A stretch of 64,000 nt of DNA from an uncultured Flavobacteriales bacterium (GTDB lineage: Bacteria > Bacteroidota > Bacteroidia > Flavobacteriales > UBA7312), in assembly GCA_913048435.1 (NCBI GenBank), contig CAJWWC010000001.1, positions 89,281 through 153,280 of the forward strand, in the 5' to 3' direction. Shown piece by piece: positions 1 to 64,000 of this stretch. How positions within the stretch are numbered: the first letter of the stretch is position 1; each line of letters begins with the position of its first letter. The notes under the pieces were generated by a model that saw nothing but the letters and a program-made list of their open reading frames with translations, did not search any database and was not told where the DNA came from. The translations under genes were made by a program, and so were the position numbers.

Positions 1-1
1 A

Positions 2-2479
2 TTAAAATTGTTGATTAATTGAAAAATGGAACTGACTACCACTAGATGATGGGCTGCCATCAATAGCATCAAAGCCATAGCCCCAGTCCACACCCATTAT
101 TCCCATCATAGGAATGGTCATTCTAATTCCAACTCCAGCAGAACGTTTTATATCAAACGGGTTAAATTTCTTAGTCATACTCCAGGTGTTTCCAGCTTCT
201 AAAAATGCAAGTGCAAAAATAGGAGACTGTGGGTTCAATGATAACGCATATCTAAGTTCTAAAGTATATTTGTTATAAATAGTTGCTCCGTTACTTGGAG
301 ATAGCGAATTATTTTCATACCCTCTCAAAGCAATAACTTCTCTACCATCTACAGCATAACCACTTAGTCCATCACCACCTACGTAAAACCTTTCAAATTG
401 TGTAAGCTCTTTATTCTTATTATACTTTCCTATCAAACCGTATTCTAAATTTGTTTTGAGTACTAATTTATCAGCAAGGCTATTAAACCAGTTAGCACCA
501 AAATTCCATTTATGGTACTCTACCCAAGTATTTAAGTCATCTATTTCAGATTCTGAATATTCATTAATTCCATCAAGAGAGGAGTAGGGTGGAGTTAATT
601 GAATGGAAAGTTTCATATTTGAGCCTTTTCTTGGAAATGTAGGTTGGTCAACTGAATTTCTGCCTAGTACAAAAGAGTATGACATGTTATAGAATGTTCC
701 GTCATCAAAATTACCTAAGTTGTATTGATCAACTATATATTTTTTCAAGCTGATATTTTGATAGAGTGTAAAAAAGTCATCGGGCCATTTCAAACGTTTA
801 CCTAATCCAAAAGATGCGCCCGTTACCTTAAATAGCCCTCTATTTTCATCGTTTCTTTCTAATCCATTAGAAGTTATTGAATGGTAGGCGCCAATAGTTA
901 GTGAATTTGGTTTTTTTGACCCCAGCCAAGGTTCAGTGAATGAAATATTATAAGATTGAAATTGTATGCCATTTGATGTTGCTGAAAGACTTAGACGTTG
1001 ACCATCACCTGAGGGTAAGGGGGACCAGGCTCCTTTTTTAAAAATATTTTTAGCAGAAAAGTTATTAAAGGATACTCTAAAGGTTCCAATTACTCTGTCA
1101 GCTCCGTACCCTCCTTGTAGTTCAATTTGATCAGAGGATTTTTCTTCTACAATGTAATTTAAATCAACAGTACCATCATCTTGATTTGGTTCAACATCAA
1201 TGTTCAATGTCTCAGCATTAAAGTAACCAAGTGTTGCAATTTCTCTTTGTGAACGCATAATATTTGAACGACTAAATAAATCACCAGGTTTAGTACGTAT
1301 CTCACGCATAATAACATGATCGTTGGTTTTAGAGTTGCCACTAACTGAAACTCTGTTTATTCTAGCCTGAAGCCCTTCATAAATTCTGACTTCAATATCT
1401 ATTGTATCGTTACGAATTTCAGTTTCAATTGGTGTTACTTGAGAAAATAAATAACCATTGTCAAGATACATTGAGTGAATATCTCTACTATCTTGACTAC
1501 CTAACACTCGATTTTCAAGCAGACTTTGATTGAATATATCACCCTTATTAATACCAACTAATGCATCTAATTCGTTATTGGTATATTTAGTGTTTCCCAC
1601 ATATGTTATATCTCCAAAATAGTAAGTTTTACCCTCATTTATTTTTAAAGTAATATTAATTAATTCTTCTTCTTTATTGTAAGTTATGGTGTCACTAATA
1701 ATTTCAGCGTCTCTAAGACCCTTTTCGTTGTATTCAGAAATAATTTTTTCTTTATCGTTTTGGTAGCTTTCTTGCATGAATTTAGATGTCTTGAAAATTC
1801 TGAAAAACTTTTTTTCTTTGGTGTCTTTCATCAAGCGTTTAAGTCGTTTTTCAGTAAATACTAAATTATCCTCAAAATTAATTTGTCCGATTTTTACTTT
1901 TTTGCCTTTATCGATTTTTAGTACAAGAATAACGTGATTCTTTGTTATTGTATCAATTATATTACTAACAACAGTATTTATATTCGAGAACCCTTTTTCC
2001 TTAAAGTGATTTGAAATGATGTTTTTGGTATTAATAATTACATTTTCAGTAATTATTTTACCTCTAGCTAATTTAATTTTATCACGAATTGCATCAATCT
2101 CAGATCTTTTTATGCCTTCAAATTTAAACTTAGATAGTCTAGGTCTTTCTTCAAGTAAAAGGGTAAGGAAAATAGAGTTTCCTTGAATTGACTTGACCTT
2201 TATTTGAACATCTGAGAATAAGCCTTGTTGCCATAAAAGGCGACTAGCTTTAGTTAGCTTGTCTCCGGGAACCAAAATACTTGAACCAATTTCTAGAGTA
2301 GATAGTTGAATAAGTGTTTTATGATCTAAAAATTTAGTTCCTACAATTTCTATTCCACCAATTATAAATTTTCTTGGATTTTCATAATCAATTTCTATGT
2401 TGGAAAGATTTACCTGAGCCAGTGTAAAATGGCTTGAAAAAACTATTAATATAAATGAAAGTAAACTTTTCTTAAACAT
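2..2479 (-). CDS. bamA: Outer membrane protein assembly factor BamA
   Basis: This is the central Omp85 protein that folds and inserts beta-barrel proteins into the outer membrane. The 825-residue product starts with a signal peptide (MFKKSLLSFILIVF, ending near ...TLAQ). A series of POTRA domains covers roughly residues 30-420, and a C-terminal barrel ends in phenylalanine (HFSINQQF), the usual barrel-recognition signal. I chose the ATG at 2479 rather than an in-frame start 33 bases upstream, because it puts the signal peptide at the N terminus and leaves an 8-base overlap with uppS. It is the last gene of a DUF6089-uppS-bamA run, and its stop lies at the window edge. The family call is secure; the POTRA count was not resolved. 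Confidence 0.95.
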   Translation of the reverse strand: MFKKSLLSFILIVFSSHFTLAQVNLSNIEIDYENPRKFIIGGIEIVGTKFLDHKTLIQLSTLEIGSSILVPGDKLTKASRLLWQQGLFSDVQIKVKSIQGNSIFLTLLLEERPRLSKFKFEGIKRSEIDAIRDKIKLARGKIITENVIINTKNIISNHFKEKGFSNINTVVSNIIDTITKNHVILVLKIDKGKKVKIGQINFEDNLVFTEKRLKRLMKDTKEKKFFRIFKTSKFMQESYQNDKEKIISEYNEKGLRDAEIISDTITYNKEEELINITLKINEGKTYYFGDITYVGNTKYTNNELDALVGINKGDIFNQSLLENRVLGSQDSRDIHSMYLDNGYLFSQVTPIETEIRNDTIDIEVRIYEGLQARINRVSVSGNSKTNDHVIMREIRTKPGDLFSRSNIMRSQREIATLGYFNAETLNIDVEPNQDDGTVDLNYIVEEKSSDQIELQGGYGADRVIGTFRVSFNNFSAKNIFKKGAWSPLPSGDGQRLSLSATSNGIQFQSYNISFTEPWLGSKKPNSLTIGAYHSITSNGLERNDENRGLFKVTGASFGLGKRLKWPDDFFTLYQNISLKKYIVDQYNLGNFDDGTFYNMSYSFVLGRNSVDQPTFPRKGSNMKLSIQLTPPYSSLDGINEYSESEIDDLNTWVEYHKWNFGANWFNSLADKLVLKTNLEYGLIGKYNKNKELTQFERFYVGGDGLSGYAVDGREVIALRGYENNSLSPSNGATIYNKYTLELRYALSLNPQSPIFALAFLEAGNTWSMTKKFNPFDIKRSAGVGIRMTIPMMGIMGVDWGYGFDAIDGSPSSSGSQFHFSINQQF

Positions 2480-3221
2480 TTTCTTTTTCAATTTGCTCAC
2501 TAGTTTTTCCAAACCTTCTTTCTCTTTTTTGATAGTTTACAATAGCTTCGAAAAGATTATCTCTTCTAAAATCTGGCCACAATATGTTTGTGAAATATAA
2601 TTCAGAATAAGCTATTTGCCACAAAAGAAAGTTACTAATTCGTTGTTCACCACTTGTTCTTATTAATAATTCAGGATCTGGAATATTTTGTGTAAACAAA
2701 TGATTTTGAATAGTTTCTTCGTTTATATCATTAGAATTTAATTTACCATTTTGGACTTTTTTAACAATGTCTTTAACTGCTTGAGCTACTTCTTTTTTTG
2801 AACTATAGCTCAATGCTAAAACTAATGTCATTTGAGAGTTTTTACTGGTTTTTTCAATAGTGTTATTAAGATTTTGAAGACATTTTTTTGGTAAATCTTC
2901 TAAATTACCAATTGCTTGAAGTCGTATATTATTTTCCATCAAAGTTTTAGTCTCGTCGATAATAGTATTAACAAGCAATTCCATTAGTGCATCTATTTCT
3001 TTTTTTGGTCTTTTCCAATTTTCAGATGAGAAGGCGTATAATGTTAAGTAGCTCAAACCTATTTGTGCAGCTCCTTCAACCGTGTCTCTGACAGCTTTAA
3101 CACCTACTTTATGACCAAAAATTCTAATTTTTGATTGTTTTTTAGCCCATCTACCATTACCATCCATAATAATAGCAACGTGTTTGGGTAATGTGTCTTT
3201 ATTAATTTCAGCGCTTGTCAT
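2472..3221 (-). CDS. uppS: Undecaprenyl (isoprenyl) diphosphate synthase
   Basis: A cis-prenyltransferase that extends farnesyl diphosphate with isopentenyl diphosphate to make the C55 carrier lipid used for peptidoglycan and surface glycans. The 249-residue protein has the family signature MDGNGRWA with the catalytic Asp at residue 20, the FSSENWKRP segment, and the C-terminal LIRTSGEQRISNFLLWQ substrate-binding stretch. Length is normal for the family. It lies 3 bases after the DUF6089 gene and overlaps bamA, so the three are probably co-transcribed from the promoter at about 4200. It supplies the lipid used by MraY and MurG of the dcw cluster later in the window. Confidence 0.96.
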   Translation of the reverse strand: MTSAEINKDTLPKHVAIIMDGNGRWAKKQSKIRIFGHKVGVKAVRDTVEGAAQIGLSYLTLYAFSSENWKRPKKEIDALMELLVNTIIDETKTLMENNIRLQAIGNLEDLPKKCLQNLNNTIEKTSKNSQMTLVLALSYSSKKEVAQAVKDIVKKVQNGKLNSNDINEETIQNHLFTQNIPDPELLIRTSGEQRISNFLLWQIAYSELYFTNILWPDFRRDNLFEAIVNYQKRERRFGKTSEQIEKENV

Positions 3222-3224
3222 GAA

Positions 3225-4163
3225 TTAATATTGGCAGACTTTAGGTTTAGAATTAATTTTATATGAAATTGTCAATCCAGCAAAATAATACCAATCATTC
3301 CACAAGTTTTCATTGGCTCTCTTTTTTGGGGCTAGTGTATACTCATCGGTCATAGTATTGCCAACCCAATTAGAAATATTCGCTCCTGGATTATTAGCAA
3401 GGTACTCATATAATGCATTACTTCTATCAGATAAGTTGGCTGCATCTTCATTTTGCATTAAAAGTATTGCTGGACTTGCATAATAACCTCCAACATCATC
3501 TAAATAATCCGTAAAAGTTTTACGAAGACCATACTCAATTGACATACTAAAGTTATTACCTAAACTTGCTTTAAATCCTACACCAACAGGAATAGCAAAT
3601 TGTATTAGTTGATAAGGTCTTCTTCCTGGGTATTCACTTGAATACTGCCCTTCGGTTCCTAGTGGTTGTAATTCAAGCCATTCATTATTAGTTTGATTAC
3701 CATCGTTGTCAAAAGGATTTTCTGTATCAAATTTTCTTGCCTGAGGGTTAAAGTTGAACAATGAAACTCCTGTAAATACAAAAGGAGTAAATGGGTATCT
3801 TGGGTTACCAGTTTCATAAGGAAAGAAGTTAAACTCTACAATACCAGAAAGTTCATAAAGTGGAGATTTGAAGTGTAAATTTCTATTGAATTTGGCTGTA
3901 TCTACATTATTAAGTTTATCACTACCTCTTAGTTCACCTAATACAATTCCACCTCTTAAAGAAAATCTTCTATTTAGATTTGATTTGTAATTGTAACCCA
4001 CAGCTGGTCTTGCTAATAGAAAATGTTTATCATTTAAATCACCAATGTAATATGATGACCCAATTACAACACCAACTTCATTATAAGTTTCCGTTACTTG
4101 CGAGTGAGCACTAAATGATGTGAAAGTTAAAGTAGAAAAAATAAAAATAATTAGCCTTATCAT
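3225..4163 (-). CDS. DUF6089-type outer membrane beta-barrel protein
   Basis: A predicted outer membrane protein of 312 residues with an N-terminal signal peptide (about residues 1-22, ending ...SFSAHSQ). Alternating hydrophobic/polar strands and the opening motif EVGVVIGSSYYIGDLN are typical of the DUF6089 barrel family, which in Bacteroidota usually sits directly before uppS and bamA. A loop near residues 145-180 is rich in Asn, Asp and Pro. No enzymatic motif is visible. Its position suggests a role in envelope assembly or a link with BamA, but this is inference from neighbourhood only. A TATATTTG element 33 bases upstream probably drives the three-gene operon. Confidence 0.8.
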   Translation of the reverse strand: MIRLIIFIFSTLTFTSFSAHSQVTETYNEVGVVIGSSYYIGDLNDKHFLLARPAVGYNYKSNLNRRFSLRGGIVLGELRGSDKLNNVDTAKFNRNLHFKSPLYELSGIVEFNFFPYETGNPRYPFTPFVFTGVSLFNFNPQARKFDTENPFDNDGNQTNNEWLELQPLGTEGQYSSEYPGRRPYQLIQFAIPVGVGFKASLGNNFSMSIEYGLRKTFTDYLDDVGGYYASPAILLMQNEDAANLSDRSNALYEYLANNPGANISNWVGNTMTDEYTLAPKKRANENLWNDWYYFAGLTISYKINSKPKVCQY

Positions 4164-4196
4164 CTATTTGAAATATAGCATTTATTGCATAACGCG

Positions 4197-4204
4197 CAAA
4201 TATA
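4197..4204 (-). promoter_or_regulatory. -7 promoter element before the DUF6089-uppS-bamA operon
   Basis: On the minus strand the sequence reads TATATTTG followed by CGC, an exact match to the Bacteroidota -7 consensus TAnnTTTG. Transcription would begin about 25-30 bases before the start codon at 4163. No clear -33 TTG was found at standard spacing. Confidence 0.45.
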
Positions 4205-4225
4205 GGCAATTATGATGTAATTGTA

Positions 4226-5101
4226 TTAATTTCTTTTATCCTTACCCCACATCAATTTCTCTCTAATTGTAGAAATAAAACTTTGTTTTTCAAATTGTAT
4301 TAATTGAACCTTATAATCGGCTTTACGGATTGTTAGTGCTAACTCAGGACCTATCGCTCGTGAACGACTATCTAAAGCAACTAAAGCAAGTTCATCCTGT
4401 TCTGACACTTTCAATGTTATTTTTGATTTATCTGAAACAATTAATGGACGTACGTTTAAATTGTGCGGTGCTATGGGTGTAATTATGAAATTATTTGTGC
4501 CGGGAAGTACAATCGGACCTCCGCAACTCAGAGAATATCCTGTTGAACCTGTTGGACTTGAGATAATTAGTCCATCCGCCCAATATGTGTTTATAAACTC
4601 ATTATCTAAAAAAGCGTGAATACGGATCATGGATGAAGTGTCTTTTTTGAGTACAGTAACTTCGTTAAGAGCAAAATTAGCATCACCAAATAGATTATTA
4701 TCACTTTCTAATTGAAGTAAGGTTCTTTGCTGAATATTATATTCTCCTTTTAGTAAATGATTTATAGCATATTCAATTTGGTCGGTTGAAATACTTGATA
4801 TGAAACCTAAGGTTCCTGTATTTATGCCTAAAACAGGGATATCAGAATCTCTAACGAGAGTAATTGCCCCAAGTAGAGTGCCATCACCTCCAATACTTAA
4901 TAAAATATCTGCTTTTTCTTTTAGTTCTTGAGGTGTTTCGAAGGTTTCAAACTCTTTTTTGAAGTTAATATCTGTTAAATTTTCATAAAATTGATTTTCA
5001 ATTATTAACTTAATATTTTCTTTTTCTAGCTTATTAACTAAATGCTGAATATATTTTGTTTTAGCAGAATTAAATTGAGTACCAAAAAGTGCAATTCTCA
5101 T
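4226..5101 (-). CDS. nadK: NAD kinase
   Basis: Phosphorylates NAD to NADP in the cytoplasm. The 291-residue protein carries the diagnostic LLSIGGDGTLLGA motif (GGDGT at residues 71-75), the INTGTLGF motif shortly after it, and the glycine-rich SPTGSTGYSLSCGGP segment near residue 190 that shapes the NAD site. Length is typical. Only one base separates it from the next minus-strand gene upstream (the Omp85-like barrel). Orthologues in this phylum occupy the same slot between the pdxJ/CBS block and the DUF6089-uppS-bamA genes. Confidence 0.96.
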   Translation of the reverse strand: MRIALFGTQFNSAKTKYIQHLVNKLEKENIKLIIENQFYENLTDINFKKEFETFETPQELKEKADILLSIGGDGTLLGAITLVRDSDIPVLGINTGTLGFISSISTDQIEYAINHLLKGEYNIQQRTLLQLESDNNLFGDANFALNEVTVLKKDTSSMIRIHAFLDNEFINTYWADGLIISSPTGSTGYSLSCGGPIVLPGTNNFIITPIAPHNLNVRPLIVSDKSKITLKVSEQDELALVALDSRSRAIGPELALTIRKADYKVQLIQFEKQSFISTIREKLMWGKDKRN

Positions 5102-5102
5102 T

Positions 5103-6485
5103 TTAAAATGGATTTGAAAAATGAATAAATAAGCCCCATTCGTTGAGGTGATTTCTTGTATATTCTAGTCGCAAGAGTTTGTCATAATACGTTATGAAAT
5201 CTAAACTCACACCTTGACTAAACAACAGTCTATTGTTCAAGGCGTTTTCGTCAGCGTATTGATTGTCAATGACTAATCCCATATCAGCAAATATACTGAA
5301 GTAAAAAGAATAATAGCTTTTTTTGAATTGCTCCATTTTCAAATATGGAATATCTAATTTTTGCTTAGGCACAAGTTCGTACTTAATAGCAGTTTTTGTC
5401 ATAGCATAATGTTCTCCGTCAATTACATAATATTCGTAGCCTCTGAGATAATCTTCAAAACCTAGTGATTCGTTTAAAATGTAAGGCATAGTCGAATTAG
5501 TTTGCATTTTTGCTTTAATACTATTACCAATGAGCAATCTAGATTTTGGAGTAAAATGATTTTCAGTTTTAGCGATAATTTTTAAGTTATTGAAATCGGA
5601 ATTTTGACCGAAATTAGCAGAAATTAACACTTCATTAAAAGAACCTTTTGTTGGATAAGAAACAGAATTTCTTTTTTCATTTTCATAATGATACTCTATT
5701 ATTGATAGCTTAAATTCATCTCTTTCATTTCCTAAAAAATCAGGATTTGATGTTTGAATATCATCGGGAACTTCAAAACACGAATATTTAATACTAATTT
5801 TATGAGTTAGATTTAAATCCTTTTTATATTGAAGAGTAAAGGCACTATTCCAATTTAAAAAATATTGGTCGTCATAACTTTTAAATAATAACTTATTTTC
5901 TTTTGTCTTGTAGTGAAATTGCTTCATTCTAAACAATTCTATGTTGAGTACTGCTCCAAGTGTTTTAGTTTTATTGATGTATGGAATATCGTATTCAAAT
6001 AAATAATGTTCTTTATACCCTTTTCTAAATTTTAGTTTCAAAAGCTCATTGCGCCCTCTGAAATTATACCAATTTAGAAAAATACCATAGTTAAGTTTTG
6101 AAAAATTAGTGAAATTAGAGTTTTGTAGACTATCCCAAAAGATATTAAAATTACGCTCAGAAATTTCTAAAATTGGATAAGGCCAAACGTACCAACGTTC
6201 TACAACTTCAATATTTACATCAATTTGATTTTGATTATAGGAGGGGACAATATCCACAAAGTTGAAGAGCCATTGACTGCTAATATGTAATTCACTTTGT
6301 TTGAGTTTTTCGTTAAACTTTTCTAGTGTCAAGGAATCGCCTATTTGAAAGGACAATTCTCTCAAAACTGTTGTTTTTTTTGTTATCTTATTACCAGTTA
6401 TTTCAATGGAGTTTACTCTAAATACCTTCTGAGAATAACAGGCAAAAGGAATAATTATTACAAAAAACGTTGTGATCAGTCGCAT
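5103..6485 (-). CDS. Omp85-family outer membrane protein (POTRA plus barrel)
   Basis: A second, smaller Omp85-like protein of 460 residues. A signal peptide (about 1-18, ending ...FACYSQ) is followed by one POTRA-like module (residues 20-100: FRVNSIEITGNKITKKTTVLREL, a beta-alpha-alpha-beta-beta pattern with the usual I-x-G-N-x-x-T motif). A membrane-spanning barrel follows and ends in ...FIHFSNPF with terminal Phe. The single POTRA and short length distinguish it from BamA; TamA-like or another BamA/TamA-family translocator are alternatives. Its stop is followed by nadK after one base, and its start overlaps the CBS-ACT gene by one base (TAATG), so these genes form one transcription unit. 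Substrate unknown. Confidence 0.78.
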   Translation of the reverse strand: MRLITTFFVIIIPFACYSQKVFRVNSIEITGNKITKKTTVLRELSFQIGDSLTLEKFNEKLKQSELHISSQWLFNFVDIVPSYNQNQIDVNIEVVERWYVWPYPILEISERNFNIFWDSLQNSNFTNFSKLNYGIFLNWYNFRGRNELLKLKFRKGYKEHYLFEYDIPYINKTKTLGAVLNIELFRMKQFHYKTKENKLLFKSYDDQYFLNWNSAFTLQYKKDLNLTHKISIKYSCFEVPDDIQTSNPDFLGNERDEFKLSIIEYHYENEKRNSVSYPTKGSFNEVLISANFGQNSDFNNLKIIAKTENHFTPKSRLLIGNSIKAKMQTNSTMPYILNESLGFEDYLRGYEYYVIDGEHYAMTKTAIKYELVPKQKLDIPYLKMEQFKKSYYSFYFSIFADMGLVIDNQYADENALNNRLLFSQGVSLDFITYYDKLLRLEYTRNHLNEWGLFIHFSNPF

Positions 6486-7144
6486 TAGGGGTTAAGATAC
6501 CTCATTAATAAATCGTATCTGTCGCCTAGATTATCTTTGTTTTCCGACTGATTATAACTTGCAGCCACATTGTATTTGTAGCGTTCAAAAGTCTGAATAA
6601 CTGGAGCGATATCAATTATATTTAGCTTAAGGGTAAGCTTTATTACGTCTCTATCATCAACATCGGTTATATAAGCACTCAATATACGCGCTCCGTTACT
6701 TTCTACAATTTGAGCAATTTCACTCATAGAGTATTCTTTTTTCATCATTTCTAAGATAATAACGCCACCGCTTTCTTGAATAGCTACAATTGATGCCAAA
6801 GAGCTAATTATCGATTTATGAGTTATAGAACCAACATATTTTCCATTTGCTAGCATAGGGAGTAAGCTCAGTTTATGATCGTCCATATAGTTAATGACTT
6901 CAAAAACATCCTTACCCAAAGGCATAAAAAAGTGTTGTATTTTTTCTTTAATACTTTCTAGTTTATTGCTTTCATCGTGCATACTCCATATGTCTTCCTC
7001 AGAAATTATTCCCAAAAGATCATTATTAGACAATATGGCTATGTGAGAAAGATGGTATTCTTGCATAATAGATAATGCTTCAGCTCCAGAATAGTCTAGA
7101 GTTATTGTTTGTATTTCTTTTGAAATGAGTTTTTTTGTAATCAT
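6485..7144 (-). CDS. CBS domain pair with C-terminal ACT-like domain
   Basis: A 219-residue soluble protein. Two CBS motifs (about residues 5-110) would bind adenosyl ligands. A C-terminal ACT-like region (about 125-195) starts at MMKKEYSMSEIAQIVESNGARILSAYITD. CBS-ACT proteins are nucleotide or metabolite sensors, but no enzyme domain is present and the ligand cannot be read from sequence. I placed the start at ATG 7144, where the protein begins MITKKLISKEI as in relatives. A start 39 bases further upstream would add an uncharacteristic METKLKILCLPSV extension and pass through a -7 promoter element. It is divergent from pdxJ and heads a unit with the Omp85-like gene and nadK. Confidence 0.72.
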   Translation of the reverse strand: MITKKLISKEIQTITLDYSGAEALSIMQEYHLSHIAILSNNDLLGIISEEDIWSMHDESNKLESIKEKIQHFFMPLGKDVFEVINYMDDHKLSLLPMLANGKYVGSITHKSIISSLASIVAIQESGGVIILEMMKKEYSMSEIAQIVESNGARILSAYITDVDDRDVIKLTLKLNIIDIAPVIQTFERYKYNVAASYNQSENKDNLGDRYDLLMRYLNP

Positions 7145-7153
7145 AACACTTGG

Positions 7154-7161
7154 CAAACATA
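7154..7161 (-). promoter_or_regulatory. -7 promoter element for the CBS-ACT gene
   Basis: Minus-strand TATGTTTG matches TAnnTTTG and lies 9 bases before the chosen ATG, which implies a very short leader. It is back to back with the pdxJ element at 7169-7176. No -33 element was found at normal spacing, so support is modest. Confidence 0.35.
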
Positions 7162-7168
7162 GTATTTT

Positions 7169-7176
7169 TAACTTTG
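7169..7176 (+). promoter_or_regulatory. -7 promoter element for pdxJ
   Basis: TAACTTTG matches the Bacteroidota -7 consensus, with a TTG at 7150-7152 sixteen bases upstream as a possible -33 element. The inferred transcript would start near 7182, giving a leader of about 20 bases before the ATG at 7204. Confidence 0.45.
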
Positions 7177-7203
7177 TCTCCACATTTATAATCTCTCCAA
7201 TTA

Positions 7204-7920
7204 ATGATAAAATTAAGCGTAAATATTAATAAAATTGCAACAATTCGTAATGCACGAGGGGGAAATATGCCTAATGTAGTAGAAGCTGCTGTAAGCTGTG
7301 AACGCTTTGGTGCTGACGGTATTACGGTACATCCTCGTCCCGACGAAAGACACATTACTTATAGTGATGTACGTCAAATAGTTCCAATAATTACGACAGA
7401 ATTCAATATTGAAGGTTATCCTTCAGAGTCTTTCATTGAGTTGGTACTGTCTACAAAACCTCATCAAGTGACCTTGGTTCCAGATGCTCCTGATGCCATA
7501 ACCTCTAATGCTGGATGGGATACGCTTACTCATCAGTCATTTTTGAAATCCGTTATCTCAACTTTTAAAGATGCTGGAATTCGAACATCTTTATTTATTG
7601 AAGCTGAACCCAAGTATGTAGAGGGAGCTAAAGTAATAGAAACTGACAGAATAGAATTATATACAGAAAGCTATGCTAAATATTTTTCTATTAATAAAGA
7701 AAAAGCTGTTAAACCATTTGTAGAATCGTCTATTTTAGCTAAGGAATTGGAATTGGGTGTAAATGCTGGTCACGATTTAAATTTAGAGAATCTTGAATAC
7801 TTTGCCACTTTTGTTCCTCATTTGGAGGAAGTGTCAATAGGTCATGCTTTAATATCAGATGCATTGTATTTGGGTTTGGAAAAGACTATAGAGAGCTATA
7901 AAAAGTGTTTGAAAAAGTGA
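7204..7920 (+). CDS. pdxJ: Pyridoxine 5'-phosphate synthase
   Basis: Last step of de novo vitamin B6 synthesis: condenses 1-deoxyxylulose 5-phosphate with 3-amino-1-hydroxyacetone phosphate. The 238-residue TIM-barrel protein has the conserved opening LSVNINKIATIRNARGG, the ADGITVHPRPDERHI active-site segment, and the GVNAGHDLNLENL and VSIGHALISDAL phosphate-binding motifs near the C terminus. Length is normal. It is divergent from the CBS-ACT gene and overlaps the following hydrolase by four bases (GTGA), so those two are likely co-translated. Confidence 0.96.
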   Translation: MIKLSVNINKIATIRNARGGNMPNVVEAAVSCERFGADGITVHPRPDERHITYSDVRQIVPIITTEFNIEGYPSESFIELVLSTKPHQVTLVPDAPDAITSNAGWDTLTHQSFLKSVISTFKDAGIRTSLFIEAEPKYVEGAKVIETDRIELYTESYAKYFSINKEKAVKPFVESSILAKELELGVNAGHDLNLENLEYFATFVPHLEEVSIGHALISDALYLGLEKTIESYKKCLKK

Positions 7921-8678
7921 AGCTATATTCTAAAGTTTTAGGTAAAGGGCAACCATTAATTATCATTCATGGATTATTTGGTATGTCTGATAATTGGCAA
8001 TCTTTAGCTAAATTATATGCTGATTATTTTGAGGTACATCTTATTGATCAACGGAATCACGGACGTTCTCCTCATACAGATGAATTTTCTTATTTGTATT
8101 TATCTAATGACATACATCAATACATCATTGATAATAAATTGAGTGATTTCATTATCATGGGTCATTCATTAGGAGGTAAAACAGCTATGCAATTTGCGGT
8201 TAGCTATCCTAAATTTTTACATAAATTAATCATAGTTGATATCTCACCCCGTTTTTATTCTATACATCATGATAAAATTATTGAAGGTCTAAAAATACTT
8301 GACTTTTCAGTTCTTAAGTCTCGCTCACAGGCTGATTCTATTTTATCTGAATATATTGAAGATGGTGATGTTCGCCAATTCTTATTGAAAAGTATGTATT
8401 GGAAAGAAAAAGGGAAATTAGACTTTAGATTTAACCTTAAATCCATTTCACAAAATATTGCTAATGTTGGAGAGGCTTTGGAAAGTGGAGCAAGGTGTTC
8501 AATTCCTACCTTGTTTATTAAAGGAGCTAAATCAAATTATATAAAAGATGATGACGAAGAACTAATCTTCAAGCATTTTACTGATGCCGAAATACAAACA
8601 TTAGATGATGTAGGGCATTGGCTTCACGCTGAAAAACCTCTAGAATTTTTTGAAATGACTGTTCGTTTTTGTTTATAG
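7917..8678 (+). CDS. Alpha/beta hydrolase, YbfF-like esterase
   Basis: A cytoplasmic hydrolase of 253 residues with a complete alpha/beta fold pattern: oxyanion motif IIHGLFGMSDNW, DQRNHGRSPH strand, nucleophile elbow MGHSLGGK, and a catalytic His in DVGHWLHAEKP near the end. The DQRNHGRS motif is characteristic of YbfF-type acyl-CoA/ester hydrolases; the natural substrate is unknown. I start it at GTG 7917, which overlaps the pdxJ stop as GTGA and yields MKLYSKVLGKGQ as in relatives. A GTG 12 bases upstream (7905) is also possible. Its stop directly abuts the stop of the convergent PLD-family gene with no terminator between. Confidence 0.82.
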   Translation: MKLYSKVLGKGQPLIIIHGLFGMSDNWQSLAKLYADYFEVHLIDQRNHGRSPHTDEFSYLYLSNDIHQYIIDNKLSDFIIMGHSLGGKTAMQFAVSYPKFLHKLIIVDISPRFYSIHHDKIIEGLKILDFSVLKSRSQADSILSEYIEDGDVRQFLLKSMYWKEKGKLDFRFNLKSISQNIANVGEALESGARCSIPTLFIKGAKSNYIKDDDEELIFKHFTDAEIQTLDDVGHWLHAEKPLEFFEMTVRFCL

Positions 8679-10955
8679 TTATTGAACAAAGAATTTAATA
8701 CGATCATTATCAAATTCTATAAAGTATAAACCCGCTTTTAAATTCGTACTAATTTCAATTTTGTTGAGCCCGTTAGTGATAGTTGTGTAATCTGTAATAA
8801 TATTCTTTCCTTGGATGTCGATAATCTTATATTCTATATTTTCTGATTCTAGACCAACTAGAATTAAAGTAAACGTACCGTTATTTGGGTTTGGATAAAA
8901 ATTTATTTCTTGTGTTTTTGACTCATCAATTGAGGTATAAGTACAAACAAATTCACAAGCAACCAGTGAAGAATATGTGCCACTTCCATCCATAGGATCT
9001 ATACAAGCTTCACCAACACAGTTATATGAAGCCTCTACTTGATTTTCCAATTCGTTCACACGCGCCTGAAATTCTTGATAAAACTGATTAACAATATTAG
9101 CATCATGAATAATCATTGTATTTTCGTCATTATTAGTCTCTGCTACACCGGACCAGTTGTGAGAACCCGTAATTACTAGTGGGTCGGAATCTGTATTGGC
9201 ATGATCTATTATACAGTATTTATGATGAAAGCTATCACCAAAACCTTGGTGTGACATTACGTTGACTCCTTCATCCAATAAATATTCGTACTCTGAACCT
9301 TGAGTATTAATTTGCTCAATTATACCACTAACGTTAACTCCTTCGTTTTGTTTTTCAACAATGGTATTACCTAACTGATTGTTTGTAAATACTAATAAAG
9401 CAAAGTTAATTTCTTCATCGGCACTTTTAAGAGCATTTGAAATATTTAATGTGGTATTGTCAGAGGGAGAAAAATATACCTCAAACTCATTACCATTAAC
9501 AATAAAATGATGCGGCGTATTATTTGATTTATCATTTCCAAATTTAGAATTATTAGTGTCAGGCTCATTACCATCGCTCCCCCACATTTCATTAAACTCT
9601 AATTCGTAAGCTCTTGCAACTGATTGGTCTTGAACCATTATGATATGATTTGGATCATTAAAAATTTGTTCAGATGTCCAATTAGTTGAGCCACTTAAAA
9701 CCCAGGAACTATCAGCAATATCGGCATCAATAATAATAAATTTATTGTGCATAATTCCCATTTCCTCGGGTCTCTCTAAAACAGGTATATTGCTATTTAA
9801 ACTTCCCAGTGCCATTGTAGCAGTAGATTCGCAAGTAATATACCTAACTCTAACTCCTCTCTCGTAAGCATCATTGATAGCCGACGTAATCATTGCGTCT
9901 GAGTGGTTATAAACAGCTATGTCTAAGCTATTCATTGCTTTATCGATATATGATTTAATAGAATCGTTTGTGTATACGCCAGAGAACTGAGCATTTTCGA
10001 TAGTTGCTACGCTTGTATCAACAGAATTATTAAAACATAGTCGAATTTTTCCTGATGAAGTTGACTGTGTAGCAAAGGCATATAATGCTGAATAGCCTAT
10101 TTCTTCTTGAGTATTGGAAAAAGCTTGTACATAATATATTGTTCCAGCTTCCAGATTTTCTAAACTGATCGAGTGTTCAAGCGAAGCTTGGTTGTCAAGG
10201 TCGTTAATTTCTCCCAGTTCTAATTCGGGAGTTAATCCATAAGCAACATTGGAGAAACTTTCAATGTTTGTATTCCAATTGACATCAAAACTTGATGTTG
10301 TAATATTGCTTTGTGTGACTGCTGAACTAAAGCATATATCTCCACTGTATTCAAAGTCATTTTCATCTCTCACAAGTAATTGGTAGCCATCAAATCCTGT
10401 AAATGAATATTGTGAAGAAATAGCAGTCATTTTTACTGGACATGATGGGATAAGTGTGTTTTCTAAACTACATCCTGATTTGATGTAAATAATTCCACTT
10501 TGACCTTCAGACGAAAAATTATGAGTGCCAACACTAAAAACTTGACCTGCATTTTCAAACATTACATTTTCGATGCTTATAAGTTCAGATTCTGTATTCT
10601 CTCCAATTTGATTTGGTGTTATGATTTGAGGAACAATACTGTATCCATTGCCATGATTTAACAAGTTATTTACTGGTTGAATCTCAAGTAATCCATTGTA
10701 ATCTATAAGTTCTCCTGTTACAGTTATACTATCACCTCTATTGACACTTGCCATAATTTCTGGGTCATAAATAGCTAAAGCCGCACTAGCGTCTTCTATA
10801 TATCGGATAGGACTACCTAATTCATCACCATTAGTTACAATACCACTTACAGTGACGATTGCTCCTTCACCTTCAGATCGAGCAGTTGCTATATCTTGAG
10901 TGTAGAGTTTAAGTTGTAGTCCAATAAATCCAACTAATAAAAATATTTTTTTCAT
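8679..10955 (-). CDS. Secreted OB-fold/FN3/phospholipase D-like protein with T9SS tail
   Basis: A modular secreted protein of 758 residues. In order: signal peptide (1-20); an OB-fold-like region (about 25-200: AIVTVSGIVTN, GDSITVTGELIDYNGLLEI) resembling those of bacterial extracellular nucleases; a fibronectin type III-like domain (about 207-297); two phospholipase D domains with intact HKD motifs (H403-N-K405...D410 with GSTN at 422-425, and H577-H-K579...D584 with GSHN at 597-600); a Cys motif around 646-671 (C-x4-C ... GSGTYSSLVACEFVC); and a type A T9SS sorting domain (about 682-758, FYPNPNNGTFTL). Two HKD motifs indicate phosphodiesterase chemistry on phospholipid or nucleic acid. The OB domain and the LTD neighbour favour a nuclease, which is inference. 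It follows the TonB receptor by 10 bases. Confidence 0.85.
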   Translation of the reverse strand: MKKIFLLVGFIGLQLKLYTQDIATARSEGEGAIVTVSGIVTNGDELGSPIRYIEDASAALAIYDPEIMASVNRGDSITVTGELIDYNGLLEIQPVNNLLNHGNGYSIVPQIITPNQIGENTESELISIENVMFENAGQVFSVGTHNFSSEGQSGIIYIKSGCSLENTLIPSCPVKMTAISSQYSFTGFDGYQLLVRDENDFEYSGDICFSSAVTQSNITTSSFDVNWNTNIESFSNVAYGLTPELELGEINDLDNQASLEHSISLENLEAGTIYYVQAFSNTQEEIGYSALYAFATQSTSSGKIRLCFNNSVDTSVATIENAQFSGVYTNDSIKSYIDKAMNSLDIAVYNHSDAMITSAINDAYERGVRVRYITCESTATMALGSLNSNIPVLERPEEMGIMHNKFIIIDADIADSSWVLSGSTNWTSEQIFNDPNHIIMVQDQSVARAYELEFNEMWGSDGNEPDTNNSKFGNDKSNNTPHHFIVNGNEFEVYFSPSDNTTLNISNALKSADEEINFALLVFTNNQLGNTIVEKQNEGVNVSGIIEQINTQGSEYEYLLDEGVNVMSHQGFGDSFHHKYCIIDHANTDSDPLVITGSHNWSGVAETNNDENTMIIHDANIVNQFYQEFQARVNELENQVEASYNCVGEACIDPMDGSGTYSSLVACEFVCTYTSIDESKTQEINFYPNPNNGTFTLILVGLESENIEYKIIDIQGKNIITDYTTITNGLNKIEISTNLKAGLYFIEFDNDRIKFFVQ

Positions 10956-10965
10956 AAATCTAATG

Positions 10966-13776
10966 TTAGAAAGTTAATTTTGCTGATAAATTAATTCTTC
11001 TACCAATTCCAAAAAATACACCTGCGGATTTGGCGTCAAAATCAGCGTATTCTGCATTGTATGAGTCGTTGTTTTGAGCATCTGAAATATATACTTTGTT
11101 AAGGGCATTAAGAACACTCAAACGAAAGTTGATTTTACTTACTTTATTTAATTTTAGAGTATATCCAGCATGAAAATCTATCAAAGAATAAGCTGGTATT
11201 TTCCATGATTCACGCCCAGCATTTTCACCATCTAAAGAAAGAGGATCGAAGTCAGAGTAGTAATCGTCAAAATGTGTACCTCTAACTTTTAAATATATAT
11301 TTTCTAGTGGTTCATAACGTATGCTCATTCCAAACTGTGTTTGCGCAGCATCACCTACATGAACTCCTATTGCATCAAATGATTCTACCACTTCATTTCC
11401 AAAATCATCAATTATAGCACTATTATTATCATCATAAAAACGAACACTATCTTTAGATCTCCATGTCCAATCACCGATAGAAACTAATCCTTCAACAGTA
11501 AAGTTTTCTTTTAATTTTTGTGCGAAATCAATTTCAAAACCTTTGTGTAATGCATCCATACCATTAATATTTGCTCTGATTGGTTCGTCATCTAGTAAAA
11601 TTGTTACTCCTCCATTGGATGGTTTGTTTTGCCAGCTCGTGTTATAAAAATTAAAATTTAATGAAAAATCTTTTGAACGATAAGAGTAGCCACCTTCAAA
11701 AGCTTTTACAATTTCGTTTTTAATATCTCTATATAAGTTATTAGAGTAATCATAGATATTATTGAATCTGGGTGCTTTAGATATATACCCTACATTAAAA
11801 AAAATATTATTTTTTAGATCAATATTATAATTAGCTCCCATTTTAATGGTGTTGCCATTTATCCACTTCCAAGCTGTTTCTTGTAGTCTAGCTTCAGGAG
11901 AGTTCATGGTGTAAGCATTACCATTATGAATAATAGTATCTTCTTGCATGGTCTTTACAGCACCAATGATATTTCCACTTTCGTCATATACTATTTCAGT
12001 AAACACAGAGGTACCTAATGCTTCAATATAAGTCGTATCATCTAATACTAAATCTTTCTTTTTAAAGAAGTCAATTCTTTTATAGGCCGAATTAGACTTT
12101 GAGAAATTCACAAATACACTCCAATCATCTTTATCATATTCCAATTGGGAAAATAATCCTGCCCATTTAACAACGCCATCATTGTGATAACCAATTCTGT
12201 CTCCAACTTTTTTTATTTGACTTTCTTGAAGTAAATTGTTGCCTTCATCAACAGCATAGTCACCTCCTAATAAGTCATATACTTCTCTGAAATGCTCACC
12301 TTTGTAATATCTAAGGTCAATGCCACCCGAGAAAGTATAAATTTCATCAATTTGATAGTTTGCGGTAGATAAAGCCCCGTACCAATAATGATTATTTCTA
12401 GAGCTATATATATAAGTATCTGAAGCTTTTTCTGTAAAACTATATAATGGATTTATATTGTTTTTATTAAAATCGTAGGCATCTTGAAAGTTATATCGTC
12501 CATTTAGGTCATAATTATCTCTATTTCCGTTCAAATTAGTACCTCCTCCTTGACCTATTGATATATAGGCAATATTTGAAATGTATAGTTTTTCGTTAAT
12601 TACCCAAAAATCTCGTAACGAAAATTGAGGTTTGTGATAATAGTTCTTTTTTGAGTTGAGAGTTTCAAAATTAGAAATAGTATCTCCATTGGAGTTGAGA
12701 TACCATCTATTTATGTTACCCCAGTGTTTGTTGTAGTTGATACCCTTATTTGAGTATTCTCCGAACAAAGTGTCGTTTATGCCTAAATCATTAGCGTATT
12801 CTGCCGAATAGGTTGCGATATCGCTTTTGTAGGAACGTTGTCCGTGTTGTTGAGGTGCACCAAGTGCAGACAAGCTGATAGTATGTTTTCCTAAGCTCTT
12901 TTGTACTTTAGCATAATAGAAAAAGCCCTCGCTAAATGTTTCTTCTACAAATCCACGACCTCTTTTATATGAACCGGCAAAGGTAAACCCCCAACCGTTT
13001 TTTAATTTACCTGAATTGTATCCTAAAGAAGTTCTAAATTTTCCATAGGAGTCTAATTCTTGTTTGAAACTTCCACCTTTTCTGCTATCAATACCCTTAG
13101 TAAGTAAGTTCATGGTGCCACCAACTGAAGGAATTGCTATTTTAGAAGCTCCGAGACCTCGCTGTACTTGAATATTACTAGTTACCGCGTCTAATCCGAA
13201 CCAATTGGACCAATATACCCAGCCATTTTCCATATCATTTACTGGAATACCATCAATCATTACGGCTACATTACGTTGGTTAAAGCCTCTAATTGTTATT
13301 CGTGCATCACCATCACCACCACCTTGTTGAGTGGCGTAAACACCAGGAGTTGAGTTTAGCACCATGGGAATGTCTTGTGATGCTAATTCTTCGTTAATCT
13401 TTTTTAGTGGAATAGTAGAAAAGGCTACTGGTGTTTTCCTATCAATAGCCACATCCGCAACAACTTGTACTTCATTTAAAAGAATGGTATTCAATTTAAT
13501 TTCTAACTTGATTGGCTTACCATTTAGTGTTAATTTTTTTGTTACTTTTTCGTAGCCTACATAAGAAAATGTCACCTCAATAGATTCTTTACTTGAAACA
13601 AAGGCAAAATTCCCATCAAAGTCAGTAATAATTCCTTTTCCATCATAGGCTATTGTTGCTCCAAACAGAGGGTTGTTGGTAGTATTATCAGTTATGCTAC
13701 CACTAATACGTGTTTGTGCTAAAGTATTACTCGCTGTTGATACTAAAAAAAGTAATAAGATAAGATGAAGTTTCAT
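10966..13776 (-). CDS. TonB-dependent outer membrane receptor
   Basis: A TonB-gated importer of 936 residues. A signal peptide (1-20) is followed by a carboxypeptidase-regulatory-like beta-sandwich (about 22-100, ISGSITDNTTNNPLFGATI ... GYEKV), then the plug (about 115-230, ITIRGFNQRNVAVMIDGIPVNDMENGWVYWSNW) and a long 22-strand-type barrel ending in KLTF. No SusD partner gene lies beside it, which argues against a glycan Sus locus. It sits between an LTD-domain T9SS protein and the PLD-fold T9SS protein on the same strand, so it may import products released by them. Substrate cannot be read from sequence; iron chelates, nucleotides or peptides remain possible. Confidence 0.88.
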   Translation of the reverse strand: MKLHLILLLFLVSTASNTLAQTRISGSITDNTTNNPLFGATIAYDGKGIITDFDGNFAFVSSKESIEVTFSYVGYEKVTKKLTLNGKPIKLEIKLNTILLNEVQVVADVAIDRKTPVAFSTIPLKKINEELASQDIPMVLNSTPGVYATQQGGGDGDARITIRGFNQRNVAVMIDGIPVNDMENGWVYWSNWFGLDAVTSNIQVQRGLGASKIAIPSVGGTMNLLTKGIDSRKGGSFKQELDSYGKFRTSLGYNSGKLKNGWGFTFAGSYKRGRGFVEETFSEGFFYYAKVQKSLGKHTISLSALGAPQQHGQRSYKSDIATYSAEYANDLGINDTLFGEYSNKGINYNKHWGNINRWYLNSNGDTISNFETLNSKKNYYHKPQFSLRDFWVINEKLYISNIAYISIGQGGGTNLNGNRDNYDLNGRYNFQDAYDFNKNNINPLYSFTEKASDTYIYSSRNNHYWYGALSTANYQIDEIYTFSGGIDLRYYKGEHFREVYDLLGGDYAVDEGNNLLQESQIKKVGDRIGYHNDGVVKWAGLFSQLEYDKDDWSVFVNFSKSNSAYKRIDFFKKKDLVLDDTTYIEALGTSVFTEIVYDESGNIIGAVKTMQEDTIIHNGNAYTMNSPEARLQETAWKWINGNTIKMGANYNIDLKNNIFFNVGYISKAPRFNNIYDYSNNLYRDIKNEIVKAFEGGYSYRSKDFSLNFNFYNTSWQNKPSNGGVTILLDDEPIRANINGMDALHKGFEIDFAQKLKENFTVEGLVSIGDWTWRSKDSVRFYDDNNSAIIDDFGNEVVESFDAIGVHVGDAAQTQFGMSIRYEPLENIYLKVRGTHFDDYYSDFDPLSLDGENAGRESWKIPAYSLIDFHAGYTLKLNKVSKINFRLSVLNALNKVYISDAQNNDSYNAEYADFDAKSAGVFFGIGRRINLSAKLTF

Positions 13777-13789
13777 TCAATAATTATAC

Positions 13790-13820
13790 AAAAAAAAGTG
13801 CTGATAGAATTCTATCAGCA
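13790..13820 (-). terminator. Rho-independent terminator after the LTD gene
   Basis: A perfect 22-base palindrome at 13799-13820 (outer arms TGCTGATAG/CTATCAGCA around AATT) is followed on the minus strand by C and a run of eight T. It lies between the LTD gene and the TonB receptor gene on the same strand, so it would reduce read-through from the first to the second. Confidence 0.75.
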
Positions 13821-13836
13821 GTTTAAATTAATAGTC

Positions 13837-14748
13837 TTAGTTTATGACAATTGAGCTATGTTTTATGCTATTATCTTCAAATAATATTGTCAAACTATAA
13901 ATACCACTATTTATATCCTGAGTGTATATGTAAGCTTGTGAATTTGAATGAGTATAATTTAATTCAACTTTTTGTCCAAGAGCGTTAATCAACTCAAAAT
14001 ATTTAATCGCTTTGTTAGCACTTATATTTATTGTTTGGTAGTTTGTAGCTGGGTTTGGAAATAGTATAAAAGAAGTTAATTTATCTTTTATAGAGGACGG
14101 CCCTCCAGAAGAACAATCACACTCATGTGTTCCAAGATTAGTCCAAGTATTAATAGATAACGAATCCCATTCAGCAGCTGGATTAAATAGTAAAGGATTA
14201 GTAGTTATTCCTGATTTAACACTTGCTTTTCTTACAAGAGTATGATTTTTTGTCCACCATGCGCCGCCGTTTCCATCAGTAAATCCTGACGTTGCATCAT
14301 CAGTCCATGCATCACCTGGGTCCTCACCAATTTTACCGATTATATCAACGATAGATCCGTTTTTTGAAAGTGTCATAGCGTCGTTACCATTCATATATAA
14401 TGGAGATGGGTAAGTAGGCGCCCATTGATCGGCCATATTATATAGTTCAACCATAATATAACCAAACTCATTGGATGAGTTAGTATCAGAATTAGTAACT
14501 ACCCAGGTTTCACCGGGATTTATTGTGCCTGATAAATTCATGTCGTCAGAAATTGAACTAGAACCGTTTGAATAACGTTCAATACTGTAACTGCTCAGAT
14601 CAATTGGAGCATCGGTTGGGTTGTAAATTTCAACAGCCTTATTGTTGGAATTACCTTCTATATATTCAGAGAAAAAAAGCTCAGAGCAATCTTGCGCTAT
14701 TAAGTTGAAAGAAGAAAATGTTAAAATAAAAGATAAAATTAGTTTCAT
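13837..14748 (-). CDS. Secreted lamin-tail-domain protein with T9SS tail
   Basis: A secreted protein of 303 residues. Signal peptide 1-18 (...NLIAQ); a lamin tail (LTD) domain about 20-150 with the hallmark LFFSEYIEGNSNNKAVEIYNPT, also found at the N terminus of ExeM/NucH-type extracellular nucleases; then a linker with ECDCSSGG; and a T9SS type A sorting domain about 225-303 (FILFPNPATNYQTINIS). No catalytic domain is visible, so it may be a binding or adaptor protein at the cell surface. It is first in a minus-strand set with the TonB receptor and the PLD protein, separated from them by a terminator hairpin. A TAAATTTG element lies 27 bases upstream of the start. Confidence 0.85.
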   Translation of the reverse strand: MKLILSFILTFSSFNLIAQDCSELFFSEYIEGNSNNKAVEIYNPTDAPIDLSSYSIERYSNGSSSISDDMNLSGTINPGETWVVTNSDTNSSNEFGYIMVELYNMADQWAPTYPSPLYMNGNDAMTLSKNGSIVDIIGKIGEDPGDAWTDDATSGFTDGNGGAWWTKNHTLVRKASVKSGITTNPLLFNPAAEWDSLSINTWTNLGTHECDCSSGGPSSIKDKLTSFILFPNPATNYQTINISANKAIKYFELINALGQKVELNYTHSNSQAYIYTQDINSGIYSLTILFEDNSIKHSSIVIN

Positions 14749-14774
14749 AAATGTGGGTATTTTGTTAATTGCAT

Positions 14775-14782
14775 CAAATTTA
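14775..14782 (-). promoter_or_regulatory. -7 promoter element for the LTD gene
   Basis: Minus-strand TAAATTTG matches TAnnTTTG and would give a leader of about 20-25 bases before the start at 14748. No confident -33 TTG was seen. Confidence 0.4.
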
Positions 14783-14829
14783 ATTTAAATTTCTTTTATT
14801 TTTAGAAGAAAGTTAATGCATTTTTAAAA

Positions 14830-14909
14830 TTAACATTTTTTTAATTTTAACAGCTATTTTTTACATCGGTACTTAACAAAAATCAATTAACAAATTGTAT
14901 ATATTTACA
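14830..14909 (+). promoter_or_regulatory. Cluster of six TT(A/T)ACA hexamers in the LTD/glycosyltransferase intergenic region
   Basis: On the plus strand TTAACA occurs at 14830, 14847, 14873 and 14887 and TTTACA at 14860 and 14904, all in the same orientation, with start-to-start spacings of 17, 13, 13, 14 and 17 bases. The last hexamer overlaps a TATATTTA -7-like element at 14900-14907. The hexamer is the same as the unit of the array before the phosphate transporter, but the spacing is not the regular 11 bases seen there. This 177-base gap otherwise holds only AT-rich sequence and the LTD promoter. The regulator is unknown; AT-rich chance occurrence cannot be excluded. Confidence 0.35.
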
Positions 14910-14925
14910 AAATAGAAACCATCAA

Positions 14926-15669
14926 ATGTCAGATAGTTTAGTAATAATACCTACTTACAATGAGAAGGAAAATATTGAACGAATAATTCGAAAAGTTTTT
15001 TCGCTCAGTCACTCTTTCGATATTTTGATTGTAGATGATGGCTCTCCAGATGGTACAGCTGACATAGTAAAGGCTCTTCAACTTCAGTTTAAAGGACTTT
15101 TCATTGAAGAGCGTAAAGGTAAATTAGGTCTCGGCACAGCATATATTCATGGTTTTAGATGGGTTTTAAATAGAGATTATGATTTTGTATTCGAAATGGA
15201 TGCCGACTTTTCGCACAATCCAGACGATTTACTGAGATTGTATGCTGCTTGTAAAAATGATGGTGCAGATCTGGCAATTGGCTCACGTTATAAAAATGGA
15301 GTTAACATAGTCAATTGGCCAATGAGTCGATTATTAATGTCATTTTTTGCCTCAAAATATGTTAAGTTTATAACAGGGCTTCCTGTGAATGATTCTACAG
15401 CTGGCTTTATATGTTATAAACGCTATGTTTTGGAAACTATAGATTTAAATAAAATCAAATTTGTTGGTTATGCTTTTCAAATTGAAATGAAATTTAAGAC
15501 TTGGAAATCTAATTTTGATATTCTTGAAGTTCCTGTAATATTTACTGATAGAAAAGAGGGCAGTTCTAAAATGGATTCCTCAATTTTTTTCGAGGCATTT
15601 GTCGGAGTTATTCAAATGAAAATCTCTAGCTTATTTTCCAAATTCAAACAAAAGTCTAAACATGAGTAG
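14926..15669 (+). CDS. Polyprenol-phosphate mannosyltransferase-like glycosyltransferase (GT2)
   Basis: A 247-residue GT-A fold enzyme of the dolichol/polyprenol-phosphate mannose synthase group, which moves a sugar from a GDP- or UDP-sugar to a polyprenyl phosphate at the inner face of the membrane. Motifs: IIPTYNEKENIERII at residues 6-20, VDDGSPDGTAD (nucleotide and metal binding), EMDADFSHNPDDL (DxD region), GSRYKNG, and STAGFICYKR. It lacks the C-terminal membrane domain of some relatives. It overlaps the dihydroorotase gene by 8 bases. In many Bacteroidota this gene, dihydroorotase and a DUF4296 lipoprotein are neighbours, as here. The lipid-linked sugar could feed O-glycosylation of periplasmic and secreted proteins. 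Confidence 0.88.
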   Translation: MSDSLVIIPTYNEKENIERIIRKVFSLSHSFDILIVDDGSPDGTADIVKALQLQFKGLFIEERKGKLGLGTAYIHGFRWVLNRDYDFVFEMDADFSHNPDDLLRLYAACKNDGADLAIGSRYKNGVNIVNWPMSRLLMSFFASKYVKFITGLPVNDSTAGFICYKRYVLETIDLNKIKFVGYAFQIEMKFKTWKSNFDILEVPVIFTDRKEGSSKMDSSIFFEAFVGVIQMKISSLFSKFKQKSKHE

Positions 15670-16996
15670 TACTTTAATTAGTAATGCACTTTTAGTAAAC
15701 GAAGGTAAAATTTTTCTTTCTGATGTGTTGATTGAAAAAGGTTTGATTTCTCGAATTGGACACTCATTAGATGTAAAAGTAGATCATAGAATTGATGCTA
15801 AAAGAAAGTATTTATTTCCAGGAATTATTGATGATCAAGTTCACTTTAGAGAGCCAGGACTTACTCATAAAGCAGATATTTATACTGAATCAAAAGCAGC
15901 AGTAGCAGGTGGTATAACTTCATTTATGGAAATGCCAAATACTAATCCTCAGACTCTTACTCAAAAACTTCTAGAAGAGAAATATCAAAGAGCTCAAAAA
16001 GTATCATTAGCTAACTACTCTTTTTTTATGGGAGCCTCTAACGACAATTTAGATGAAGTTTTAAAAACAGATTCAAAAAAAGTTGGTGCAATCAAAATAT
16101 TTATGGGTTCTTCAACAGGTAGTATGCTTGTTGATGATCAAAGTGTTTTAGAAAACATTTTCAAAAAATCAAAAATGTTGATTGCTGTACACTGCGAAGA
16201 CGAAACAACAATTAAGAACAATACTGCTCACTATAAATCAATATATGGCGATGATGTACCTATCGAAATGCATCCAAAGATTAGAAGCGATGAGGCTTGT
16301 TATAGATCGTCATCAATGGCTATTGAATTAGCTAAAAAATACAATACTAGACTACATATTTTTCATCTTTCTTCTGCTAAAGAAATGAAATTATTCAGAA
16401 ATGATATTCCACTAAAAGAAAAACAGATAACAGCAGAAGCATGTATTCACCATTTATGGTTTGATGATAGTCATTATTCAAAAAAAGGAACTCATATAAA
16501 ATGGAATCCTGCCATTAAGAGTAAGTCAGATAGAGAGGCTATTTTTCAGGCTTTGTTGGATAATAAGATCGATGTTATAGCTACTGACCATGCTCCCCAT
16601 ACTTTAGAGGAAAAGAATAATTCTTATTTTAGTTCACCTTCAGGTGGTCCGCTTGTACAACATGCGTTAGTGGCAATGCTAGAGTTTTATCATCAAGATA
16701 AAATAAGTTTAGAGAAAATTGTTGAGAAAATGTGTCATGGTCCGGCTATATGCTTCCAAATTGAAAACAGAGGATTTATAAGAGAGGGTTATGCTGCAGA
16801 TTTAGTTCTTGTTGATACTAATGACTCTTGGACAGTCAATAAAGGAAATATTTTATACAAATGTGGTTGGTCACCATTTGAAGGAGATATATTCAAGTCA
16901 AAGGTAACACATACTTGGGTCAATGGCCATTTAGTTTTTCAAAACGGTATTTTTGATGAATCCCTAAAAGGACAAAGACTAACTTTTGATAGATAA
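15662..16996 (+). CDS. pyrC: Dihydroorotase
   Basis: Amidohydrolase closing carbamoyl-aspartate to dihydroorotate in pyrimidine synthesis. The 444-residue protein shows the metal-site series of the multi-domain (class I) type: DDQVHFREPG near residue 55, the carboxylated-lysine segment GAIKIFMGSSTG, AVHCEDE, HIFHLSSA, and ATDHAPHTLEEK. In this family the first motif is usually DxHxHxRxPG; here it reads D-D-Q-V-H-F-R, so the first metal His is replaced by Gln. That pattern is common in Bacteroidota homologues as far as I recall, and its effect is unclear. It ends at a strong bidirectional terminator. Confidence 0.88.
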   Translation: MSSTLISNALLVNEGKIFLSDVLIEKGLISRIGHSLDVKVDHRIDAKRKYLFPGIIDDQVHFREPGLTHKADIYTESKAAVAGGITSFMEMPNTNPQTLTQKLLEEKYQRAQKVSLANYSFFMGASNDNLDEVLKTDSKKVGAIKIFMGSSTGSMLVDDQSVLENIFKKSKMLIAVHCEDETTIKNNTAHYKSIYGDDVPIEMHPKIRSDEACYRSSSMAIELAKKYNTRLHIFHLSSAKEMKLFRNDIPLKEKQITAEACIHHLWFDDSHYSKKGTHIKWNPAIKSKSDREAIFQALLDNKIDVIATDHAPHTLEEKNNSYFSSPSGGPLVQHALVAMLEFYHQDKISLEKIVEKMCHGPAICFQIENRGFIREGYAADLVLVDTNDSWTVNKGNILYKCGWSPFEGDIFKSKVTHTWVNGHLVFQNGIFDESLKGQRLTFDR

Positions 16997-17023
16997 AAAA
17001 AGGGGCCTTAGCCCCTTTTTTTT
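16994..17023. terminator. Bidirectional terminator between dihydroorotase and a lipoprotein gene
   Basis: A GC-rich hairpin (GGGGC, loop CTTA, GCCCC) is flanked by a run of A on the left and eight T on the right. It can therefore serve both the plus-strand dihydroorotase gene and the convergent minus-strand lipoprotein gene. Confidence 0.85.
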
Positions 17024-17026
17024 GGT

Positions 17027-17218
17027 TTACTCTGTTACTTCCTCTTCGGTAGCAGTAGAGTCCATTTCAGCGGCAGTAGAATCTTCCTCTACCACATCAA
17101 CGCTTACTTCCATAGTATCAACAGCTTCTTCAGAAGCTTCTTCATTTTGACCAGCAGGAGCGCCACAAGCTATTAAGCCCATAAATGCTATTGCTGAAAC
17201 ATAAACTAAATTTTTCAT
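17027..17218 (-). CDS. Small acidic lipoprotein
   Basis: A 63-residue lipoprotein precursor. The N terminus MKNLVYVSAIAFMGLIAC is a signal peptide with lipobox LIAC (Cys18). The rest is almost entirely Glu, Asp, Ser, Thr, Val and Ala, with a repeated DSTA-x-E-x-DSTA-x-EEE pattern, and looks disordered. Such short acidic lipoproteins are common in Bacteroidota and have no assigned function. The gene is convergent with dihydroorotase across the terminator and has its own TATATTTG promoter element. The gene is well supported; its role is not known. Confidence 0.75.
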   Translation of the reverse strand: MKNLVYVSAIAFMGLIACGAPAGQNEEASEEAVDTMEVSVDVVEEDSTAAEMDSTATEEEVTE

Positions 17219-17249
17219 TGTGTGTTATTTTTATTTTTAATAAACTTGA

Positions 17250-17257
17250 CAAATATA
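17250..17257 (-). promoter_or_regulatory. -7 promoter element for the small lipoprotein gene
   Basis: Minus-strand TATATTTG lies 31 bases before the start codon at 17218. A minus-strand TTG at 17273-17275 lies 15 bases further upstream, slightly short of standard -33 spacing. Confidence 0.45.
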
Positions 17258-17297
17258 ATCTTAATAGTTTATCAAATTACTTCACTGTCTTCGAAAA

Positions 17298-17642
17298 ATG
17301 AAAAATATTTTGTTAGTAATTATTATTTTAATAATTCAATCTTGTACAAATGGATCAAATAAATCAAGAAAAGATATTATTTCATCAGAGGATATGATTA
17401 AAATTTTAACACAAAGACATATTGTTATTTCAGAATTAAACACATTCCAATATGAAGGCGACATATCCGAAAATTATATTGATTCGTTATTATCCAACTG
17501 TTATCTTTCTCTTGGTTATAGCGACAATGATTTCGATAAAAGTTGGAATTATTATATTTCAGATGACAATGTGGAATTATTGATTATTTATGACAAAGTA
17601 TTACAGGAGTTGGAAATTGTTCAGCAAAAGTCTAAAAATTAG
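17298..17642 (+). CDS. DUF4296-like lipoprotein
   Basis: A 114-residue lipoprotein. The signal peptide MKNILLVIIILIIQSC carries a lipobox-like IIQSC with Cys16. The mature part is helical and includes IISSEDMIKILTQRHIVISELN and a SLGYSDNDFDKSWNYYISDD segment, matching the DUF4296 pattern found near dihydroorotase and polyprenol mannosyltransferase genes in this phylum. Function unknown. It is divergent from the acidic lipoprotein gene, and its last 11 bases overlap the 3' end of the convergent SDR epimerase gene. Confidence 0.7.
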   Translation: MKNILLVIIILIIQSCTNGSNKSRKDIISSEDMIKILTQRHIVISELNTFQYEGDISENYIDSLLSNCYLSLGYSDNDFDKSWNYYISDDNVELLIIYDKVLQELEIVQQKSKN

Positions 17643-18642
17643 TGTGATCTAGCATAAACCACTGACTATACCTTTTTATACTGTCCGAAATAGGTATAAA
17701 TTTATAATTCAAAGCATTTACAATTTTTTTATTTGAAAAACTTTTATTTGTCATTGAAGTATTGGCTGTTTCTCTAGTAATCAATGGGCTTTTATTTGTT
17801 ATTTTTGATTTTAGCCATTCTATTCGCCATGCTATTTCTTTCAAAAGTGGTGTAACTTTTATGTGAGGCTTAGTTTTATTCAGATTTTCAGCAATTAAAT
17901 CAAATATCTGCCTGTAGCTCATATTTTCACTATTTATTATAAATCGTTCATTTACAATATCACTCTTTATGAGTTTAATTAAACATTCAGCTACATCTAA
18001 TACATCAACATATCCAGTGCTTCCAGTACTGTAGAACTTTAAACCACTCCAAACCTTTTCAAACATTTGAGAGCTCCCTTTCGTCCAATCACCGGGGCCT
18101 AATATTACGGATGGATTAACAATAATGGAATTTAAACCTTCCGACACACCACGCCAGACCTCTTGCTCAGATAAATATTTGCTAATGGCATATTGTGTAT
18201 TTGATTTACTTTTTTTCCAAAAATCATTTTCAGTTCTAAGATTATTCTTTTTAGAATTACTTAGAGTAGCAATAGAGCTGATATAGCCTAACTTTTTGAT
18301 TTTATAATCTATGCATAGATTAACAATATTCGCAGTACCCTCCACATTTTGAATCATCATTTTTTCAAAATCTTTTGGGTTGAATGAAACAACAGCTGCA
18401 CAGTGTATAACAATTTGACAATCTTTTATACCTTTTTCTAGAGAAAATGGATCTAATATATCACCATCAATCCATTCAATAGATTGTAACAAGTCTACTT
18501 TATTGTAATGAGAGAAAATATTTTCAATGACAGTTAAGGAGCTTTTTTTTCTTTTTAAAGCCTTGACGTTATGACCATTTTCTGTTAATTTTAGGAGTAT
18601 GTGCGCCCCAACTAAACCTGTTCCACCTGTTAAAAATATCAT
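17632..18642 (-). CDS. NAD-dependent epimerase/dehydratase-family protein (extended SDR)
   Basis: A 336-residue Rossmann-fold oxidoreductase. Dinucleotide-binding motif TGGTGLVGAHIL at the N terminus, catalytic YAISK (Y-x3-K) around residue 155, and substrate-domain segments such as VNPSVILGPGDW and RFIINSEN. The set resembles dihydroflavonol-reductase-like or nucleotide-sugar epimerase relatives; the substrate is not predictable. I use ATG 18642 rather than a TTG nine bases upstream, because a TAACTTTG promoter element ends 6 bases before this ATG. The 3' end overlaps the convergent DUF4296 gene. Confidence 0.82.
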   Translation of the reverse strand: MIFLTGGTGLVGAHILLKLTENGHNVKALKRKKSSLTVIENIFSHYNKVDLLQSIEWIDGDILDPFSLEKGIKDCQIVIHCAAVVSFNPKDFEKMMIQNVEGTANIVNLCIDYKIKKLGYISSIATLSNSKKNNLRTENDFWKKSKSNTQYAISKYLSEQEVWRGVSEGLNSIIVNPSVILGPGDWTKGSSQMFEKVWSGLKFYSTGSTGYVDVLDVAECLIKLIKSDIVNERFIINSENMSYRQIFDLIAENLNKTKPHIKVTPLLKEIAWRIEWLKSKITNKSPLITRETANTSMTNKSFSNKKIVNALNYKFIPISDSIKRYSQWFMLDHTNF

Positions 18643-18648
18643 CGAGAA

Positions 18649-18656
18649 CAAAGTTA
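18649..18656 (-). promoter_or_regulatory. -7 promoter element close to the epimerase start
   Basis: Minus-strand TAACTTTG is followed by six bases (TTCTCG) and the ATG at 18642. With normal initiation 4-7 bases past the element, the mRNA would have almost no leader. Confidence 0.45.
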
Positions 18657-18689
18657 GACAAAAAATAGCCCTAATGTTTTACATATATT

Positions 18690-18697
18690 TATATTTG
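18690..18697 (+). promoter_or_regulatory. -7 promoter element for tyrS
   Basis: TATATTTG matches TAnnTTTG exactly and lies 19 bases before the ATG at 18717. Confidence 0.45.
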
Positions 18698-18716
18698 TTT
18701 TAAGAAATAACAACCA

Positions 18717-19985
18717 ATGAACTTTGTTGAAGAATTAAAATGGAGAGGTATGATTCATGATATCATGCCAGGTACTGAGGAGCAATTACAAAAAGAAATG
18801 ACGACGGCTTATATCGGTTTTGATCCTACAGCAGATTCTTTACACATTGGTTCATTAGTTCAGATTATGATATTGGTTCATCTACAGCGTTGCGGTCATA
18901 AGCCGATAGCATTGATGGGTGGAGCAACTGGAATGGTTGGTGATCCATCAGGTAAGTCTAAAGAAAGGAATATACTTTCAGAAGATATTTTACAACACAA
19001 TTTAAAATGTGTTCAAAAACAAATGGAGCGATTTTTAGATTTTAAATGTGGTGATAACTGTGCTGAAATCGTAAATAATTTCGATTGGTTTAAAGACTTT
19101 AGTTTTTTAGAATTTATCAGAGATGCTGGCAAGCATATACCTATTAATTACATGATGGCAAAAGATTCCGTTAAATCTCGTTTGGAGACTGGTATGAGTT
19201 TCACTGAATTTAGTTACCAGTTGGTTCAAGGTTATGATTTTTATTGGTTGTTTAAAAACAAAAACTGTAAGTTACAATTGGGAGGTTCGGATCAATGGGG
19301 TAATATTACTACTGGAACTGAATTCATAAGACGTAAAGTCGGGGGTGAAGCATTTGCTGTTACTACTCCATTATTAAAGAAAGCTGATGGTGGAAAATTC
19401 GGAAAGACTGAAGATGGTAACGTTTGGTTAGACAAGCAATTAACATCACCATATAAGTTTTATCAATTTTGGCTTAATTCATCTGACGAGGATGTGAAAA
19501 ATTACATTCGTATTTTTACACTTTTTTCTAAAGATGAGATTGAAAGCCTTGAAGAACAACATAATCAAGCCCCTCATTTAAGGTTATTACAAAAAACCTT
19601 AGCAAAAGATATTACTATTCGAGTTCATTCGGAAGAAGATTTTAATTTAGCCTTTAAAGCATCAAATATATTATTTGGTAAATCCACTTCTGATGATGTT
19701 ATGCAACTAGATGAGGAAACTCTTCTATCAGTATTTGAGGGTGTTCCTCAATTTAAGATCAGTAGTAAAGATTTGAATTGTGACATCTTTACTTTTTTTA
19801 CCGAAAAAACTAAAGTTTTTTCTTCAAAAGGCGAAGCTAGAAGAATGATTAACAGTAACGCGGTTAGTATTAATAAAGAAAAAATAGGAACTGAAGTATC
19901 ATTATTAGATGTAAATTTAATTTCTAATAAATACCTTTTAATTCAAAAGGGTAAGAAAAATTACTTTTTAATAACTATAATTTAA
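18717..19985 (+). CDS. tyrS: Tyrosine--tRNA ligase
   Basis: Class I aminoacyl-tRNA synthetase that charges tRNA-Tyr. The 422-residue protein has the HIGH motif as SLHIGSL (residues 41-47), the tyrosine pocket [12 protein letters not shown], the [10 protein letters not shown] motif near 187-196, the KMSKS equivalent KFGKT (227-231), and a C-terminal S4-like RNA-binding domain (about 350-415, [20 protein letters not shown]). Length is standard. Its TAA overlaps the stop codon of the convergent SnoaL-like gene by three bases. Confidence 0.97.
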
Positions 19986-20392
19986 GGTAAAGAAGAGTGG
20001 TGTAAATTAATTTTAATGTTACCCTCTTCAATTATATATCCAAAGCTGTATTCTACTTTTGTTTCTTCTCCATTATAATCAGTAAAAAAGTAATGTCCGA
20101 CAGCAAAGGCTTGTTTGTTTTTAAAGTGAATCGCTTCATTTTCAAATCGAACATTTGTCCAAGGTTTGAGTGCAAATCCATTATCTTCTGATATGTGCCC
20201 ACCAATAAAATATGAAATAATATCAGTATGGCTCATTCTAAATGCTTGTTCTTTAGCCATTGTGGGTTTCATCAGTACCTCAGTTGCATACATTTTATTC
20301 ACAAAATTTTTGGCATCAAGTTCATTTTTTCCTATTTGAACTACTCCATTTCCCCATTTTTCTTGTATTTGTAAAATATCTTCTTTTAACAT
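19982..20392 (-). CDS. SnoaL/NTF2-like protein
   Basis: A 136-residue small alpha+beta protein with no signal peptide. Conserved stretches include [46 protein letters not shown], and a terminal INLHHSSLP. Close relatives in Bacteroidota are often labelled phosphoribosyl-AMP cyclohydrolase, but I see none of the Cys/His metal motifs of HisI. A SnoaL/NTF2-like cone fold fits better. Function unknown. It lies 20 bases after the GNAT gene on the same strand and probably shares its operon. Confidence 0.65.
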
Positions 20393-20412
20393 GATTGCAA
20401 TATATTAATTTA

Positions 20413-20922
20413 TTAGTGTTTTAAAAGTAATTTTTCAAAACAGTAATAAATGTCTTTTTCAGGCTTAAGTTTAATATTTCCAAGTTGATTATACCCTAAG
20501 CCTTTATAAAATGTAATTGCTTTGGGATTATTGATATATGTATCTAATCGTATTGAAACACAATTGTTCTTTTTTGCTAGTTTTTCAGCAAATTCCATCA
20601 TTTTTTTGCCTACACCTCGATTCCATACTTTGGTTTTGGAGCATAGTCTGTGCACTACCATGAAATTATTTGTTTTGTCTGCCCAATCTATTGAAAGATA
20701 TGATGGGTCTTGCACAGAATCAATCTTTATTCCTGCAACAATTTCATCATCAATAAGTCCTACATAATAGTCGCCAATTTCTAAATCTTTTTTAATGATA
20801 TCGCGATTAGGGTAGGTTTCATCCCACTGGTCTATTCCTGTAGCAATCATTCCATCAACGCATGATTTATAAACCTGCATAATATCGTCAAGATCTTGTT
20901 TTTCAGCTTTTCGTATAATCAT
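20413..20922 (-). CDS. GNAT-family N-acetyltransferase
   Basis: A 169-residue acetyltransferase with the acetyl-CoA motif NRGVGKKMMEFAEKLAKKNNC (R-x-x-G-x-G/A form) and a C-terminal YKGLGYNQLG segment. Acceptor substrate unknown. I place the start at ATG 20922; a TTG nine bases upstream is the alternative. It overlaps the 3' end of the LuxE-like gene by 20 bases, so the two are translationally coupled. Confidence 0.8.
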   Translation of the reverse strand: MIIRKAEKQDLDDIMQVYKSCVDGMIATGIDQWDETYPNRDIIKKDLEIGDYYVGLIDDEIVAGIKIDSVQDPSYLSIDWADKTNNFMVVHRLCSKTKVWNRGVGKKMMEFAEKLAKKNNCVSIRLDTYINNPKAITFYKGLGYNQLGNIKLKPEKDIYYCFEKLLLKH

Positions 20923-21883
20923 TCTCTTCAAGCATTAAGTTACAGCCTCTAAGGTCTGCTTGGTTAAAACGACCTACAAGTTCAAAAAGACTATCATCTA
21001 ATGATTTACCTAAATCTTGCGTTGCAATAAATGAACAAGAGTTAATATTGGCTAAGTCAATGATATTAAGTCCACCTGTTTGGTTGTGAGAAATAAGCTG
21101 AAAAGGGTCTTCAGTATCTCTAATTAATACCTTCATCCAAGCAGGGCTTTCAAATATTCCACCTTCTTTAGAGTAGGCCTGAGAAAGTAATTCAGTCATA
21201 CCATATTCGGAATGAATGTGTTGAACTTGAAAAGATGATTTTAGTTTTTGGTGTAATTCGCTTTTAATCATTTCTTTACGTTTACCTTTCATACCTCCTG
21301 TTTCCATTACTATAGTATTTTTCAAGTGTTGAGGGAATTGTTCAGCAAGGTCTAATAGTGCATAACTCACACCAATGAGTAATGTTTTACTATTACAATT
21401 CTGAGACAATATTTCTGATAAATCTTTTAGGTTATTTAGATAAAACCCACTTTGTGGGTGCTGACTATCTTTTATAAGTTGGTTACACATATATACTAGT
21501 GATGATCCCTCTCTTTCCAAGTAAGATGGTAGAAGTGCAAGAATGCGATAGTCTTTAGGACTGCCATAGAAATAATTGAAACTTTGTCTAAAGCTATCTT
21601 CATATATAGACAGTTCAGCAATATGATGTTGACTACGTTGTTGACCAGTTGTACCACTACTGCTAAATGTTATTTGTGCAGTTTTATCCTTTGATAATAG
21701 GATGTTAGATTTAAAAAAATCTATTGGTAAAAAAGGTATTTTTTGAATAGAGTTAATCTTGTCAACATCAATTTTTAAAAGGTTTAAATAGTGTTTATAA
21801 ATCAAGCAATCTTCGGCTTGAAGTCTAAAAATCTTTAGTGCTTTTTCTTCGAAAGAGATGTTGTTGTCAAAAACCCAATGCAT
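20903..21883 (-). CDS. LuxE-like acyl-protein synthetase/acyltransferase
   Basis: A 326-residue protein related to the acyl-protein synthetase (LuxE) family of adenylate-forming enzymes. Visible signatures are ITFSSSGTTGQQRSQHH (Ser/Thr/Gly-rich AMP-binding loop, about residues 85-100), VMETGGMKGKRKEM, and HSEYGMTELLSQAYS (the Y-G-x-T-E motif of the superfamily). I start it at ATG 21883 (MHWVFDNNISFEEK). A longer reading frame from 21994 would run through the terminator of the phosphate transporter and overlap that gene, so it is rejected. It is coupled to a GNAT gene. No lux reductase is nearby. Substrate and acceptor are unknown. Confidence 0.72.
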   Translation of the reverse strand: MHWVFDNNISFEEKALKIFRLQAEDCLIYKHYLNLLKIDVDKINSIQKIPFLPIDFFKSNILLSKDKTAQITFSSSGTTGQQRSQHHIAELSIYEDSFRQSFNYFYGSPKDYRILALLPSYLEREGSSLVYMCNQLIKDSQHPQSGFYLNNLKDLSEILSQNCNSKTLLIGVSYALLDLAEQFPQHLKNTIVMETGGMKGKRKEMIKSELHQKLKSSFQVQHIHSEYGMTELLSQAYSKEGGIFESPAWMKVLIRDTEDPFQLISHNQTGGLNIIDLANINSCSFIATQDLGKSLDDSLFELVGRFNQADLRGCNLMLEENDYTKS

Positions 21884-21893
21884 AGCACTAAGG

Positions 21894-21925
21894 TATAAAA
21901 AAAGCTCCTCTAAGGGAGCTTTCTT
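21894..21925 (-). terminator. Rho-independent terminator after the phosphate transporter
   Basis: On the minus strand AAAGCTCC, a short loop, GGAGCTTT and then a run of T form a stem of about eight pairs, 20-50 bases after the PiT stop codon. Only about 10 bases separate it from the LuxE-like start. Confidence 0.75.
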
Positions 21926-21944
21926 ATAATGATAATTTGATAAT

Positions 21945-23141
21945 TTATAATCCGAGTCTAGTAAAGAACTTTTTGAATCCAGCAATAAATTCACTTGGAA
22001 GTTCTACCAACATTGAACTGAATGTCAATTGATCGTTTACACCAATAGCAATAGCTATTGATATAAATAGTCCTATAAGAGCAAATGAGAAGTCTTTGAG
22101 TAGTAATTTAATTGCTGTGGCTGTACTATTTTCTCCTGAGTTTCTAATTGCCATGGCAACTTCTCTACCACCTAGTAATCCTATAAATACCCAGGTTGTA
22201 CTCATTGGAACTTGTGAGTATAATTTAAAATAGAACAAAATAATACAGTATATAAAGTCAATAATAGTTGCAAATCTGACATCTGTAACAATGGATTTTT
22301 CAGTAACAATTTTCTGAATTCTACCGCCTTTATAGTATAATAATAGTCCTAAACCAATAACAACAACACCAGCAAAGCCAGTAAATTCACCAAAAGACAA
22401 GCTTCTTGGTAGATATACAGCAATATTAGCTGCATCTTGCATTAGCCATACTGACCACAATGTTCCACTAGTAATCCATTGTGCTATTGTCCAACCAAAT
22501 TTTGCTTCTCCAACAAATTTCTTTTTTGCCCATTTTGATATGATCATAAAGACTATGAATCCCATAAAAAAGGCAAGAACATATCCACTCATACTCTTTG
22601 CAAGTACTTTACCCACAGCGGCTGGTGCAGCAGCAAACGAAGTAAGTAGAATGAATGTCGTAGAGACAGGCATTCTTAAACGAGTAAGAATTAATAAAAA
22701 TATAGGAGCCGCAATTTGCAAGAAATGAAAGCTCTGTGGAGCATTTTCAAAACCTTTTGCAAGTAACCTTCCATGACTAACATCACCATCGGCTACTCCG
22801 TCTCCAATTGGATTACCTGCAGCGTCAATTGCTCCAGTAAAATCAGAAAAAAGCCAACTATAGCTGTGTGTAGCAACAAAGACTCCACCTATAAAAATCC
22901 ATAAAACCCACCATTTTTTATCTTGGTTTGACGCAATAAATGTTCCTAAGGTTTGTATACTGTCGTTAGCTACGGCAGCATAAGCTGCAAATACAAATCC
23001 AACCCACATTGCTATATGAGGATAAGGAGAGACAAACATTGCTAGAATAAAAGCTAATACTATGAAAGTAAGGAAATTTCTTTCCCCTTTTTGAACCCAT
23101 AAGTTAGTTGGGTAACTAAATTTTGAAAATAGTTTTTTCAA
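21945..23141 (-). CDS. PiT-family inorganic phosphate transporter
   Basis: A multi-pass inner-membrane permease of 398 residues related to PitA/PNT sodium- or proton-coupled phosphate carriers. Two internal repeats carry the family signature: ANDSIQTLGTFIAS (about 57-70) and QDAANIAVYLPR (about 235-246). Some 10-11 hydrophobic segments are visible. The start is TTG at 23141 (MKKLFSKFS); no in-frame ATG occurs before the first membrane span. A 28-residue ORF and a four-unit TTAACA-type array lie just upstream, and the porin and PhoBR genes beyond them. This suggests phosphate uptake across both membranes under Pho control. Confidence 0.88.
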   Translation of the reverse strand: MKKLFSKFSYPTNLWVQKGERNFLTFIVLAFILAMFVSPYPHIAMWVGFVFAAYAAVANDSIQTLGTFIASNQDKKWWVLWIFIGGVFVATHSYSWLFSDFTGAIDAAGNPIGDGVADGDVSHGRLLAKGFENAPQSFHFLQIAAPIFLLILTRLRMPVSTTFILLTSFAAAPAAVGKVLAKSMSGYVLAFFMGFIVFMIISKWAKKKFVGEAKFGWTIAQWITSGTLWSVWLMQDAANIAVYLPRSLSFGEFTGFAGVVVIGLGLLLYYKGGRIQKIVTEKSIVTDVRFATIIDFIYCIILFYFKLYSQVPMSTTWVFIGLLGGREVAMAIRNSGENSTATAIKLLLKDFSFALIGLFISIAIAIGVNDQLTFSSMLVELPSEFIAGFKKFFTRLGL

Positions 23142-23168
23142 TTAGAAAAATATTTTTAATATATTGAT

Positions 23169-23255
23169 TTAAATTACAGCTATAGTAAATACTGTGATCA
23201 TAATAATTACATATAATAATTTGCTTATGTCTGTTTTGTTTTGAGAAGTTTCCAT
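23169..23255 (-). CDS. Putative 28-residue single-span membrane peptide
   Basis: An ATG-initiated ORF encodes METSQNKTDISK followed by a hydrophobic stretch LLYVIIMITVFTIAVI, a polar head plus one membrane span ending at the C terminus. It lies between the TTAACA array and the phosphate permease, 27 bases before the TTG start of the latter, on the same strand. Its design looks like small membrane subunits or regulators, but size alone makes chance possible. Not recognised as a known family. Confidence 0.4.
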   Translation of the reverse strand: METSQNKTDISKLLYVIIMITVFTIAVI

Positions 23256-23311
23256 TAAATAGATTTTATTTTATTTATTTTAACAAATGAACACAAACAA
23301 ATCATACTCCA

Positions 23312-23350
23312 AGTTAATTGAAAGTAAACCTAATGTTAAGAAATTGTTAA
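23312..23350 (-). promoter_or_regulatory. PHO-box-like array before the PiT operon
   Basis: On the minus strand four hexamers follow one another at exactly 11-base periodicity: TTAACA (23345-23350), TTAACA (23334-23339), TTTACT (23323-23328), TTAACT (23312-23317). The unit and spacing equal the Bacillus PhoP box (TT[ACT]A[CT]A, about five bases apart) and the 11-base period of PhoB boxes in general. The genes for a PhoB/PhoR pair lie 1.2 kb away. A TATG-A-TTTG near-match to the -7 motif follows at 23298-23306. PhoB control is inferred. Confidence 0.6.
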
Positions 23351-23385
23351 CGATTCATACTCTTGGTTTGTTAAGTATGGTAAAT

Positions 23386-23417
23386 AAAAAAAAGCGAGGA
23401 CTTCGCCTCGCTTTTTT
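23386..23417 (-). terminator. Rho-independent terminator after the porin gene
   Basis: Hairpin GCGAGG, loop ACTTCG, CCTCGC, preceded by A-rich and followed on both strands by T-rich flanks, lies 19-50 bases after the porin stop. Confidence 0.8.
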
Positions 23418-23435
23418 ATTAACAAAAAGAATAGT

Positions 23436-24398
23436 TTAAAACTTAAACTCTAAATTCATGAATAATGAACTTTCAGCTTCTGCGTTTTCAGTTGCTGCAG
23501 TCGAGCTTTGGTAGTTTAAGGCGACTTTTAATCCCTTCACCATTTGCTTTTCTATACCAATAATCAGAAATGTACCGTCTTTAGATAAATTCCAGTCATT
23601 TTCTGAACTTAACTCATCATATCTAGCAAAAAATGACATACCCTCGTTTAAATTATAGCTACCATAAGCAGAAATACCTGTACGCTCTTGATCCAATACA
23701 TTTTTAGCATTTTCTTGAAGGTTATATTCAGCCCCTAAGCTAAAGCCATCTCCTTTGTATGCTAAAGCAGCACTAGTTGTACTTTGGTGGGCATCGTTGT
23801 CAGCATATGATTCTCTTGGCACAACATCTCTGTGAACTCGTACTATCACATTTTCCGAAGCATCGTAAGTTAAGCCTACTCCACCTCTGAACAAACCATT
23901 AGCTTCTTGTTCTTTTTTGTAGCCTTCACCATTTAGGACCTGAGCATCGACACTTAATTTGTCATTAAATTGGTAATCAACAGAAACACCCGCATCAGCC
24001 GAGCTAGCCCATTTATGCTTGTCTTGTAAAGACTTATAAATGTATCTGTGTCCCCATGCTTTTTCCATAAACTTGAAGTTTTTAGTACCAATCATACCAA
24101 AATTGATATTCATGTTGTCATTAGTTTTCCAACTAACAGAAGCAATTTTTAGGAATGCGGTGTATTGACTTCCTGCACTGTTGTTGCCAATATCGAAAGT
24201 GATTTTTGTAGTGAATTCATCACTTAAAGCATAACTATATCCTAGGTAAGCTCTGTTAACTTCAAATGCTTTGAAGTTATTATCTTCATCAGAAATATTG
24301 TAGTTGAAATTAGAAAATACTTTTGCACTTGGCTGTCCTTGAGCCATTACAGTTAAACCTATAAATGTATAGGCTAATATGTTTAAGATTTTTTTCAT
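23436..24398 (-). CDS. Outer membrane porin, phosphate-selective OprO/OprP type
   Basis: A 320-residue beta-barrel protein with signal peptide 1-19 (...LTVMAQG), amphipathic strands throughout and a terminal Phe (MNLEFKF). The opening AKVFSNFNYNISDEDNNFKAFEVNRAYLGYSYALSDEFTTKITFDIG matches the OprO/OprP porin family pattern. Its position between a PiT transporter and phoB/phoR, with a TTAACA pair over its promoter, supports phosphate as the ligand; selectivity itself cannot be read from the sequence. Confidence 0.78.
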   Translation of the reverse strand: MKKILNILAYTFIGLTVMAQGQPSAKVFSNFNYNISDEDNNFKAFEVNRAYLGYSYALSDEFTTKITFDIGNNSAGSQYTAFLKIASVSWKTNDNMNINFGMIGTKNFKFMEKAWGHRYIYKSLQDKHKWASSADAGVSVDYQFNDKLSVDAQVLNGEGYKKEQEANGLFRGGVGLTYDASENVIVRVHRDVVPRESYADNDAHQSTTSAALAYKGDGFSLGAEYNLQENAKNVLDQERTGISAYGSYNLNEGMSFFARYDELSSENDWNLSKDGTFLIIGIEKQMVKGLKVALNYQSSTAATENAEAESSLFMNLEFKF

Positions 24399-24429
24399 TT
24401 TAAATTTATTGGTTATTTATTTATTTGTG

Positions 24430-24437
24430 CAAATATA
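24430..24437 (-). promoter_or_regulatory. -7 promoter element for the porin gene
   Basis: Minus-strand TATATTTG lies 31 bases before the start codon at 24398 and 21 bases downstream of the TTAACA/TTAATG pair at 24459-24475. This fits an activator replacing a -33 element. Confidence 0.5.
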
Positions 24438-24458
24438 AGTTTACATTTACTTGACCCA

Positions 24459-24475
24459 CATTAAGTCTATGTTAA
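24459..24475 (-). promoter_or_regulatory. PHO-box-like pair before the porin gene
   Basis: Minus-strand TTAACA (24470-24475) and TTAATG (24459-24464) are 11 bases apart. On the other strand TTTACA (24440-24445) and TTGACC (24451-24456) are also 11 apart, facing phoB. The match is weaker than the array before the PiT genes. Confidence 0.42.
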
Positions 24476-24512
24476 AAAATTGTAAATTACTTAAATGAAA
24501 GACTTTATATGA

Positions 24513-24520
24513 TATTTTTG
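24513..24520 (+). promoter_or_regulatory. -7 promoter element for phoB
   Basis: TATTTTTG lies 22 bases before the ATG at 24543. No -33 TTG at standard spacing was found. Confidence 0.4.
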
Positions 24521-24542
24521 TATAAGTTAATTTTAAATATGT

Positions 24543-25223
24543 ATGAACGATAATATTAAAATCCTTGTTGTTGATGACGAGGAAGATATTTTAGAGTTTC
24601 TAAGTTATAATCTGCGCGCTGAAGGTTACGATGTTATTGTTGCTGATAATGGTATCTTGGCCATTGAATTAGCAAAACAAGAGCAACCTTCCCTTATCAT
24701 ACTTGATGTTCAAATGCCAGATATGGACGGTATTACTACTTGTGAAAAAATCAGAGAAATACCCTCATTAAAAGAAACGGTAGTTACTTTTTTAACGGCA
24801 CGTTCTGAAGACTATTCTCAAATAGCAGGTTTTGAAGCTGGTGCAGATGATTACATTACTAAACCAATCCGACCGAAAGTACTTGTAAGCAGAGTAAAAG
24901 CATTACTAAAACGCCGAGGTATTACTAAAGATACTAATGCTATTATTGAATTGGGGGATATTGTTATTGACAAAGAAAAACACTTGACTACCTACAAAGG
25001 TCAAGAGGTCATTTTTGCAAAAAAAGAATTTAAACTTTTGAAATTATTAATTTCCAAGCCCGGCAAAGTATATACTAGAGAAGAAATTCTTGAAAAAGTA
25101 TGGGGATCAGATATTATAATAGGAGATAGAACTATTGACGTACATATTCGTAAATTGCGGGAAAAATTAGCTGACCACTATGTCAAAACCGTAAAAGGTG
25201 TTGGCTATAAATTTGAATATTGA
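24543..25223 (+). CDS. phoB: PhoB-like OmpR-family response regulator
   Basis: DNA-binding response regulator of 226 residues. The receiver domain (1-120) has the acidic pair D11/D12, the phosphoacceptor D55 in ILDVQMPDMDG, and the K of ITKPIRP. A winged-helix OmpR effector domain (about 130-226) includes LISKPGKVYTREEILEKVWG and IDVHIRKLREKL. The gene is followed immediately by its kinase gene and is divergent from the phosphate porin, which supports assignment as PhoB rather than another OmpR-type regulator. Likely target sites are the TTAACA arrays described here. Confidence 0.85.
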   Translation: MNDNIKILVVDDEEDILEFLSYNLRAEGYDVIVADNGILAIELAKQEQPSLIILDVQMPDMDGITTCEKIREIPSLKETVVTFLTARSEDYSQIAGFEAGADDYITKPIRPKVLVSRVKALLKRRGITKDTNAIIELGDIVIDKEKHLTTYKGQEVIFAKKEFKLLKLLISKPGKVYTREEILEKVWGSDIIIGDRTIDVHIRKLREKLADHYVKTVKGVGYKFEY

Positions 25224-26245
25224 TGCAATGGACTACTCCTAAAAAAATTGCAATTGCATTAACACTAGCCTTAGCTGTGCCTGTTTTTGCATTGTTTGCT
25301 TTAATTTTTTTATGCTTTGAAATTAGAATACCAAGCTTGCAAATAATTTTAATTTTAGCTTCATTAGCTCTTGCTATTTACTTTATTTCTTATTCTTTTT
25401 TAAAGAAATACATTCACGAAAGAGTCAAGGTTATATACAAAACTCTGACTCGACATAGAGGCGTAAGTACAGATTTAGAGACAGATTTAGATAAGGTTGA
25501 CGAAGATGTAGATGAAATGATTAATGAACGTCAAAGAGAAATAGAGGAGCTTAAAAGTATGGAGTCTTTTCGTAGAGAATTTTTGGGAAATGTTTCACAC
25601 GAGCTAAAGACACCTATATTCAACATTCAAGGTTATATACATACACTTATTGACGGTGCCATAAAAGATGAAAATGTAAATATGCAATATCTTAATCGTT
25701 CTAGTAAAAGTGTAGACCGAATGATAAATATTGTTGAGGATTTAGAGATGATTTCTAAAATTGAATCTAATCAACTTGAATTAGAGTTTACTCGTTGGAA
25801 TATTATTGATCATATTTCAGAAATTTTTGATGTGTTGGAGATGAAAGCAAAGAAGCGTAGTGTAAGCTTAAGTGTTGACAATCAGTCAACAAATAATTTT
25901 GTTAAGGCAGATAGAGATAAAATTTCACAAGTACTAATTAATCTTATTGAAAACTCAATTAAGTATGGTAATGAAGGGGGCCATACCAAAGTGCGTCTTT
26001 TTGATATGGGAGACAACTTATTAATTGAAATTGCTGATAATGGTGCAGGTATTACAGCTGAACATTTACCTCGTTTATTTGAACGATTTTATAGAGTAGA
26101 TAAGTCCCGTTCTCGAAGTGAAGGTGGAACTGGTTTAGGTTTATCTATAGTCAAGCATATTATTGAAGCGCATCGTCAGACAATTAATGTAAGAAGTACT
26201 GAAAATGTAGGAACTACCTTTTCATTCACTCTTAAAAAGGCTTAG
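25223..26245 (+). CDS. phoR: PhoR-like sensor histidine kinase
   Basis: Membrane histidine kinase of 340 residues. Two close hydrophobic helices (about 8-33 and 38-60) leave almost no periplasmic loop. A short linker follows, then the HisKA domain with FLGNVSHELKTPIF (phospho-His near residue 126) and the ATPase domain with N box QVLINLIENSIKYG, G1 IADNGAGI, F box LFERFYRVDKSRSR and G2 GGTGLGLSIVKHI. No PAS domain is visible. I start at ATG 25223, which overlaps the phoB stop by one base (TGATG); a TTG one codon earlier is the alternative. The 3' end overlaps a convergent glycosyltransferase gene by 24 bases. Confidence 0.85.
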   Translation: MQWTTPKKIAIALTLALAVPVFALFALIFLCFEIRIPSLQIILILASLALAIYFISYSFLKKYIHERVKVIYKTLTRHRGVSTDLETDLDKVDEDVDEMINERQREIEELKSMESFRREFLGNVSHELKTPIFNIQGYIHTLIDGAIKDENVNMQYLNRSSKSVDRMINIVEDLEMISKIESNQLELEFTRWNIIDHISEIFDVLEMKAKKRSVSLSVDNQSTNNFVKADRDKISQVLINLIENSIKYGNEGGHTKVRLFDMGDNLLIEIADNGAGITAEHLPRLFERFYRVDKSRSRSEGGTGLGLSIVKHIIEAHRQTINVRSTENVGTTFSFTLKKA

Positions 26246-27277
26246 TAAATCGTACCAATCGACTTCGAAATTATCACTTGTTAATGGAGATAAATTCTCT
26301 GCTTTTTGAAAGGCGTGTTGAATATCCAGTTCATTTTGATGCATTGCAAAAGCCATGTTTTTATCGTAAAAGTATTTGGCTAAATATAGCTGTTCAGTTT
26401 GTCCTGGAGTTGGTACAAAAATGGCTTTTTTATGCAGTTTTGCAATGTCCATTACAGTAGAATAACCGGAACGACTAATGACAACATCTGCATTTACCAT
26501 TTGTTGATTTAGTGACTTAGCACTGAGGTGGCTAACTAACTTCAGACTTCCTATTTTTTCTACTTTGTTTTCCTCTGTTTTACCTAAAACTAATAATGCT
26601 TTTAGTTTTGATGCTATTAACTGTTTTTTTAGTAATTCCTCAAAAATACTACGTTGAGGTTCAGGACCAGAAATAATGGCTAAAATATCTAAATTTTCTG
26701 TTTTTTCTAACTTTTCAAAACGTGATAAAGCACCGACATATCGACATTTAAAAGGAGTATTTTTAGCATTTGAAAGTTGACCACTCAAATAATGCGTATT
26801 TGAGTCAGGAACCCAACACTCGTCAAATTTGTGAATGTATTTGAAATTAATATTCTGTAAAGTTTCATAAAATATGGGCGATTGTATTTTCAGTTGATGA
26901 GTCATAAATACACAAGGCACTTTTTTAGAATACAAGCCATAACGATTATCTGAAATCACACCGTCAATATCATAATCATCAATAATTTGTTGTAGTTGTA
27001 TGTGTTCTTTGCGAATACTTTTCCAAATTTTAAATAATTGACTCAACATGCTCATTACCATTTGTCCATTTTTTGGGTATGTAATGTTATATCCCTCAAG
27101 TTTTATAAAATCATTTTTTGGGAACTCTTTAATGAGTAGTTCTAAAGGCCTTCCGCTTGTAGCAAATATTACCTCAAAACCTTCTTTTTCTAAGACCCTA
27201 GCAATAGGAATACATCTACTAGCGTGTCCTAGACCCCAATCCAATGGTGCAATAAGTATTCGTTTTTTAGAATTCAC
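26222..27277 (-). CDS. MurG-like GT-B glycosyltransferase
   Basis: A 351-residue cytoplasmic or membrane-associated GT-B enzyme. The N terminus RILIAPLDWGLGHASRCIPIA is a MurG/GT28-like acceptor loop. The C-terminal half has the donor-binding pattern AIISGPEPQRSIFEELL and DVVISRSGYSTVMDIAKLHKKAIFVPTPGQTEQLYLA. Acceptor and donor sugars are unknown. I choose GTG 27277, which places the Rossmann strand near the N terminus. A longer frame to 27358 would run over the trmB promoter and start. Tail-to-tail overlap with phoR. Confidence 0.75.
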   Translation of the reverse strand: MNSKKRILIAPLDWGLGHASRCIPIARVLEKEGFEVIFATSGRPLELLIKEFPKNDFIKLEGYNITYPKNGQMVMSMLSQLFKIWKSIRKEHIQLQQIIDDYDIDGVISDNRYGLYSKKVPCVFMTHQLKIQSPIFYETLQNINFKYIHKFDECWVPDSNTHYLSGQLSNAKNTPFKCRYVGALSRFEKLEKTENLDILAIISGPEPQRSIFEELLKKQLIASKLKALLVLGKTEENKVEKIGSLKLVSHLSAKSLNQQMVNADVVISRSGYSTVMDIAKLHKKAIFVPTPGQTEQLYLAKYFYDKNMAFAMHQNELDIQHAFQKAENLSPLTSDNFEVDWYDLLSLFKSE

Positions 27278-27303
27278 GTTTCGAAAGTACTTAAAAATTG
27301 ACC

Positions 27304-27311
27304 TATTTTTG
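27304..27311 (+). promoter_or_regulatory. -7 promoter element for trmB
   Basis: TATTTTTG ends 14 bases before the TTG start at 27326, supporting that start. Confidence 0.42.
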
Positions 27312-27325
27312 GAAAAATTTAAAAA

Positions 27326-27994
27326 TTGGCAAAAAACAAACATCGTAAGTTTTCTCAAATGGCTAAATTCTCTAATGTATTTCAGCCCACATTTGAAGAG
27401 TTAAAAACAGGCTTTTCAATTAGAGGAAAATGGAAGTCTGATATCTTTAAAAATAATTATCCACTAGTTTTAGAACTGGGTTGTGGAAAAGGCGAGTATT
27501 CGGTTGGTTTAGCAAGGAAATATCCAAATAAAAACTTTTTAGGTATGGATGTTAAAGGGTCACGAATGTGGAAAGGTGCAATTGATGCAATCAATGAAGG
27601 TATGTCTAATGTAGCTTTTTTAAGAACACGTATAGAATTTATAGAATATTGTTTTGCTAAGAGTGAAGTTGATGAAATTTGGATTACATTTCCTGATCCT
27701 CAAATCAAAAAGAAAAAAGCAAAAAATAGATTGACACACCCTAAATTTTTAAAACTTTATTCAAATATCCTGCAAGACAATGGATTGATTCATTTAAAAA
27801 CAGATAGTCAATTTTTACATGGCTATACATTGGGCATAATTGAAGGGTACAGACATACTTTAGAAGATGCCGAACATGATATTTATAATGCTGTTTTAAA
27901 AAGAGAAAATATGGAAATTAAAACACATTACGAAAAACTCTTTCTAGTAAAAAATATGCCTATAAGTTATTTAAGATTTCGTCTAAAAAAATAA
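27326..27994 (+). CDS. trmB: tRNA (guanine(46)-N7)-methyltransferase
   Basis: SAM-dependent methyltransferase that modifies G46 in the variable loop of tRNAs. The 222-residue protein has the SAM motif LVLELGCGKGEYSVGLA, GMDVKGSRMWKGA, and the TrmB signature ITFPDPQIKKKKAKNRLTHPKFL. The start is TTG at 27326 (M-AKNKHRKF), because relatives begin with a similar KNKxxRF segment; ATG 27359 would remove it. It is followed closely by mrp. Confidence 0.93.
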   Translation: MAKNKHRKFSQMAKFSNVFQPTFEELKTGFSIRGKWKSDIFKNNYPLVLELGCGKGEYSVGLARKYPNKNFLGMDVKGSRMWKGAIDAINEGMSNVAFLRTRIEFIEYCFAKSEVDEIWITFPDPQIKKKKAKNRLTHPKFLKLYSNILQDNGLIHLKTDSQFLHGYTLGIIEGYRHTLEDAEHDIYNAVLKRENMEIKTHYEKLFLVKNMPISYLRFRLKK

Positions 27995-28007
27995 TGTTGC
28001 AATTCCG

Positions 28008-28015
28008 TATCTTTG
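28008..28015 (+). promoter_or_regulatory. -7 promoter element close to the mrp start
   Basis: TATCTTTG is followed by TACCCG and the ATG at 28022, so the transcript would begin at or just before the start codon. Confidence 0.5.
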
Positions 28016-28021
28016 TACCCG

Positions 28022-29146
28022 ATGAAAATTAGTAAAGAACAGCTTTTAAAAGCCCTTTCTACGTTTACACTTCCTGGAGGTGGTAAAGATTTAGTTTCCA
28101 CTAATGCTATCCGTAATATTCAAATCTTCGGTACAGAGATTTTATTGGATATAGTTATTGATAACCCAACGCTTCAATATAAAAAGAAAGTAGAAGTAGA
28201 TTGCATTAAAGCTATTCACAAAAATGTTTATGAAAAAGCAGATGTAAAGGTTAATATTATTGTTCAAGCCCCTGAAAAAAAACTAAATACAATTAGGGGT
28301 AACGAAATACCGGGAGTAAAAAATATTATTGCTATCGCTTCCGGTAAAGGAGGTGTAGGAAAATCAACCATTACTGCTAATTTAGCTGTTGCTCTTGCCG
28401 ATAAAGGCTACAAAGTAGGTTTAGTCGATGCCGATATTTATGGACCTTCTATGCCTATAATGTTTGATGTTGTTAAAGCTAAGCCTAACGGAAGAGAAGT
28501 CGATGGTAAACGTAAAATTTTACCAGTAGAAAGCTATGGAGTAAAGTTATTATCTATGGGGTTTTTCGCAAACACCGACCAAGCCGTAGTTTGGCGCGGT
28601 GCTATGGCATCTAAGGCCCTAAACCAGATGCTTTGGGATGCCGACTGGGGCGACTTAGACTATATGCTAATAGACTTGCCGCCTGGAACAGGTGATATTC
28701 ATCTGTCATTAGTACAATCCATTCCTGTTGGTGCTGCCATTGTAGCGAGCACACCTCAAAACATTGCGTTAGCAGATGCAAGAAAAGGTGTGGCAATGTT
28801 TCAAATGGATTCCATTAATGTACCTGTGCTGGGGATAGTCGAAAATATGTCATATTTCACCCCACAGGAATTACCTAATAATAAATATTATATATTTGGT
28901 AATCAAGGAGCTAGAGTGTTAGCAGAAAAATTAGAACTACCTTTATTGGCTGAAATACCACTTGTTCAAAGTATCAGAGAAGCCGCAGACGTTGGTCGTC
29001 CCGCTGTTTTACAAGGCTCAACACCTGTAGCCATTGCCTATTTAGATTTTGCTGATAAAGTGGTTGAAGAAATGAACAAAAGAAACAAACTAGAAGCAAC
29101 TAAACGTGTTGAAATTATAAACAACAATGGTTGTTCAACAAATTAG
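28022..29146 (+). CDS. mrp: Mrp/ApbC-type iron-sulfur carrier P-loop ATPase
   Basis: Cytoplasmic P-loop NTPase of 374 residues that holds and passes on Fe-S clusters. An N-terminal MIP18-like (DUF59) domain (1-90) is followed by the ATPase with deviant Walker A GKGGVGKST at 108-116 and Walker B-like DYMLIDLPPGTGD. At the place where many Mrp proteins have a CxxC, this one reads ENMSYFTPQELP, without cysteines, as in other Bacteroidota I recall. The start is ATG 28022; an in-frame TTG nine bases upstream would overlap the promoter element. First gene of mrp-nfu-korA-korB. Confidence 0.9.
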   Translation: MKISKEQLLKALSTFTLPGGGKDLVSTNAIRNIQIFGTEILLDIVIDNPTLQYKKKVEVDCIKAIHKNVYEKADVKVNIIVQAPEKKLNTIRGNEIPGVKNIIAIASGKGGVGKSTITANLAVALADKGYKVGLVDADIYGPSMPIMFDVVKAKPNGREVDGKRKILPVESYGVKLLSMGFFANTDQAVVWRGAMASKALNQMLWDADWGDLDYMLIDLPPGTGDIHLSLVQSIPVGAAIVASTPQNIALADARKGVAMFQMDSINVPVLGIVENMSYFTPQELPNNKYYIFGNQGARVLAEKLELPLLAEIPLVQSIREAADVGRPAVLQGSTPVAIAYLDFADKVVEEMNKRNKLEATKRVEIINNNGCSTN

Positions 29147-29148
29147 TA

Positions 29149-29409
29149 ATGGGAATAATAACTGATTCAACAATAATTAATAAAATAGAAGATGCCTTAG
29201 CTCAGGTTCGTCCTTTTTTGGAGTCGGACGGTGGTGACATACGTCTTATAGAGGTTACTGAAGATTATATAGTTAAAGTAAAATTACTTGGTGCATGTAG
29301 TGATTGTCACGTTAGTATGATGACTTTAAAAGCTGGGGTTGAACAAGCAATAAAAAAAGTTTTACCCGAGGTTAAGAAAGTAGTTGACATTGATAAATTA
29401 GATGATTAA
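29149..29409 (+). CDS. NifU C-terminal (Nfu) domain iron-sulfur protein
   Basis: An 86-residue Nfu-type scaffold. It has the two-cysteine cluster motif GACSDCHVSMMTLKAGVE (C-x-x-C) and the preceding VRPFLESDGGDIRLIEV segment. Nfu domains receive or deliver [4Fe-4S] clusters. The start is ATG 29149, two bases after the mrp stop; a TTG 18 bases earlier would overlap mrp. The stop overlaps korA as TAATG. Adjacency to Mrp and to a cluster-containing oxidoreductase suggests local delivery of clusters to KorAB. Confidence 0.9.
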   Translation: MGIITDSTIINKIEDALAQVRPFLESDGGDIRLIEVTEDYIVKVKLLGACSDCHVSMMTLKAGVEQAIKKVLPEVKKVVDIDKLDD

Positions 29410-31247
29410 TGACTCAAGAAACAGTAGAAAAAGTCGTAATATTTTTTGCTGGTGATTCTGGAGATGGTATTCAATTAACAGGCTCGCAGTTTACAAATAC
29501 AGCAGCACTTCATGGTAATGATCTCAGTACTTTTCCTGATTTTCCTGCTGAAATACGTGCACCTCAGGGCACACTAGCTGGTGTGTCAGGATTTCAAATA
29601 TCTTTTGGAAGTACTGAAATTTTTACACCAGGTGACGAATGCGATGTCTTGGTCGTAATGAACGTTGCAGCTCTGAAAGCAAATTTAAAAAGACTAAAAA
29701 CAGGAGGAACAATTGTAGTAAACTCTGATGGTTTTGATAGAAGAAACCTTCGTCTTGCCGGTTACGAAAATGATGAAAATCCATTATTAGATAATTCTCT
29801 TACAAATTTTAGGGTAATTGAAATTAATGTAACTAAGCTTACTAGAGAATGTTTGTTAGATGTCAATCTCGGAGTTAAAGAAAAAGATCGTTGTAAAAAT
29901 ATGTTTGTTTTAGGTTTCGTTTATTGGATGTATAACCGTTCCTTGGACCATACAATAAATTTTTTAACTCAAAAATTTAAAAATAAGTCAGATGTATTAG
30001 ATGCTAATATTCGCGCTCTTAAAGCTGGATATAATTTTGCTAATACTTGTGAAATTTCAAGTAGTAGATTTGAAGTTAAACCTGCAAAGATGACCTCAGG
30101 AAAATATAGGAACATTATGGGGAACCAAGCGACAGCGATCGGCTTAATCGCAGCTTCTAAACAAAGTAGTCTTGATTTATTTTATGGTTCATATCCAATC
30201 ACACCTGCTTCTGATATTTTACATGAATTATCAAAACATAAAAATTTTGGCGTACGATCTTTTCAAGCCGAAGATGAAATAGCTGCCATTAGCGCTTGTA
30301 TTGGCGCATCATTTGGTGGGTTATTTGGTGTTACAGCCACATCCGGCCCTGGTGTTGCTCTCAAAGGTGAGGCAATTGGATTAGCATTTATGTTAGAACT
30401 ACCTCTTTTAATAGTAAATGTTCAAAGAGGAGGTCCATCAACAGGTTTGCCCACTAAAACTGAGCAGTCTGATTTATTACAAGCCGTTTACGGAAGAAAT
30501 GGAGAAGCCCCGGTACCTGTTGTTTCTGCGTCTACCCCTTCGGATTGCTTTGAGTCTGTCATGGAAGCTTGTAGAATAGCTATTGAACATATGACTCCTG
30601 TCTTTTTTCTTTCAGATGGTTATATTGCCAATGGAGCAGAGCCTTGGTTATACCCTCATTCAAAAAATTTAAAAAAAATTAGTGTTCCAATGACAAAAGT
30701 CAATAATTCAAATTATTTACCTTACAAAAGAGATAAAAAATTTGTTAGAGAATGGGCGATTCCTGGAATGCCGGGATTAGAACATAGAGTTGGGGGTTTA
30801 GAGAAAGAGAATTTAACTGGAAATGTTTCCTATGACTCAAGTAACCATGAATTTATGGTTAAAACAAGAGCAAAAAAAGTTGATGAAATAGCCAATTATA
30901 TTCCTAAACAAGAACTAGATGCTGGTTCAAAAAATGCTCAAGTGCTCGTACTAGCTTGGGGTTCGACTTATGGTGCAATAAAAACAGCAGTCAAAGAATT
31001 ATTAAATGAAGGATATTCAGTAGCTCATGCTCATTTACGATATATACATCCCTTTCCTAAAAATTTAGGTAGTCTAATTCGTAAACACGACAAGATTTTA
31101 ATACCTGAAATAAATAATGGACAATTAATAAAGTTAATACGTGATAAGTATCTAGTTGACGCTATTCCAATGAATAAAATTCAAGGTATTCCTTTTGAGG
31201 CAAGAGAAATTAAAAATCGAATTATTGAATTGCATGATGGAGAATAA
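29409..31247 (+). CDS. korA: 2-oxoacid:acceptor oxidoreductase, alpha subunit (gamma-alpha fusion)
   Basis: Larger subunit of a pyruvate/2-oxoglutarate:ferredoxin oxidoreductase, 612 residues. The N-terminal gamma-type domain (1-190) begins VVIFFAGDSGDGIQLTGSQF. The alpha part has FYGSYPITPASDIL (about 258-271), with the YPITP substrate-loop signature, SFQAEDEIAAISACIGASFGG and a RGGPSTGLPTKTEQSDL segment. The fusion of gamma and alpha is the two-subunit form. 2-oxoglutarate is the most likely substrate by resemblance, but pyruvate or branched-chain oxoacids cannot be excluded. Its stop overlaps korB. Confidence 0.88.
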   Translation: MTQETVEKVVIFFAGDSGDGIQLTGSQFTNTAALHGNDLSTFPDFPAEIRAPQGTLAGVSGFQISFGSTEIFTPGDECDVLVVMNVAALKANLKRLKTGGTIVVNSDGFDRRNLRLAGYENDENPLLDNSLTNFRVIEINVTKLTRECLLDVNLGVKEKDRCKNMFVLGFVYWMYNRSLDHTINFLTQKFKNKSDVLDANIRALKAGYNFANTCEISSSRFEVKPAKMTSGKYRNIMGNQATAIGLIAASKQSSLDLFYGSYPITPASDILHELSKHKNFGVRSFQAEDEIAAISACIGASFGGLFGVTATSGPGVALKGEAIGLAFMLELPLLIVNVQRGGPSTGLPTKTEQSDLLQAVYGRNGEAPVPVVSASTPSDCFESVMEACRIAIEHMTPVFFLSDGYIANGAEPWLYPHSKNLKKISVPMTKVNNSNYLPYKRDKKFVREWAIPGMPGLEHRVGGLEKENLTGNVSYDSSNHEFMVKTRAKKVDEIANYIPKQELDAGSKNAQVLVLAWGSTYGAIKTAVKELLNEGYSVAHAHLRYIHPFPKNLGSLIRKHDKILIPEINNGQLIKLIRDKYLVDAIPMNKIQGIPFEAREIKNRIIELHDGE

Positions 31248-32238
31248 AGAGTATACAGCAAAAGATTTTTCTTCAGATCAAGAGGTACGTTGGTGTCCCG
31301 GATGTGGTGATTATTCTATACTTAAACAAGTTCAGTCAGTAATGCCCCTAATTGGTGTTCCCAAGGAAAATATTGTATTTGTCTCAGGTATTGGCTGTTC
31401 TTCTCGTTTTCCTTATTACATGGAAACATTTGGTATGCATTCAATTCATGGGAGAGCTACAGCCATTGCAAGTGGACTAAAAGCTGCACGGCCAGATCTG
31501 TCTGTTTGGATAATTACCGGAGATGGTGATTCATTATCGATTGGAGGAAATCATTTAATTCATCTACTTAGAAGAAATTTCGATACAAATATTTTATTGT
31601 TTAATAATCAAATTTATGGACTTACAAAAGGACAATACTCACCAACTTCTGAAAAAGGAAAAAAGACTAAGTCCACTCCAATGGGGTCAATAGATCATCC
31701 TTTTAATCCTCTTGCTTTATGTATTGGCGCGGATGCTACCTTTGTTGCAAGATCAATGGATCGTGAGCCAAAACATATGCGAGAAATGTTAATTCGCTCC
31801 AATGATCATAAGGGAACATCGTTGCTTGAAATATATCAAAATTGTAATGTCTTTAATGATGGTGCTTTTTTTGGAATGACTGATAAAGCTACTAAATTAA
31901 ATCAGACGTTGTTTTTAGAAAATAAAAGACCCTTAGTTTTTGGTGAAAATGAACACAAGGGTATTCGTTTAGATGGATTCAAGCCAGAGATTGTATCTTT
32001 AAATGATTTTTCACTAGATGACCTATGGGTTCATGATGAAAGTGATAGAGTGAAAGCAGGCTTGTTAACACGTTTTTTTGATATTGATTTTCCACGTCCA
32101 TTCGGAGTATTTTACTCAAAAAATAAACCAACTTATGAAGATGCTTTAATTAAACAAATAGACGAAGCTGTAAAGGACAAAGGTAAAGGTAATTTAGACG
32201 ACTTAATTAAAGGATCTAACACTTGGACAATACAGTAA
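31237..32238 (+). CDS. korB: 2-oxoacid:acceptor oxidoreductase, beta subunit
   Basis: Thiamine-diphosphate subunit of 333 residues. The four cluster cysteines are visible as WCPGCGDYS (two), SGIGCSSRFPYYM and IYQNCNVFND. The ThDP/Mg motif is TGDGDSLSIGGNHLIHLLRRN. I start at ATG 31237 (MENKEYTAKDF), 11 bases inside the korA end; ATG 31234 is equally possible. No separate ferredoxin (delta) gene follows, so an external ferredoxin would take the electrons. Confidence 0.9.
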   Translation: MENKEYTAKDFSSDQEVRWCPGCGDYSILKQVQSVMPLIGVPKENIVFVSGIGCSSRFPYYMETFGMHSIHGRATAIASGLKAARPDLSVWIITGDGDSLSIGGNHLIHLLRRNFDTNILLFNNQIYGLTKGQYSPTSEKGKKTKSTPMGSIDHPFNPLALCIGADATFVARSMDREPKHMREMLIRSNDHKGTSLLEIYQNCNVFNDGAFFGMTDKATKLNQTLFLENKRPLVFGENEHKGIRLDGFKPEIVSLNDFSLDDLWVHDESDRVKAGLLTRFFDIDFPRPFGVFYSKNKPTYEDALIKQIDEAVKDKGKGNLDDLIKGSNTWTIQ

Positions 32239-32279
32239 AACAGAAAAAATTGATTACAAGTTGTGTGATATTTTTTAGT

Positions 32280-33086
32280 TTAATCTGAAAATTGATTGGT
32301 GGTCTGTAATTTCAAGTGATTGGGTATTTTGCAGATTGGAATAGGAATCATCTTGTGCTTATTAGCTTTATTTAAACGATTATAAATATCTAAAACTTCT
32401 TGCTGACGTTCGTTTAAATCATCAGTATTTCCTTCGAACGCCATAGCCCACTCAAGTTCTTCATAAGTTGCCCCAATTTGGTCTTCATCTGTTCTGTTGT
32501 CATTCCACAATCCATCTGTAGGTGCAGCAGTAAGAATTGAGTTTATTACACAAAGTTCTTTACCGATTGAAAAAACTTCAGATTTAAGTAAGTCTGCAAT
32601 GGGACTTAAATCAACTCCCCCATCGCCATACTTGGTGTAAAAACCAATACCGAAATCTTCAACTTTATTACCAGTTCCCAATACTAAATAATTATTGAGT
32701 TGAGCATAAAAGTATAATGTTGTCATTCTTAGTCTTGCTCTAGAATTGACTAATGCTATTTGATATTTATCCTCTTCAATACCTTTAATAACAGTTTTTT
32801 TAAAGCAGTCGTAAGTTTCTCCTAATTCTCTAGAAAATGAAGATACGTTTTTAAAGTTTTCTTTTAACCAATTTATATGTTCTTTGGCTCTATCAATTTG
32901 ATTAATTTCTTGGTGTATAGGCATTTCTAAGCACAAGATATTTAGTCCTGTTTTAGCGGCTAATGTTGAGGTGACAGCCGAGTCAATTCCACCCGAAATA
33001 CCCACTACAAATCCTCTTGTTTTGGAATCTTTTGCGTAGTTTAAAAGCCAATTAGTGATATAATTAATGCATTCTTTTGTCTTCAT
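32280..33086 (-). CDS. nadE: NAD synthase, ammonia-type
   Basis: Makes NAD from nicotinate adenine dinucleotide, ATP and ammonia. The 268-residue protein has the PP-loop SGGIDS at residues 31-36 and VLGTGNKVEDFGIGFYTKYGDGGVDLSPI. It lacks the N-terminal glutaminase (nitrilase-like) domain of the long form, so the nitrogen donor is ammonia or a separate protein. A TAACTTTG element lies 7 bases before the start. It is divergent from gldB, as in several flavobacteria. Confidence 0.94.
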   Translation of the reverse strand: MKTKECINYITNWLLNYAKDSKTRGFVVGISGGIDSAVTSTLAAKTGLNILCLEMPIHQEINQIDRAKEHINWLKENFKNVSSFSRELGETYDCFKKTVIKGIEEDKYQIALVNSRARLRMTTLYFYAQLNNYLVLGTGNKVEDFGIGFYTKYGDGGVDLSPIADLLKSEVFSIGKELCVINSILTAAPTDGLWNDNRTDEDQIGATYEELEWAMAFEGNTDDLNERQQEVLDIYNRLNKANKHKMIPIPICKIPNHLKLQTTNQFSD

Positions 33087-33093
33087 AGCAGTA

Positions 33094-33101
33094 CAAAGTT
33101 A
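33094..33101 (-). promoter_or_regulatory. -7 promoter element close to the nadE start
   Basis: Minus-strand TAACTTTG is followed by seven bases and the nadE ATG. The opposite strand has a TAATTTTA near-match at 33110-33117 five bases... before the gldB ATG region, so both divergent genes may have minimal leaders. Confidence 0.42.
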
Positions 33102-33121
33102 ATAAATCGTAATTTTACAAC

Positions 33122-34090
33122 ATGAAAAACAACATCTATTATTTTATTATTATTTCACTTTTCCTATTAATGTCATGTAATCACAATGAATCCACTAATT
33201 TTAATCTCAAAGTGAAACGCTTAGATGCTATTTACTCGGCTGATCCATATAATACATCATATGAAGATTATGCTAATGAGTATGGCTATTTTTGGGATGT
33301 TTACAGCCAAAATGTGATTTTTTTACCTTCAAAATCATTTGCCGATTCTTTGAGTAGTTTTCAGCAAGAACAAGACTTTGCAAAGCCCTATAAAGATGTA
33401 ATTAATCAATATCAAGATTTTAGTCTTCAACACAAGAAACTATCTAGAGCTTTTTACCATTATAACTTGGCATTTCCTAATAAGTTAATTCCGACGATTG
33501 TTACTTTTTTTGGAGGCTTTAATTATGTTGCTATTGTAACAGACAGTACGCTGGGAATTGGTTTGGAGATGTTTTTAGGTAACAATAATTATTATTCTAA
33601 TTTGACTCATAAATTTCCAAAATATATGCATCATCAATTTCATCCAGAATATTTAACTTCTGTTGCTATTAATGGTTGGTTAGAGTCTGAATTTCCTGTT
33701 GCTTTTGATAGTTTTTTGTTTCAAATGATTCATTTTGGAAAAATAAAATATGCTCTCAATAAATTTTTAGTAGATGCTCCATCAAATATAATAATGGGGT
33801 TTACAGAGGCTCAAATGGAATGGTGTAAAAACAGCGAATTTTCAATTTGGAAATTTCTTATAGAACAAGGCTTACTATACTCCAAGGATCAGTACTTAAT
33901 TAGAAAATACATGAAGCCTGCTCCTTATTCCAAGGGTATGCCTCGTGAATCTCCAGGACAAGTTGCAATTTGGATGGGCTGGAATATTGTTGATGAGTTT
34001 ATGGAAAACAATAGTGAGGTTACAATTTCAGAATTATTTCAAATAAACGATGCCCAATACATTCTTAATCAATCTAAATATAAACCATGA
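33122..34090 (+). CDS. gldB: Gliding motility lipoprotein GldB
   Basis: A 322-residue lipoprotein. The signal peptide ends at LLMSC (Cys19) and the mature domain matches GldB, including the IPTIVTFFGGFNYVAI, LGIGLEMFLGNNNYY and FPKYMHHQFHPEYL segments. The C-terminal half resembles a zinc-metallopeptidase-like fold without an obvious active HExxH. GldB is required for gliding in Flavobacterium johnsoniae and occurs also in non-gliding Bacteroidota. It overlaps gldC by four bases (ATGA). Confidence 0.88.
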   Translation: MKNNIYYFIIISLFLLMSCNHNESTNFNLKVKRLDAIYSADPYNTSYEDYANEYGYFWDVYSQNVIFLPSKSFADSLSSFQQEQDFAKPYKDVINQYQDFSLQHKKLSRAFYHYNLAFPNKLIPTIVTFFGGFNYVAIVTDSTLGIGLEMFLGNNNYYSNLTHKFPKYMHHQFHPEYLTSVAINGWLESEFPVAFDSFLFQMIHFGKIKYALNKFLVDAPSNIIMGFTEAQMEWCKNSEFSIWKFLIEQGLLYSKDQYLIRKYMKPAPYSKGMPRESPGQVAIWMGWNIVDEFMENNSEVTISELFQINDAQYILNQSKYKP

Positions 34091-34416
34091 TGAGCGTTAA
34101 AGAATCTCAAATAAAAATAAAAGTACAATTAGATGACAATAATATTCCTGAGAAACTTTTTTGGGAAGCATCTGACGGGGGGCATGATTTAAGTGAGTGT
34201 AAAGCTGCTTTTCTGTCTTTTTGGGACAATAAATCAAAAGACACTTTGCGTATTGATTTATGGACCAAGGATATGAGAACCGATGAGATGAAGCACTTTT
34301 TTCATCAGACTCTGTTGTCTATGGCAGATGCTCTAGAGAGAGCAACTAATGAGGATAAAATGGCAGCTGATATGCGTGAATTTTGTCACCATTTTGCAGA
34401 AAAATTATTAAGTTAA
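34087..34416 (+). CDS. gldC: Gliding motility protein GldC
   Basis: A 109-residue soluble protein matching GldC, with LFWEASDGG near residue 25, [12 protein letters not shown], and [30 protein letters not shown]. GldC improves but is not essential for gliding in F. johnsoniae. Translationally coupled to gldB, its 3' end overlaps the convergent engB by nine bases. Confidence 0.88.
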
Positions 34417-35013
34417 TTTAAAAAGTTTGTTTGTATTTATAATGAAGCTTAGAATATCTTCTTTCCCATTTTTTTTAGTTGCTGAGCTTAAAAATATTTG
34501 AGGGAGTTCTTGCCAGTTTTCGAGTAATTCTTCCTTGTAGTGTTTAAGATTGTCCAAACTTTCTTTTTTAGACAGCTTATCTTGCTTAGTAAAGCAAATT
34601 ACAAAAGGAATATTATTTTTACCTAACCATTGCATAAATTCTAAATCAATAATTTGTGGTTTTAGACGTGAGTCTAATAGTACAAACAGACACATTAAGT
34701 TTTCTCTATTAAGTAAATACTTTTTTATAAACTGCGCAAACTCATAGCGTTGAGTTTTTGATACTCCAGCATAACCGTATCCTGGTAAATCTACTAGAAA
34801 CCAAAGTTTATTTATTAGATAATGATTGATAAGTTGAGTTTTTCCAGGCTTACCTGAAACTTTAGCTAAACCTTTTCTCTCGGTTAGCATGTTTATAAGA
34901 GAAGATTTCCCAACATTGGAACGCCCAATAAAAGCATATTCCGGTTTATCGGATTTAGGACATTTATTAATGTCTGTATTACTGATAATGAACTCAGCTT
35001 GTTTGATTATCAT
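34408..35013 (-). CDS. engB: Ribosome biogenesis GTPase EngB (YihA/YsxC)
   Basis: A 201-residue GTPase needed for large-subunit maturation. G1 GRSNVGKS at residues 30-37, the G2-region [13 protein letters not shown]3 [12 protein letters not shown]4 TKQDKLSK and G5-like SSATKKNG are all in place. Length normal. The gene lies 7 bases after an alpha/beta hydrolase gene on the same strand, and the 3' ends of engB and gldC overlap. Confidence 0.95.
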
Positions 35014-35020
35014 AATATAT

Positions 35021-35785
35021 TTACTTGATATTGGCGTTCAGCCAACTACAAAGAATTTTAGAAAATTCTTCTGGATGTTCCCACATGGGTGAATGACCAC
35101 ATTTATCTATCCAATACAATTCCGAACGTTTGAAAAGATTATGAAATTCTTCGGCAACTTCAGGGGGTGTTACATTGTCTTGTCTTCCCCAAACTAAACA
35201 TACTGGGAAATCTAAGTGCGGAATGTCATTACTCATGTTATGTCGAATAGCTGATTTTGCCATAGTTAGTAATCGAATCACAGAATTCCTGTTATTTGCT
35301 ATCTCAAATACATTGTCTACTAAATCTTTTGTTGCCATTTTAGGGTCATAAAAAACTTCCTCAGTTTTTTTACGAATATATTCGTAGTCACCTCGTCTTG
35401 GAAAGGTGTCACCCATAGAATTTTCATATAATCCAGAACTTCCAGTTAGTACTAAACCATCGACCATTTCAGGGTGATTTTTAGAATAAACTAGTGAAAT
35501 GTGACCTCCTAGTGAATTACCAAACAAAGTAACTTTTTTAAGTTTTTTGTATTTCAAAAATTCGTGTATGTAATCAGAAAAGTGTTTAATACTTGTTTTT
35601 AGAATCGGTTTGTCAAATAATGGTAAAACTGGACCAATAATTTTAAATCCATTCGAGGCAATTTTAGGTATGATACTTTCAAAATTATCTAAACCTCCCA
35701 TTAAACCATGCAGTAAAACAATTACAGGACCTTCGCCAACCTCAATGTATTCATAGCCATCTGCTTTAATTGTTTGAAAATCCAT
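35021..35785 (-). CDS. Alpha/beta hydrolase
   Basis: A 254-residue hydrolase with oxyanion motif [12 protein letters not shown], nucleophile elbow [10 protein letters not shown], an acid in [12 protein letters not shown], and His in [13 protein letters not shown]. The shape is that of MhpC-like C-C hydrolases or esterases; the substrate is unknown. No signal peptide. Likely co-transcribed with engB from the TATTTTTG element at 35802-35809, divergent from mraZ. Confidence 0.8.
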
Positions 35786-35801
35786 TTTAGATTATTTTTT
35801 A

Positions 35802-35809
35802 CAAAAATA
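35802..35809 (-). promoter_or_regulatory. -7 promoter element for the hydrolase-engB pair
   Basis: Minus-strand TATTTTTG lies 16 bases before the start at 35785; a TTG lies 24 bases upstream of it. Confidence 0.42.
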
Positions 35810-35890
35810 CGTAAAAAATTGATCATCATATTTCAACCAAATTAAACCACTATGATTATGTTTTTTTAAGAAATGAGCAATGATTTATTA

Positions 35891-35920
35891 ACAATGTGGT
35901 AAAATGTGGTGAAATGTGGA
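35891..35920 (+). promoter_or_regulatory. MraZ operator: three 10-bp GTGG repeats
   Basis: Three consecutive decamers, acAATGTGGt, aaAATGTGGt and gaAATGTGGa, repeat the core AATGTGG with exact 10-base periodicity 39-68 bases before the mraZ ATG. MraZ binds tandem GTGG-containing repeats at 10-base spacing upstream of its own gene in other bacteria. A TATATTTA -7-like element follows at 35932-35939. Autoregulation of the dcw cluster is the expected function. Confidence 0.75.
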
Positions 35921-35958
35921 GTAAATTTCTATATATTTACAGCTTACATAAAATTTTA

Positions 35959-36420
35959 ATGCTAAACTTGGTTGGGACATATGAATGTAAGATAGATGTA
36001 AAGGGTAGACTCATGCTGCCTGCAGTCTTAAAAAAACAGTTAGCTAATGTCATTGCAGAGGGCTTTATTTTGAAGCGTTCTGTATTCAGTAATTGTCTTG
36101 AAGTTCATCCTATGGGCGAATGGAGTGTCCTGATGTCTGAGGTAAATAAGTTGAATCGATTTGTAAAGAAAAATAATGATTTCATACGTCTTTTTACTGC
36201 TGGTGTTAAAATATTAGACACGGATTCTAATGCTCGAATCCAAATTCCAAAGGATCTAATCCGCTTTGCTCACATTTCAAAAAAAGTTGTGATTTCATGT
36301 TCAGTCAATATGATTGAGATTTGGGATAAAGAACAATATGAGCAAGTATTAAAAGATGCGACTTCTGATTTTGCTGATTTGGCAGAGGAAGTAATGGGTA
36401 ACATTGAAAAAGAAGACTAA
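35959..36420 (+). CDS. mraZ: Transcriptional regulator MraZ
   Basis: A 153-residue DNA-binding protein of two AbrB/SpoVT-type repeats. The first repeat reads LVGTYECKIDVKGRLMLPAVLKKQ and the second (about 75-130) includes DTDSNARIQIPKDLIRFA. I use ATG 35959 (MLNLVGTYECKID); an earlier in-frame start would begin inside the operator repeats. It opens the division and cell wall cluster, and its stop overlaps rsmH as TAATG. Confidence 0.93.
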   Translation: MLNLVGTYECKIDVKGRLMLPAVLKKQLANVIAEGFILKRSVFSNCLEVHPMGEWSVLMSEVNKLNRFVKKNNDFIRLFTAGVKILDTDSNARIQIPKDLIRFAHISKKVVISCSVNMIEIWDKEQYEQVLKDATSDFADLAEEVMGNIEKED

Positions 36421-37316
36421 TGGTATATCATAAGGCAGTTTTATTAGATGAATCAATAGCTGGCCTTTCTATCCAACCTAACGGAATCTATGTTGACGTC
36501 ACTTTTGGCGGTGGCGGTCATTCCAAATCCATACTACAAAAACTAGAAAATGGCAAGCTCTTTGCCTTTGACCAAGATAGCGATGCACAACAAAATTGTT
36601 TTGATGATGATCGCCTAGTTTTAATTGCTCAGAACTTTAGGTTTATCAAAAAGTTTTTACGTCTAGAAGGTGTCCATGAGGTTGATGGTATTCTTGCGGA
36701 TTTGGGTGTTTCTTCACATCAATTTGATACTGCAGAACGTGGATTTTCCATTCGAGAAGACGGTGATTTGGATATGCGAATGAATAGAGAGCAAGAACTG
36801 TCTGCCAAAACCGTAGTAAACGACTATGACCTTAACGAATTAAGTCGGATTTTTAGAAAGTTTGGGGAGCTAAACAATGCTTATGCTTTAGCAAAAGCAA
36901 TAGTTAATTACAGAGAAGAAAAGGTTATTTCAACGACTGAGGACTTGAAAGATGCCGTAAAAGAACATGTGCCTCCACACAAGAAAAATAAAATATTAGC
37001 TCAGCTTTTTCAAGCAATTCGTATTGAAGTCAATGATGAAATAAATGCTTTAAAAGATATGCTAAGTCAGTCTGTTGATTTGCTTAAAAAGGGGGGTAGA
37101 TTATCTGTGATATCCTACCATTCTTTAGAAGATAGATTGGTGAAAAACCTCATAAAGTCAGGCAATTTCGAAGGAGAAATAGAAAAGGATTTTTATGGTG
37201 TTCCTAAGCTTGTTCTAAATTCTATTAATAGGAAACCCATCATTGCAACACAAAAAGAATTAGATAGTAATCCAAGCTCTAGAAGTGCAAAATTAAGAGT
37301 AGGTCAAAAGGTATGA
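36420..37316 (+). CDS. rsmH: 16S rRNA (cytosine(1402)-N4)-methyltransferase
   Basis: A 298-residue SAM-dependent methyltransferase for C1402 of 16S rRNA. Motifs: YVDVTFGGGGHSKSIL, ADLGVSSHQFDTAERGFSIREDGDLDMRMN, and SVISYHSLEDRLVK. It overlaps ftsL by four bases (ATGA), continuing the tightly coupled dcw array. Confidence 0.95.
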   Translation: MVYHKAVLLDESIAGLSIQPNGIYVDVTFGGGGHSKSILQKLENGKLFAFDQDSDAQQNCFDDDRLVLIAQNFRFIKKFLRLEGVHEVDGILADLGVSSHQFDTAERGFSIREDGDLDMRMNREQELSAKTVVNDYDLNELSRIFRKFGELNNAYALAKAIVNYREEKVISTTEDLKDAVKEHVPPHKKNKILAQLFQAIRIEVNDEINALKDMLSQSVDLLKKGGRLSVISYHSLEDRLVKNLIKSGNFEGEIEKDFYGVPKLVLNSINRKPIIATQKELDSNPSSRSAKLRVGQKV

Positions 37317-37657
37317 AGGATTTAAAACACACATATCAGCCTAAGAAAGTATTTCAAAACGGACTTTCCGATTTATTGAGTGGTAAAGTTCTTGAAAAAG
37401 GCTTGTTTGAGTTATTGCCTTTCTCTCTTTATATCTGTTTGCTCATAGTGTTTTACATCAATAATTCATACCGAGCCGAAGGTTATGTAAGAACAATTTC
37501 ATCTTTAGAAAGAGAGCTCAAAGACCTACGTTCAGAATACATTACAACTAAGTCTTTACTGATGTTTCAAAGTAAGCAAACCGAAGTTCAATCTTTAGTG
37601 GCTAGTCAAGGACTACAACAAAGCGATTCTCAACCTTTTATAATTCGTGCTAACTAA
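37313..37657 (+). CDS. ftsL: FtsL-like division protein
   Basis: A 114-residue bitopic membrane protein: cytoplasmic tail of about 32 residues, one membrane span (LLPFSLYICLLIVFYI, about 34-49), and a periplasmic coiled coil (about 58-100). This topology and the position between rsmH and ftsI fit FtsL, although sequence similarity in this family is low. It would join FtsQ and FtsB-like partners to activate FtsW/FtsI. Confidence 0.75.
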   Translation: MKDLKHTYQPKKVFQNGLSDLLSGKVLEKGLFELLPFSLYICLLIVFYINNSYRAEGYVRTISSLERELKDLRSEYITTKSLLMFQSKQTEVQSLVASQGLQQSDSQPFIIRAN

Positions 37658-39741
37658 TGAAACACTCTAAAAACATAAAAAGACGAGCTGTTGCTATATA
37701 CCTTTTTATGATTTTGTTGGCGCTTGTTATTATCATCCAACCACTATATACTCAGATTTTTGAGTCACATTTATACAATACTGAGAATTACAATGTCACA
37801 CGAACTGTCACAGTTCCAGCATCAAGAGGTAATATTTATTCTGATGATTTATCGCTATTAGCGACTTCAATACCTGAATATGAGATACGTTGGGATGCTA
37901 AACAAGTCGATAAAGAATTATTTCTTGATGAGGTTGAAGAATTATCGGCTAAATTATCGGCCCTTTTTGATGATAAACCAGCCTCAGATTATTCCGATTA
38001 TTTAAGAAAAGTATGGGCTAAACAGAGTCGCTATGCTCTCATTAAAAGAAAAGTAAACTACAATCAGCTTAAGTTATTAAAGCAGTTCCCAATTTTTAGT
38101 GAAGGTCGATATAAAGGAGGCTTTCAGTATAAGCAATTGAACAAACGTCAAAAGCCATTTCAACAGCTGGCAGGTAGAACCATAGGTTATCATAAAAAAC
38201 AATCCAAGTCGGTTGGTATCGAAGGTGCTTTCAATTACGATTTGAAAGGCAAGAATGGCGAGAGATTAGAGCATAGATTGGCAGGTAATGAATGGATGCC
38301 TATTCGAGAAAGAGAGTCCTTTCCTGGCAAAGATGTGATTACTACCATTGATATTCGTTTTCAAGATATTGCACATCAAGCCCTCGAGGATAGGTTATAT
38401 TTTCATGATGCAGACTTTGGTGCTACAATACTTATGGAAGTAGCAACTGGCGAAATAAAGTCAATTGTAAACCTCAAAAAAGTCGATGAAGATAAGTATG
38501 TTGAGTTTTACAATTTTGCTATAGGAAGAAGTATTGAGCCAGGATCTACTTTTAAGTTAGCCTCTGTCATTGCAGGACTTGAAGATGGTTTTCTACAGTT
38601 GGACGATTCTGTAAACACAACAGGTGGAAAACATAGCTTTTATGATAGAGTTATGCGTGATTCTAAAAAAGGTGGCTATGGTGTAATTTCTTTGGAGGAA
38701 TCATTTACTAAGTCTTCTAATGTCGGAATTTCAAAACTTATCAATAAACACTATAAAGCCAAGCCTTCGCAATTCGTAGATAGACTTTATAGTATGGGAA
38801 TTAATGAGCCGCTTGGTATTGCATTGTCTGGAGAGGTTAAGCCTGCTATAAGACATCCTAAACAATCTTCCAATTGGTCTGGAACTACTTTGCCATGGAT
38901 GTCAATAGGTTACGGAATAAAAATGACGCCATTACAAATTCTAAGTTTTTATGCCGCTATCGCTAATGACGGACAGCGTATGAAACCACTTTTTGTAAAG
39001 TCAATAATGGCAAATGGTATAACAGAAAAAAACTTTAATCCTGAGGTTTTAAACCCATCTATTTGCTCTATGACTACCATTAAAAAAGTAAAGCAAATGC
39101 TAGAGAATGTAGTTGAAAATGGGACTGCTAAAAGCATTAAATCTAAGCAGTATAAAATAGCGGGTAAAACAGGTACAGCTCAATTGATAATTGATGGGGT
39201 GTACGACAACCAAAGACACCTAGCATCATTTGTCGGGTACTTTCCTGCAGACAATCCTAAATATGCTTGTATAGTCATGATTAACGACCCCCAAGAAAAC
39301 GGTAGTTATGGTGGTGATGTTGCAGCACCTGTTTTTAGAACAATTTCTGATTATGTAATGAATACGGACTTTAGTCTACAACCTACAGATACTATCGAAA
39401 AGCGACAAATTCCAGTTTCTAAAGATGGCTACAAAAGGCACTTGGCTAATGTCTTCAATACTTTTGATGTACCAATTTCTAGCGATGACGATAGAGCGCA
39501 ATGGGTTCTTACTAAATCCCAAAAAGAACAGGTAAAACTCCAAACAAGAAATATCACGAGAGATTTAGAAAAAAATAAAATGCCCAACATAAAAGGTATG
39601 GGCTTAAATGATGTGTTGTTTTTATTAGAAAATTATGGTTTGAATATCAGCTATTCAGGTCGTGGTAGTGTCAAAGAGCAATCCATCAATAAAGGAGAAA
39701 ACATAAGAAAAGGACAAAATTTAACCATTGTACTTTCATGA
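37657..39741 (+). CDS. ftsI: Penicillin-binding protein, division transpeptidase (FtsI) with PASTA domain
   Basis: Class B penicillin-binding protein of 694 residues that crosslinks septal peptidoglycan. One N-terminal membrane span (about 10-32), PBP dimerisation domain (RGNIYSDDLSLLATS and following), transpeptidase with SxxK at S297-T-F-K300, an SSN triad and AGKTGTAQL (KTG box), and one C-terminal PASTA domain (MPNIKGMGLNDVLFLLENYGL). The gene begins in the ftsL stop (TAATG) and overlaps murE by four bases. Confidence 0.92.
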   Translation: MKHSKNIKRRAVAIYLFMILLALVIIIQPLYTQIFESHLYNTENYNVTRTVTVPASRGNIYSDDLSLLATSIPEYEIRWDAKQVDKELFLDEVEELSAKLSALFDDKPASDYSDYLRKVWAKQSRYALIKRKVNYNQLKLLKQFPIFSEGRYKGGFQYKQLNKRQKPFQQLAGRTIGYHKKQSKSVGIEGAFNYDLKGKNGERLEHRLAGNEWMPIRERESFPGKDVITTIDIRFQDIAHQALEDRLYFHDADFGATILMEVATGEIKSIVNLKKVDEDKYVEFYNFAIGRSIEPGSTFKLASVIAGLEDGFLQLDDSVNTTGGKHSFYDRVMRDSKKGGYGVISLEESFTKSSNVGISKLINKHYKAKPSQFVDRLYSMGINEPLGIALSGEVKPAIRHPKQSSNWSGTTLPWMSIGYGIKMTPLQILSFYAAIANDGQRMKPLFVKSIMANGITEKNFNPEVLNPSICSMTTIKKVKQMLENVVENGTAKSIKSKQYKIAGKTGTAQLIIDGVYDNQRHLASFVGYFPADNPKYACIVMINDPQENGSYGGDVAAPVFRTISDYVMNTDFSLQPTDTIEKRQIPVSKDGYKRHLANVFNTFDVPISSDDDRAQWVLTKSQKEQVKLQTRNITRDLEKNKMPNIKGMGLNDVLFLLENYGLNISYSGRGSVKEQSINKGENIRKGQNLTIVLS

Positions 39742-41198
39742 AATTATTGCAAGACATATTATTTGGGGTAGAGATACTTGAAGTTGCTGGTTCAACTCAT
39801 GCTGCTATTCCAAACGTCTATTTTGATTCTAGAAAGGTCGGGAAAGATGCTTTATTTGTCGCTGTTAGAGGTACAATAAGTGATGGACACGAGTACATCA
39901 ATCAGGCTATTGAAAAAGGAGCAGTTGCCATAGTTGCTGAAGAACTTCCTTTAACAAAACCAGAAGGACTTACCTACATAAGAGTAAACGATAGCTCAAA
40001 AGCTTTAGGGGTTATTGCCTCTAATTTTTATGATAATCCTTCTCAAAAATTAAATCTTGTTGCTGTAACAGGCACTAATGGTAAGACATCGGTTGTCAGT
40101 TTATTGCATCAGTTTTACCAATCATTAGCTATCAAAACAGGAGTTCTATCAACTATAGTAAACAAGATTGGTTTCCAAGAAGTTCCATCAACACATACTA
40201 CTCCTGATGCATTAAGTATCAATAAGCTTTTATCTCAAATGGTTGATGAGGGTTGTAAGTTTTGTTTTATGGAAGCAAGTTCTCACGCTATTCATCAAAA
40301 CCGAATTTCAGGATTACAGTTTAAAGGTGCTGTTTTTACAAACATCACTCACGACCACTTGGATTATCACAAGACCTTTGACGATTATATACTTGCCAAA
40401 AAAGTACTATTTGATTCACTTCCTTCCGATGCATTCGCATTAGTTAATAAGGACGATAGACACGGTTTGAATATGCTACACCATTGTGAAGCTAAACAAT
40501 ACACTTTTGCCTTAAAGTCTACAGCAGATTTTAAAGCTAAAATTATTGAGCATCAATTTGACGGTATGCTTTTAAATGTCGATGGCAAAGAAGTTTGGAC
40601 TAAGCTTATTGGTGAATTTAATGCTTATAACCTACTATCCATTTATGCTACAACCCTTCTTTTGGGAGAAGACAGTTTTCAATCACTAACAAGTCTCAGC
40701 GTCTTGACTAGTGCAGAGGGAAGATTTGATGTATACATAGCAGATGATGGTTGTATTGGTATTGTAGATTATGCTCATACGCCCGATGCTTTACTTAATG
40801 TGATAAATACCATCAATGAGATTAAGAATAATCAGCAATTGATTACAGTTTTTGGCTGTGGTGGTGATAGAGATAAATCCAAGCGTTCCAAAATGGGGCA
40901 AATTGCTTCAGAACTTAGTGACAGAGTCATCATTACTAGTGACAATCCTCGTACTGAAAATCCAGATGATATATTAAATGAAATAGCACAGGGAGTAAAC
41001 CCTAAACACCTTAAAAAGGTACTAAGCATTTCTGATAGAAAAGAGGCTATTAAAACAGCTTGCTCACTAGCTAACGAAGGAGATGTTATTCTGCTAGCAG
41101 GAAAAGGTCATGAAAAATACCAAGAAATCAATGGCGATAAGTTAGCATTTGACGATAAAGAAGAATTAAAAAACACATTTAACCTATTTCGAAAATAA
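39738..41198 (+). CDS. murE: UDP-MurNAc-L-Ala-D-Glu:meso-diaminopimelate ligase
   Basis: Mur ligase of 486 residues adding the third residue of the stem peptide. ATP loop [11 protein letters not shown], carboxylated-lysine/metal segment, and DNPRTENP. The DNPR motif is the recognised mark of meso-diaminopimelate specificity, as opposed to lysine. It overlaps ftsI (ATGA) and mraY (TAATG). Confidence 0.95.
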
Positions 41199-42412
41199 TG
41201 ATTTATTACCTATTTGAATATCTAGAATCCGTATATCAGTTACCTGGAGCAGGAGTGTTTCAATACATTTCATTTAGGGCAGCCTTAGCAGTCATTACTT
41301 CTTTATTGGTTTCTATGGTGTTTGGTGGTAAGATTATCAATCTAATTAGAAATAAACAAATTGGAGAGGAAGTCAGGACTCTAGGTTTAGAGGGAGAAGC
41401 ACAAAAGAAAGGAACGCCTACTATGGGAGGCTTAATTATACTTGCAGCTATTCTGTTGCCAACACTTTTATTTGCCAAACTTTCAAACATCTATATCGTC
41501 ATAATGCTAATCTCTACAGTTTGGTTAGGGCTAATTGGATTCATTGACGATTACATTAAGGTTTTTAAAAGAGATAAGGAAGGCTTAGCGGGAAGATTTA
41601 AAATTATTGGACAAGTAGGTCTAGGACTCATCATAGGTCTTACTATGTATTTCCATGAGGGGATTACTATAAAAGAAGAGCTTCGAAATATTGACAAAGC
41701 CAATACAGAAGTTGTTTTTGGGGAAGAAACAAAATCACTTAAAACAAGCATACCTTTTGTAAAGAATAATGAATTTGACTACACCACTTTGGTAAGTTGG
41801 ATGGGAGAAACGGGCAAGAAATACGCTTGGATAGTCTTTGTCTTAATGGTCATTTTTGTGGTTACTGCCGTAAGTAATGGCGCTAATATGACCGATGGTC
41901 TAGATGGTCTCGCAACGGGTACTTCAGCCATAATAGGTGCTACACTAGGAATCTTAGCTTATGTGTCTGGTAATGTATTCTTTGCCGACTACCTCAACAT
42001 AATGTATCTGCCAAACTCTGGTGAGCTGGTTATCTATATGGCGGCATTTGTAGGAGCTTGTGTAGGGTTTTTATGGTACAACTCCTATCCAGCTCAAGTA
42101 TTTATGGGCGATACAGGAAGTTTAGCACTAGGAGGAATTATTGCAGTATTTGCTATTGCTATTAGAAAAGAATTATTGATACCTGTGTTGTGTGGTATTT
42201 TCTTGGTAGAGAATTTATCAGTTATGCTACAAGTGGGTTATTTCAAATACACTAAAAAGAAATTCGGTGAAGGTCGTCGAATTTTCAAGATGGCACCATT
42301 ACATCATCATTTTCAAAAGTTAGCTATGCACGAAAGTAAAATTGTTACTCGCTTTTGGATAGCTGGTGTCATGTTGGCCATACTAACCATTGTCACTCTA
42401 AAACTGAGATAA
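41198..42412 (+). CDS. mraY: Phospho-MurNAc-pentapeptide transferase
   Basis: Integral membrane enzyme of 404 residues that moves phospho-MurNAc-pentapeptide to undecaprenyl phosphate, giving lipid I. About ten membrane spans; [45 protein letters not shown] and MAPLHHHF motifs are all present. An insert of roughly 50 residues between spans ([19 protein letters not shown]...) is usual for Bacteroidota. Uses the product lipid of UppS. Confidence 0.95.
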
Positions 42413-43737
42413 TGGGGAAAGTTGTTGTGCTTGGTGGTGGAGAAAGTGGCTGTGGGGCGGCACTATTAGCACAACAAAAAGGATTTGAGGTATTTCTTTC
42501 TGATTTCGGAAAGATAAAGGAGAAATACAAAAATGTTCTTACACATAATGCGATTGAATGGGAAGAAGAAAAACACTCTGAAAAGCGTTTTTTCGAGGCA
42601 GATATAATTGTCAAAAGTCCAGGTATCCCTGATACTATTCCTTTGATACAAGATTTGAAAAAAACTTCAGTGCCTATCATTTCTGAAATTGAATTTGCTG
42701 CACGATATACCGATGCAAAAATTATTGGCATTACAGGAAGCAACGGCAAAACCACTACTACATTATTAGTAGGGCATATGCTCAAAAAAGCGGGTTTAAA
42801 TGTAGGTATTGCTGGAAATGTAGGTGACAGTTTTGCTTTACAAGTAGCCAATGAATCTCATGACTTTTACGTGTTAGAATTGAGCAGTTTTCAATTGGAA
42901 GGCATAGATAATTTCAAGCCCCATATCGCCATTTTACTCAATATCACGCCAGACCATTTGGACAGATATGCCAACAAAATGGAGAACTACATTCGATCAA
43001 AAATGAGAATTACAATGAATCAGACTTCAGAAGATTATTTAATCTACTGTTCGGATGATAATAACATAACAATGAATTTAAAAACTCAGGCTCAATGTTT
43101 GCCATTTTCTATTAAAGAAAATCAAGAGATTGGCGCTAGTTTAAACAATGACGAGATAGAAATAAATATTAACCAAGCATCATTTAATATGAACATTCAA
43201 CAATTAGCCCTTCAGGGCAAGCACAACATCTACAATTCTATGGCTGCAGCTATTTCAGCTAGGATTTTAGATTTAAACAAAGATTTGATTAGAGAAAGTC
43301 TTATTGATTTTAAAAATGTTGAGCACAGATTAGAACGTGTAATTAAAGTACATGGTATCGAGTTCATTAACGACTCTAAAGCTACCAATGTCAATTCTAC
43401 ATGGTACGCTTTGGAAAGTATGACTAAAGATACCATTTGGATTGTCGGTGGTGTTGATAAAGGAAACGATTACTCATCACTAATTCCTTTAGTCAATCAG
43501 AAAGTAAAAGCGATAGTTTGTCTAGGTGAAAATGTAGACTCTATAAAAGCAGCATTTGAAAATTTAGATGTTGATATGCTATTTGCTTCATCTATGGAAG
43601 AAGCCGTCAATCAATCTTATGAACACGCTACTAAGGGCGATGCTGTTTTGTTATCGCCAGCATGCGCTAGTTTCGATTTATTCGAAAATTACGAGCACCG
43701 AGGTTATGAATTTAAATCATCAGTAAGAAGTTTATAA
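42412..43737 (+). CDS. murD: UDP-N-acetylmuramoylalanine--D-glutamate ligase
   Basis: Mur ligase of 441 residues. N-terminal Rossmann motif VVVLGGGESGCGAALLA, ATP loop GSNGKTTTTLLVGHML, ELSSFQLE, NITPDHLDRY and INDSKATNVNSTWYALE are in place. The start is ATG 42412, sharing bases with the mraY stop (TAATG). A longer frame inside mraY was rejected. Confidence 0.95.
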   Translation: MGKVVVLGGGESGCGAALLAQQKGFEVFLSDFGKIKEKYKNVLTHNAIEWEEEKHSEKRFFEADIIVKSPGIPDTIPLIQDLKKTSVPIISEIEFAARYTDAKIIGITGSNGKTTTTLLVGHMLKKAGLNVGIAGNVGDSFALQVANESHDFYVLELSSFQLEGIDNFKPHIAILLNITPDHLDRYANKMENYIRSKMRITMNQTSEDYLIYCSDDNNITMNLKTQAQCLPFSIKENQEIGASLNNDEIEININQASFNMNIQQLALQGKHNIYNSMAAAISARILDLNKDLIRESLIDFKNVEHRLERVIKVHGIEFINDSKATNVNSTWYALESMTKDTIWIVGGVDKGNDYSSLIPLVNQKVKAIVCLGENVDSIKAAFENLDVDMLFASSMEEAVNQSYEHATKGDAVLLSPACASFDLFENYEHRGYEFKSSVRSL

Positions 43738-43739
43738 AG

Positions 43740-44906
43740 ATGAGTAAGCTAAAAAAATACATAAACTTAGAAGGCGATACTCGCATTTGGGGGGTTGTAT
43801 TTTTTCTATCTATTGTATCTATTGTAGTCGTATATAGTGCAACGGGTGGTTTAGCCTATACTTCTTATGGTGGTAACACCTGGCATTTGTTCTTCAAGCA
43901 TTTCAAGTTTTTAATTGTTGGACTTGTATTAATGTATTTTGTTCATAAAGTGCCACATAAATATTTCTCTCGTTTAGGGCAATTAGGGTTCATTATTGCC
44001 ATACCTATACTTATCTATACTGTTGCATTCGGTACATCCATGAACGATGCTAATCGTTGGATTACCATTGCTGATATGCCGATTAACACTTTTGAAATTG
44101 GAAAAATTGCAATTACTGTTTTTCTAGCTCGTCAGTTGGTGCGATGTCAAGATGAACTTAGTGATTTGAAAACGGTTTCTTGGAAATTATTTGCTCCATT
44201 AGTATTGATTTGTGCTATTATATTTCCAGCGAATTTATCAACTTCAGCGATGATATTTTTAGCAGGTCTTATGCTATTGTATCTTGGAGGTGTGCCATTT
44301 AAGTATTTGGCTTTATTGTTTGCGAGTATCCTCACATTAGGAGTCTTGGTTATCAGTTTATCCTTGACAGTCCCTGCCTTGCAAAAAACATTCCCTAGAG
44401 CACAAACTTGGGTCAATAGGATTGTTAATTTCTCTGAAAATAAGACTGTTAAAAGTGATGAAAATTATCAAGTGGCGCATGCCAAGGTTGCTATTGTAAA
44501 CGGAGGAATAAAGGGTAGAGGACCAGGGAAAAGTACACAGCGTAATGTTTTGCCCTTACCTAATTCAGATTATGTTTATGCTATTCTAATAGAAGAGTGG
44601 GGGTTCTTAGGAGGTTTTGCAGTCGTCTTTGCCTATGTGGTTTTACTATTGCGGGGTAAACGGATTTTTAATTTAGCAAGTGATCCATTAGCAGCCTATC
44701 TTGGGGTTGGTCTCAGTTTATCTATGGTTCTTCAAGCATTTATAAATATGGCTGTTGCGGTTGATTTTTTTCCAGTAACAGGTCAAACTTTGCCATTGAT
44801 TAGTATGGGTGGTGTATCAGTTATTTTCACTTGTATTTCATTAGGGGTAATTCTTAGTACCAGTCGAAGTGTTAACGTTTCTAAAATAAGTGCCAATGTC
44901 AGTTAG
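43740..44906 (+). CDS. ftsW: Peptidoglycan glycosyltransferase FtsW (SEDS family)
   Basis: Polytopic membrane polymerase of 388 residues that joins lipid II units at the septum together with FtsI. Eight to ten spans; SEDS hallmarks VVYSATGG, DANRWI, HAKVAIVNGGIKGRGPGKSTQRNVLPLPNSDYVYAILIEEWGF and PVTGQTLPLISMGG. Position between murD and murG is the common dcw order. Confidence 0.93.
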   Translation: MSKLKKYINLEGDTRIWGVVFFLSIVSIVVVYSATGGLAYTSYGGNTWHLFFKHFKFLIVGLVLMYFVHKVPHKYFSRLGQLGFIIAIPILIYTVAFGTSMNDANRWITIADMPINTFEIGKIAITVFLARQLVRCQDELSDLKTVSWKLFAPLVLICAIIFPANLSTSAMIFLAGLMLLYLGGVPFKYLALLFASILTLGVLVISLSLTVPALQKTFPRAQTWVNRIVNFSENKTVKSDENYQVAHAKVAIVNGGIKGRGPGKSTQRNVLPLPNSDYVYAILIEEWGFLGGFAVVFAYVVLLLRGKRIFNLASDPLAAYLGVGLSLSMVLQAFINMAVAVDFFPVTGQTLPLISMGGVSVIFTCISLGVILSTSRSVNVSKISANVS

Positions 44907-45996
44907 AGTTATTATAAGTGGCGGTGGCACAGGGGGACATATATTCCCTGCAATTTCTATTGCTAATGAGTTGAATCAAAGAGTCAAGGATATCAATATT
45001 TTATTTGTTGGTGCTAAAGGCCGTATGGAAATGGAAAAAGTACCTAAGGCTGGTTACCCTATCAAAGGGCTTAACATTAGTGGATTGCAAAGGAGTTGGA
45101 AAGATGCTAGAAATATATGGTTTCCTTTTAAATTGATATCTAGTCTATTTAAGTCGTATTGGATTATTAAAAAATACAAACCCTCTGTTGTCGTGGGTAC
45201 GGGTGGTTATGCCAGTGGACCTTTATTATTTGTAGCCTCTAAACTTTCTGTTCCTGCCCTCATACAAGAACAAAATTCTTATCCCGGTATTACCAACAAA
45301 TTGTTGTCGAAGTCGGTTCAAAAAATATGTGTCTCATACGATAAGATGGAGCGCTTCTTCCCTAAATCTAAACTGATGATGTTGGGCAATCCCGTTCGTC
45401 AAGATTTACATGATTCTGCAGATAAAAAGACAGAAGCCATCAAGCATTTCAATTTAGATTTGAGTCGTAAAACGATATTGGTAGTAGGAGGTAGTCTTGG
45501 GGCAAGAACAATTAACCATTCCATAGCCGAGCTTGTTCAGCAATTCGAAGAAAAAAACATTCAACTTATTTGGCAGACAGGCCTTTCTTATGAAAGTGCT
45601 GCCAAGGATTTGTGTCAATCTCTTTCTAATGTACAAGCCCATGCATTTATTTACAATATGGATTTAGCATATAGCGCTGCTGATATAATTATTTCAAGAG
45701 CTGGTGCTAGTACAATTTCGGAGCTTTGTCTTATCGGTAAACCAGCCCTATTAATTCCATCTCCAAATGTAGCAGAAGACCATCAAACCAAAAATGCAAT
45801 GGCTTTAATTGAAAAAAATGCTGCCCTGATGGTTAAGGATAGCGAAGCACAAGAGCAATTAGGTCAAGTTATCTTCGATTTATTAGAAAATGAAAACACT
45901 CAACAAAACTTAGGAGACAATATTAAAAAGTTAGCCATGCCAAATTCAGCAAAACATATTGTTGATGAGGTGTTAAAATTAGTACAAGAAAAATGA
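44896..45996 (+). CDS. murG: UDP-GlcNAc:lipid I N-acetylglucosaminyltransferase
   Basis: GT-B enzyme of 366 residues that makes lipid II. Acceptor loop ISGGGTGGHIFPAIS, GTGGYASGP, the donor site VVGGSLGARTINH and IISRAGASTISELCLIGKPALLIPSP. The start is ATG 44896, 11 bases inside the ftsW end; a GTG six bases earlier is possible. Overlaps murC by four bases (ATGA). Confidence 0.95.
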   Translation: MSVRVIISGGGTGGHIFPAISIANELNQRVKDINILFVGAKGRMEMEKVPKAGYPIKGLNISGLQRSWKDARNIWFPFKLISSLFKSYWIIKKYKPSVVVGTGGYASGPLLFVASKLSVPALIQEQNSYPGITNKLLSKSVQKICVSYDKMERFFPKSKLMMLGNPVRQDLHDSADKKTEAIKHFNLDLSRKTILVVGGSLGARTINHSIAELVQQFEEKNIQLIWQTGLSYESAAKDLCQSLSNVQAHAFIYNMDLAYSAADIIISRAGASTISELCLIGKPALLIPSPNVAEDHQTKNAMALIEKNAALMVKDSEAQEQLGQVIFDLLENENTQQNLGDNIKKLAMPNSAKHIVDEVLKLVQEK

Positions 45997-47396
45997 ATAT
46001 TAAATTAGTCGAACATATATACTTTGTAGGAATTGGAGGTATAGGTATGTCAGCTTTAGCACGATATTTCAACGCTAAAGGCAAGCAAGTTAGCGGCTAC
46101 GATAAAACACCATCGCCTATTACAGATGCATTAACAGCAGAAGGTATAAGTTTACATTTTGATGAAAATCATATCCCTAAGAATATTAAAGATGCTGATT
46201 TTCAATCAGTCCTTATAGTTTATACACCTGCAGTAACTCAAGACAGTCCACAGCTAACTTCTTTTGCATCTAAAAAATGGACTGTTCTAAAACGAGCTGA
46301 GTTATTGGGGGTAATTACAGAACACGCTTACACAATAGCAGTTGCTGGTACTCATGGCAAGACAACCACTTCTTGTATTTTAGCCCATATACTTAAGTAT
46401 ACTGATATCTATTGCACAGCATTCTTGGGAGGTATTAGCAGTAACTACAATACTAACCTAATTCTTTCCGAATCAGGTGATATTGTAGTTGTGGAGGCCG
46501 ATGAATACGACCGTTCTTTCTTAAAGCTATCTACTGATATTTCAATCATCACATCTCTTGATGCCGATCATTTAGACATCTACAACGATGTTGATGATAT
46601 GAAGAATACATTTAAAATGTTTGCATCAAATACTAAGCAGAATGGTATGCTGTTGGTAAACAAATCCATCGATGTTGATTTTGAAGCACCCTTAGATGGT
46701 AGCTTAATGACTTATTCTTCAACAGTTAGAGCAGATAACATAGCCTTCAATTTACGAATTGAAGAGGGCTCACAGTATTTTGACGCTAATTTTAAGGAAA
46801 TTATGCCCGGCCAAGTGTATGAATACGAGTTAAAAGATATTCAACTACAATTGCCAGGAAAACATAATGTCGAAAATGCTATTGCGGCTATTGTTGTAGC
46901 GTCTTCTTTAGGAGCTAAGCCAGAGAAAATAAAAGCTGCTATTAAAGATTTTAAAGGAGTAAAAAGAAGATACGATTTACATGCTAAAGGTAAGTATGTG
47001 TACATTGATGATTATGCCCACCACCCTAAAGAAATTAAAGCAACACTAGTAGCGACTAAAGAGCTTTTCCCAGAAAAAAAGATAACGGTAGTATTTCAGC
47101 CTCATTTGTACTCAAGGACTAGAGATTTTGCCGCTGAGTTTGGCGACTCTTTATCACTAGCAGATGAGGTGTTGTTGTTGGATATTTATCCAGCAAGAGA
47201 AATGCCTATTGAAGGAGTAAATTCTGAAATGCTACTTACTCAAGTAGTAGATTGTGAAAAGTCCTTGCTTAAGAAATCCGATCTAGTTGAGGAATTAACT
47301 AACCCTAAAAGAGAACTTCTACTGACGCTAGGCGCTGGAGATATAGACCAATTCGTTGAACCATTAAAACACTATTACGTCAATGAAATGGATTAA
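45993..47396 (+). CDS. murC: UDP-N-acetylmuramate--L-alanine ligase
   Basis: First Mur ligase, 467 residues. IYFVGIGGIGMSALARYF at the N terminus, ATP loop VAGTHGKTTTSC, EADEYDRSFL, HLDIYND and YIDDYAHHPKEIKATL. Complete and of normal length. Coupled to murG upstream and to ftsQ downstream (14-base overlap). Confidence 0.95.
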   Translation: MNIKLVEHIYFVGIGGIGMSALARYFNAKGKQVSGYDKTPSPITDALTAEGISLHFDENHIPKNIKDADFQSVLIVYTPAVTQDSPQLTSFASKKWTVLKRAELLGVITEHAYTIAVAGTHGKTTTSCILAHILKYTDIYCTAFLGGISSNYNTNLILSESGDIVVVEADEYDRSFLKLSTDISIITSLDADHLDIYNDVDDMKNTFKMFASNTKQNGMLLVNKSIDVDFEAPLDGSLMTYSSTVRADNIAFNLRIEEGSQYFDANFKEIMPGQVYEYELKDIQLQLPGKHNVENAIAAIVVASSLGAKPEKIKAAIKDFKGVKRRYDLHAKGKYVYIDDYAHHPKEIKATLVATKELFPEKKITVVFQPHLYSRTRDFAAEFGDSLSLADEVLLLDIYPAREMPIEGVNSEMLLTQVVDCEKSLLKKSDLVEELTNPKRELLLTLGAGDIDQFVEPLKHYYVNEMD

Positions 47397-48108
47397 AATT
47401 TTATCACAATTTTTATTTGTAGGAGGTATCATTTTTCTGTTAGCTTTTACCAATACCCGCTACAGCAATAAGACCTGTGTAGATTACCGTATAAATCTAG
47501 CTGACGAAAACACTTCACTCATAACTCGAGGTGAGATAATATTACATATGGAGTCTATTCAAGATAGTGTTGTAGGCACAACTATTACTGAAGTACCTAT
47601 CTATGAAATTGAGCGTAAAATAGAAAGTTTAAATGATGTGCAAAACGCTGAGGTTTACATCAATATGGAAGGAATGTTACATATAGATGTTATTCAGAAA
47701 AAGGCTATTGTACGAATAAGCCCAAAAGAAGGTAAAGACTTTTACATGGATTCTGAAGGTTCAATCTTTGGATTGTCACATAACTACACAGAGCATCTAC
47801 TCGTAGCTAATGGTAACATACAAGATAGCACAGATTATATGACTGTTTTGGACTTGGCAAAATACCTATCTTCTGATAGCCTCTGGAATGCTCAAATTGT
47901 ACAGATTTATCTAAAAGAGAATAAAGAAATAGAACTTGTCCCAAGAGTTGGTAATCATACTATATTGTTAGGAGACATAACTAACTTTAAAGAGAAACTC
48001 AGAAAGCTCTATTTGTTTTATGAGAAAGGGGTTAATCAAGTTGGGTGGAATGATTATAAAGAAATTAACCTAAAATTTAGGAATCAAATTGTTTGTGTAA
48101 AAAGATAA
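47383..48108 (+). CDS. ftsQ: Cell division protein FtsQ-like
   Basis: A 241-residue bitopic protein with a short cytoplasmic tail, one span (about 7-23, LFVGGIIFLLAFTNTRY), a POTRA-like region (about 40-105, with EVPIYEIERKIESLNDVQNAEVYINMEGMLHIDVIQK) and a beta domain. Sequence and place between murC and ftsA fit FtsQ, the divisome scaffold. Its 5' end lies within the murC 3' end. Confidence 0.82.
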   Translation: MKWIKILSQFLFVGGIIFLLAFTNTRYSNKTCVDYRINLADENTSLITRGEIILHMESIQDSVVGTTITEVPIYEIERKIESLNDVQNAEVYINMEGMLHIDVIQKKAIVRISPKEGKDFYMDSEGSIFGLSHNYTEHLLVANGNIQDSTDYMTVLDLAKYLSSDSLWNAQIVQIYLKENKEIELVPRVGNHTILLGDITNFKEKLRKLYLFYEKGVNQVGWNDYKEINLKFRNQIVCVKR

Positions 48109-48110
48109 TT

Positions 48111-49379
48111 ATGGAAAACAATACAAAAATAGCAGTCGGTTTAGATATTGGCACAACCAAAATCACTGTAATCGTTGGTCAAAAAAATGAATACGGAAAG
48201 ATTGAAATACTTGGAATGGGTAAAGCCCCGTCAACAGGTGTTATGCGTGGGATAGTTGCCAATATTGATAAAACTACACAGTCTATCAACAAAGCCTTAG
48301 AAGAGGCTATAACTTCTTCTGGTATGCAAGTTAAGAATGTCAATGTTGGTATTGCTGGACAACACATCAAAAGTTTACAGCATCGAGGGCAGTTAGTTAG
48401 AGAAAATTTAGAAACTGAAATTAATGATGCTGATATAGATAAGTTGATGCAAAATATGTATAAACTTGTTATGGTGCCTGGTGAAGAAATCATTCACGTA
48501 ATACCTCAAGAATACATAGTTGATAAACAGGACAACTTCCCTGATCCTCGTGGTATGGTAGGTGTTCAGTTAGAAGCCAATTTTCATATTATAACAGGTC
48601 AGACTGCTGCGATTTCAAATATCAAGAAATGTGTTAATAATGCTAGTCTAGCTATGACAGGATTGACACTTGAGCCTTTAGCCTCAGCAACTTCTGTTCT
48701 TGACCATCAAGAACTAGAAGCTGGTGTAGCTTTAGTAGATATAGGTGGAGGAACAACTGATGTAGCAATTTTTAAAGATGGCATCATACGTCATACAGCC
48801 GTAATCCCGTTTGGTGGCAATATTATTACTCAAGATATAAAGGAGGGTTGTTCAATACTAGAAAACCAAGCTGAACTTTTAAAAATAAAGTTTGGTTCAG
48901 CTTTATCAAGTCAAAATAACGAAAATGAAATTGTTTCAATACCTGGTTTAAGAGGAAGGGAGCCTAAAGAAATATCTTTAAAAAACTTAGCTAACATAAT
49001 TCAAGCTAGAGTTGAAGAAATTATTGAATTAGTTCATCATGAAATTAAAAACTCTGGCTATGAAAGAAAACTAATTACGGGAATTGTTTTAACTGGTGGA
49101 GGGAGTCAATTAAAGCATATTAGTCAATTAGTTGAGTTTCATACCGGTATTGAATGTAGAATTGGTTATCCAAATGAACACCTCAGTTCTAATTCACCAA
49201 TTGATGTTACTAGCCCGATGTATGCAACAGGTGTAGGTTTAGTAATTAAATTTTTAGAAGAAAGAACTAGTGATGAAACGAGCATTGTTCAATTAGGAAC
49301 TAAGGGTAATGCAGGATTAGGTGATTTTTTTAAGAAAATGCTCGATAAAATTGATAAATATTTAACAAATGACGAATAA
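48111..49379 (+). CDS. ftsA: Cell division protein FtsA
   Basis: Actin-fold protein of 422 residues that anchors FtsZ to the membrane. AVGLDIGTTKITVIVG, the 1C-domain region, ALVDIGGGTTDVAIFKDG and GIVLTGGGSQLKHI nucleotide motifs are visible. The C terminus (LGDFFKKMLDKIDKYL) is amphipathic, as expected for the membrane anchor. The start is ATG 48111 after the ftsQ stop; a GTG 18 bases earlier is less likely. Confidence 0.93.
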   Translation: MENNTKIAVGLDIGTTKITVIVGQKNEYGKIEILGMGKAPSTGVMRGIVANIDKTTQSINKALEEAITSSGMQVKNVNVGIAGQHIKSLQHRGQLVRENLETEINDADIDKLMQNMYKLVMVPGEEIIHVIPQEYIVDKQDNFPDPRGMVGVQLEANFHIITGQTAAISNIKKCVNNASLAMTGLTLEPLASATSVLDHQELEAGVALVDIGGGTTDVAIFKDGIIRHTAVIPFGGNIITQDIKEGCSILENQAELLKIKFGSALSSQNNENEIVSIPGLRGREPKEISLKNLANIIQARVEEIIELVHHEIKNSGYERKLITGIVLTGGGSQLKHISQLVEFHTGIECRIGYPNEHLSSNSPIDVTSPMYATGVGLVIKFLEERTSDETSIVQLGTKGNAGLGDFFKKMLDKIDKYLTNDE

Positions 49380-49410
49380 ACAGAACTATTAATATTAAAT
49401 AATTAAAACA

Positions 49411-51039
49411 ATGACAAATGAAAGCGTATTAGCATTCGATTTACCAAAGAACCAATCTTCAGTGATTAAAGTTATTGGAGTAGGTGGAGGTGGAAGTAAT
49501 GCTGTAAATTACATGTTTGAAAATGGTATTGATGGAGTAGATTTTGCGGTTTGTAACACTGATTTACAAGCTCTTGAAGCTAGTCCTATAACCACAAAAA
49601 TTCAGATAGGAGCTGAGATAACCGAAGGGTTGGGAGCAGGCGCTAATCCCGAGGTCGGTCGCCAAGCTGCAGAAGAGAGTATCAAACGAATTGAAGAACT
49701 ACTGGAAAGTAATACCAAAATGTTATTTATCACTGCTGGAATGGGCGGTGGAACAGGAACAGGCGCTGCGCCTGTAATTGCACGGGCTGCTCGTGAAAAA
49801 GAAATATTAACTGTGGGTGTAGTTACTGTACCATTTTGGACTGAAGGAGGTCACAGAAAAAAGTATGCCGAAAAAGGGTTGGAAGATTTAAGAGCAAATG
49901 TTGATACTCTACTGGTTATCAATAATGATAGACTTATTGAAGTATATGGCGATTTGACTTTAAGTCAAGCCTTTGCTAAAGCCAATGAAGTGTTGAATAC
50001 CGCCACAAAAGGTATTGCAGAGGTTATTTCTCAAACATTGATGGTAAATATTGATCTTAATGATGCAAAGCGAGTACTTAAAGATAGTGGTAGTGCTGTA
50101 ATGGGACAGGCTTATGCATCTGGTGAAAACCGTGCTATTGATGCTATTGAGGCAGCTTTAGATTCACCTTTGTTACATGACAATAATATCAAGGGCGCTC
50201 AGCAAGTTTTATTGAAAATAGTTACAGGATCCGGGGAAAAAGAAATTAGAATGACAGAGTTGTTCAGTATAAAAAAACATATTCAAGATGTTGCCGGCTC
50301 AGATGTCAATATTATTGAAGGAATTGGTGTGGAAGAAGGTATGGACGATGAAATAAGTGTAACAGTTATTGCAACTGGTTTTAAGGTCAATAAAAATATT
50401 GGACCAGCTAAACCTATTAGTCCAAAAGTTTATGATCTTGATAAAGATGAAAAAACTGAAGAACAAAGTGCGAGGCTTAGCTCAGAGGAAATTACAACAG
50501 TTGATTCTATAAATGAACCTCAAGGAACTTTGAATTTTAACACTGAAGAAGAATCACCTCTTTTAAATATTAAAATCGAAAAAGAAGGTAATGATGAATT
50601 TCCGGAAGATTTTTCAATTGATGTAGAGAGTAATATAAACGATGAACCTATCAATTTATTAGTTGAAAATGAAGATGATAACGAAGTAGTAGTTCATACT
50701 CTTGAATTGGAAGAATCTCCAGAAGATGTAATTACAGATTTAAAAGATAATGTAGAAAAGGAAGAGTTTACACAAATAAATCATGGTATTTCTGCTGAGC
50801 AAATGGCTTTAAGAAGTCGTCAGCGTATGGAAAGGCTTAGAGAAATAACGGTCAAATTACGAACTCCATCTGGACTCACAGATTTAGAAAGTGAACCAGC
50901 TTACAAAAGAAGAGATGTTGAGTTAGAAGACGTAGCTCATTCCTCAGAGTCAGAAAATTCCTCCTATGTTTTAGGCGAGGATGATGATAAAAAGGTAGGT
51001 CTTAAACCAAACAATTTTTTACACGATAACGTTGACTAA
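49411..51039 (+). CDS. ftsZ: Cell division protein FtsZ
   Basis: Tubulin-like GTPase of 542 residues forming the division ring. GTPase domain (about 15-325) with VGGGGSNAVNYM and the tubulin signature GMGGGTGTGAAPVIA, and the synergy-loop NIDLNDAKRVL. It has a long acidic C-terminal linker (about 330-460) and then RLREITVKLRTPSGLTDLESEPAYKRR and the terminal NNFLHDNVD peptide. The linker is longer than in E. coli FtsZ and typical for Bacteroidota. A 31-base gap separates it from ftsA. Confidence 0.97.
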   Translation: MTNESVLAFDLPKNQSSVIKVIGVGGGGSNAVNYMFENGIDGVDFAVCNTDLQALEASPITTKIQIGAEITEGLGAGANPEVGRQAAEESIKRIEELLESNTKMLFITAGMGGGTGTGAAPVIARAAREKEILTVGVVTVPFWTEGGHRKKYAEKGLEDLRANVDTLLVINNDRLIEVYGDLTLSQAFAKANEVLNTATKGIAEVISQTLMVNIDLNDAKRVLKDSGSAVMGQAYASGENRAIDAIEAALDSPLLHDNNIKGAQQVLLKIVTGSGEKEIRMTELFSIKKHIQDVAGSDVNIIEGIGVEEGMDDEISVTVIATGFKVNKNIGPAKPISPKVYDLDKDEKTEEQSARLSSEEITTVDSINEPQGTLNFNTEEESPLLNIKIEKEGNDEFPEDFSIDVESNINDEPINLLVENEDDNEVVVHTLELEESPEDVITDLKDNVEKEEFTQINHGISAEQMALRSRQRMERLREITVKLRTPSGLTDLESEPAYKRRDVELEDVAHSSESENSSYVLGEDDDKKVGLKPNNFLHDNVD

Positions 51040-51041
51040 TT

Positions 51042-51479
51042 ATGGATATTAATCAATTAATAAAGGAAGCAATGTTGGCAAAAGATTCAGTACGTTTGTC
51101 ATCTCTGAGAGCTATTAAGTCAGCCTTTTTAGTGGCACAAACTGAAAAAGGTGCTGGAATACTTGATGAAGTTGCTATGCAGAAAATAATACAAAAGCAA
51201 GTCAAACAAAGAAAAGATGCAGCTGCCATTTTTTTAGAGCAAAATAGAGAAGATTTAGCCAATGATGAAATGGCACAAGTTTCCATTCTAGAAGAGTTTC
51301 TTCCACGGCAGTTAAGTGAAGATGAAATTCGAGAAGTTGTTAGCGATGTAGTTGAAAGAGTAGGAGCTAGTACTATGGCTGATATTGGTAAGGTTATGGG
51401 CCTAGCTAATCAGCTGTTGGCAGGTAAAGCAGAGGGTAAACTTATTGCAAAAATTGTAAAATCTATACTACAAAATTAA
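51042..51479 (+). CDS. GatB/YqeY domain protein
   Basis: A 145-residue helical protein of the YqeY family, related to the tRNA-binding C-terminal domain of the GatB amidotransferase subunit. Features: LKSAFLVAQTE-like N-terminal helix region, KQRKDAAAIFLEQNREDLANDEMAQVSILEEFLP, and MADIGKVMGLANQLLAGKAEGKLIAKIVK. Two bases after ftsZ, so probably the end of the dcw transcript. Precise function not known. Confidence 0.88.
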   Translation: MDINQLIKEAMLAKDSVRLSSLRAIKSAFLVAQTEKGAGILDEVAMQKIIQKQVKQRKDAAAIFLEQNREDLANDEMAQVSILEEFLPRQLSEDEIREVVSDVVERVGASTMADIGKVMGLANQLLAGKAEGKLIAKIVKSILQN

Positions 51480-51570
51480 TTTATGACATAATTTTCACGT
51501 ATAAATACTTTTTTTCAGAAAATACTTTAACACTATATTTTCTTTACATTGATTATTTTGAAATTGTGTG

Positions 51571-52122
51571 TCATTTCCATTTCCAACTTTCAATAAGTCG
51601 ATATATATCATGTTTTATGAAATTAATAATTGGAGTAATTGAATCGTTTTGAGCTGAATTAAAGTATAAAGCACCTCTAACAAAATGATTTAGACTATCG
51701 GTTAAGTAAAACTGCATAGGCGTTGCTGTACTTCCTTGAAAAGTATAAACCGTTCCATACACCTTTAAAGAATCTTTAACAAATACTTGTTCGCTAATAG
51801 CTTCTGCAATTTGGGCATGTTTGTAGGCAAGTAGTCTACTATCTTCTGTATATTTATTCAAATCACCCTTAAGTTGTTTATAGCTCATATGTACTTTACC
51901 ATTAAAGTCTTTAAATTCTAAATCAAACCAACATTCATTTTTGTATTTAAAATTGACGTTACTATAATTGGGTTGCTGAAAACTATATGGACAATTACTT
52001 TCAAATAATGTTGTGTTTTGCTCTGGCAAATCGACTCTAGAATACCCCCAAGGTTTAGGGGTGTAATCGTTGTTACAACCAATAAAGATTAAAGCATAAA
52101 AAAGGTAAAGTTTATTGCTCAT
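51571..52122 (-). CDS. gldD: Gliding motility lipoprotein GldD
   Basis: A 183-residue lipoprotein (signal peptide ending FIGC, Cys16) with the GldD landmarks YTPKPWGYSRVDLPE, CPYSFQQPNY, WFDLEFKDFNGKVHMSYK and TPMQFYLTDSLNHFVRGALYFN. GldD is needed for gliding and related envelope functions in F. johnsoniae. It overlaps the gldE gene by 11 bases. Confidence 0.9.
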   Translation of the reverse strand: MSNKLYLFYALIFIGCNNDYTPKPWGYSRVDLPEQNTTLFESNCPYSFQQPNYSNVNFKYKNECWFDLEFKDFNGKVHMSYKQLKGDLNKYTEDSRLLAYKHAQIAEAISEQVFVKDSLKVYGTVYTFQGSTATPMQFYLTDSLNHFVRGALYFNSAQNDSITPIINFIKHDIYRLIESWKWK

Positions 52123-53428
52123 TAATAGTAACTTTTATTCTTTTAACTCTTGTTTTATCTACCGATTCCACTGTAAAAGAATATTGCTCATAGTTCAATA
52201 TCTCACCATTTTCAGGTATGTTACCTTTGATTTCAAGTATTAGTCCAGCTAGAGTGTCGGATTCTCCTTTAATAGAGTCAAAAAAGTCAATTTCCTCATC
52301 TAAAGTCTTTAGTACATCATTCAAAGATGTCTTGCCTTCAAAAATATAATTTGAGCTGTCTAGTTTAGAGAATTGTATACCATCATCATCAAATTCATCG
52401 TTAATGTCCCCTACAATTTCTTCAATAATATCTTCAAGTGTAACTATCCCTGATGTACCTCCATATTCATCAACTACAATGGCGAGATGTATTTTTTTTT
52501 CTTGAAATTCTCGCATTAAATCATCAATCATTTTACCTTCGGGAACAAAAAACGGTGTTCTTATTAAATTACTCCATTCAAAATCTGTTTGATCCAGAAA
52601 TGGTAATAAGTCTTTAATGTAAAGTATACCTATTACTGTGTCAAAATTCTCTCTAAATACAGGAATTCTTGAATAGCCACTTGAAATAACTAATTTCTTT
52701 ACAACTTCAAATGGGGTGTTTTGCTCAAGAGCACTTACTTCGACTCTTGATTTCATAATTTCTTTTACCTGAATATTGCCAAATTCAACGATACTTCTAA
52801 GAATTTTTTTTTCTTCTTCTTTGGTGTCATTTTCTCCAGTCAAATCTAGTGCTGATGACAAGTCATCAACAGATATTTGATAGCCCTTGGCGTTAAAACG
52901 TTTCTCGATTACAGATGTTGATGAAACAAGAAGTTGACTAACTGGTTTAAATAGAGTGCTTAGCATGCTTAATGGACCACTCATTCTTTTAGCAAATGTT
53001 AAAGTTTTTTGATTGGCATAAACTTTTGGTATGACTTCACCTAACAAAAGTAATGCGAATGTGACAACAACAACTTGAATAACAAAGCTTAAAATTGGAT
53101 GCTGAGCATAATCCAATAAACTATCAGTCATGTAGGTAGATAGTATAATAATGGCTACATTGATAAAATTGTTTGATATCAATATTGTTGCTAAAAGATG
53201 ATTGGGTTTCTGTAGTAGTTTTTTAATCTGCATGACACTTGTTTTGTCTTCTTCTACCTTCCATTTCGAGGCGTCTAATGAAAAATAAGCTACTTCAGAA
53301 CCTGATATCATTGCAGAGCAAAACAACAAGGATAGCATTGCAATACTTGCCAATAACATGTTTAAGTCTATGCTATTAGCAGTTAAATTTTGTATTAAAA
53401 GTGTGAGTTGCTGATGGCCTTCGTCCAA
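52112..53428 (-). CDS. gldE: GldE, CNNM/CorC-type membrane protein with CBS domains
   Basis: A 438-residue membrane protein: DUF21/CNNM transmembrane domain (about 20-190), a pair of CBS domains (about 215-330; IPVFRENFDTVIGILYIKDLLPFL and IVVDEYGGTSGIVTLEDIIEEIVGDI), and a C-terminal CorC/HlyC domain (about 350-435). This architecture next to gldD is that of GldE. Relatives are ion transporters (Mg, Co), but the role of GldE in motility is not settled. The start is TTG at 53428; the first in-frame ATG lies 69 bases in and would cut the first helix. Confidence 0.87.
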   Translation of the reverse strand: MDEGHQQLTLLIQNLTANSIDLNMLLASIAMLSLLFCSAMISGSEVAYFSLDASKWKVEEDKTSVMQIKKLLQKPNHLLATILISNNFINVAIIILSTYMTDSLLDYAQHPILSFVIQVVVVTFALLLLGEVIPKVYANQKTLTFAKRMSGPLSMLSTLFKPVSQLLVSSTSVIEKRFNAKGYQISVDDLSSALDLTGENDTKEEEKKILRSIVEFGNIQVKEIMKSRVEVSALEQNTPFEVVKKLVISSGYSRIPVFRENFDTVIGILYIKDLLPFLDQTDFEWSNLIRTPFFVPEGKMIDDLMREFQEKKIHLAIVVDEYGGTSGIVTLEDIIEEIVGDINDEFDDDGIQFSKLDSSNYIFEGKTSLNDVLKTLDEEIDFFDSIKGESDTLAGLILEIKGNIPENGEILNYEQYSFTVESVDKTRVKRIKVTINEQ

Positions 53429-53449
53429 AATTAGGGTGTTTAGTTAGTC

Positions 53450-53875
53450 TTAAAACGGTAAATCATCATCAGCTGAATCTTGAATAGGTGGTGTTGAATT
53501 GGTAGTCGCTTCAGTTTCAGTGCCTTCAATGTTGTCTGATTTTTTACCTAACATCTCTAAACTGTCGCACATAACTTCGGTAGTGTATCGAGTAACTCCA
53601 TCTTTGTCTTCCCATGAACGTGTACGTAGTCGCCCTTCTATATAGACACTATTTCCTTTTTTAAGGTAAGGCTCTACCACTTTTGCGGCTAATCCACCTC
53701 GAGTAACAACAGTATGCCATTCGGTTTGAGTGACTTTTTCGTTAGTGTCTTTTTTAGTGTATGTTTCGGAAGTTGCCAATGGGAATCTTGCCAAAGAGCC
53801 GCCATTTTCGAAGTGTCTTACTTCAGGGTCTTTACCCAAGTTTCCAACCAAAATTACCTTATTTACGCTGGCCAT
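53450..53875 (-). CDS. ssb: Single-stranded DNA-binding protein
   Basis: An OB-fold protein of 141 residues. N-terminal MASVNKVILVGNLGKDPEVR and EWHTVVTRGGLAAKVVEPYLKKGNSVYIEGRLRTRSWEDKDG segments, a disordered middle and the acidic tip DDDLPF that recruits repair proteins. Likely in a unit with gldE and gldD (21-base gap), driven by TATATTTG at 53906-53913. Confidence 0.95.
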   Translation of the reverse strand: MASVNKVILVGNLGKDPEVRHFENGGSLARFPLATSETYTKKDTNEKVTQTEWHTVVTRGGLAAKVVEPYLKKGNSVYIEGRLRTRSWEDKDGVTRYTTEVMCDSLEMLGKKSDNIEGTETEATTNSTPPIQDSADDDLPF

Positions 53876-53905
53876 TTATTTATATTTTTAAGTTTTGCTT
53901 AAAGT

Positions 53906-53913
53906 CAAATATA
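53906..53913 (-). promoter_or_regulatory. -7 promoter element for ssb-gldE-gldD
   Basis: Minus-strand TATATTTG lies 30 bases before the ssb start. It falls in the 53-base gap between mutY and ssb. Confidence 0.45.
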
Positions 53914-53928
53914 GCCTAATTATTGTAG

Positions 53929-54969
53929 TTATAAAATTTTAGCTTGAATAAATTTTTCGATTAGTCTTGATACGGCAAACTTATCTATTGTTTCAATTTT
54001 AATTTTTTGAAAGTTTGAAAAGGGAAGCATTTTTTGACACTTAATCTCCCAAAATCGAGCATTAATTTTCCTGTGACTCAAAATGTGCTTAAATTCACTA
54101 ATTGACTCTACACTAAAGTCAATATCCTTAACCCATAATTCAAATTGATTATAGTTTAAAATTTCTTCGGCATTCTTTAACTCTTTAGTAGTTATTAGTG
54201 GGAATTCATACATGTTTCGCCATATACCATCATCTGCTCGTTTATTGACTAAAGTGTATCCATTCATTTTGAAAAAGAAATATTCAAAAAAAACGGTTTT
54301 AACCTTGACTTTACTATTTTTAAAAGGTAAAAGATGAATGGTGTTATCAGCAAAAGCAATACATTGCTCTCTTAATGGACAACTATTACAATTGGGTTGC
54401 TTTGGTTTACACATTTGAGCGCCAAACTCCATAATTGCTTGATTGTGGGTGTCAGGTTCTTCTTTGACCAATAGTCTTTGAGCTATCTCAGAAAATTCTT
54501 TTTTACCTTTGGAGGTGTCAATAGGGGTGTCAATTCCATAAAAGCGTGAAAGTAGTCTAAAAACATTACCATCTACTACAGCATAAGGCAATTTGAAAGC
54601 AAATGATGCAATTGCAGCTGCTGTATATTCTCCGACGCCTTTAAGCTTGATGATGTCCTTGTATTCATTTGGGAAGAGACCAGCATGGTGTATTTGTTTG
54701 GCAGCAAAATGTAGATTTCTTGCTCTAGAGTAATAACCCAACCCCTGCCATAATTTTAAAACTTGTTCTTCATTAGCATTTGCTAGTTTCGAAACGCTTG
54801 GAAATGCATTAATAAATTTTTGATAATACGGTAGTCCTTGTTTAACTTGAGTTTGTTGTAAAATAATTTCTGAAATCCATATCTTGTAAGGGTCTTTGGT
54901 ATATCTCCACGGCAATTCCCTTTTGTGAAGGGAGTACCATTTAATAATTTCAGAAGAGAAAAAATCCAT
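53929..54969 (-). CDS. mutY: A/G-specific adenine DNA glycosylase
   Basis: Base-excision enzyme of 346 residues that removes adenine opposite 8-oxoguanine. Catalytic E34 in ISEIILQQTQV, helix-hairpin-helix KLKGVGEYTAAAIASFAF, catalytic D133 in VVDGNVFRLL, and the [4Fe-4S] cysteines C187, C194, C197, C203. A C-terminal NUDIX-like domain (about 225-346) for 8-oxoG recognition follows. Complete, and divergent from the HU gene. Confidence 0.95.
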   Translation of the reverse strand: MDFFSSEIIKWYSLHKRELPWRYTKDPYKIWISEIILQQTQVKQGLPYYQKFINAFPSVSKLANANEEQVLKLWQGLGYYSRARNLHFAAKQIHHAGLFPNEYKDIIKLKGVGEYTAAAIASFAFKLPYAVVDGNVFRLLSRFYGIDTPIDTSKGKKEFSEIAQRLLVKEEPDTHNQAIMEFGAQMCKPKQPNCNSCPLREQCIAFADNTIHLLPFKNSKVKVKTVFFEYFFFKMNGYTLVNKRADDGIWRNMYEFPLITTKELKNAEEILNYNQFELWVKDIDFSVESISEFKHILSHRKINARFWEIKCQKMLPFSNFQKIKIETIDKFAVSRLIEKFIQAKIL

Positions 54970-55003
54970 AAAGTCGTAAAATCTAGTCAGTTATAATTCT
55001 AAA

Positions 55004-55037
55004 ACTTACTAGAATTAGAAAAAAGTAAGTATATTTG
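55004..55037 (+). promoter_or_regulatory. HU gene promoter with overlapping inverted repeat
   Basis: TATATTTG at 55030-55037 is a perfect -7 match, and transcription would begin about 40 bases before the ATG at 55082. ACTTACT (55004-55010) and AGTAAGT (55024-55030) are perfect inverted 7-mers with centres 20 bases (two helical turns) apart, ending on the -7 element. This could be an operator; the binding protein is unknown. Confidence 0.45.
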
Positions 55038-55081
55038 CACGCTAAATTAAGGTATTTGTGTATCTTAAAAAAAAACAAATT

Positions 55082-55369
55082 ATGACAAAGCTAGAAATCG
55101 TAAATTTAATATCTGATAGAATTGGTGTAGAAAGGGTTGATGTGCAAGCAGTTGTTGAAGCATTTATGTACGAAGTTAAGAATTCTTTATCTAGCGGAGA
55201 AGACGTATTCTTGAGAGGGTTTGGTTCGTTTATTGTCAAACAAAGAGCGCAGAAAACTGGAAGAAATATTTCAAAAAATACAACAATTGTTATTCCAGCT
55301 CACAACATTCCTGCATTTAAGCCTTCAAAAGAATTTATTAAAAAAGTTAAAACAAACGTTCAGTTATAA
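55082..55369 (+). CDS. HU/IHF-family DNA-binding protein
   Basis: A 95-residue histone-like protein: helical dimerisation part (MTKLEIVNLISDRIGVERVDVQAVVEAF), the GEDVFLRGFGSFIVKQRAQKTGRNI beta region, and the DNA-contacting arm ending IPAHNIPAFKPSKEFI. The P in IPAHNIPAF replaces the usual proline position of HU arms in a Bacteroidota-typical way. The start is ATG 55082; a longer frame would begin upstream at a TTG-rich leader. It is followed by the bS22/COX24-like gene after 36 bases. Confidence 0.9.
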   Translation: MTKLEIVNLISDRIGVERVDVQAVVEAFMYEVKNSLSSGEDVFLRGFGSFIVKQRAQKTGRNISKNTTIVIPAHNIPAFKPSKEFIKKVKTNVQL

Positions 55370-55405
55370 TAACAAAACGTTTTAGAATATTTAAAATATA
55401 ACGTT

Positions 55406-55495
55406 ATGCCAAACGGTAAAAAAAGAAAAAGACATAAGATGGCTACTCATAAACGTAAAAAACGTTTAAGAAAAAATAGACACAAGAAAAAATAG
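55406..55495 (+). CDS. 29-residue AURKAIP1/COX24-domain protein (mS38/bS22-like)
   Basis: A 29-residue, extremely basic protein: MPNGKKRKRHKM, then ATHKRKKRLRKNRHKKK. It has only a few non-basic residues. The pattern matches the short AURKAIP1/COX24 domain proteins annotated in Bacteroidota between HU and rng, related in pattern to mitochondrial mS38 and actinobacterial bS22 on the small ribosomal subunit. The gene lies between the HU gene and rng, short gaps on either side, same strand. The ribosomal role is from family knowledge. Confidence 0.8.
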   Translation: MPNGKKRKRHKMATHKRKKRLRKNRHKKK

Positions 55496-55566
55496 TCCGA
55501 TTAACTATTTTATTATCAATTTGAGTTCAATTATTAAACATATTTGTTCTCGCAGCCATTATTATT

Positions 55567-57114
55567 TTGAAATATGAATTGTTAGTAGACTCTAGGCCAA
55601 ATGAGGTCATAATTGCTTTGTTGAAAGACAAAAAATTAATAGAGCTACACAAAGAACCTTTAGGAACAAAATTCTCCGTTGGTGATGTTTTCTTAGCAAA
55701 AGTTAAGAAAATCATTACCGGTTTAAATGCTACTTTCGTAGATGTAGGCTATGAAAGAGATGGTTTCCTGCATTATCTAGATTTAGGAGTTAAATACAAA
55801 ACTTTTCAAAAATTTACTCAAAGAAATCTAGGAGGAAAACTTAATACGGCTTCATTAAAAAACTTCAAACTAGAGGAAGAAATTGATAAATCAGGTACAA
55901 TCACAGATGTTCTCCAATCTGGTAATCAAATTCTTGTCCAAGTTGCAAAAGAACCAATTTCAACAAAAGGCCCAAGATTAACTGCTGATATAACCATTGC
56001 GGGTAGATACATGGTTTTAGTTCCTTTCTCTAGTAAAGTTTCAGTTTCTCAAAAGATAGAATCAAACGAGGAGAAAAAGAGATTAAAAAAACTGGTTCAA
56101 AGCATTAAGCCACCAGGCTTTGGTGTTATTATAAGAACAGTTGCTGAAGGCAAAAAAGTGGCTGACTTAGATGCTGATATTAAGTATCTATACAAAAAAT
56201 GGCAAACTTTATTTAAGCAAACTAAAAAAGGAACCCCTCCTTTTAAAGTTCTAGGAGAGCTTGGAAGAACAGCATCTTTACTTAGAGATGTGTTGAATGA
56301 TGATTTTGTTAGTATCCTTGCTAATGATGAAAAAATTCATGATGAAATAAAAGATTATATAACTACAATATCTCCAAGTCAAGCAAAAATTGTACGTATG
56401 TACACTGGCAAGATTCCACTTTTCCAAAAATACCAAATAGAAAGACAAATTAAGTCCTCCTTTGGAAAGTCAGTTACTATGCGTAAAAGTACTTACTTAG
56501 TTGTTGAACATACGGAGGCTATGCACGTCATCGATGTCAATAGTGGAAAACGTGTCAATTCAAAACAAGACCAAGAAGCTAATGCTTTAGAGGTAAACTT
56601 AATTGCTGCTGAAGAAGTTGCACGTCAGTTACGATTGCGTGATATGGGTGGGATCATTGTAGTTGACTTCATTGACATGTATAATGGTGAGAATAGGAAA
56701 AAGTTATTCGAAGCGTTAAAAGAATTTATGGCTGATGATAAGGCTAAGCACCATATTTTGCCACCATCACGTTTTGGACTTATCGAAATAACAAGACAGC
56801 GTGTTCGACCAGAATTAAATATCGAAACCAAGGAAGGTTGTCCTACTTGTAAGGGAACGGGTAAAATAGAAGCAAGTATTTTATTAATTGACGAAATTGA
56901 ACAAAAATTAGCTAAGGCCACCAACAAGAGTAACGATATCATCTTAAAAACCCATCCATTTGTTGCAAGTTTTATTAATAAAGGTTGGTTCAAAAATCAA
57001 AGAAGAACCTGGTCTAAAGAATTCGGATGTAAGCTGCAGGTAGAAGAAGATACCACTTATCATCTATTACAGTATCGCTTTTTTAACAAGGAGCGTAAAG
57101 TAATTACGACCTAA
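55567..57114 (+). CDS. rng: Ribonuclease G (RNase E/G family)
   Basis: Endoribonuclease of 515 residues acting in rRNA processing and RNA decay. S1 RNA-binding domain (about 35-125, GDVFLAKVKKIITGLNATFVDVGYERDGFL), a catalytic DNase-I-like region with HVIDVNSGKR and GGIIVVDFIDMYN, and the zinc-link GCPTCKGTGKIE. The start is TTG at 55567 (MKYELLVDSRPNE), because no in-frame ATG precedes the S1 domain. It overlaps the convergent MFS gene by four bases at the stops. Confidence 0.93.
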   Translation: MKYELLVDSRPNEVIIALLKDKKLIELHKEPLGTKFSVGDVFLAKVKKIITGLNATFVDVGYERDGFLHYLDLGVKYKTFQKFTQRNLGGKLNTASLKNFKLEEEIDKSGTITDVLQSGNQILVQVAKEPISTKGPRLTADITIAGRYMVLVPFSSKVSVSQKIESNEEKKRLKKLVQSIKPPGFGVIIRTVAEGKKVADLDADIKYLYKKWQTLFKQTKKGTPPFKVLGELGRTASLLRDVLNDDFVSILANDEKIHDEIKDYITTISPSQAKIVRMYTGKIPLFQKYQIERQIKSSFGKSVTMRKSTYLVVEHTEAMHVIDVNSGKRVNSKQDQEANALEVNLIAAEEVARQLRLRDMGGIIVVDFIDMYNGENRKKLFEALKEFMADDKAKHHILPPSRFGLIEITRQRVRPELNIETKEGCPTCKGTGKIEASILLIDEIEQKLAKATNKSNDIILKTHPFVASFINKGWFKNQRRTWSKEFGCKLQVEEDTTYHLLQYRFFNKERKVITT

Positions 57115-58391
57115 GTATTAACACTTTTTAATTCACTTAATTTTTTGCGGTATTTTATCAGTGGAATTACTGCTATGCACAAAAATATAGCTCCTAATAA
57201 ATAGCCATACCTTACATTATCACCACAATTAATGTAAGGTAAGGATAGGCAAGTGATTAATCCTGTTCTGATTATAATACTAACTGAATTAAAGACGCTA
57301 CCTGTTCTTCCAATGATATCGTTAGATACCTTTTCAAAAAGGAATGTGATTCTTAAAATACGTGTGCCAGCATTACTCAGTCCAATTAAAAAACTAACAG
57401 CGAAAAAAGCAGCTACACTATTTGTATAAGTTAGAAGCAGGCAACCTCCAATTGTTGATATAATCAAAATGATGATGTTTGTTACGATATTATTTTTACC
57501 CATAACTCTGCGTATTCCAAAACCTGCTAATAAAGCGCCTATAGAATAATATACTTCAGAAGATGCAAAGACATCTCCACCTTCTTTTAAATAGTTGCTT
57601 ACATAAACAGGAACCAAAACAAACATTTCTACGATTAAAAAAGTGAAAATTGCATAAGAACAAACCCCAAAAATAAAAATCAGGGAATTCTCCTTTAGAA
57701 AAGAAAATCCTTTTATTAATCGATTGAACATGTTTCCTTGTTCAATATTCTTTTTTACTATGGGCTTATACTTAATAAATATGATAATTATGAAAGCCAA
57801 AACATAGGTAAGTGCATCCATTAAAAATATCTCGTGTATTTGCCAAGCCTGTATATCGAAAGGCATTTGAATCTTGAATCCTAATAAATTTAAGATGCCA
57901 TTTTGAGTGCCAGTCAATAATATAGCTGCAAAAGCACCAGCAAAAATACTAGTTGATTGCCCTTGTATTTCTATATACGCATTTAGTTTAGCATAATTTT
58001 TTGGCTCTGTTATTTCTTGACCAAATGCATATAGGTTAGGATAGTGAACATTATAATGAAACATTGTCGTTCCAAATACTGCCATTACTAATATCCATGG
58101 TGTATGGCCAAAACTCATTCCATACAAAGCGATACTTCCTATAATAAAAGCACAGGCTAAATTAGAATATAAGAACATTTTTTTTCTTGAATATCTGTCA
58201 ATAAGAGTACCTGAGTATAAACCCCAAAATAGACTCATAAATGTTAAAATAGCATAAGCTTTAGCATATGTGGCTCCCATGTCGAGTATATCAGCAAAAT
58301 ACCAAGGAATAGCAATCATGCTAATGCCTTGAGCAAAGCCTGATATGATATTAGCTACAAATAATAAGCCTATTGCTTTTTTATTTTTCAT
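57111..58391 (-). CDS. Major facilitator superfamily transporter
   Basis: A 426-residue inner membrane carrier with about 12 spans. The span 2-3 loop GTLIDRYSRKKMFLYSNLA is the MFS G-x-x-x-D-R/K-x-G-R-R-K-type motif. A glutamine/polar loop follows spans 5-6. The substrate cannot be predicted; relatives include drug and unknown-solute exporters. The start is ATG 58391, with a TATTTTTG element ending 6 bases before it; a TTG nine bases further lies inside that element. Divergent from recX. Confidence 0.82.
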   Translation of the reverse strand: MKNKKAIGLLFVANIISGFAQGISMIAIPWYFADILDMGATYAKAYAILTFMSLFWGLYSGTLIDRYSRKKMFLYSNLACAFIIGSIALYGMSFGHTPWILVMAVFGTTMFHYNVHYPNLYAFGQEITEPKNYAKLNAYIEIQGQSTSIFAGAFAAILLTGTQNGILNLLGFKIQMPFDIQAWQIHEIFLMDALTYVLAFIIIIFIKYKPIVKKNIEQGNMFNRLIKGFSFLKENSLIFIFGVCSYAIFTFLIVEMFVLVPVYVSNYLKEGGDVFASSEVYYSIGALLAGFGIRRVMGKNNIVTNIIILIISTIGGCLLLTYTNSVAAFFAVSFLIGLSNAGTRILRITFLFEKVSNDIIGRTGSVFNSVSIIIRTGLITCLSLPYINCGDNVRYGYLLGAIFLCIAVIPLIKYRKKLSELKSVNT

Positions 58392-58397
58392 TGGGTA

Positions 58398-58405
58398 CAA
58401 AAATA
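58398..58405 (-). promoter_or_regulatory. -7 promoter element close to the MFS start
   Basis: Minus-strand TATTTTTG, six bases, then the MFS ATG. One base separates it from the opposite-strand element TACCTTTG for recX. Confidence 0.5.
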
Positions 58406-58406
58406 C

Positions 58407-58414
58407 TACCTTTG
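58407..58414 (+). promoter_or_regulatory. -7 promoter element close to the recX start
   Basis: TACCTTTG matches TAnnTTTG; the ATG codons at 58417 and 58420 follow after two and five bases. Initiation at the second ATG would give a leaderless message. Confidence 0.48.
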
Positions 58415-58416
58415 AA

Positions 58417-58884
58417 ATGATGAACGATAAAATATACGACGTAAAAATTGTAAAAGAGAGAATAAGACATTATTGTGCAGTAATAGATCGTTGTCAATAT
58501 CAGGTAATCACAAAGCTTAAGTCCTATGGAGTAAGTGATACTTTAGCTAATGAAATTTTAATTGAATTGATACAGAACAAATACCTTGATGAAGAACGCT
58601 TTGCACGTTCTTTTTGTAGCGGAAAATTCAAAATAAAACGCTGGGGACGAAAAAAGATAGCTTTCGAACTATCTAAACTGAAAGTACCCAAAAGCTGTAT
58701 TTTACTTGGCATGTTGGAGATTGATGAAGCAGATTACAAGGATGTTATAAAGCATTTAGTTAATAAGAAAATGGTTTTATTAAAGGACAAAAACACCTAT
58801 GTAAGAAAGAAGAAAGTTGTTGATTATTTATTAAGAAAGGGTTACGAATCTGAGCTGGTTTGGTCTTACGTTCACAAACTTTAA
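58417..58884 (+). CDS. recX: Regulatory protein RecX
   Basis: A 155-residue helical protein that limits RecA filament growth. RecX features: VSDTLANEILIELIQNKYLDEERFARSFCSGKFKIKRWGRKKIAFELSKLKV (tandem three-helix repeats), then LLRKGYESELVW. The start is ATG 58417 or 58420 (MMNDK). A longer frame from 58345 would overlap the divergent MFS gene and both promoters. It precedes prfB by 18 bases. Confidence 0.85.
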   Translation: MMNDKIYDVKIVKERIRHYCAVIDRCQYQVITKLKSYGVSDTLANEILIELIQNKYLDEERFARSFCSGKFKIKRWGRKKIAFELSKLKVPKSCILLGMLEIDEADYKDVIKHLVNKKMVLLKDKNTYVRKKKVVDYLLRKGYESELVWSYVHKL

Positions 58885-58889
58885 AACAC

Positions 58890-58897
58890 TAAATTTG
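58890..58897 (+). promoter_or_regulatory. -7 promoter element close to the prfB start
   Basis: TAAATTTG is followed by CCTCA and the ATG at 58903, giving an almost leaderless transcript independent of recX. Confidence 0.45.
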
Positions 58898-58902
58898 CCT
58901 CA

Positions 58903-59991
58903 ATGGTTACATTAGAACAGATAGATGATCTTCAAAAAAGAATAGCTGACTTAGAAAGCTTTTTGTTCATAAAAGAAAAAAAAGAATTTGTAGCCGCTGA
59001 GGAGTTAAAAACACAAGCTGTTGATTTTTGGGATAATCCTAAATCTGCCGAAAATCACTTAAAAAACATTAATAAACAAAAGGTATGGGTTGTTGCTTTT
59101 CAAGAGGTGCAAAGTGCTTTTGACGACCTTTCTGTGCTTTTTGATTTCTTTCAAGAGGGAGAAGCAGATGAAGATGAGATAAATAAAAGTTTTGACTCTA
59201 CCTTAATTAAAGTTACTGACTTAGAGTTCAAAAATATGCTAAGTGGCGAAGAAGATAACCTTTCGGCAGTAATGACTATAAATCCGGGTGCCGGAGGAAC
59301 AGAAAGTCAAGATTGGGCTGAAATGCTGATGCGAATGTATATCATGTGGGGAGAAAAAAATAAGTTTAAAGTCAAAGAGCTCGATTTTCAAGTTGGAGAT
59401 GCAGCAGGAATAAAGTCGGTAACCTTACAATTTGATGGTGATTTCGCTTTTGGAAATTTAAAAGGAGAAAATGGAGTACACCGTTTAGTTCGTATTTCTC
59501 CTTTTGACTCAAATGCTAAACGACATACATCTTTCACTTCTGTCTTTGTCTATCCTTTGGTAGATGAATCTATAGAAATAGAGATTAACCCTGCTGACAT
59601 CAGTTGGGATACATTTCGATCTGGCGGTGCTGGTGGACAAGGAGTTAATAAAATCGAAACAGCAGTTCGATTAAAGCATGCACCTACTGGTATTATAATT
59701 ACTAATTCAGAAACACGGTCTCAACTTGAAAATAAAGAGAAAGCTATACAACTATTGAGGTCTCAATTATATGAAATAGAATTGCGTAAAAGACAATCGG
59801 AAAGAGATAAAATTGAAGGTGGCAAGAAAAAAATAGAGTGGGGCTCTCAAATTAGAAATTATGTTTTGCATCCTTATAAAATGATTAAGGACTTAAGAAC
59901 AGAACATGAAACGTCTAACACACAAGCTGTTCTTGATGGTGAAATTAATGATTTTATCAAAGCATATTTAATGGAATTTGGCCAAAAATAA
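58903..59991 (+). CDS. prfB: Peptide chain release factor 2
   Basis: Release factor of 362 residues for UGA and UAA stops. Codon-reading motif SPF at 199-201 and the catalytic GGQ at 244-246 ([11 protein letters not shown]). The reading frame is continuous through the region (residues 18-28, [11 protein letters not shown]) where many prfB genes have the in-frame UGA for a +1 programmed frameshift. The shift site is absent. It is followed after 3 bases by an ArsC-like gene on the same strand. Confidence 0.94.
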
Positions 59992-59994
59992 ATT

Positions 59995-60339
59995 ATGGAA
60001 ATAACAATTTATCATAATCCAAGATGTAGAAAAAGTAGAGAAGCTTTATCTTTTCTAAAAGAAAAGTCGTACCGGGTTAAGGTTGTAGAATATTTGAAAG
60101 ACTTAATGTCAATTGAAGATCTAATGGCATTACTTAATGATTTAGATATTAGACCGATTGAGCTTGTTCGTAAACATGAAAGTATTTGGAAAGAGCAATT
60201 TAAAGAAAGAAATTTGAACGATACAGCAATTTTAGAAGCTATGGTTCAAAATCCTATACTAATCGAACGACCTATAGTAAAAAGTAAAAAAGGTGCAGTC
60301 GTAGCAAGACCTTTGGAAAGGGTACTAGAAGTTATTTAG
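59995..60339 (+). CDS. ArsC/Spx-family reductase-like protein
   Basis: A 114-residue thioredoxin-fold protein of the arsenate reductase family. NPRCRKSREAL places the active Cys at residue 11 as C-x-x-S; PILIERPIVKSKKGAVVARPLE is the family's conserved region. It is closest in pattern to the YfgD/ArsC group whose in vivo substrate is often not arsenate. No ars genes are nearby. Co-transcribed with prfB (3-base gap). Confidence 0.85.
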   Translation: MEITIYHNPRCRKSREALSFLKEKSYRVKVVEYLKDLMSIEDLMALLNDLDIRPIELVRKHESIWKEQFKERNLNDTAILEAMVQNPILIERPIVKSKKGAVVARPLERVLEVI

Positions 60340-60340
60340 G

Positions 60341-60487
60341 TTATTCAAGATCATCTACTAAGTCGCGATTTTTGTATGATTCGACAAACCAAGCCCCAAT
60401 CCAATATGGTAAAAAACCAACAATAAAGGTTAGTAGCCAGAAAGCCATTCCAGCTATAATTAAAAATAGCACAAAACCTATAAACAT
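60341..60487 (-). CDS. Small 48-residue hydrophobic membrane protein
   Basis: An ATG-initiated ORF with stop TAA encodes MFIGFVLFLIIAGMAFWLL, a second hydrophobic stretch TFIVGFLPYWIGAWF, and the polar tail VESYKNRDLVDDLE: one long or two short membrane segments and an acidic C terminus. It occupies the entire gap between the ArsC-like gene and fumC, on the opposite strand, and has its own TACTTTTG -7 element. Not recognised as a named family. Confidence 0.6.
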   Translation of the reverse strand: MFIGFVLFLIIAGMAFWLLTFIVGFLPYWIGAWFVESYKNRDLVDDLE

Positions 60488-60505
60488 ATCTTATTATATT
60501 TGAAT

Positions 60506-60513
60506 TAACTTTG
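60506..60513 (+). promoter_or_regulatory. -7 promoter element for fumC
   Basis: TAACTTTG matches the consensus. The transcript would begin near 60520, with about 30 bases of leader before the ATG at 60550. Overlaps the opposing promoter of the 48-residue gene. Confidence 0.45.
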
Positions 60514-60515
60514 TA

Positions 60516-60523
60516 CAAAAGTA
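60516..60523 (-). promoter_or_regulatory. -7 promoter element for the 48-residue membrane protein
   Basis: Minus-strand TACTTTTG lies 28 bases before the start codon at 60487. With the fumC element it forms a nearly palindromic pair around GTAC, so the two start regions face each other. Confidence 0.42.
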
Positions 60524-60549
60524 AGTGTTAATATTCTAATATAAAAATC

Positions 60550-61950
60550 ATGAACTATAGAATTGAGAAAGATACCATGGGCGAGGTTAAAGTACCTGCC
60601 AAAAAGTATTGGGGTGCCCAAACAGAACGTTCGAGGAAAAATTTCAAAATTGGTCCATCAGCAAGTATGCCTCTAGAAGTGGTCTATGGTTTTGCTTTCC
60701 TTAAGAAAGCAGCGGCACATGCCAATTTCGAATTAGGTGTTCTTTCAAATGAAAAAAGAGATTTAATTTGTGCTGTTTGCGATGAGATATTAGAAGCCAA
60801 GCATGATGATGAATTCCCATTAGTAATATGGCAAACAGGCTCAGGGACACAATCTAATATGAATATGAATGAGGTGATAGCTAATCGGGCTCATGTTTTA
60901 AATGGTGGTAGTCTAAGTGATGAAAGTAAAGTTATTCATCCAAATGATGATGTTAATAAATCTCAATCTTCTAATGATACTTTTCCTACAAGTATGCACA
61001 TTGCCGCTTATAAAATGATTGTTGAAATTACTATTCCTGGGGTAGAGAGGTTGAAAAACACCTTAGATGAAAAATCTAAAGCATTTATGCATATAGTTAA
61101 AATAGGAAGAACACACCTAATGGACGCTACACCATTGACATTAGGTCAAGAATTTTCTGGATATGTGTCACAGCTGGACCATGGGTTAAAAGCACTTAAA
61201 AATACTTTAGTACATCTTTCAGAACTTGCTCTTGGTGCTACAGCTGTAGGAACAGGAATCAATACTCCAGAAGGTTACGCCAATCTTGTCTGCCAAAAAA
61301 TTGCTGAATTTACACAGCTACCATTTGTATCAGCAGATAATAAATTTGAAGCTTTAGCGGCACACGATGCTATTGTTGAGTCTCACAATGCTTTAAAGCA
61401 ATTATCAGTTTCTCTAAATAAAATAGCTAACGATATCCGTTTACTAGCATCAGGACCACGAAGTGGAATTGGTGAAATAATCATACCATCTAATGAACCT
61501 GGATCGTCAATAATGCCAGGTAAAGTTAACCCCACACAATGTGAGGCACTAACAATGGTATGTGCCCAGGTTATGGGTAATGATGTAGCTATTGGTGTTG
61601 GTGGAATGCAAGGTCATTATGAACTTAATGTATTTAAGCCAATGATGGCCGCTAACATTTTACAGTCGGCTCGACTGATTGGAGATGCTTGTGTATCTTT
61701 TAGGGTCAATTGTGCAGAAGGTATTGAGCCTAATTATGACAATTTAAAAAAGAACTTAGATAATTCTTTGATGTTGGTTACTGCTTTGAATACCAAAATT
61801 GGTTATGAAAAAGCAGCAAAAATTGCTAAGACGGCTCACCGAAATGGGACAACATTAAAAGAAGAGGCTGTCAATTTGGGATACCTTACCCCCAAAGAGT
61901 TCGATGAGTGGGTTCGCCCAGAAGAAATGTGTGGTAGTCTAAAGAAATAG
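60550..61950 (+). CDS. fumC: Fumarate hydratase class II
   Basis: Iron-independent fumarase of 466 residues converting fumarate to malate in the TCA cycle. Conserved: [33 protein letters not shown], the histidine-containing [22 protein letters not shown], and the signature loop [16 protein letters not shown]. Normal length. Its stop is separated by one base from the 3' end of the convergent manC gene. Confidence 0.96.
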
Positions 61951-61951
61951 A

Positions 61952-63040
61952 CTATACATATTCGTCTCCTTTATCCCTTTTTATATCGTTTACAAATTGT
62001 TTAATCTGTTGCTCATCTTCTTTTTTACAGATAAGTAGGGTGTTTTTATTGTCGATAATAATATAGTTTTCTAAACCTTGAACAACAACTACTTTATCAT
62101 TAGGCGCATTGATAATGTTATTTTTAGAATCATAAATCATAATATTTTCGCCAATAATTCCATTTTGACTTTCGTCTAGTTTTAAATGACTATATAATGA
62201 GCCCCAAGTTCCTAAATCACTCCAACCAAAGTCAGAAGGGTAAACAAATACATTATCAGCTTTCTCCATTAAGCCGTAATCAATTGAGATGTTTTTACAC
62301 CCAGGGAAAATACGATTAATGAACTCTTCTTCTTTTTCCGTATTGTAATAATCGTTACCATCTTCAAATCTATCGTATAAATCTCTTAAGTGTTTTCTTA
62401 GCCCAAGAGTAATAGCTTTGGCACTCCAAACAAATATTCCAGAATTCCATAAAAAGTCACCGCTCTCTAAAAATTTTTGTGCTAGTTCTAGATCAGGTTT
62501 TTCTGTAAATGTTTTAACACTATGTATGTTATTATGCTGTTTAGAATTTTCTTCGTTAAATTGAATATAGCCATATCCAGTATCTGGTCTTGAGGGTTTT
62601 ATGCCTAAAGTTAAAAGCAAATTATTTTTTGAACATACTTCAAAACACTCAGTAATAATTTTTGTGAATTCCTCTTCATTACTAATCAAATGATCTGAAG
62701 GCGCTACAATGATATTAGCATCAGAGTTCTTTTGATTAATTTTGAAAGATGCGTAGGCAATACATGGAGCAGTATTTCTCATCGATGGCTCACATAAAAT
62801 ATTGTCTTCCAATACATCGCTGAGTTGTTCTAAACATAAATCCTTGTATTTTGCATTAGTAACTATAAGGATGTTTTCTACAGGGCAAGACTTCGCTAAT
62901 CGTCTAAAAGTTTGTTGTATTAGTGTCTCACCTGTTCCTAGTATATCTAAAAACTGTTTTGGAAATGTATTTCTACTCATTGGCCAAAATCTAGAGCCAA
63001 TTCCACCAGCCATTATAACGCCGTAGTTATTAGTGTTCAT
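61952..63040 (-). CDS. manC: Mannose-1-phosphate guanylyltransferase
   Basis: Nucleotidyltransferase of 362 residues making GDP-mannose from mannose 1-phosphate and GTP. Signature GVIMAGGIGSRFWPMSRNTFPKQFL at the N terminus, VAPSDHLI, FTEKPD, FLWNSGIFVW and the SIDYGLMEKADNVFVYPSDFGWSDLGTW catalytic block. It lacks the C-terminal isomerase domain of bifunctional enzymes. The start is ATG 63040, since a promoter element occupies 63059-63066 and a start upstream at 63061 would lie inside it. GDP-mannose could serve the polyprenol-phosphate mannosyltransferase at 14.9 kb. Confidence 0.92.
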   Translation of the reverse strand: MNTNNYGVIMAGGIGSRFWPMSRNTFPKQFLDILGTGETLIQQTFRRLAKSCPVENILIVTNAKYKDLCLEQLSDVLEDNILCEPSMRNTAPCIAYASFKINQKNSDANIIVAPSDHLISNEEEFTKIITECFEVCSKNNLLLTLGIKPSRPDTGYGYIQFNEENSKQHNNIHSVKTFTEKPDLELAQKFLESGDFLWNSGIFVWSAKAITLGLRKHLRDLYDRFEDGNDYYNTEKEEEFINRIFPGCKNISIDYGLMEKADNVFVYPSDFGWSDLGTWGSLYSHLKLDESQNGIIGENIMIYDSKNNIINAPNDKVVVVQGLENYIIIDNKNTLLICKKEDEQQIKQFVNDIKRDKGDEYV

Positions 63041-63058
63041 TTTATGTTTGTTATTCTC

Positions 63059-63066
63059 CAAAAATA
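63059..63066 (-). promoter_or_regulatory. -7 promoter element for manC
   Basis: Minus-strand TATTTTTG lies 18 bases before the ATG at 63040, in the gap after the SprT-like gene, and supports that start. Confidence 0.45.
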
Positions 63067-63071
63067 CAAAA

Positions 63072-63653
63072 TCAAATTTGCACTTCTGCTAATGGGTTAA
63101 AAAGATAAATTCTATTGTTATTCAAGGACTTGCACTGAAAACGTGTTCTAATTTTCTTGTTCTTTATATACTTTTTTCCATTGGGAGTTGAAAAAATACT
63201 GCCAAACGGAATGTCAGAAATGGTAAGCGTTGGGTTTTCATCATATTTTCTTAGTGTTTTTACAAGATTATAATCTGAATTACTAGAGGCCATAGGATTC
63301 TTCAAGTGAATTAACAAGCATTGCTGTATATCATCGGGAAAAATATAGATTATTCTTAATAATAAAAATTTAAAAGTTTTTTTCCATTCTTTTCCATGCG
63401 GTTTGACTTTATTTTTATACTTATCCCATGTGATCATGTGCGCTATTTCGTGAGTAAGCGTAATTAAAAATGAGTATTTATTTAAATTATTATTAATACT
63501 TATAGTATGAGTATTTGATTTAAATGGACTCCTATAATCTCCATTTTTTGACTCTCTAGCGCTTTTAATAACTATTTTACAATTATAATTTGAAAGCCAC
63601 CCTTTTATTATAGAATAAGCATTATTTGGGATGAACGACTTATAATCTTCCAT
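63072..63653 (-). CDS. SprT-like zinc metalloprotease-domain protein
   Basis: A 193-residue protein with the metal site TLTHEIAHMITW (H68-E-x-x-H72), a downstream His in KVKPHGKEWKK, and a basic C-terminal region with RFQCKSLNN. This fits the SprT/SPRTN-like family, which in some cases cleaves DNA-protein crosslinks; bacterial members are not well characterised. The next minus-strand gene is manC after about 30 bases, an association seen in related genomes. Confidence 0.82.
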   Translation of the reverse strand: MEDYKSFIPNNAYSIIKGWLSNYNCKIVIKSARESKNGDYRSPFKSNTHTISINNNLNKYSFLITLTHEIAHMITWDKYKNKVKPHGKEWKKTFKFLLLRIIYIFPDDIQQCLLIHLKNPMASSNSDYNLVKTLRKYDENPTLTISDIPFGSIFSTPNGKKYIKNKKIRTRFQCKSLNNNRIYLFNPLAEVQI

Positions 63654-63682
63654 TTTAAAGTGTTTAATTATATTTAGTTTGA

Positions 63683-64000
63683 CTATAGACCAAAAATAAA
63701 CGCTGTGTAACCTGTAATTATAGCTATTAAAAAGCCTGAAACAGATATAATTAATCCATCTTTTTTATTTTCTGCAATTAATGGAAATATTCCATCACCA
63801 CTAGTAGCTATTGCGGCAGCTATTAATGCTTCTATAGGGAAACCAGGGGTTGTAATATATGCAACTGCAACTGCAATCATGCCCCCACATCCTGGGATTG
63901 CTCCAATAAAAGCTGATATTAAGATGATAATATAAGCTGAAGAAGACATCCATTCATTAAAGGTTTGAGCTCCAACAAGTATATCAATTACAAAGTTGGT
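63683..64000 (-). CDS. C-terminal part of a multi-span putative metal exporter (cut by window edge)
   Basis: The frame is open from the stop at 63683 to the right edge without interruption, so the gene continues outside. The 105 visible residues contain three or four hydrophobic spans with GAIPGCGGMIAVAVAYITTPGFPIEALIAAAIATSGDGIFPLIAENKKDG. The GCG-x-M and ATSGDG-x-PL pattern matches the C terminus of the 10-span putative heavy-metal/manganese exporter family. The internal Met at 63949 is not the true start. Substrate is a family inference. Confidence 0.65.
   Translation of the reverse strand, partial: TNFVIDILVGAQTFNEWMSSSAYIIILISAFIGAIPGCGGMIAVAVAYITTPGFPIEALIAAAIATSGDGIFPLIAENKKDGLIISVSGFLIAIITGYTAFIFGL

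Follow-up and report, generated by a model that had tools for sequence, protein, structure and literature searches.

A conserved LTD–TonB receptor–nuclease cassette of Bacteroidota with a proposed role in scavenging extracellular nucleic acid

Results and discussion

Organization of the locus

Three consecutive open reading frames occupy positions 8679-14748 on the minus strand of the window, that is, the whole 64,000-nucleotide stretch of DNA analysed in this study. They are transcribed in the order LTD-domain protein with a T9SS tail, TonB-dependent receptor, and a protein in which an OB-like region, a fibronectin-III-like linker and two PLD domains are followed by a further T9SS tail (Table 1). 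Open reading frame calls and Pfam searches bore out the original prediction that three genes with these domains lie in a row, as well as its statement that the receptor lacks a SusD partner, since none of the three proteins gave a SusD-type match in profile searches. The predicted export of the LTD and PLD proteins through the T9SS is likewise backed by Por_Secre_tail matches on both (6e-8 for the LTD protein) and by the presence of SprA, a protein of the T9SS translocon, in the same genome, as expected for type A cargo.

A pair of genes encoding a Glycosyltransferase 2 protein and a dihydroorotase-like amidohydrolase is present at 14926-16996 of the window, and a similar pair is found near the cassette in many genomes, on either side and on either strand. 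These genes were considered as parts of the system and rejected, as they are missing beside many cassettes; they are regarded as conserved neighbours only.

Table 1 Features of the LTD–receptor–PLD locus, in positions of the window
Feature	Coordinates	Strand	Details
LTD-domain surface protein	13837..14748	-	303 aa; signal peptide; T9SS type A tail
LTD domain (residues 20-138 of the LTD protein)	14335..14691	-	Pfam
Terminator-like hairpin and T-run in the LTD-receptor gap	13799..13820	-	~17 nt past the LTD stop
TonB-dependent receptor	10966..13776	-	936 aa; Pfam Plug 9e-13, CarbopepD_reg_2 9e-14
Receptor plug domain (residues 113-220)	13117..13440	-	Pfam
OB/DUF5689-FN3-PLDx2-T9SS protein	8679..10955	-	758 aa; putative secreted nuclease
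OB-like/DUF5689 domain (residues 20-205 of the PLD protein)	10341..10898	-	DUF5689 1.4e-9, isolated region
Fibronectin-III-like linker (residues 213-296 of the PLD protein)	10068..10319	-	weak Pfam matches; fibronectin-type PDB matches with the family profile
First HKD motif (H403, K405, D410)	9726..9749	-	alignment of 27 family members
Second HKD motif (H577, K579, D584)	9204..9227	-	alignment of 27 family members
T9SS type A sorting tail of the PLD protein	8700..8897	-	Pfam Por_Secre_tail 4.5e-10

Domains and predicted enzyme class of the PLD protein

The PLD protein contains two PLDc_2 stretches (Pfam, 6e-36). Both HKD motifs (residues 403-410 and 577-584) follow the HxKxxxxD pattern and are invariant in 27 aligned family members, which agrees with the earlier claim that they are intact, and the GSxNW motifs behind them (residues 422-426 and 597-601) are nearly invariant to invariant. 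In the linker, at residues ~213-296, the match to fn3/Pur_ac_phosph_N was below the cut-off, and a profile of the family found fibronectin-type matches in the PDB.

The OB-like region noticed in the original prediction was also recovered. Searched alone, it matched DUF5689, a match that was missed in the full-length hmmscan of the window protein and obtained with full-length relatives at 3e-11 and 8e-11; a DUF5689 search of the window's own genome found the window locus. Profile-profile comparison between the OB-like part and DUF5689 proteins encoded at receptor loci elsewhere in the Flavobacteriales gave a probability of 90%. An AlphaFold model based on 27 sequences (mean pLDDT 82.7) comprises a beta-rich N-terminal region and two PLD domains, and the order of strands and helix in the OB-like region (pLDDT about 90) is compatible with OB folds.

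As judged by sequence profiles, the PLD domains best match the nucleases Zucchini/MitoPLD, Nuc and NucT. A Foldseek search with the model returned a bacterial phospholipase D (7e0m) first, followed by the 5' exonuclease PLD3. Because the top structural matches are a phospholipase D and PLD3, the fold alone cannot decide between a nuclease and a lipase. We propose that the PLD protein is a secreted nuclease, its cleavage of nucleic acid being inferred without activity data.

Conservation of the cassette in Bacteroidota

Of 60 relatives, 16, from three families, have the genes in the order LTD-receptor-PLD. This count includes G005, whose locus is split by a contig break, G003, whose PLD gene is truncated by the end of the contig, and G001, which has a broken LTD frame. 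Six more of the 60 relatives, from three other families, carry the LTD and receptor genes followed by a gene for a T9SS-tailed Endonuclease I. The receptor cassette was not found in the Flavobacteriaceae-like relatives sampled (e.g. G011, G026 and G053).

Alignment-based genome scans showed that the receptor family is conserved across Bacteroidota. Scanning named genomes with the receptor alignment yielded 80 loci, with an LTD gene upstream in 73; the contig begins at the receptor in three and the LTD gene is absent in four. A PLD or Endonuclease I gene adjoins the receptor in 66 of these 80 loci, and most of the remaining loci stop short at a contig end. Moreover, in a class-wide sample of 149 evenly drawn genomes, LTD lies directly upstream of the receptor in all 43 loci examined, and a nuclease is encoded within four genes downstream in 36 of the 42 loci with downstream sequence. 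For the remaining six, Endonuclease I is encoded at another place in the genome or at a second copy of the locus. Five lower-scoring receptors, used as a contrast set, have neither an LTD nor a nuclease partner. The LTD-receptor-nuclease arrangement is thus conserved in Flavobacteriales, Bacteroidales, Saprospiraceae and further groups. It is not a product of chance, as the same order occurs in relatives and in most of the class-wide sample, and the co-occurrence of the three genes across Bacteroidota that the original prediction had led us to expect takes the form of LTD and receptor genes found nearly always together with a nuclease.

Individual loci show further variation. A locus from a genome titled Glaciecola amylolytica THG-3.7 (L153), a gammaproteobacterial name, has the cassette among Crocinitomicaceae-type neighbours, and this genome is probably misnamed or mixed. 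A calcineurin-like phosphoesterase, judged by eye, is encoded between the receptor and PLD genes at L242:7367-8596. In one locus without LTD (L113:8859-9749), the downstream gene encodes an OB domain and a T9SS tail only, with no catalytic domain.

Exchange of the nuclease and linkage to a 5'-nucleotidase

Either a PLD protein of the window type or Endonuclease I (PF04231), which is unrelated to it, fills the nuclease slot. When the two nuclease labels are placed on a tree of the receptors with 92 rows, they require 10 changes, of which at least seven are forced by well-supported branches, compared with about 26 for shuffled labels; the sister receptors L108 and L109 are accompanied by Endonuclease I and PLD, respectively. 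The accessory domains are shared as well. The OB domain found N-terminal to PLD in the window also lies N-terminal to Endonuclease I in Brumimicrobium/Crocinitomicaceae-type proteins and L212, a related OB domain stands C-terminal to Endonuclease I in some other loci, and L081, G014 and G026 each encode a fusion of LTD with Endonuclease I. Since two unrelated catalytic folds occupy one slot, nucleic acid is their obvious common substrate. The PLD fold that had been predicted for the catalytic part is therefore right for the window and does not stand as a specific trait of the system, the slot being exchangeable with Endonuclease I across the phylum. At one locus, L123:8695-14628, three tandem Endonuclease I genes follow the receptor.

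In 17 Endonuclease I loci, the nuclease gene is followed by a 5_nucleotid_C lipoprotein-like gene and then, where the contig reaches, by a calcineurin-like phosphoesterase gene, the two genes forming a 5'-nucleotidase in two pieces. A 5'-nucleotidase is not adjacent in PLD-type loci. The same split pair is present in the window's own genome, unlinked, on contig C3 (L182:6149-7745), with the C-terminal half first and the metallophosphoesterase half second, and this genome also encodes a NupC-type nucleoside transporter. A secreted nuclease, a receptor and a nucleotidase, none of them assayed for function, are accordingly found in one locus in Crocinitomicaceae-type genomes and split in the window's genome, a gene set that meets the criteria of an extracellular-DNA utilization system insofar as the inferred functions are correct. 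As far as gene content can indicate, the swappable nuclease together with the linked putative 5'-nucleotidase provides the strongest new support for nucleic acid as the target.

The same observations bear on the possibility that the PLD protein is a phospholipase or another phosphodiesterase, and that the cassette scavenges phospholipid head groups or, for example, teichoic acid. The PLD superfamily includes lipases, and the fold search, with its phospholipase D ranked first, does not by itself exclude such an activity. However, Endonuclease I takes the place of PLD in the slot, including after the shared OB domain, a 5'-nucleotidase is linked, and the top sequence matches are nucleases, with the caveat that MitoPLD is also known as cardiolipin hydrolase. 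The lipase reading is weakened by the Endonuclease I swap, and we consider it very unlikely.

The LTD protein and the LTD-receptor gap

The LTD protein (Pfam LTD, 3.1e-17) matches the N-terminal LTD part of an ExeM profile at 2e-24. Comparison of its model with the PDB gave only weak immunoglobulin-like matches and matches to T9SS tails, which do not indicate a function. Pairwise distances of LTD proteins and receptors are correlated (r=0.60; permutation maximum 0.14), with the caveat that common species descent by itself yields such a correlation too. The LTD protein is proposed to be a putative nucleic-acid capture protein, with binding inferred.

A hairpin followed by a T-run, strictly defined, was detected in 41 of 116 LTD-receptor gaps, compared with one of 116 dinucleotide shuffles, and in one of 90 receptor-nuclease gaps. 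Its stem is maintained by paired changes in close relatives (G006/G009). A hairpin in this gap thus recurs across Bacteroidota, whereas the receptor-nuclease gap generally lacks one. The position of the hairpin suggests a partial terminator, by which the LTD protein would be made in excess of the receptor and the nuclease, although this is an inference.

The receptor and its cargo

Solved relatives of the receptor in the PDB are similar mainly in the plug and N-terminal parts, and for this reason its cargo cannot be read from sequence. Assignment as a vitamin B12 or siderophore receptor was rejected, the NCBIfam and PDB matches covering mainly the plug/N-terminal part and lying far below the cut-off. 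We propose that the receptor imports the products of cutting; what exactly is imported is inferred.

Secreted nucleases often have defensive or matrix-remodelling roles, and the cassette nuclease might accordingly serve to remove extracellular DNA of biofilm matrix or traps while the receptor imports something unrelated. This explanation does not readily account for the tight linkage of one receptor family to LTD and nuclease throughout the phylum, for the genome of the window, in which only one of 13 plug-domain receptors lies at an LTD/PLD locus, or for the linkage to a nucleotidase, and it appears highly improbable.

A second DUF5689 system and natural transformation

Some relatives carry a second system, in which a different TonB receptor lies beside one or two DUF5689 lipoprotein-like proteins. 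At L292:13010-18745, L298:12272-18585 and L299:13099-18863, the DUF5689 and receptor genes are adjoined by a divergent EEP-type nuclease (Pfam-confirmed for L292; the other EEP nucleases were judged by likeness), and these loci resemble the transformation genes of Riemerella. At L300:3984-11231, downstream of a different TonB receptor lie genes for two DUF5689-type proteins, for an S1/P1 nuclease and for a split 5'-nucleotidase, making this locus a second candidate for a nucleic-acid system.

In Riemerella anatipestifer, the receptor-like outer-membrane protein RA0C_RS04915, which has a carboxypeptidase-regulatory domain, is encoded near the DUF5689 protein RA0C_RS04920, and both are experimentally required for natural transformation (PMC8459023). 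In addition, tonB mutants of this species transform less (PMC8383284). The gene make-up and the tonB data support the view that DUF5689/TonB systems act on nucleic acid. They also raise the alternative that the cassette takes up DNA across the outer membrane mainly for natural transformation, with the nuclease trimming or nicking captured DNA and the receptor handing polymeric DNA to the ComEC pathway. The OB domain of the window is DUF5689-like, and ComEC was found in several related genomes, so this alternative is not excluded. On the other hand, the receptors beside canonical DUF5689 lipoproteins are only distant kin of the cassette receptors (about 1e-27 to 1e-53 with the family profile, versus <1e-200 for cassette members), and the corresponding Flavobacteriaceae-type loci differ from the cassette in having a distant receptor paralogue, no LTD protein and a lipoprotein-like DUF5689 partner. 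A non-specific surface nuclease would also destroy donor DNA. As the linked nucleotidase fits a nutritional role better, we favour nutrition, and a role mainly in transformation is considered unlikely. The comparison with Riemerella rests on gene make-up, Riemerella sequences not being among those aligned, and the DNA-uptake model for this bacterium is called speculative by its own authors (PMC8459023).

Proposed function of the cassette

The three-gene system of the original prediction exists and is conserved, and genome context lends good support to its proposed cutting and import of an extracellular polymer, perhaps DNA, in the absence of activity data. Very probably, nucleic acid is cut outside the cell and the pieces are imported, both steps being inferred. 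We interpret the cassette as a system for scavenging nucleic acid, with a probability of about 0.68; cutting by the PLD protein, binding by the LTD protein, the exact import and the food purpose are all inferred. In the proposed mechanism, the LTD protein, exported by the T9SS, would act at the cell surface to capture extracellular DNA or RNA, which the T9SS-exported OB-PLD nuclease would cut. The resulting oligonucleotides or nucleotides would then be drawn into the periplasm by the TonB-dependent receptor, and there the split 5'-nucleotidase may free phosphate and nucleosides, the latter being taken up by an inner-membrane nucleoside transporter. The purpose would be mainly food, that is, phosphate, nitrogen and nucleosides. 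The scavenging interpretation is limited by the lack of activity, binding or uptake data for any member of the cassette.

A bolder proposal is that the receptor translocates polymeric nucleic acid over the outer membrane, fed by LTD capture and an interchangeable nuclease, which would make it a TonB-driven counterpart to pilus-based DNA uptake, for nutrition and possibly transformation, across Bacteroidota. We regard this as doubtful, though not excluded.

How DNA or its pieces cross the outer membrane in Bacteroidota is not established, and the cassette names a concrete candidate transporter. The combination of surface capture, a swappable nuclease and one receptor family connects the scavenging of nutrients to a possible route for DNA uptake, and offers a likely function for unannotated genes, including the DUF5689-like OB domain, the small LTD proteins and one TonB receptor family.

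Comparison with known systems

No description of an LTD-TonB-nuclease cassette was found in the literature searched, which did not cover preprints and most subscription journals, so that this absence is no proof of novelty. Several known systems share parts of it. SusC/SusD polysaccharide utilization loci similarly combine a surface enzyme, a surface binder and a TonB receptor for one polymer, whereas the cassette has no SusD and no glycoside hydrolase, and instead a T9SS-exported LTD binder and a nuclease as the enzyme; with LTD and nuclease as the receptor's neighbours, the locus does not qualify as a SusC/SusD locus.

In marine sediment, degradation of extracellular DNA by Bacteroidota is reportedly widespread, and Lutibacter, a member of this phylum, takes up carbon from DNA according to isotope labelling (PMC8289736). 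The DNA-degradation loci of Ca. Izemoplasmatales described in the same paper resemble the cassette in that genes for LTD-bearing secreted nucleases, nucleotidases and nucleoside transporters lie close together, whereas a TonB receptor cassette is unmentioned and the word 'TonB' is absent there (PMC8289736). NucA (Fjoh_4723) of Flavobacterium johnsoniae is an Endonuclease I exported by the T9SS via the same kind of tail (PDB 8glk) and is a physically trapped T9SS substrate (PMC10994853), but in that bacterium it is a stand-alone cargo.

In its domains the cassette also resembles ExeM/NucH of Shewanella and others, in which LTD and OB-like domains likewise accompany a nuclease for extracellular DNA. 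These enzymes are single polypeptides with an EEP catalytic domain, and the contrast drawn with them in the original prediction holds, since none of the three window proteins matched an EEP domain in profile searches. The window cassette differs from ExeM/NucH in its separate LTD protein, its catalysis by PLD or Endonuclease I, its T9SS export and its built-in TonB receptor.
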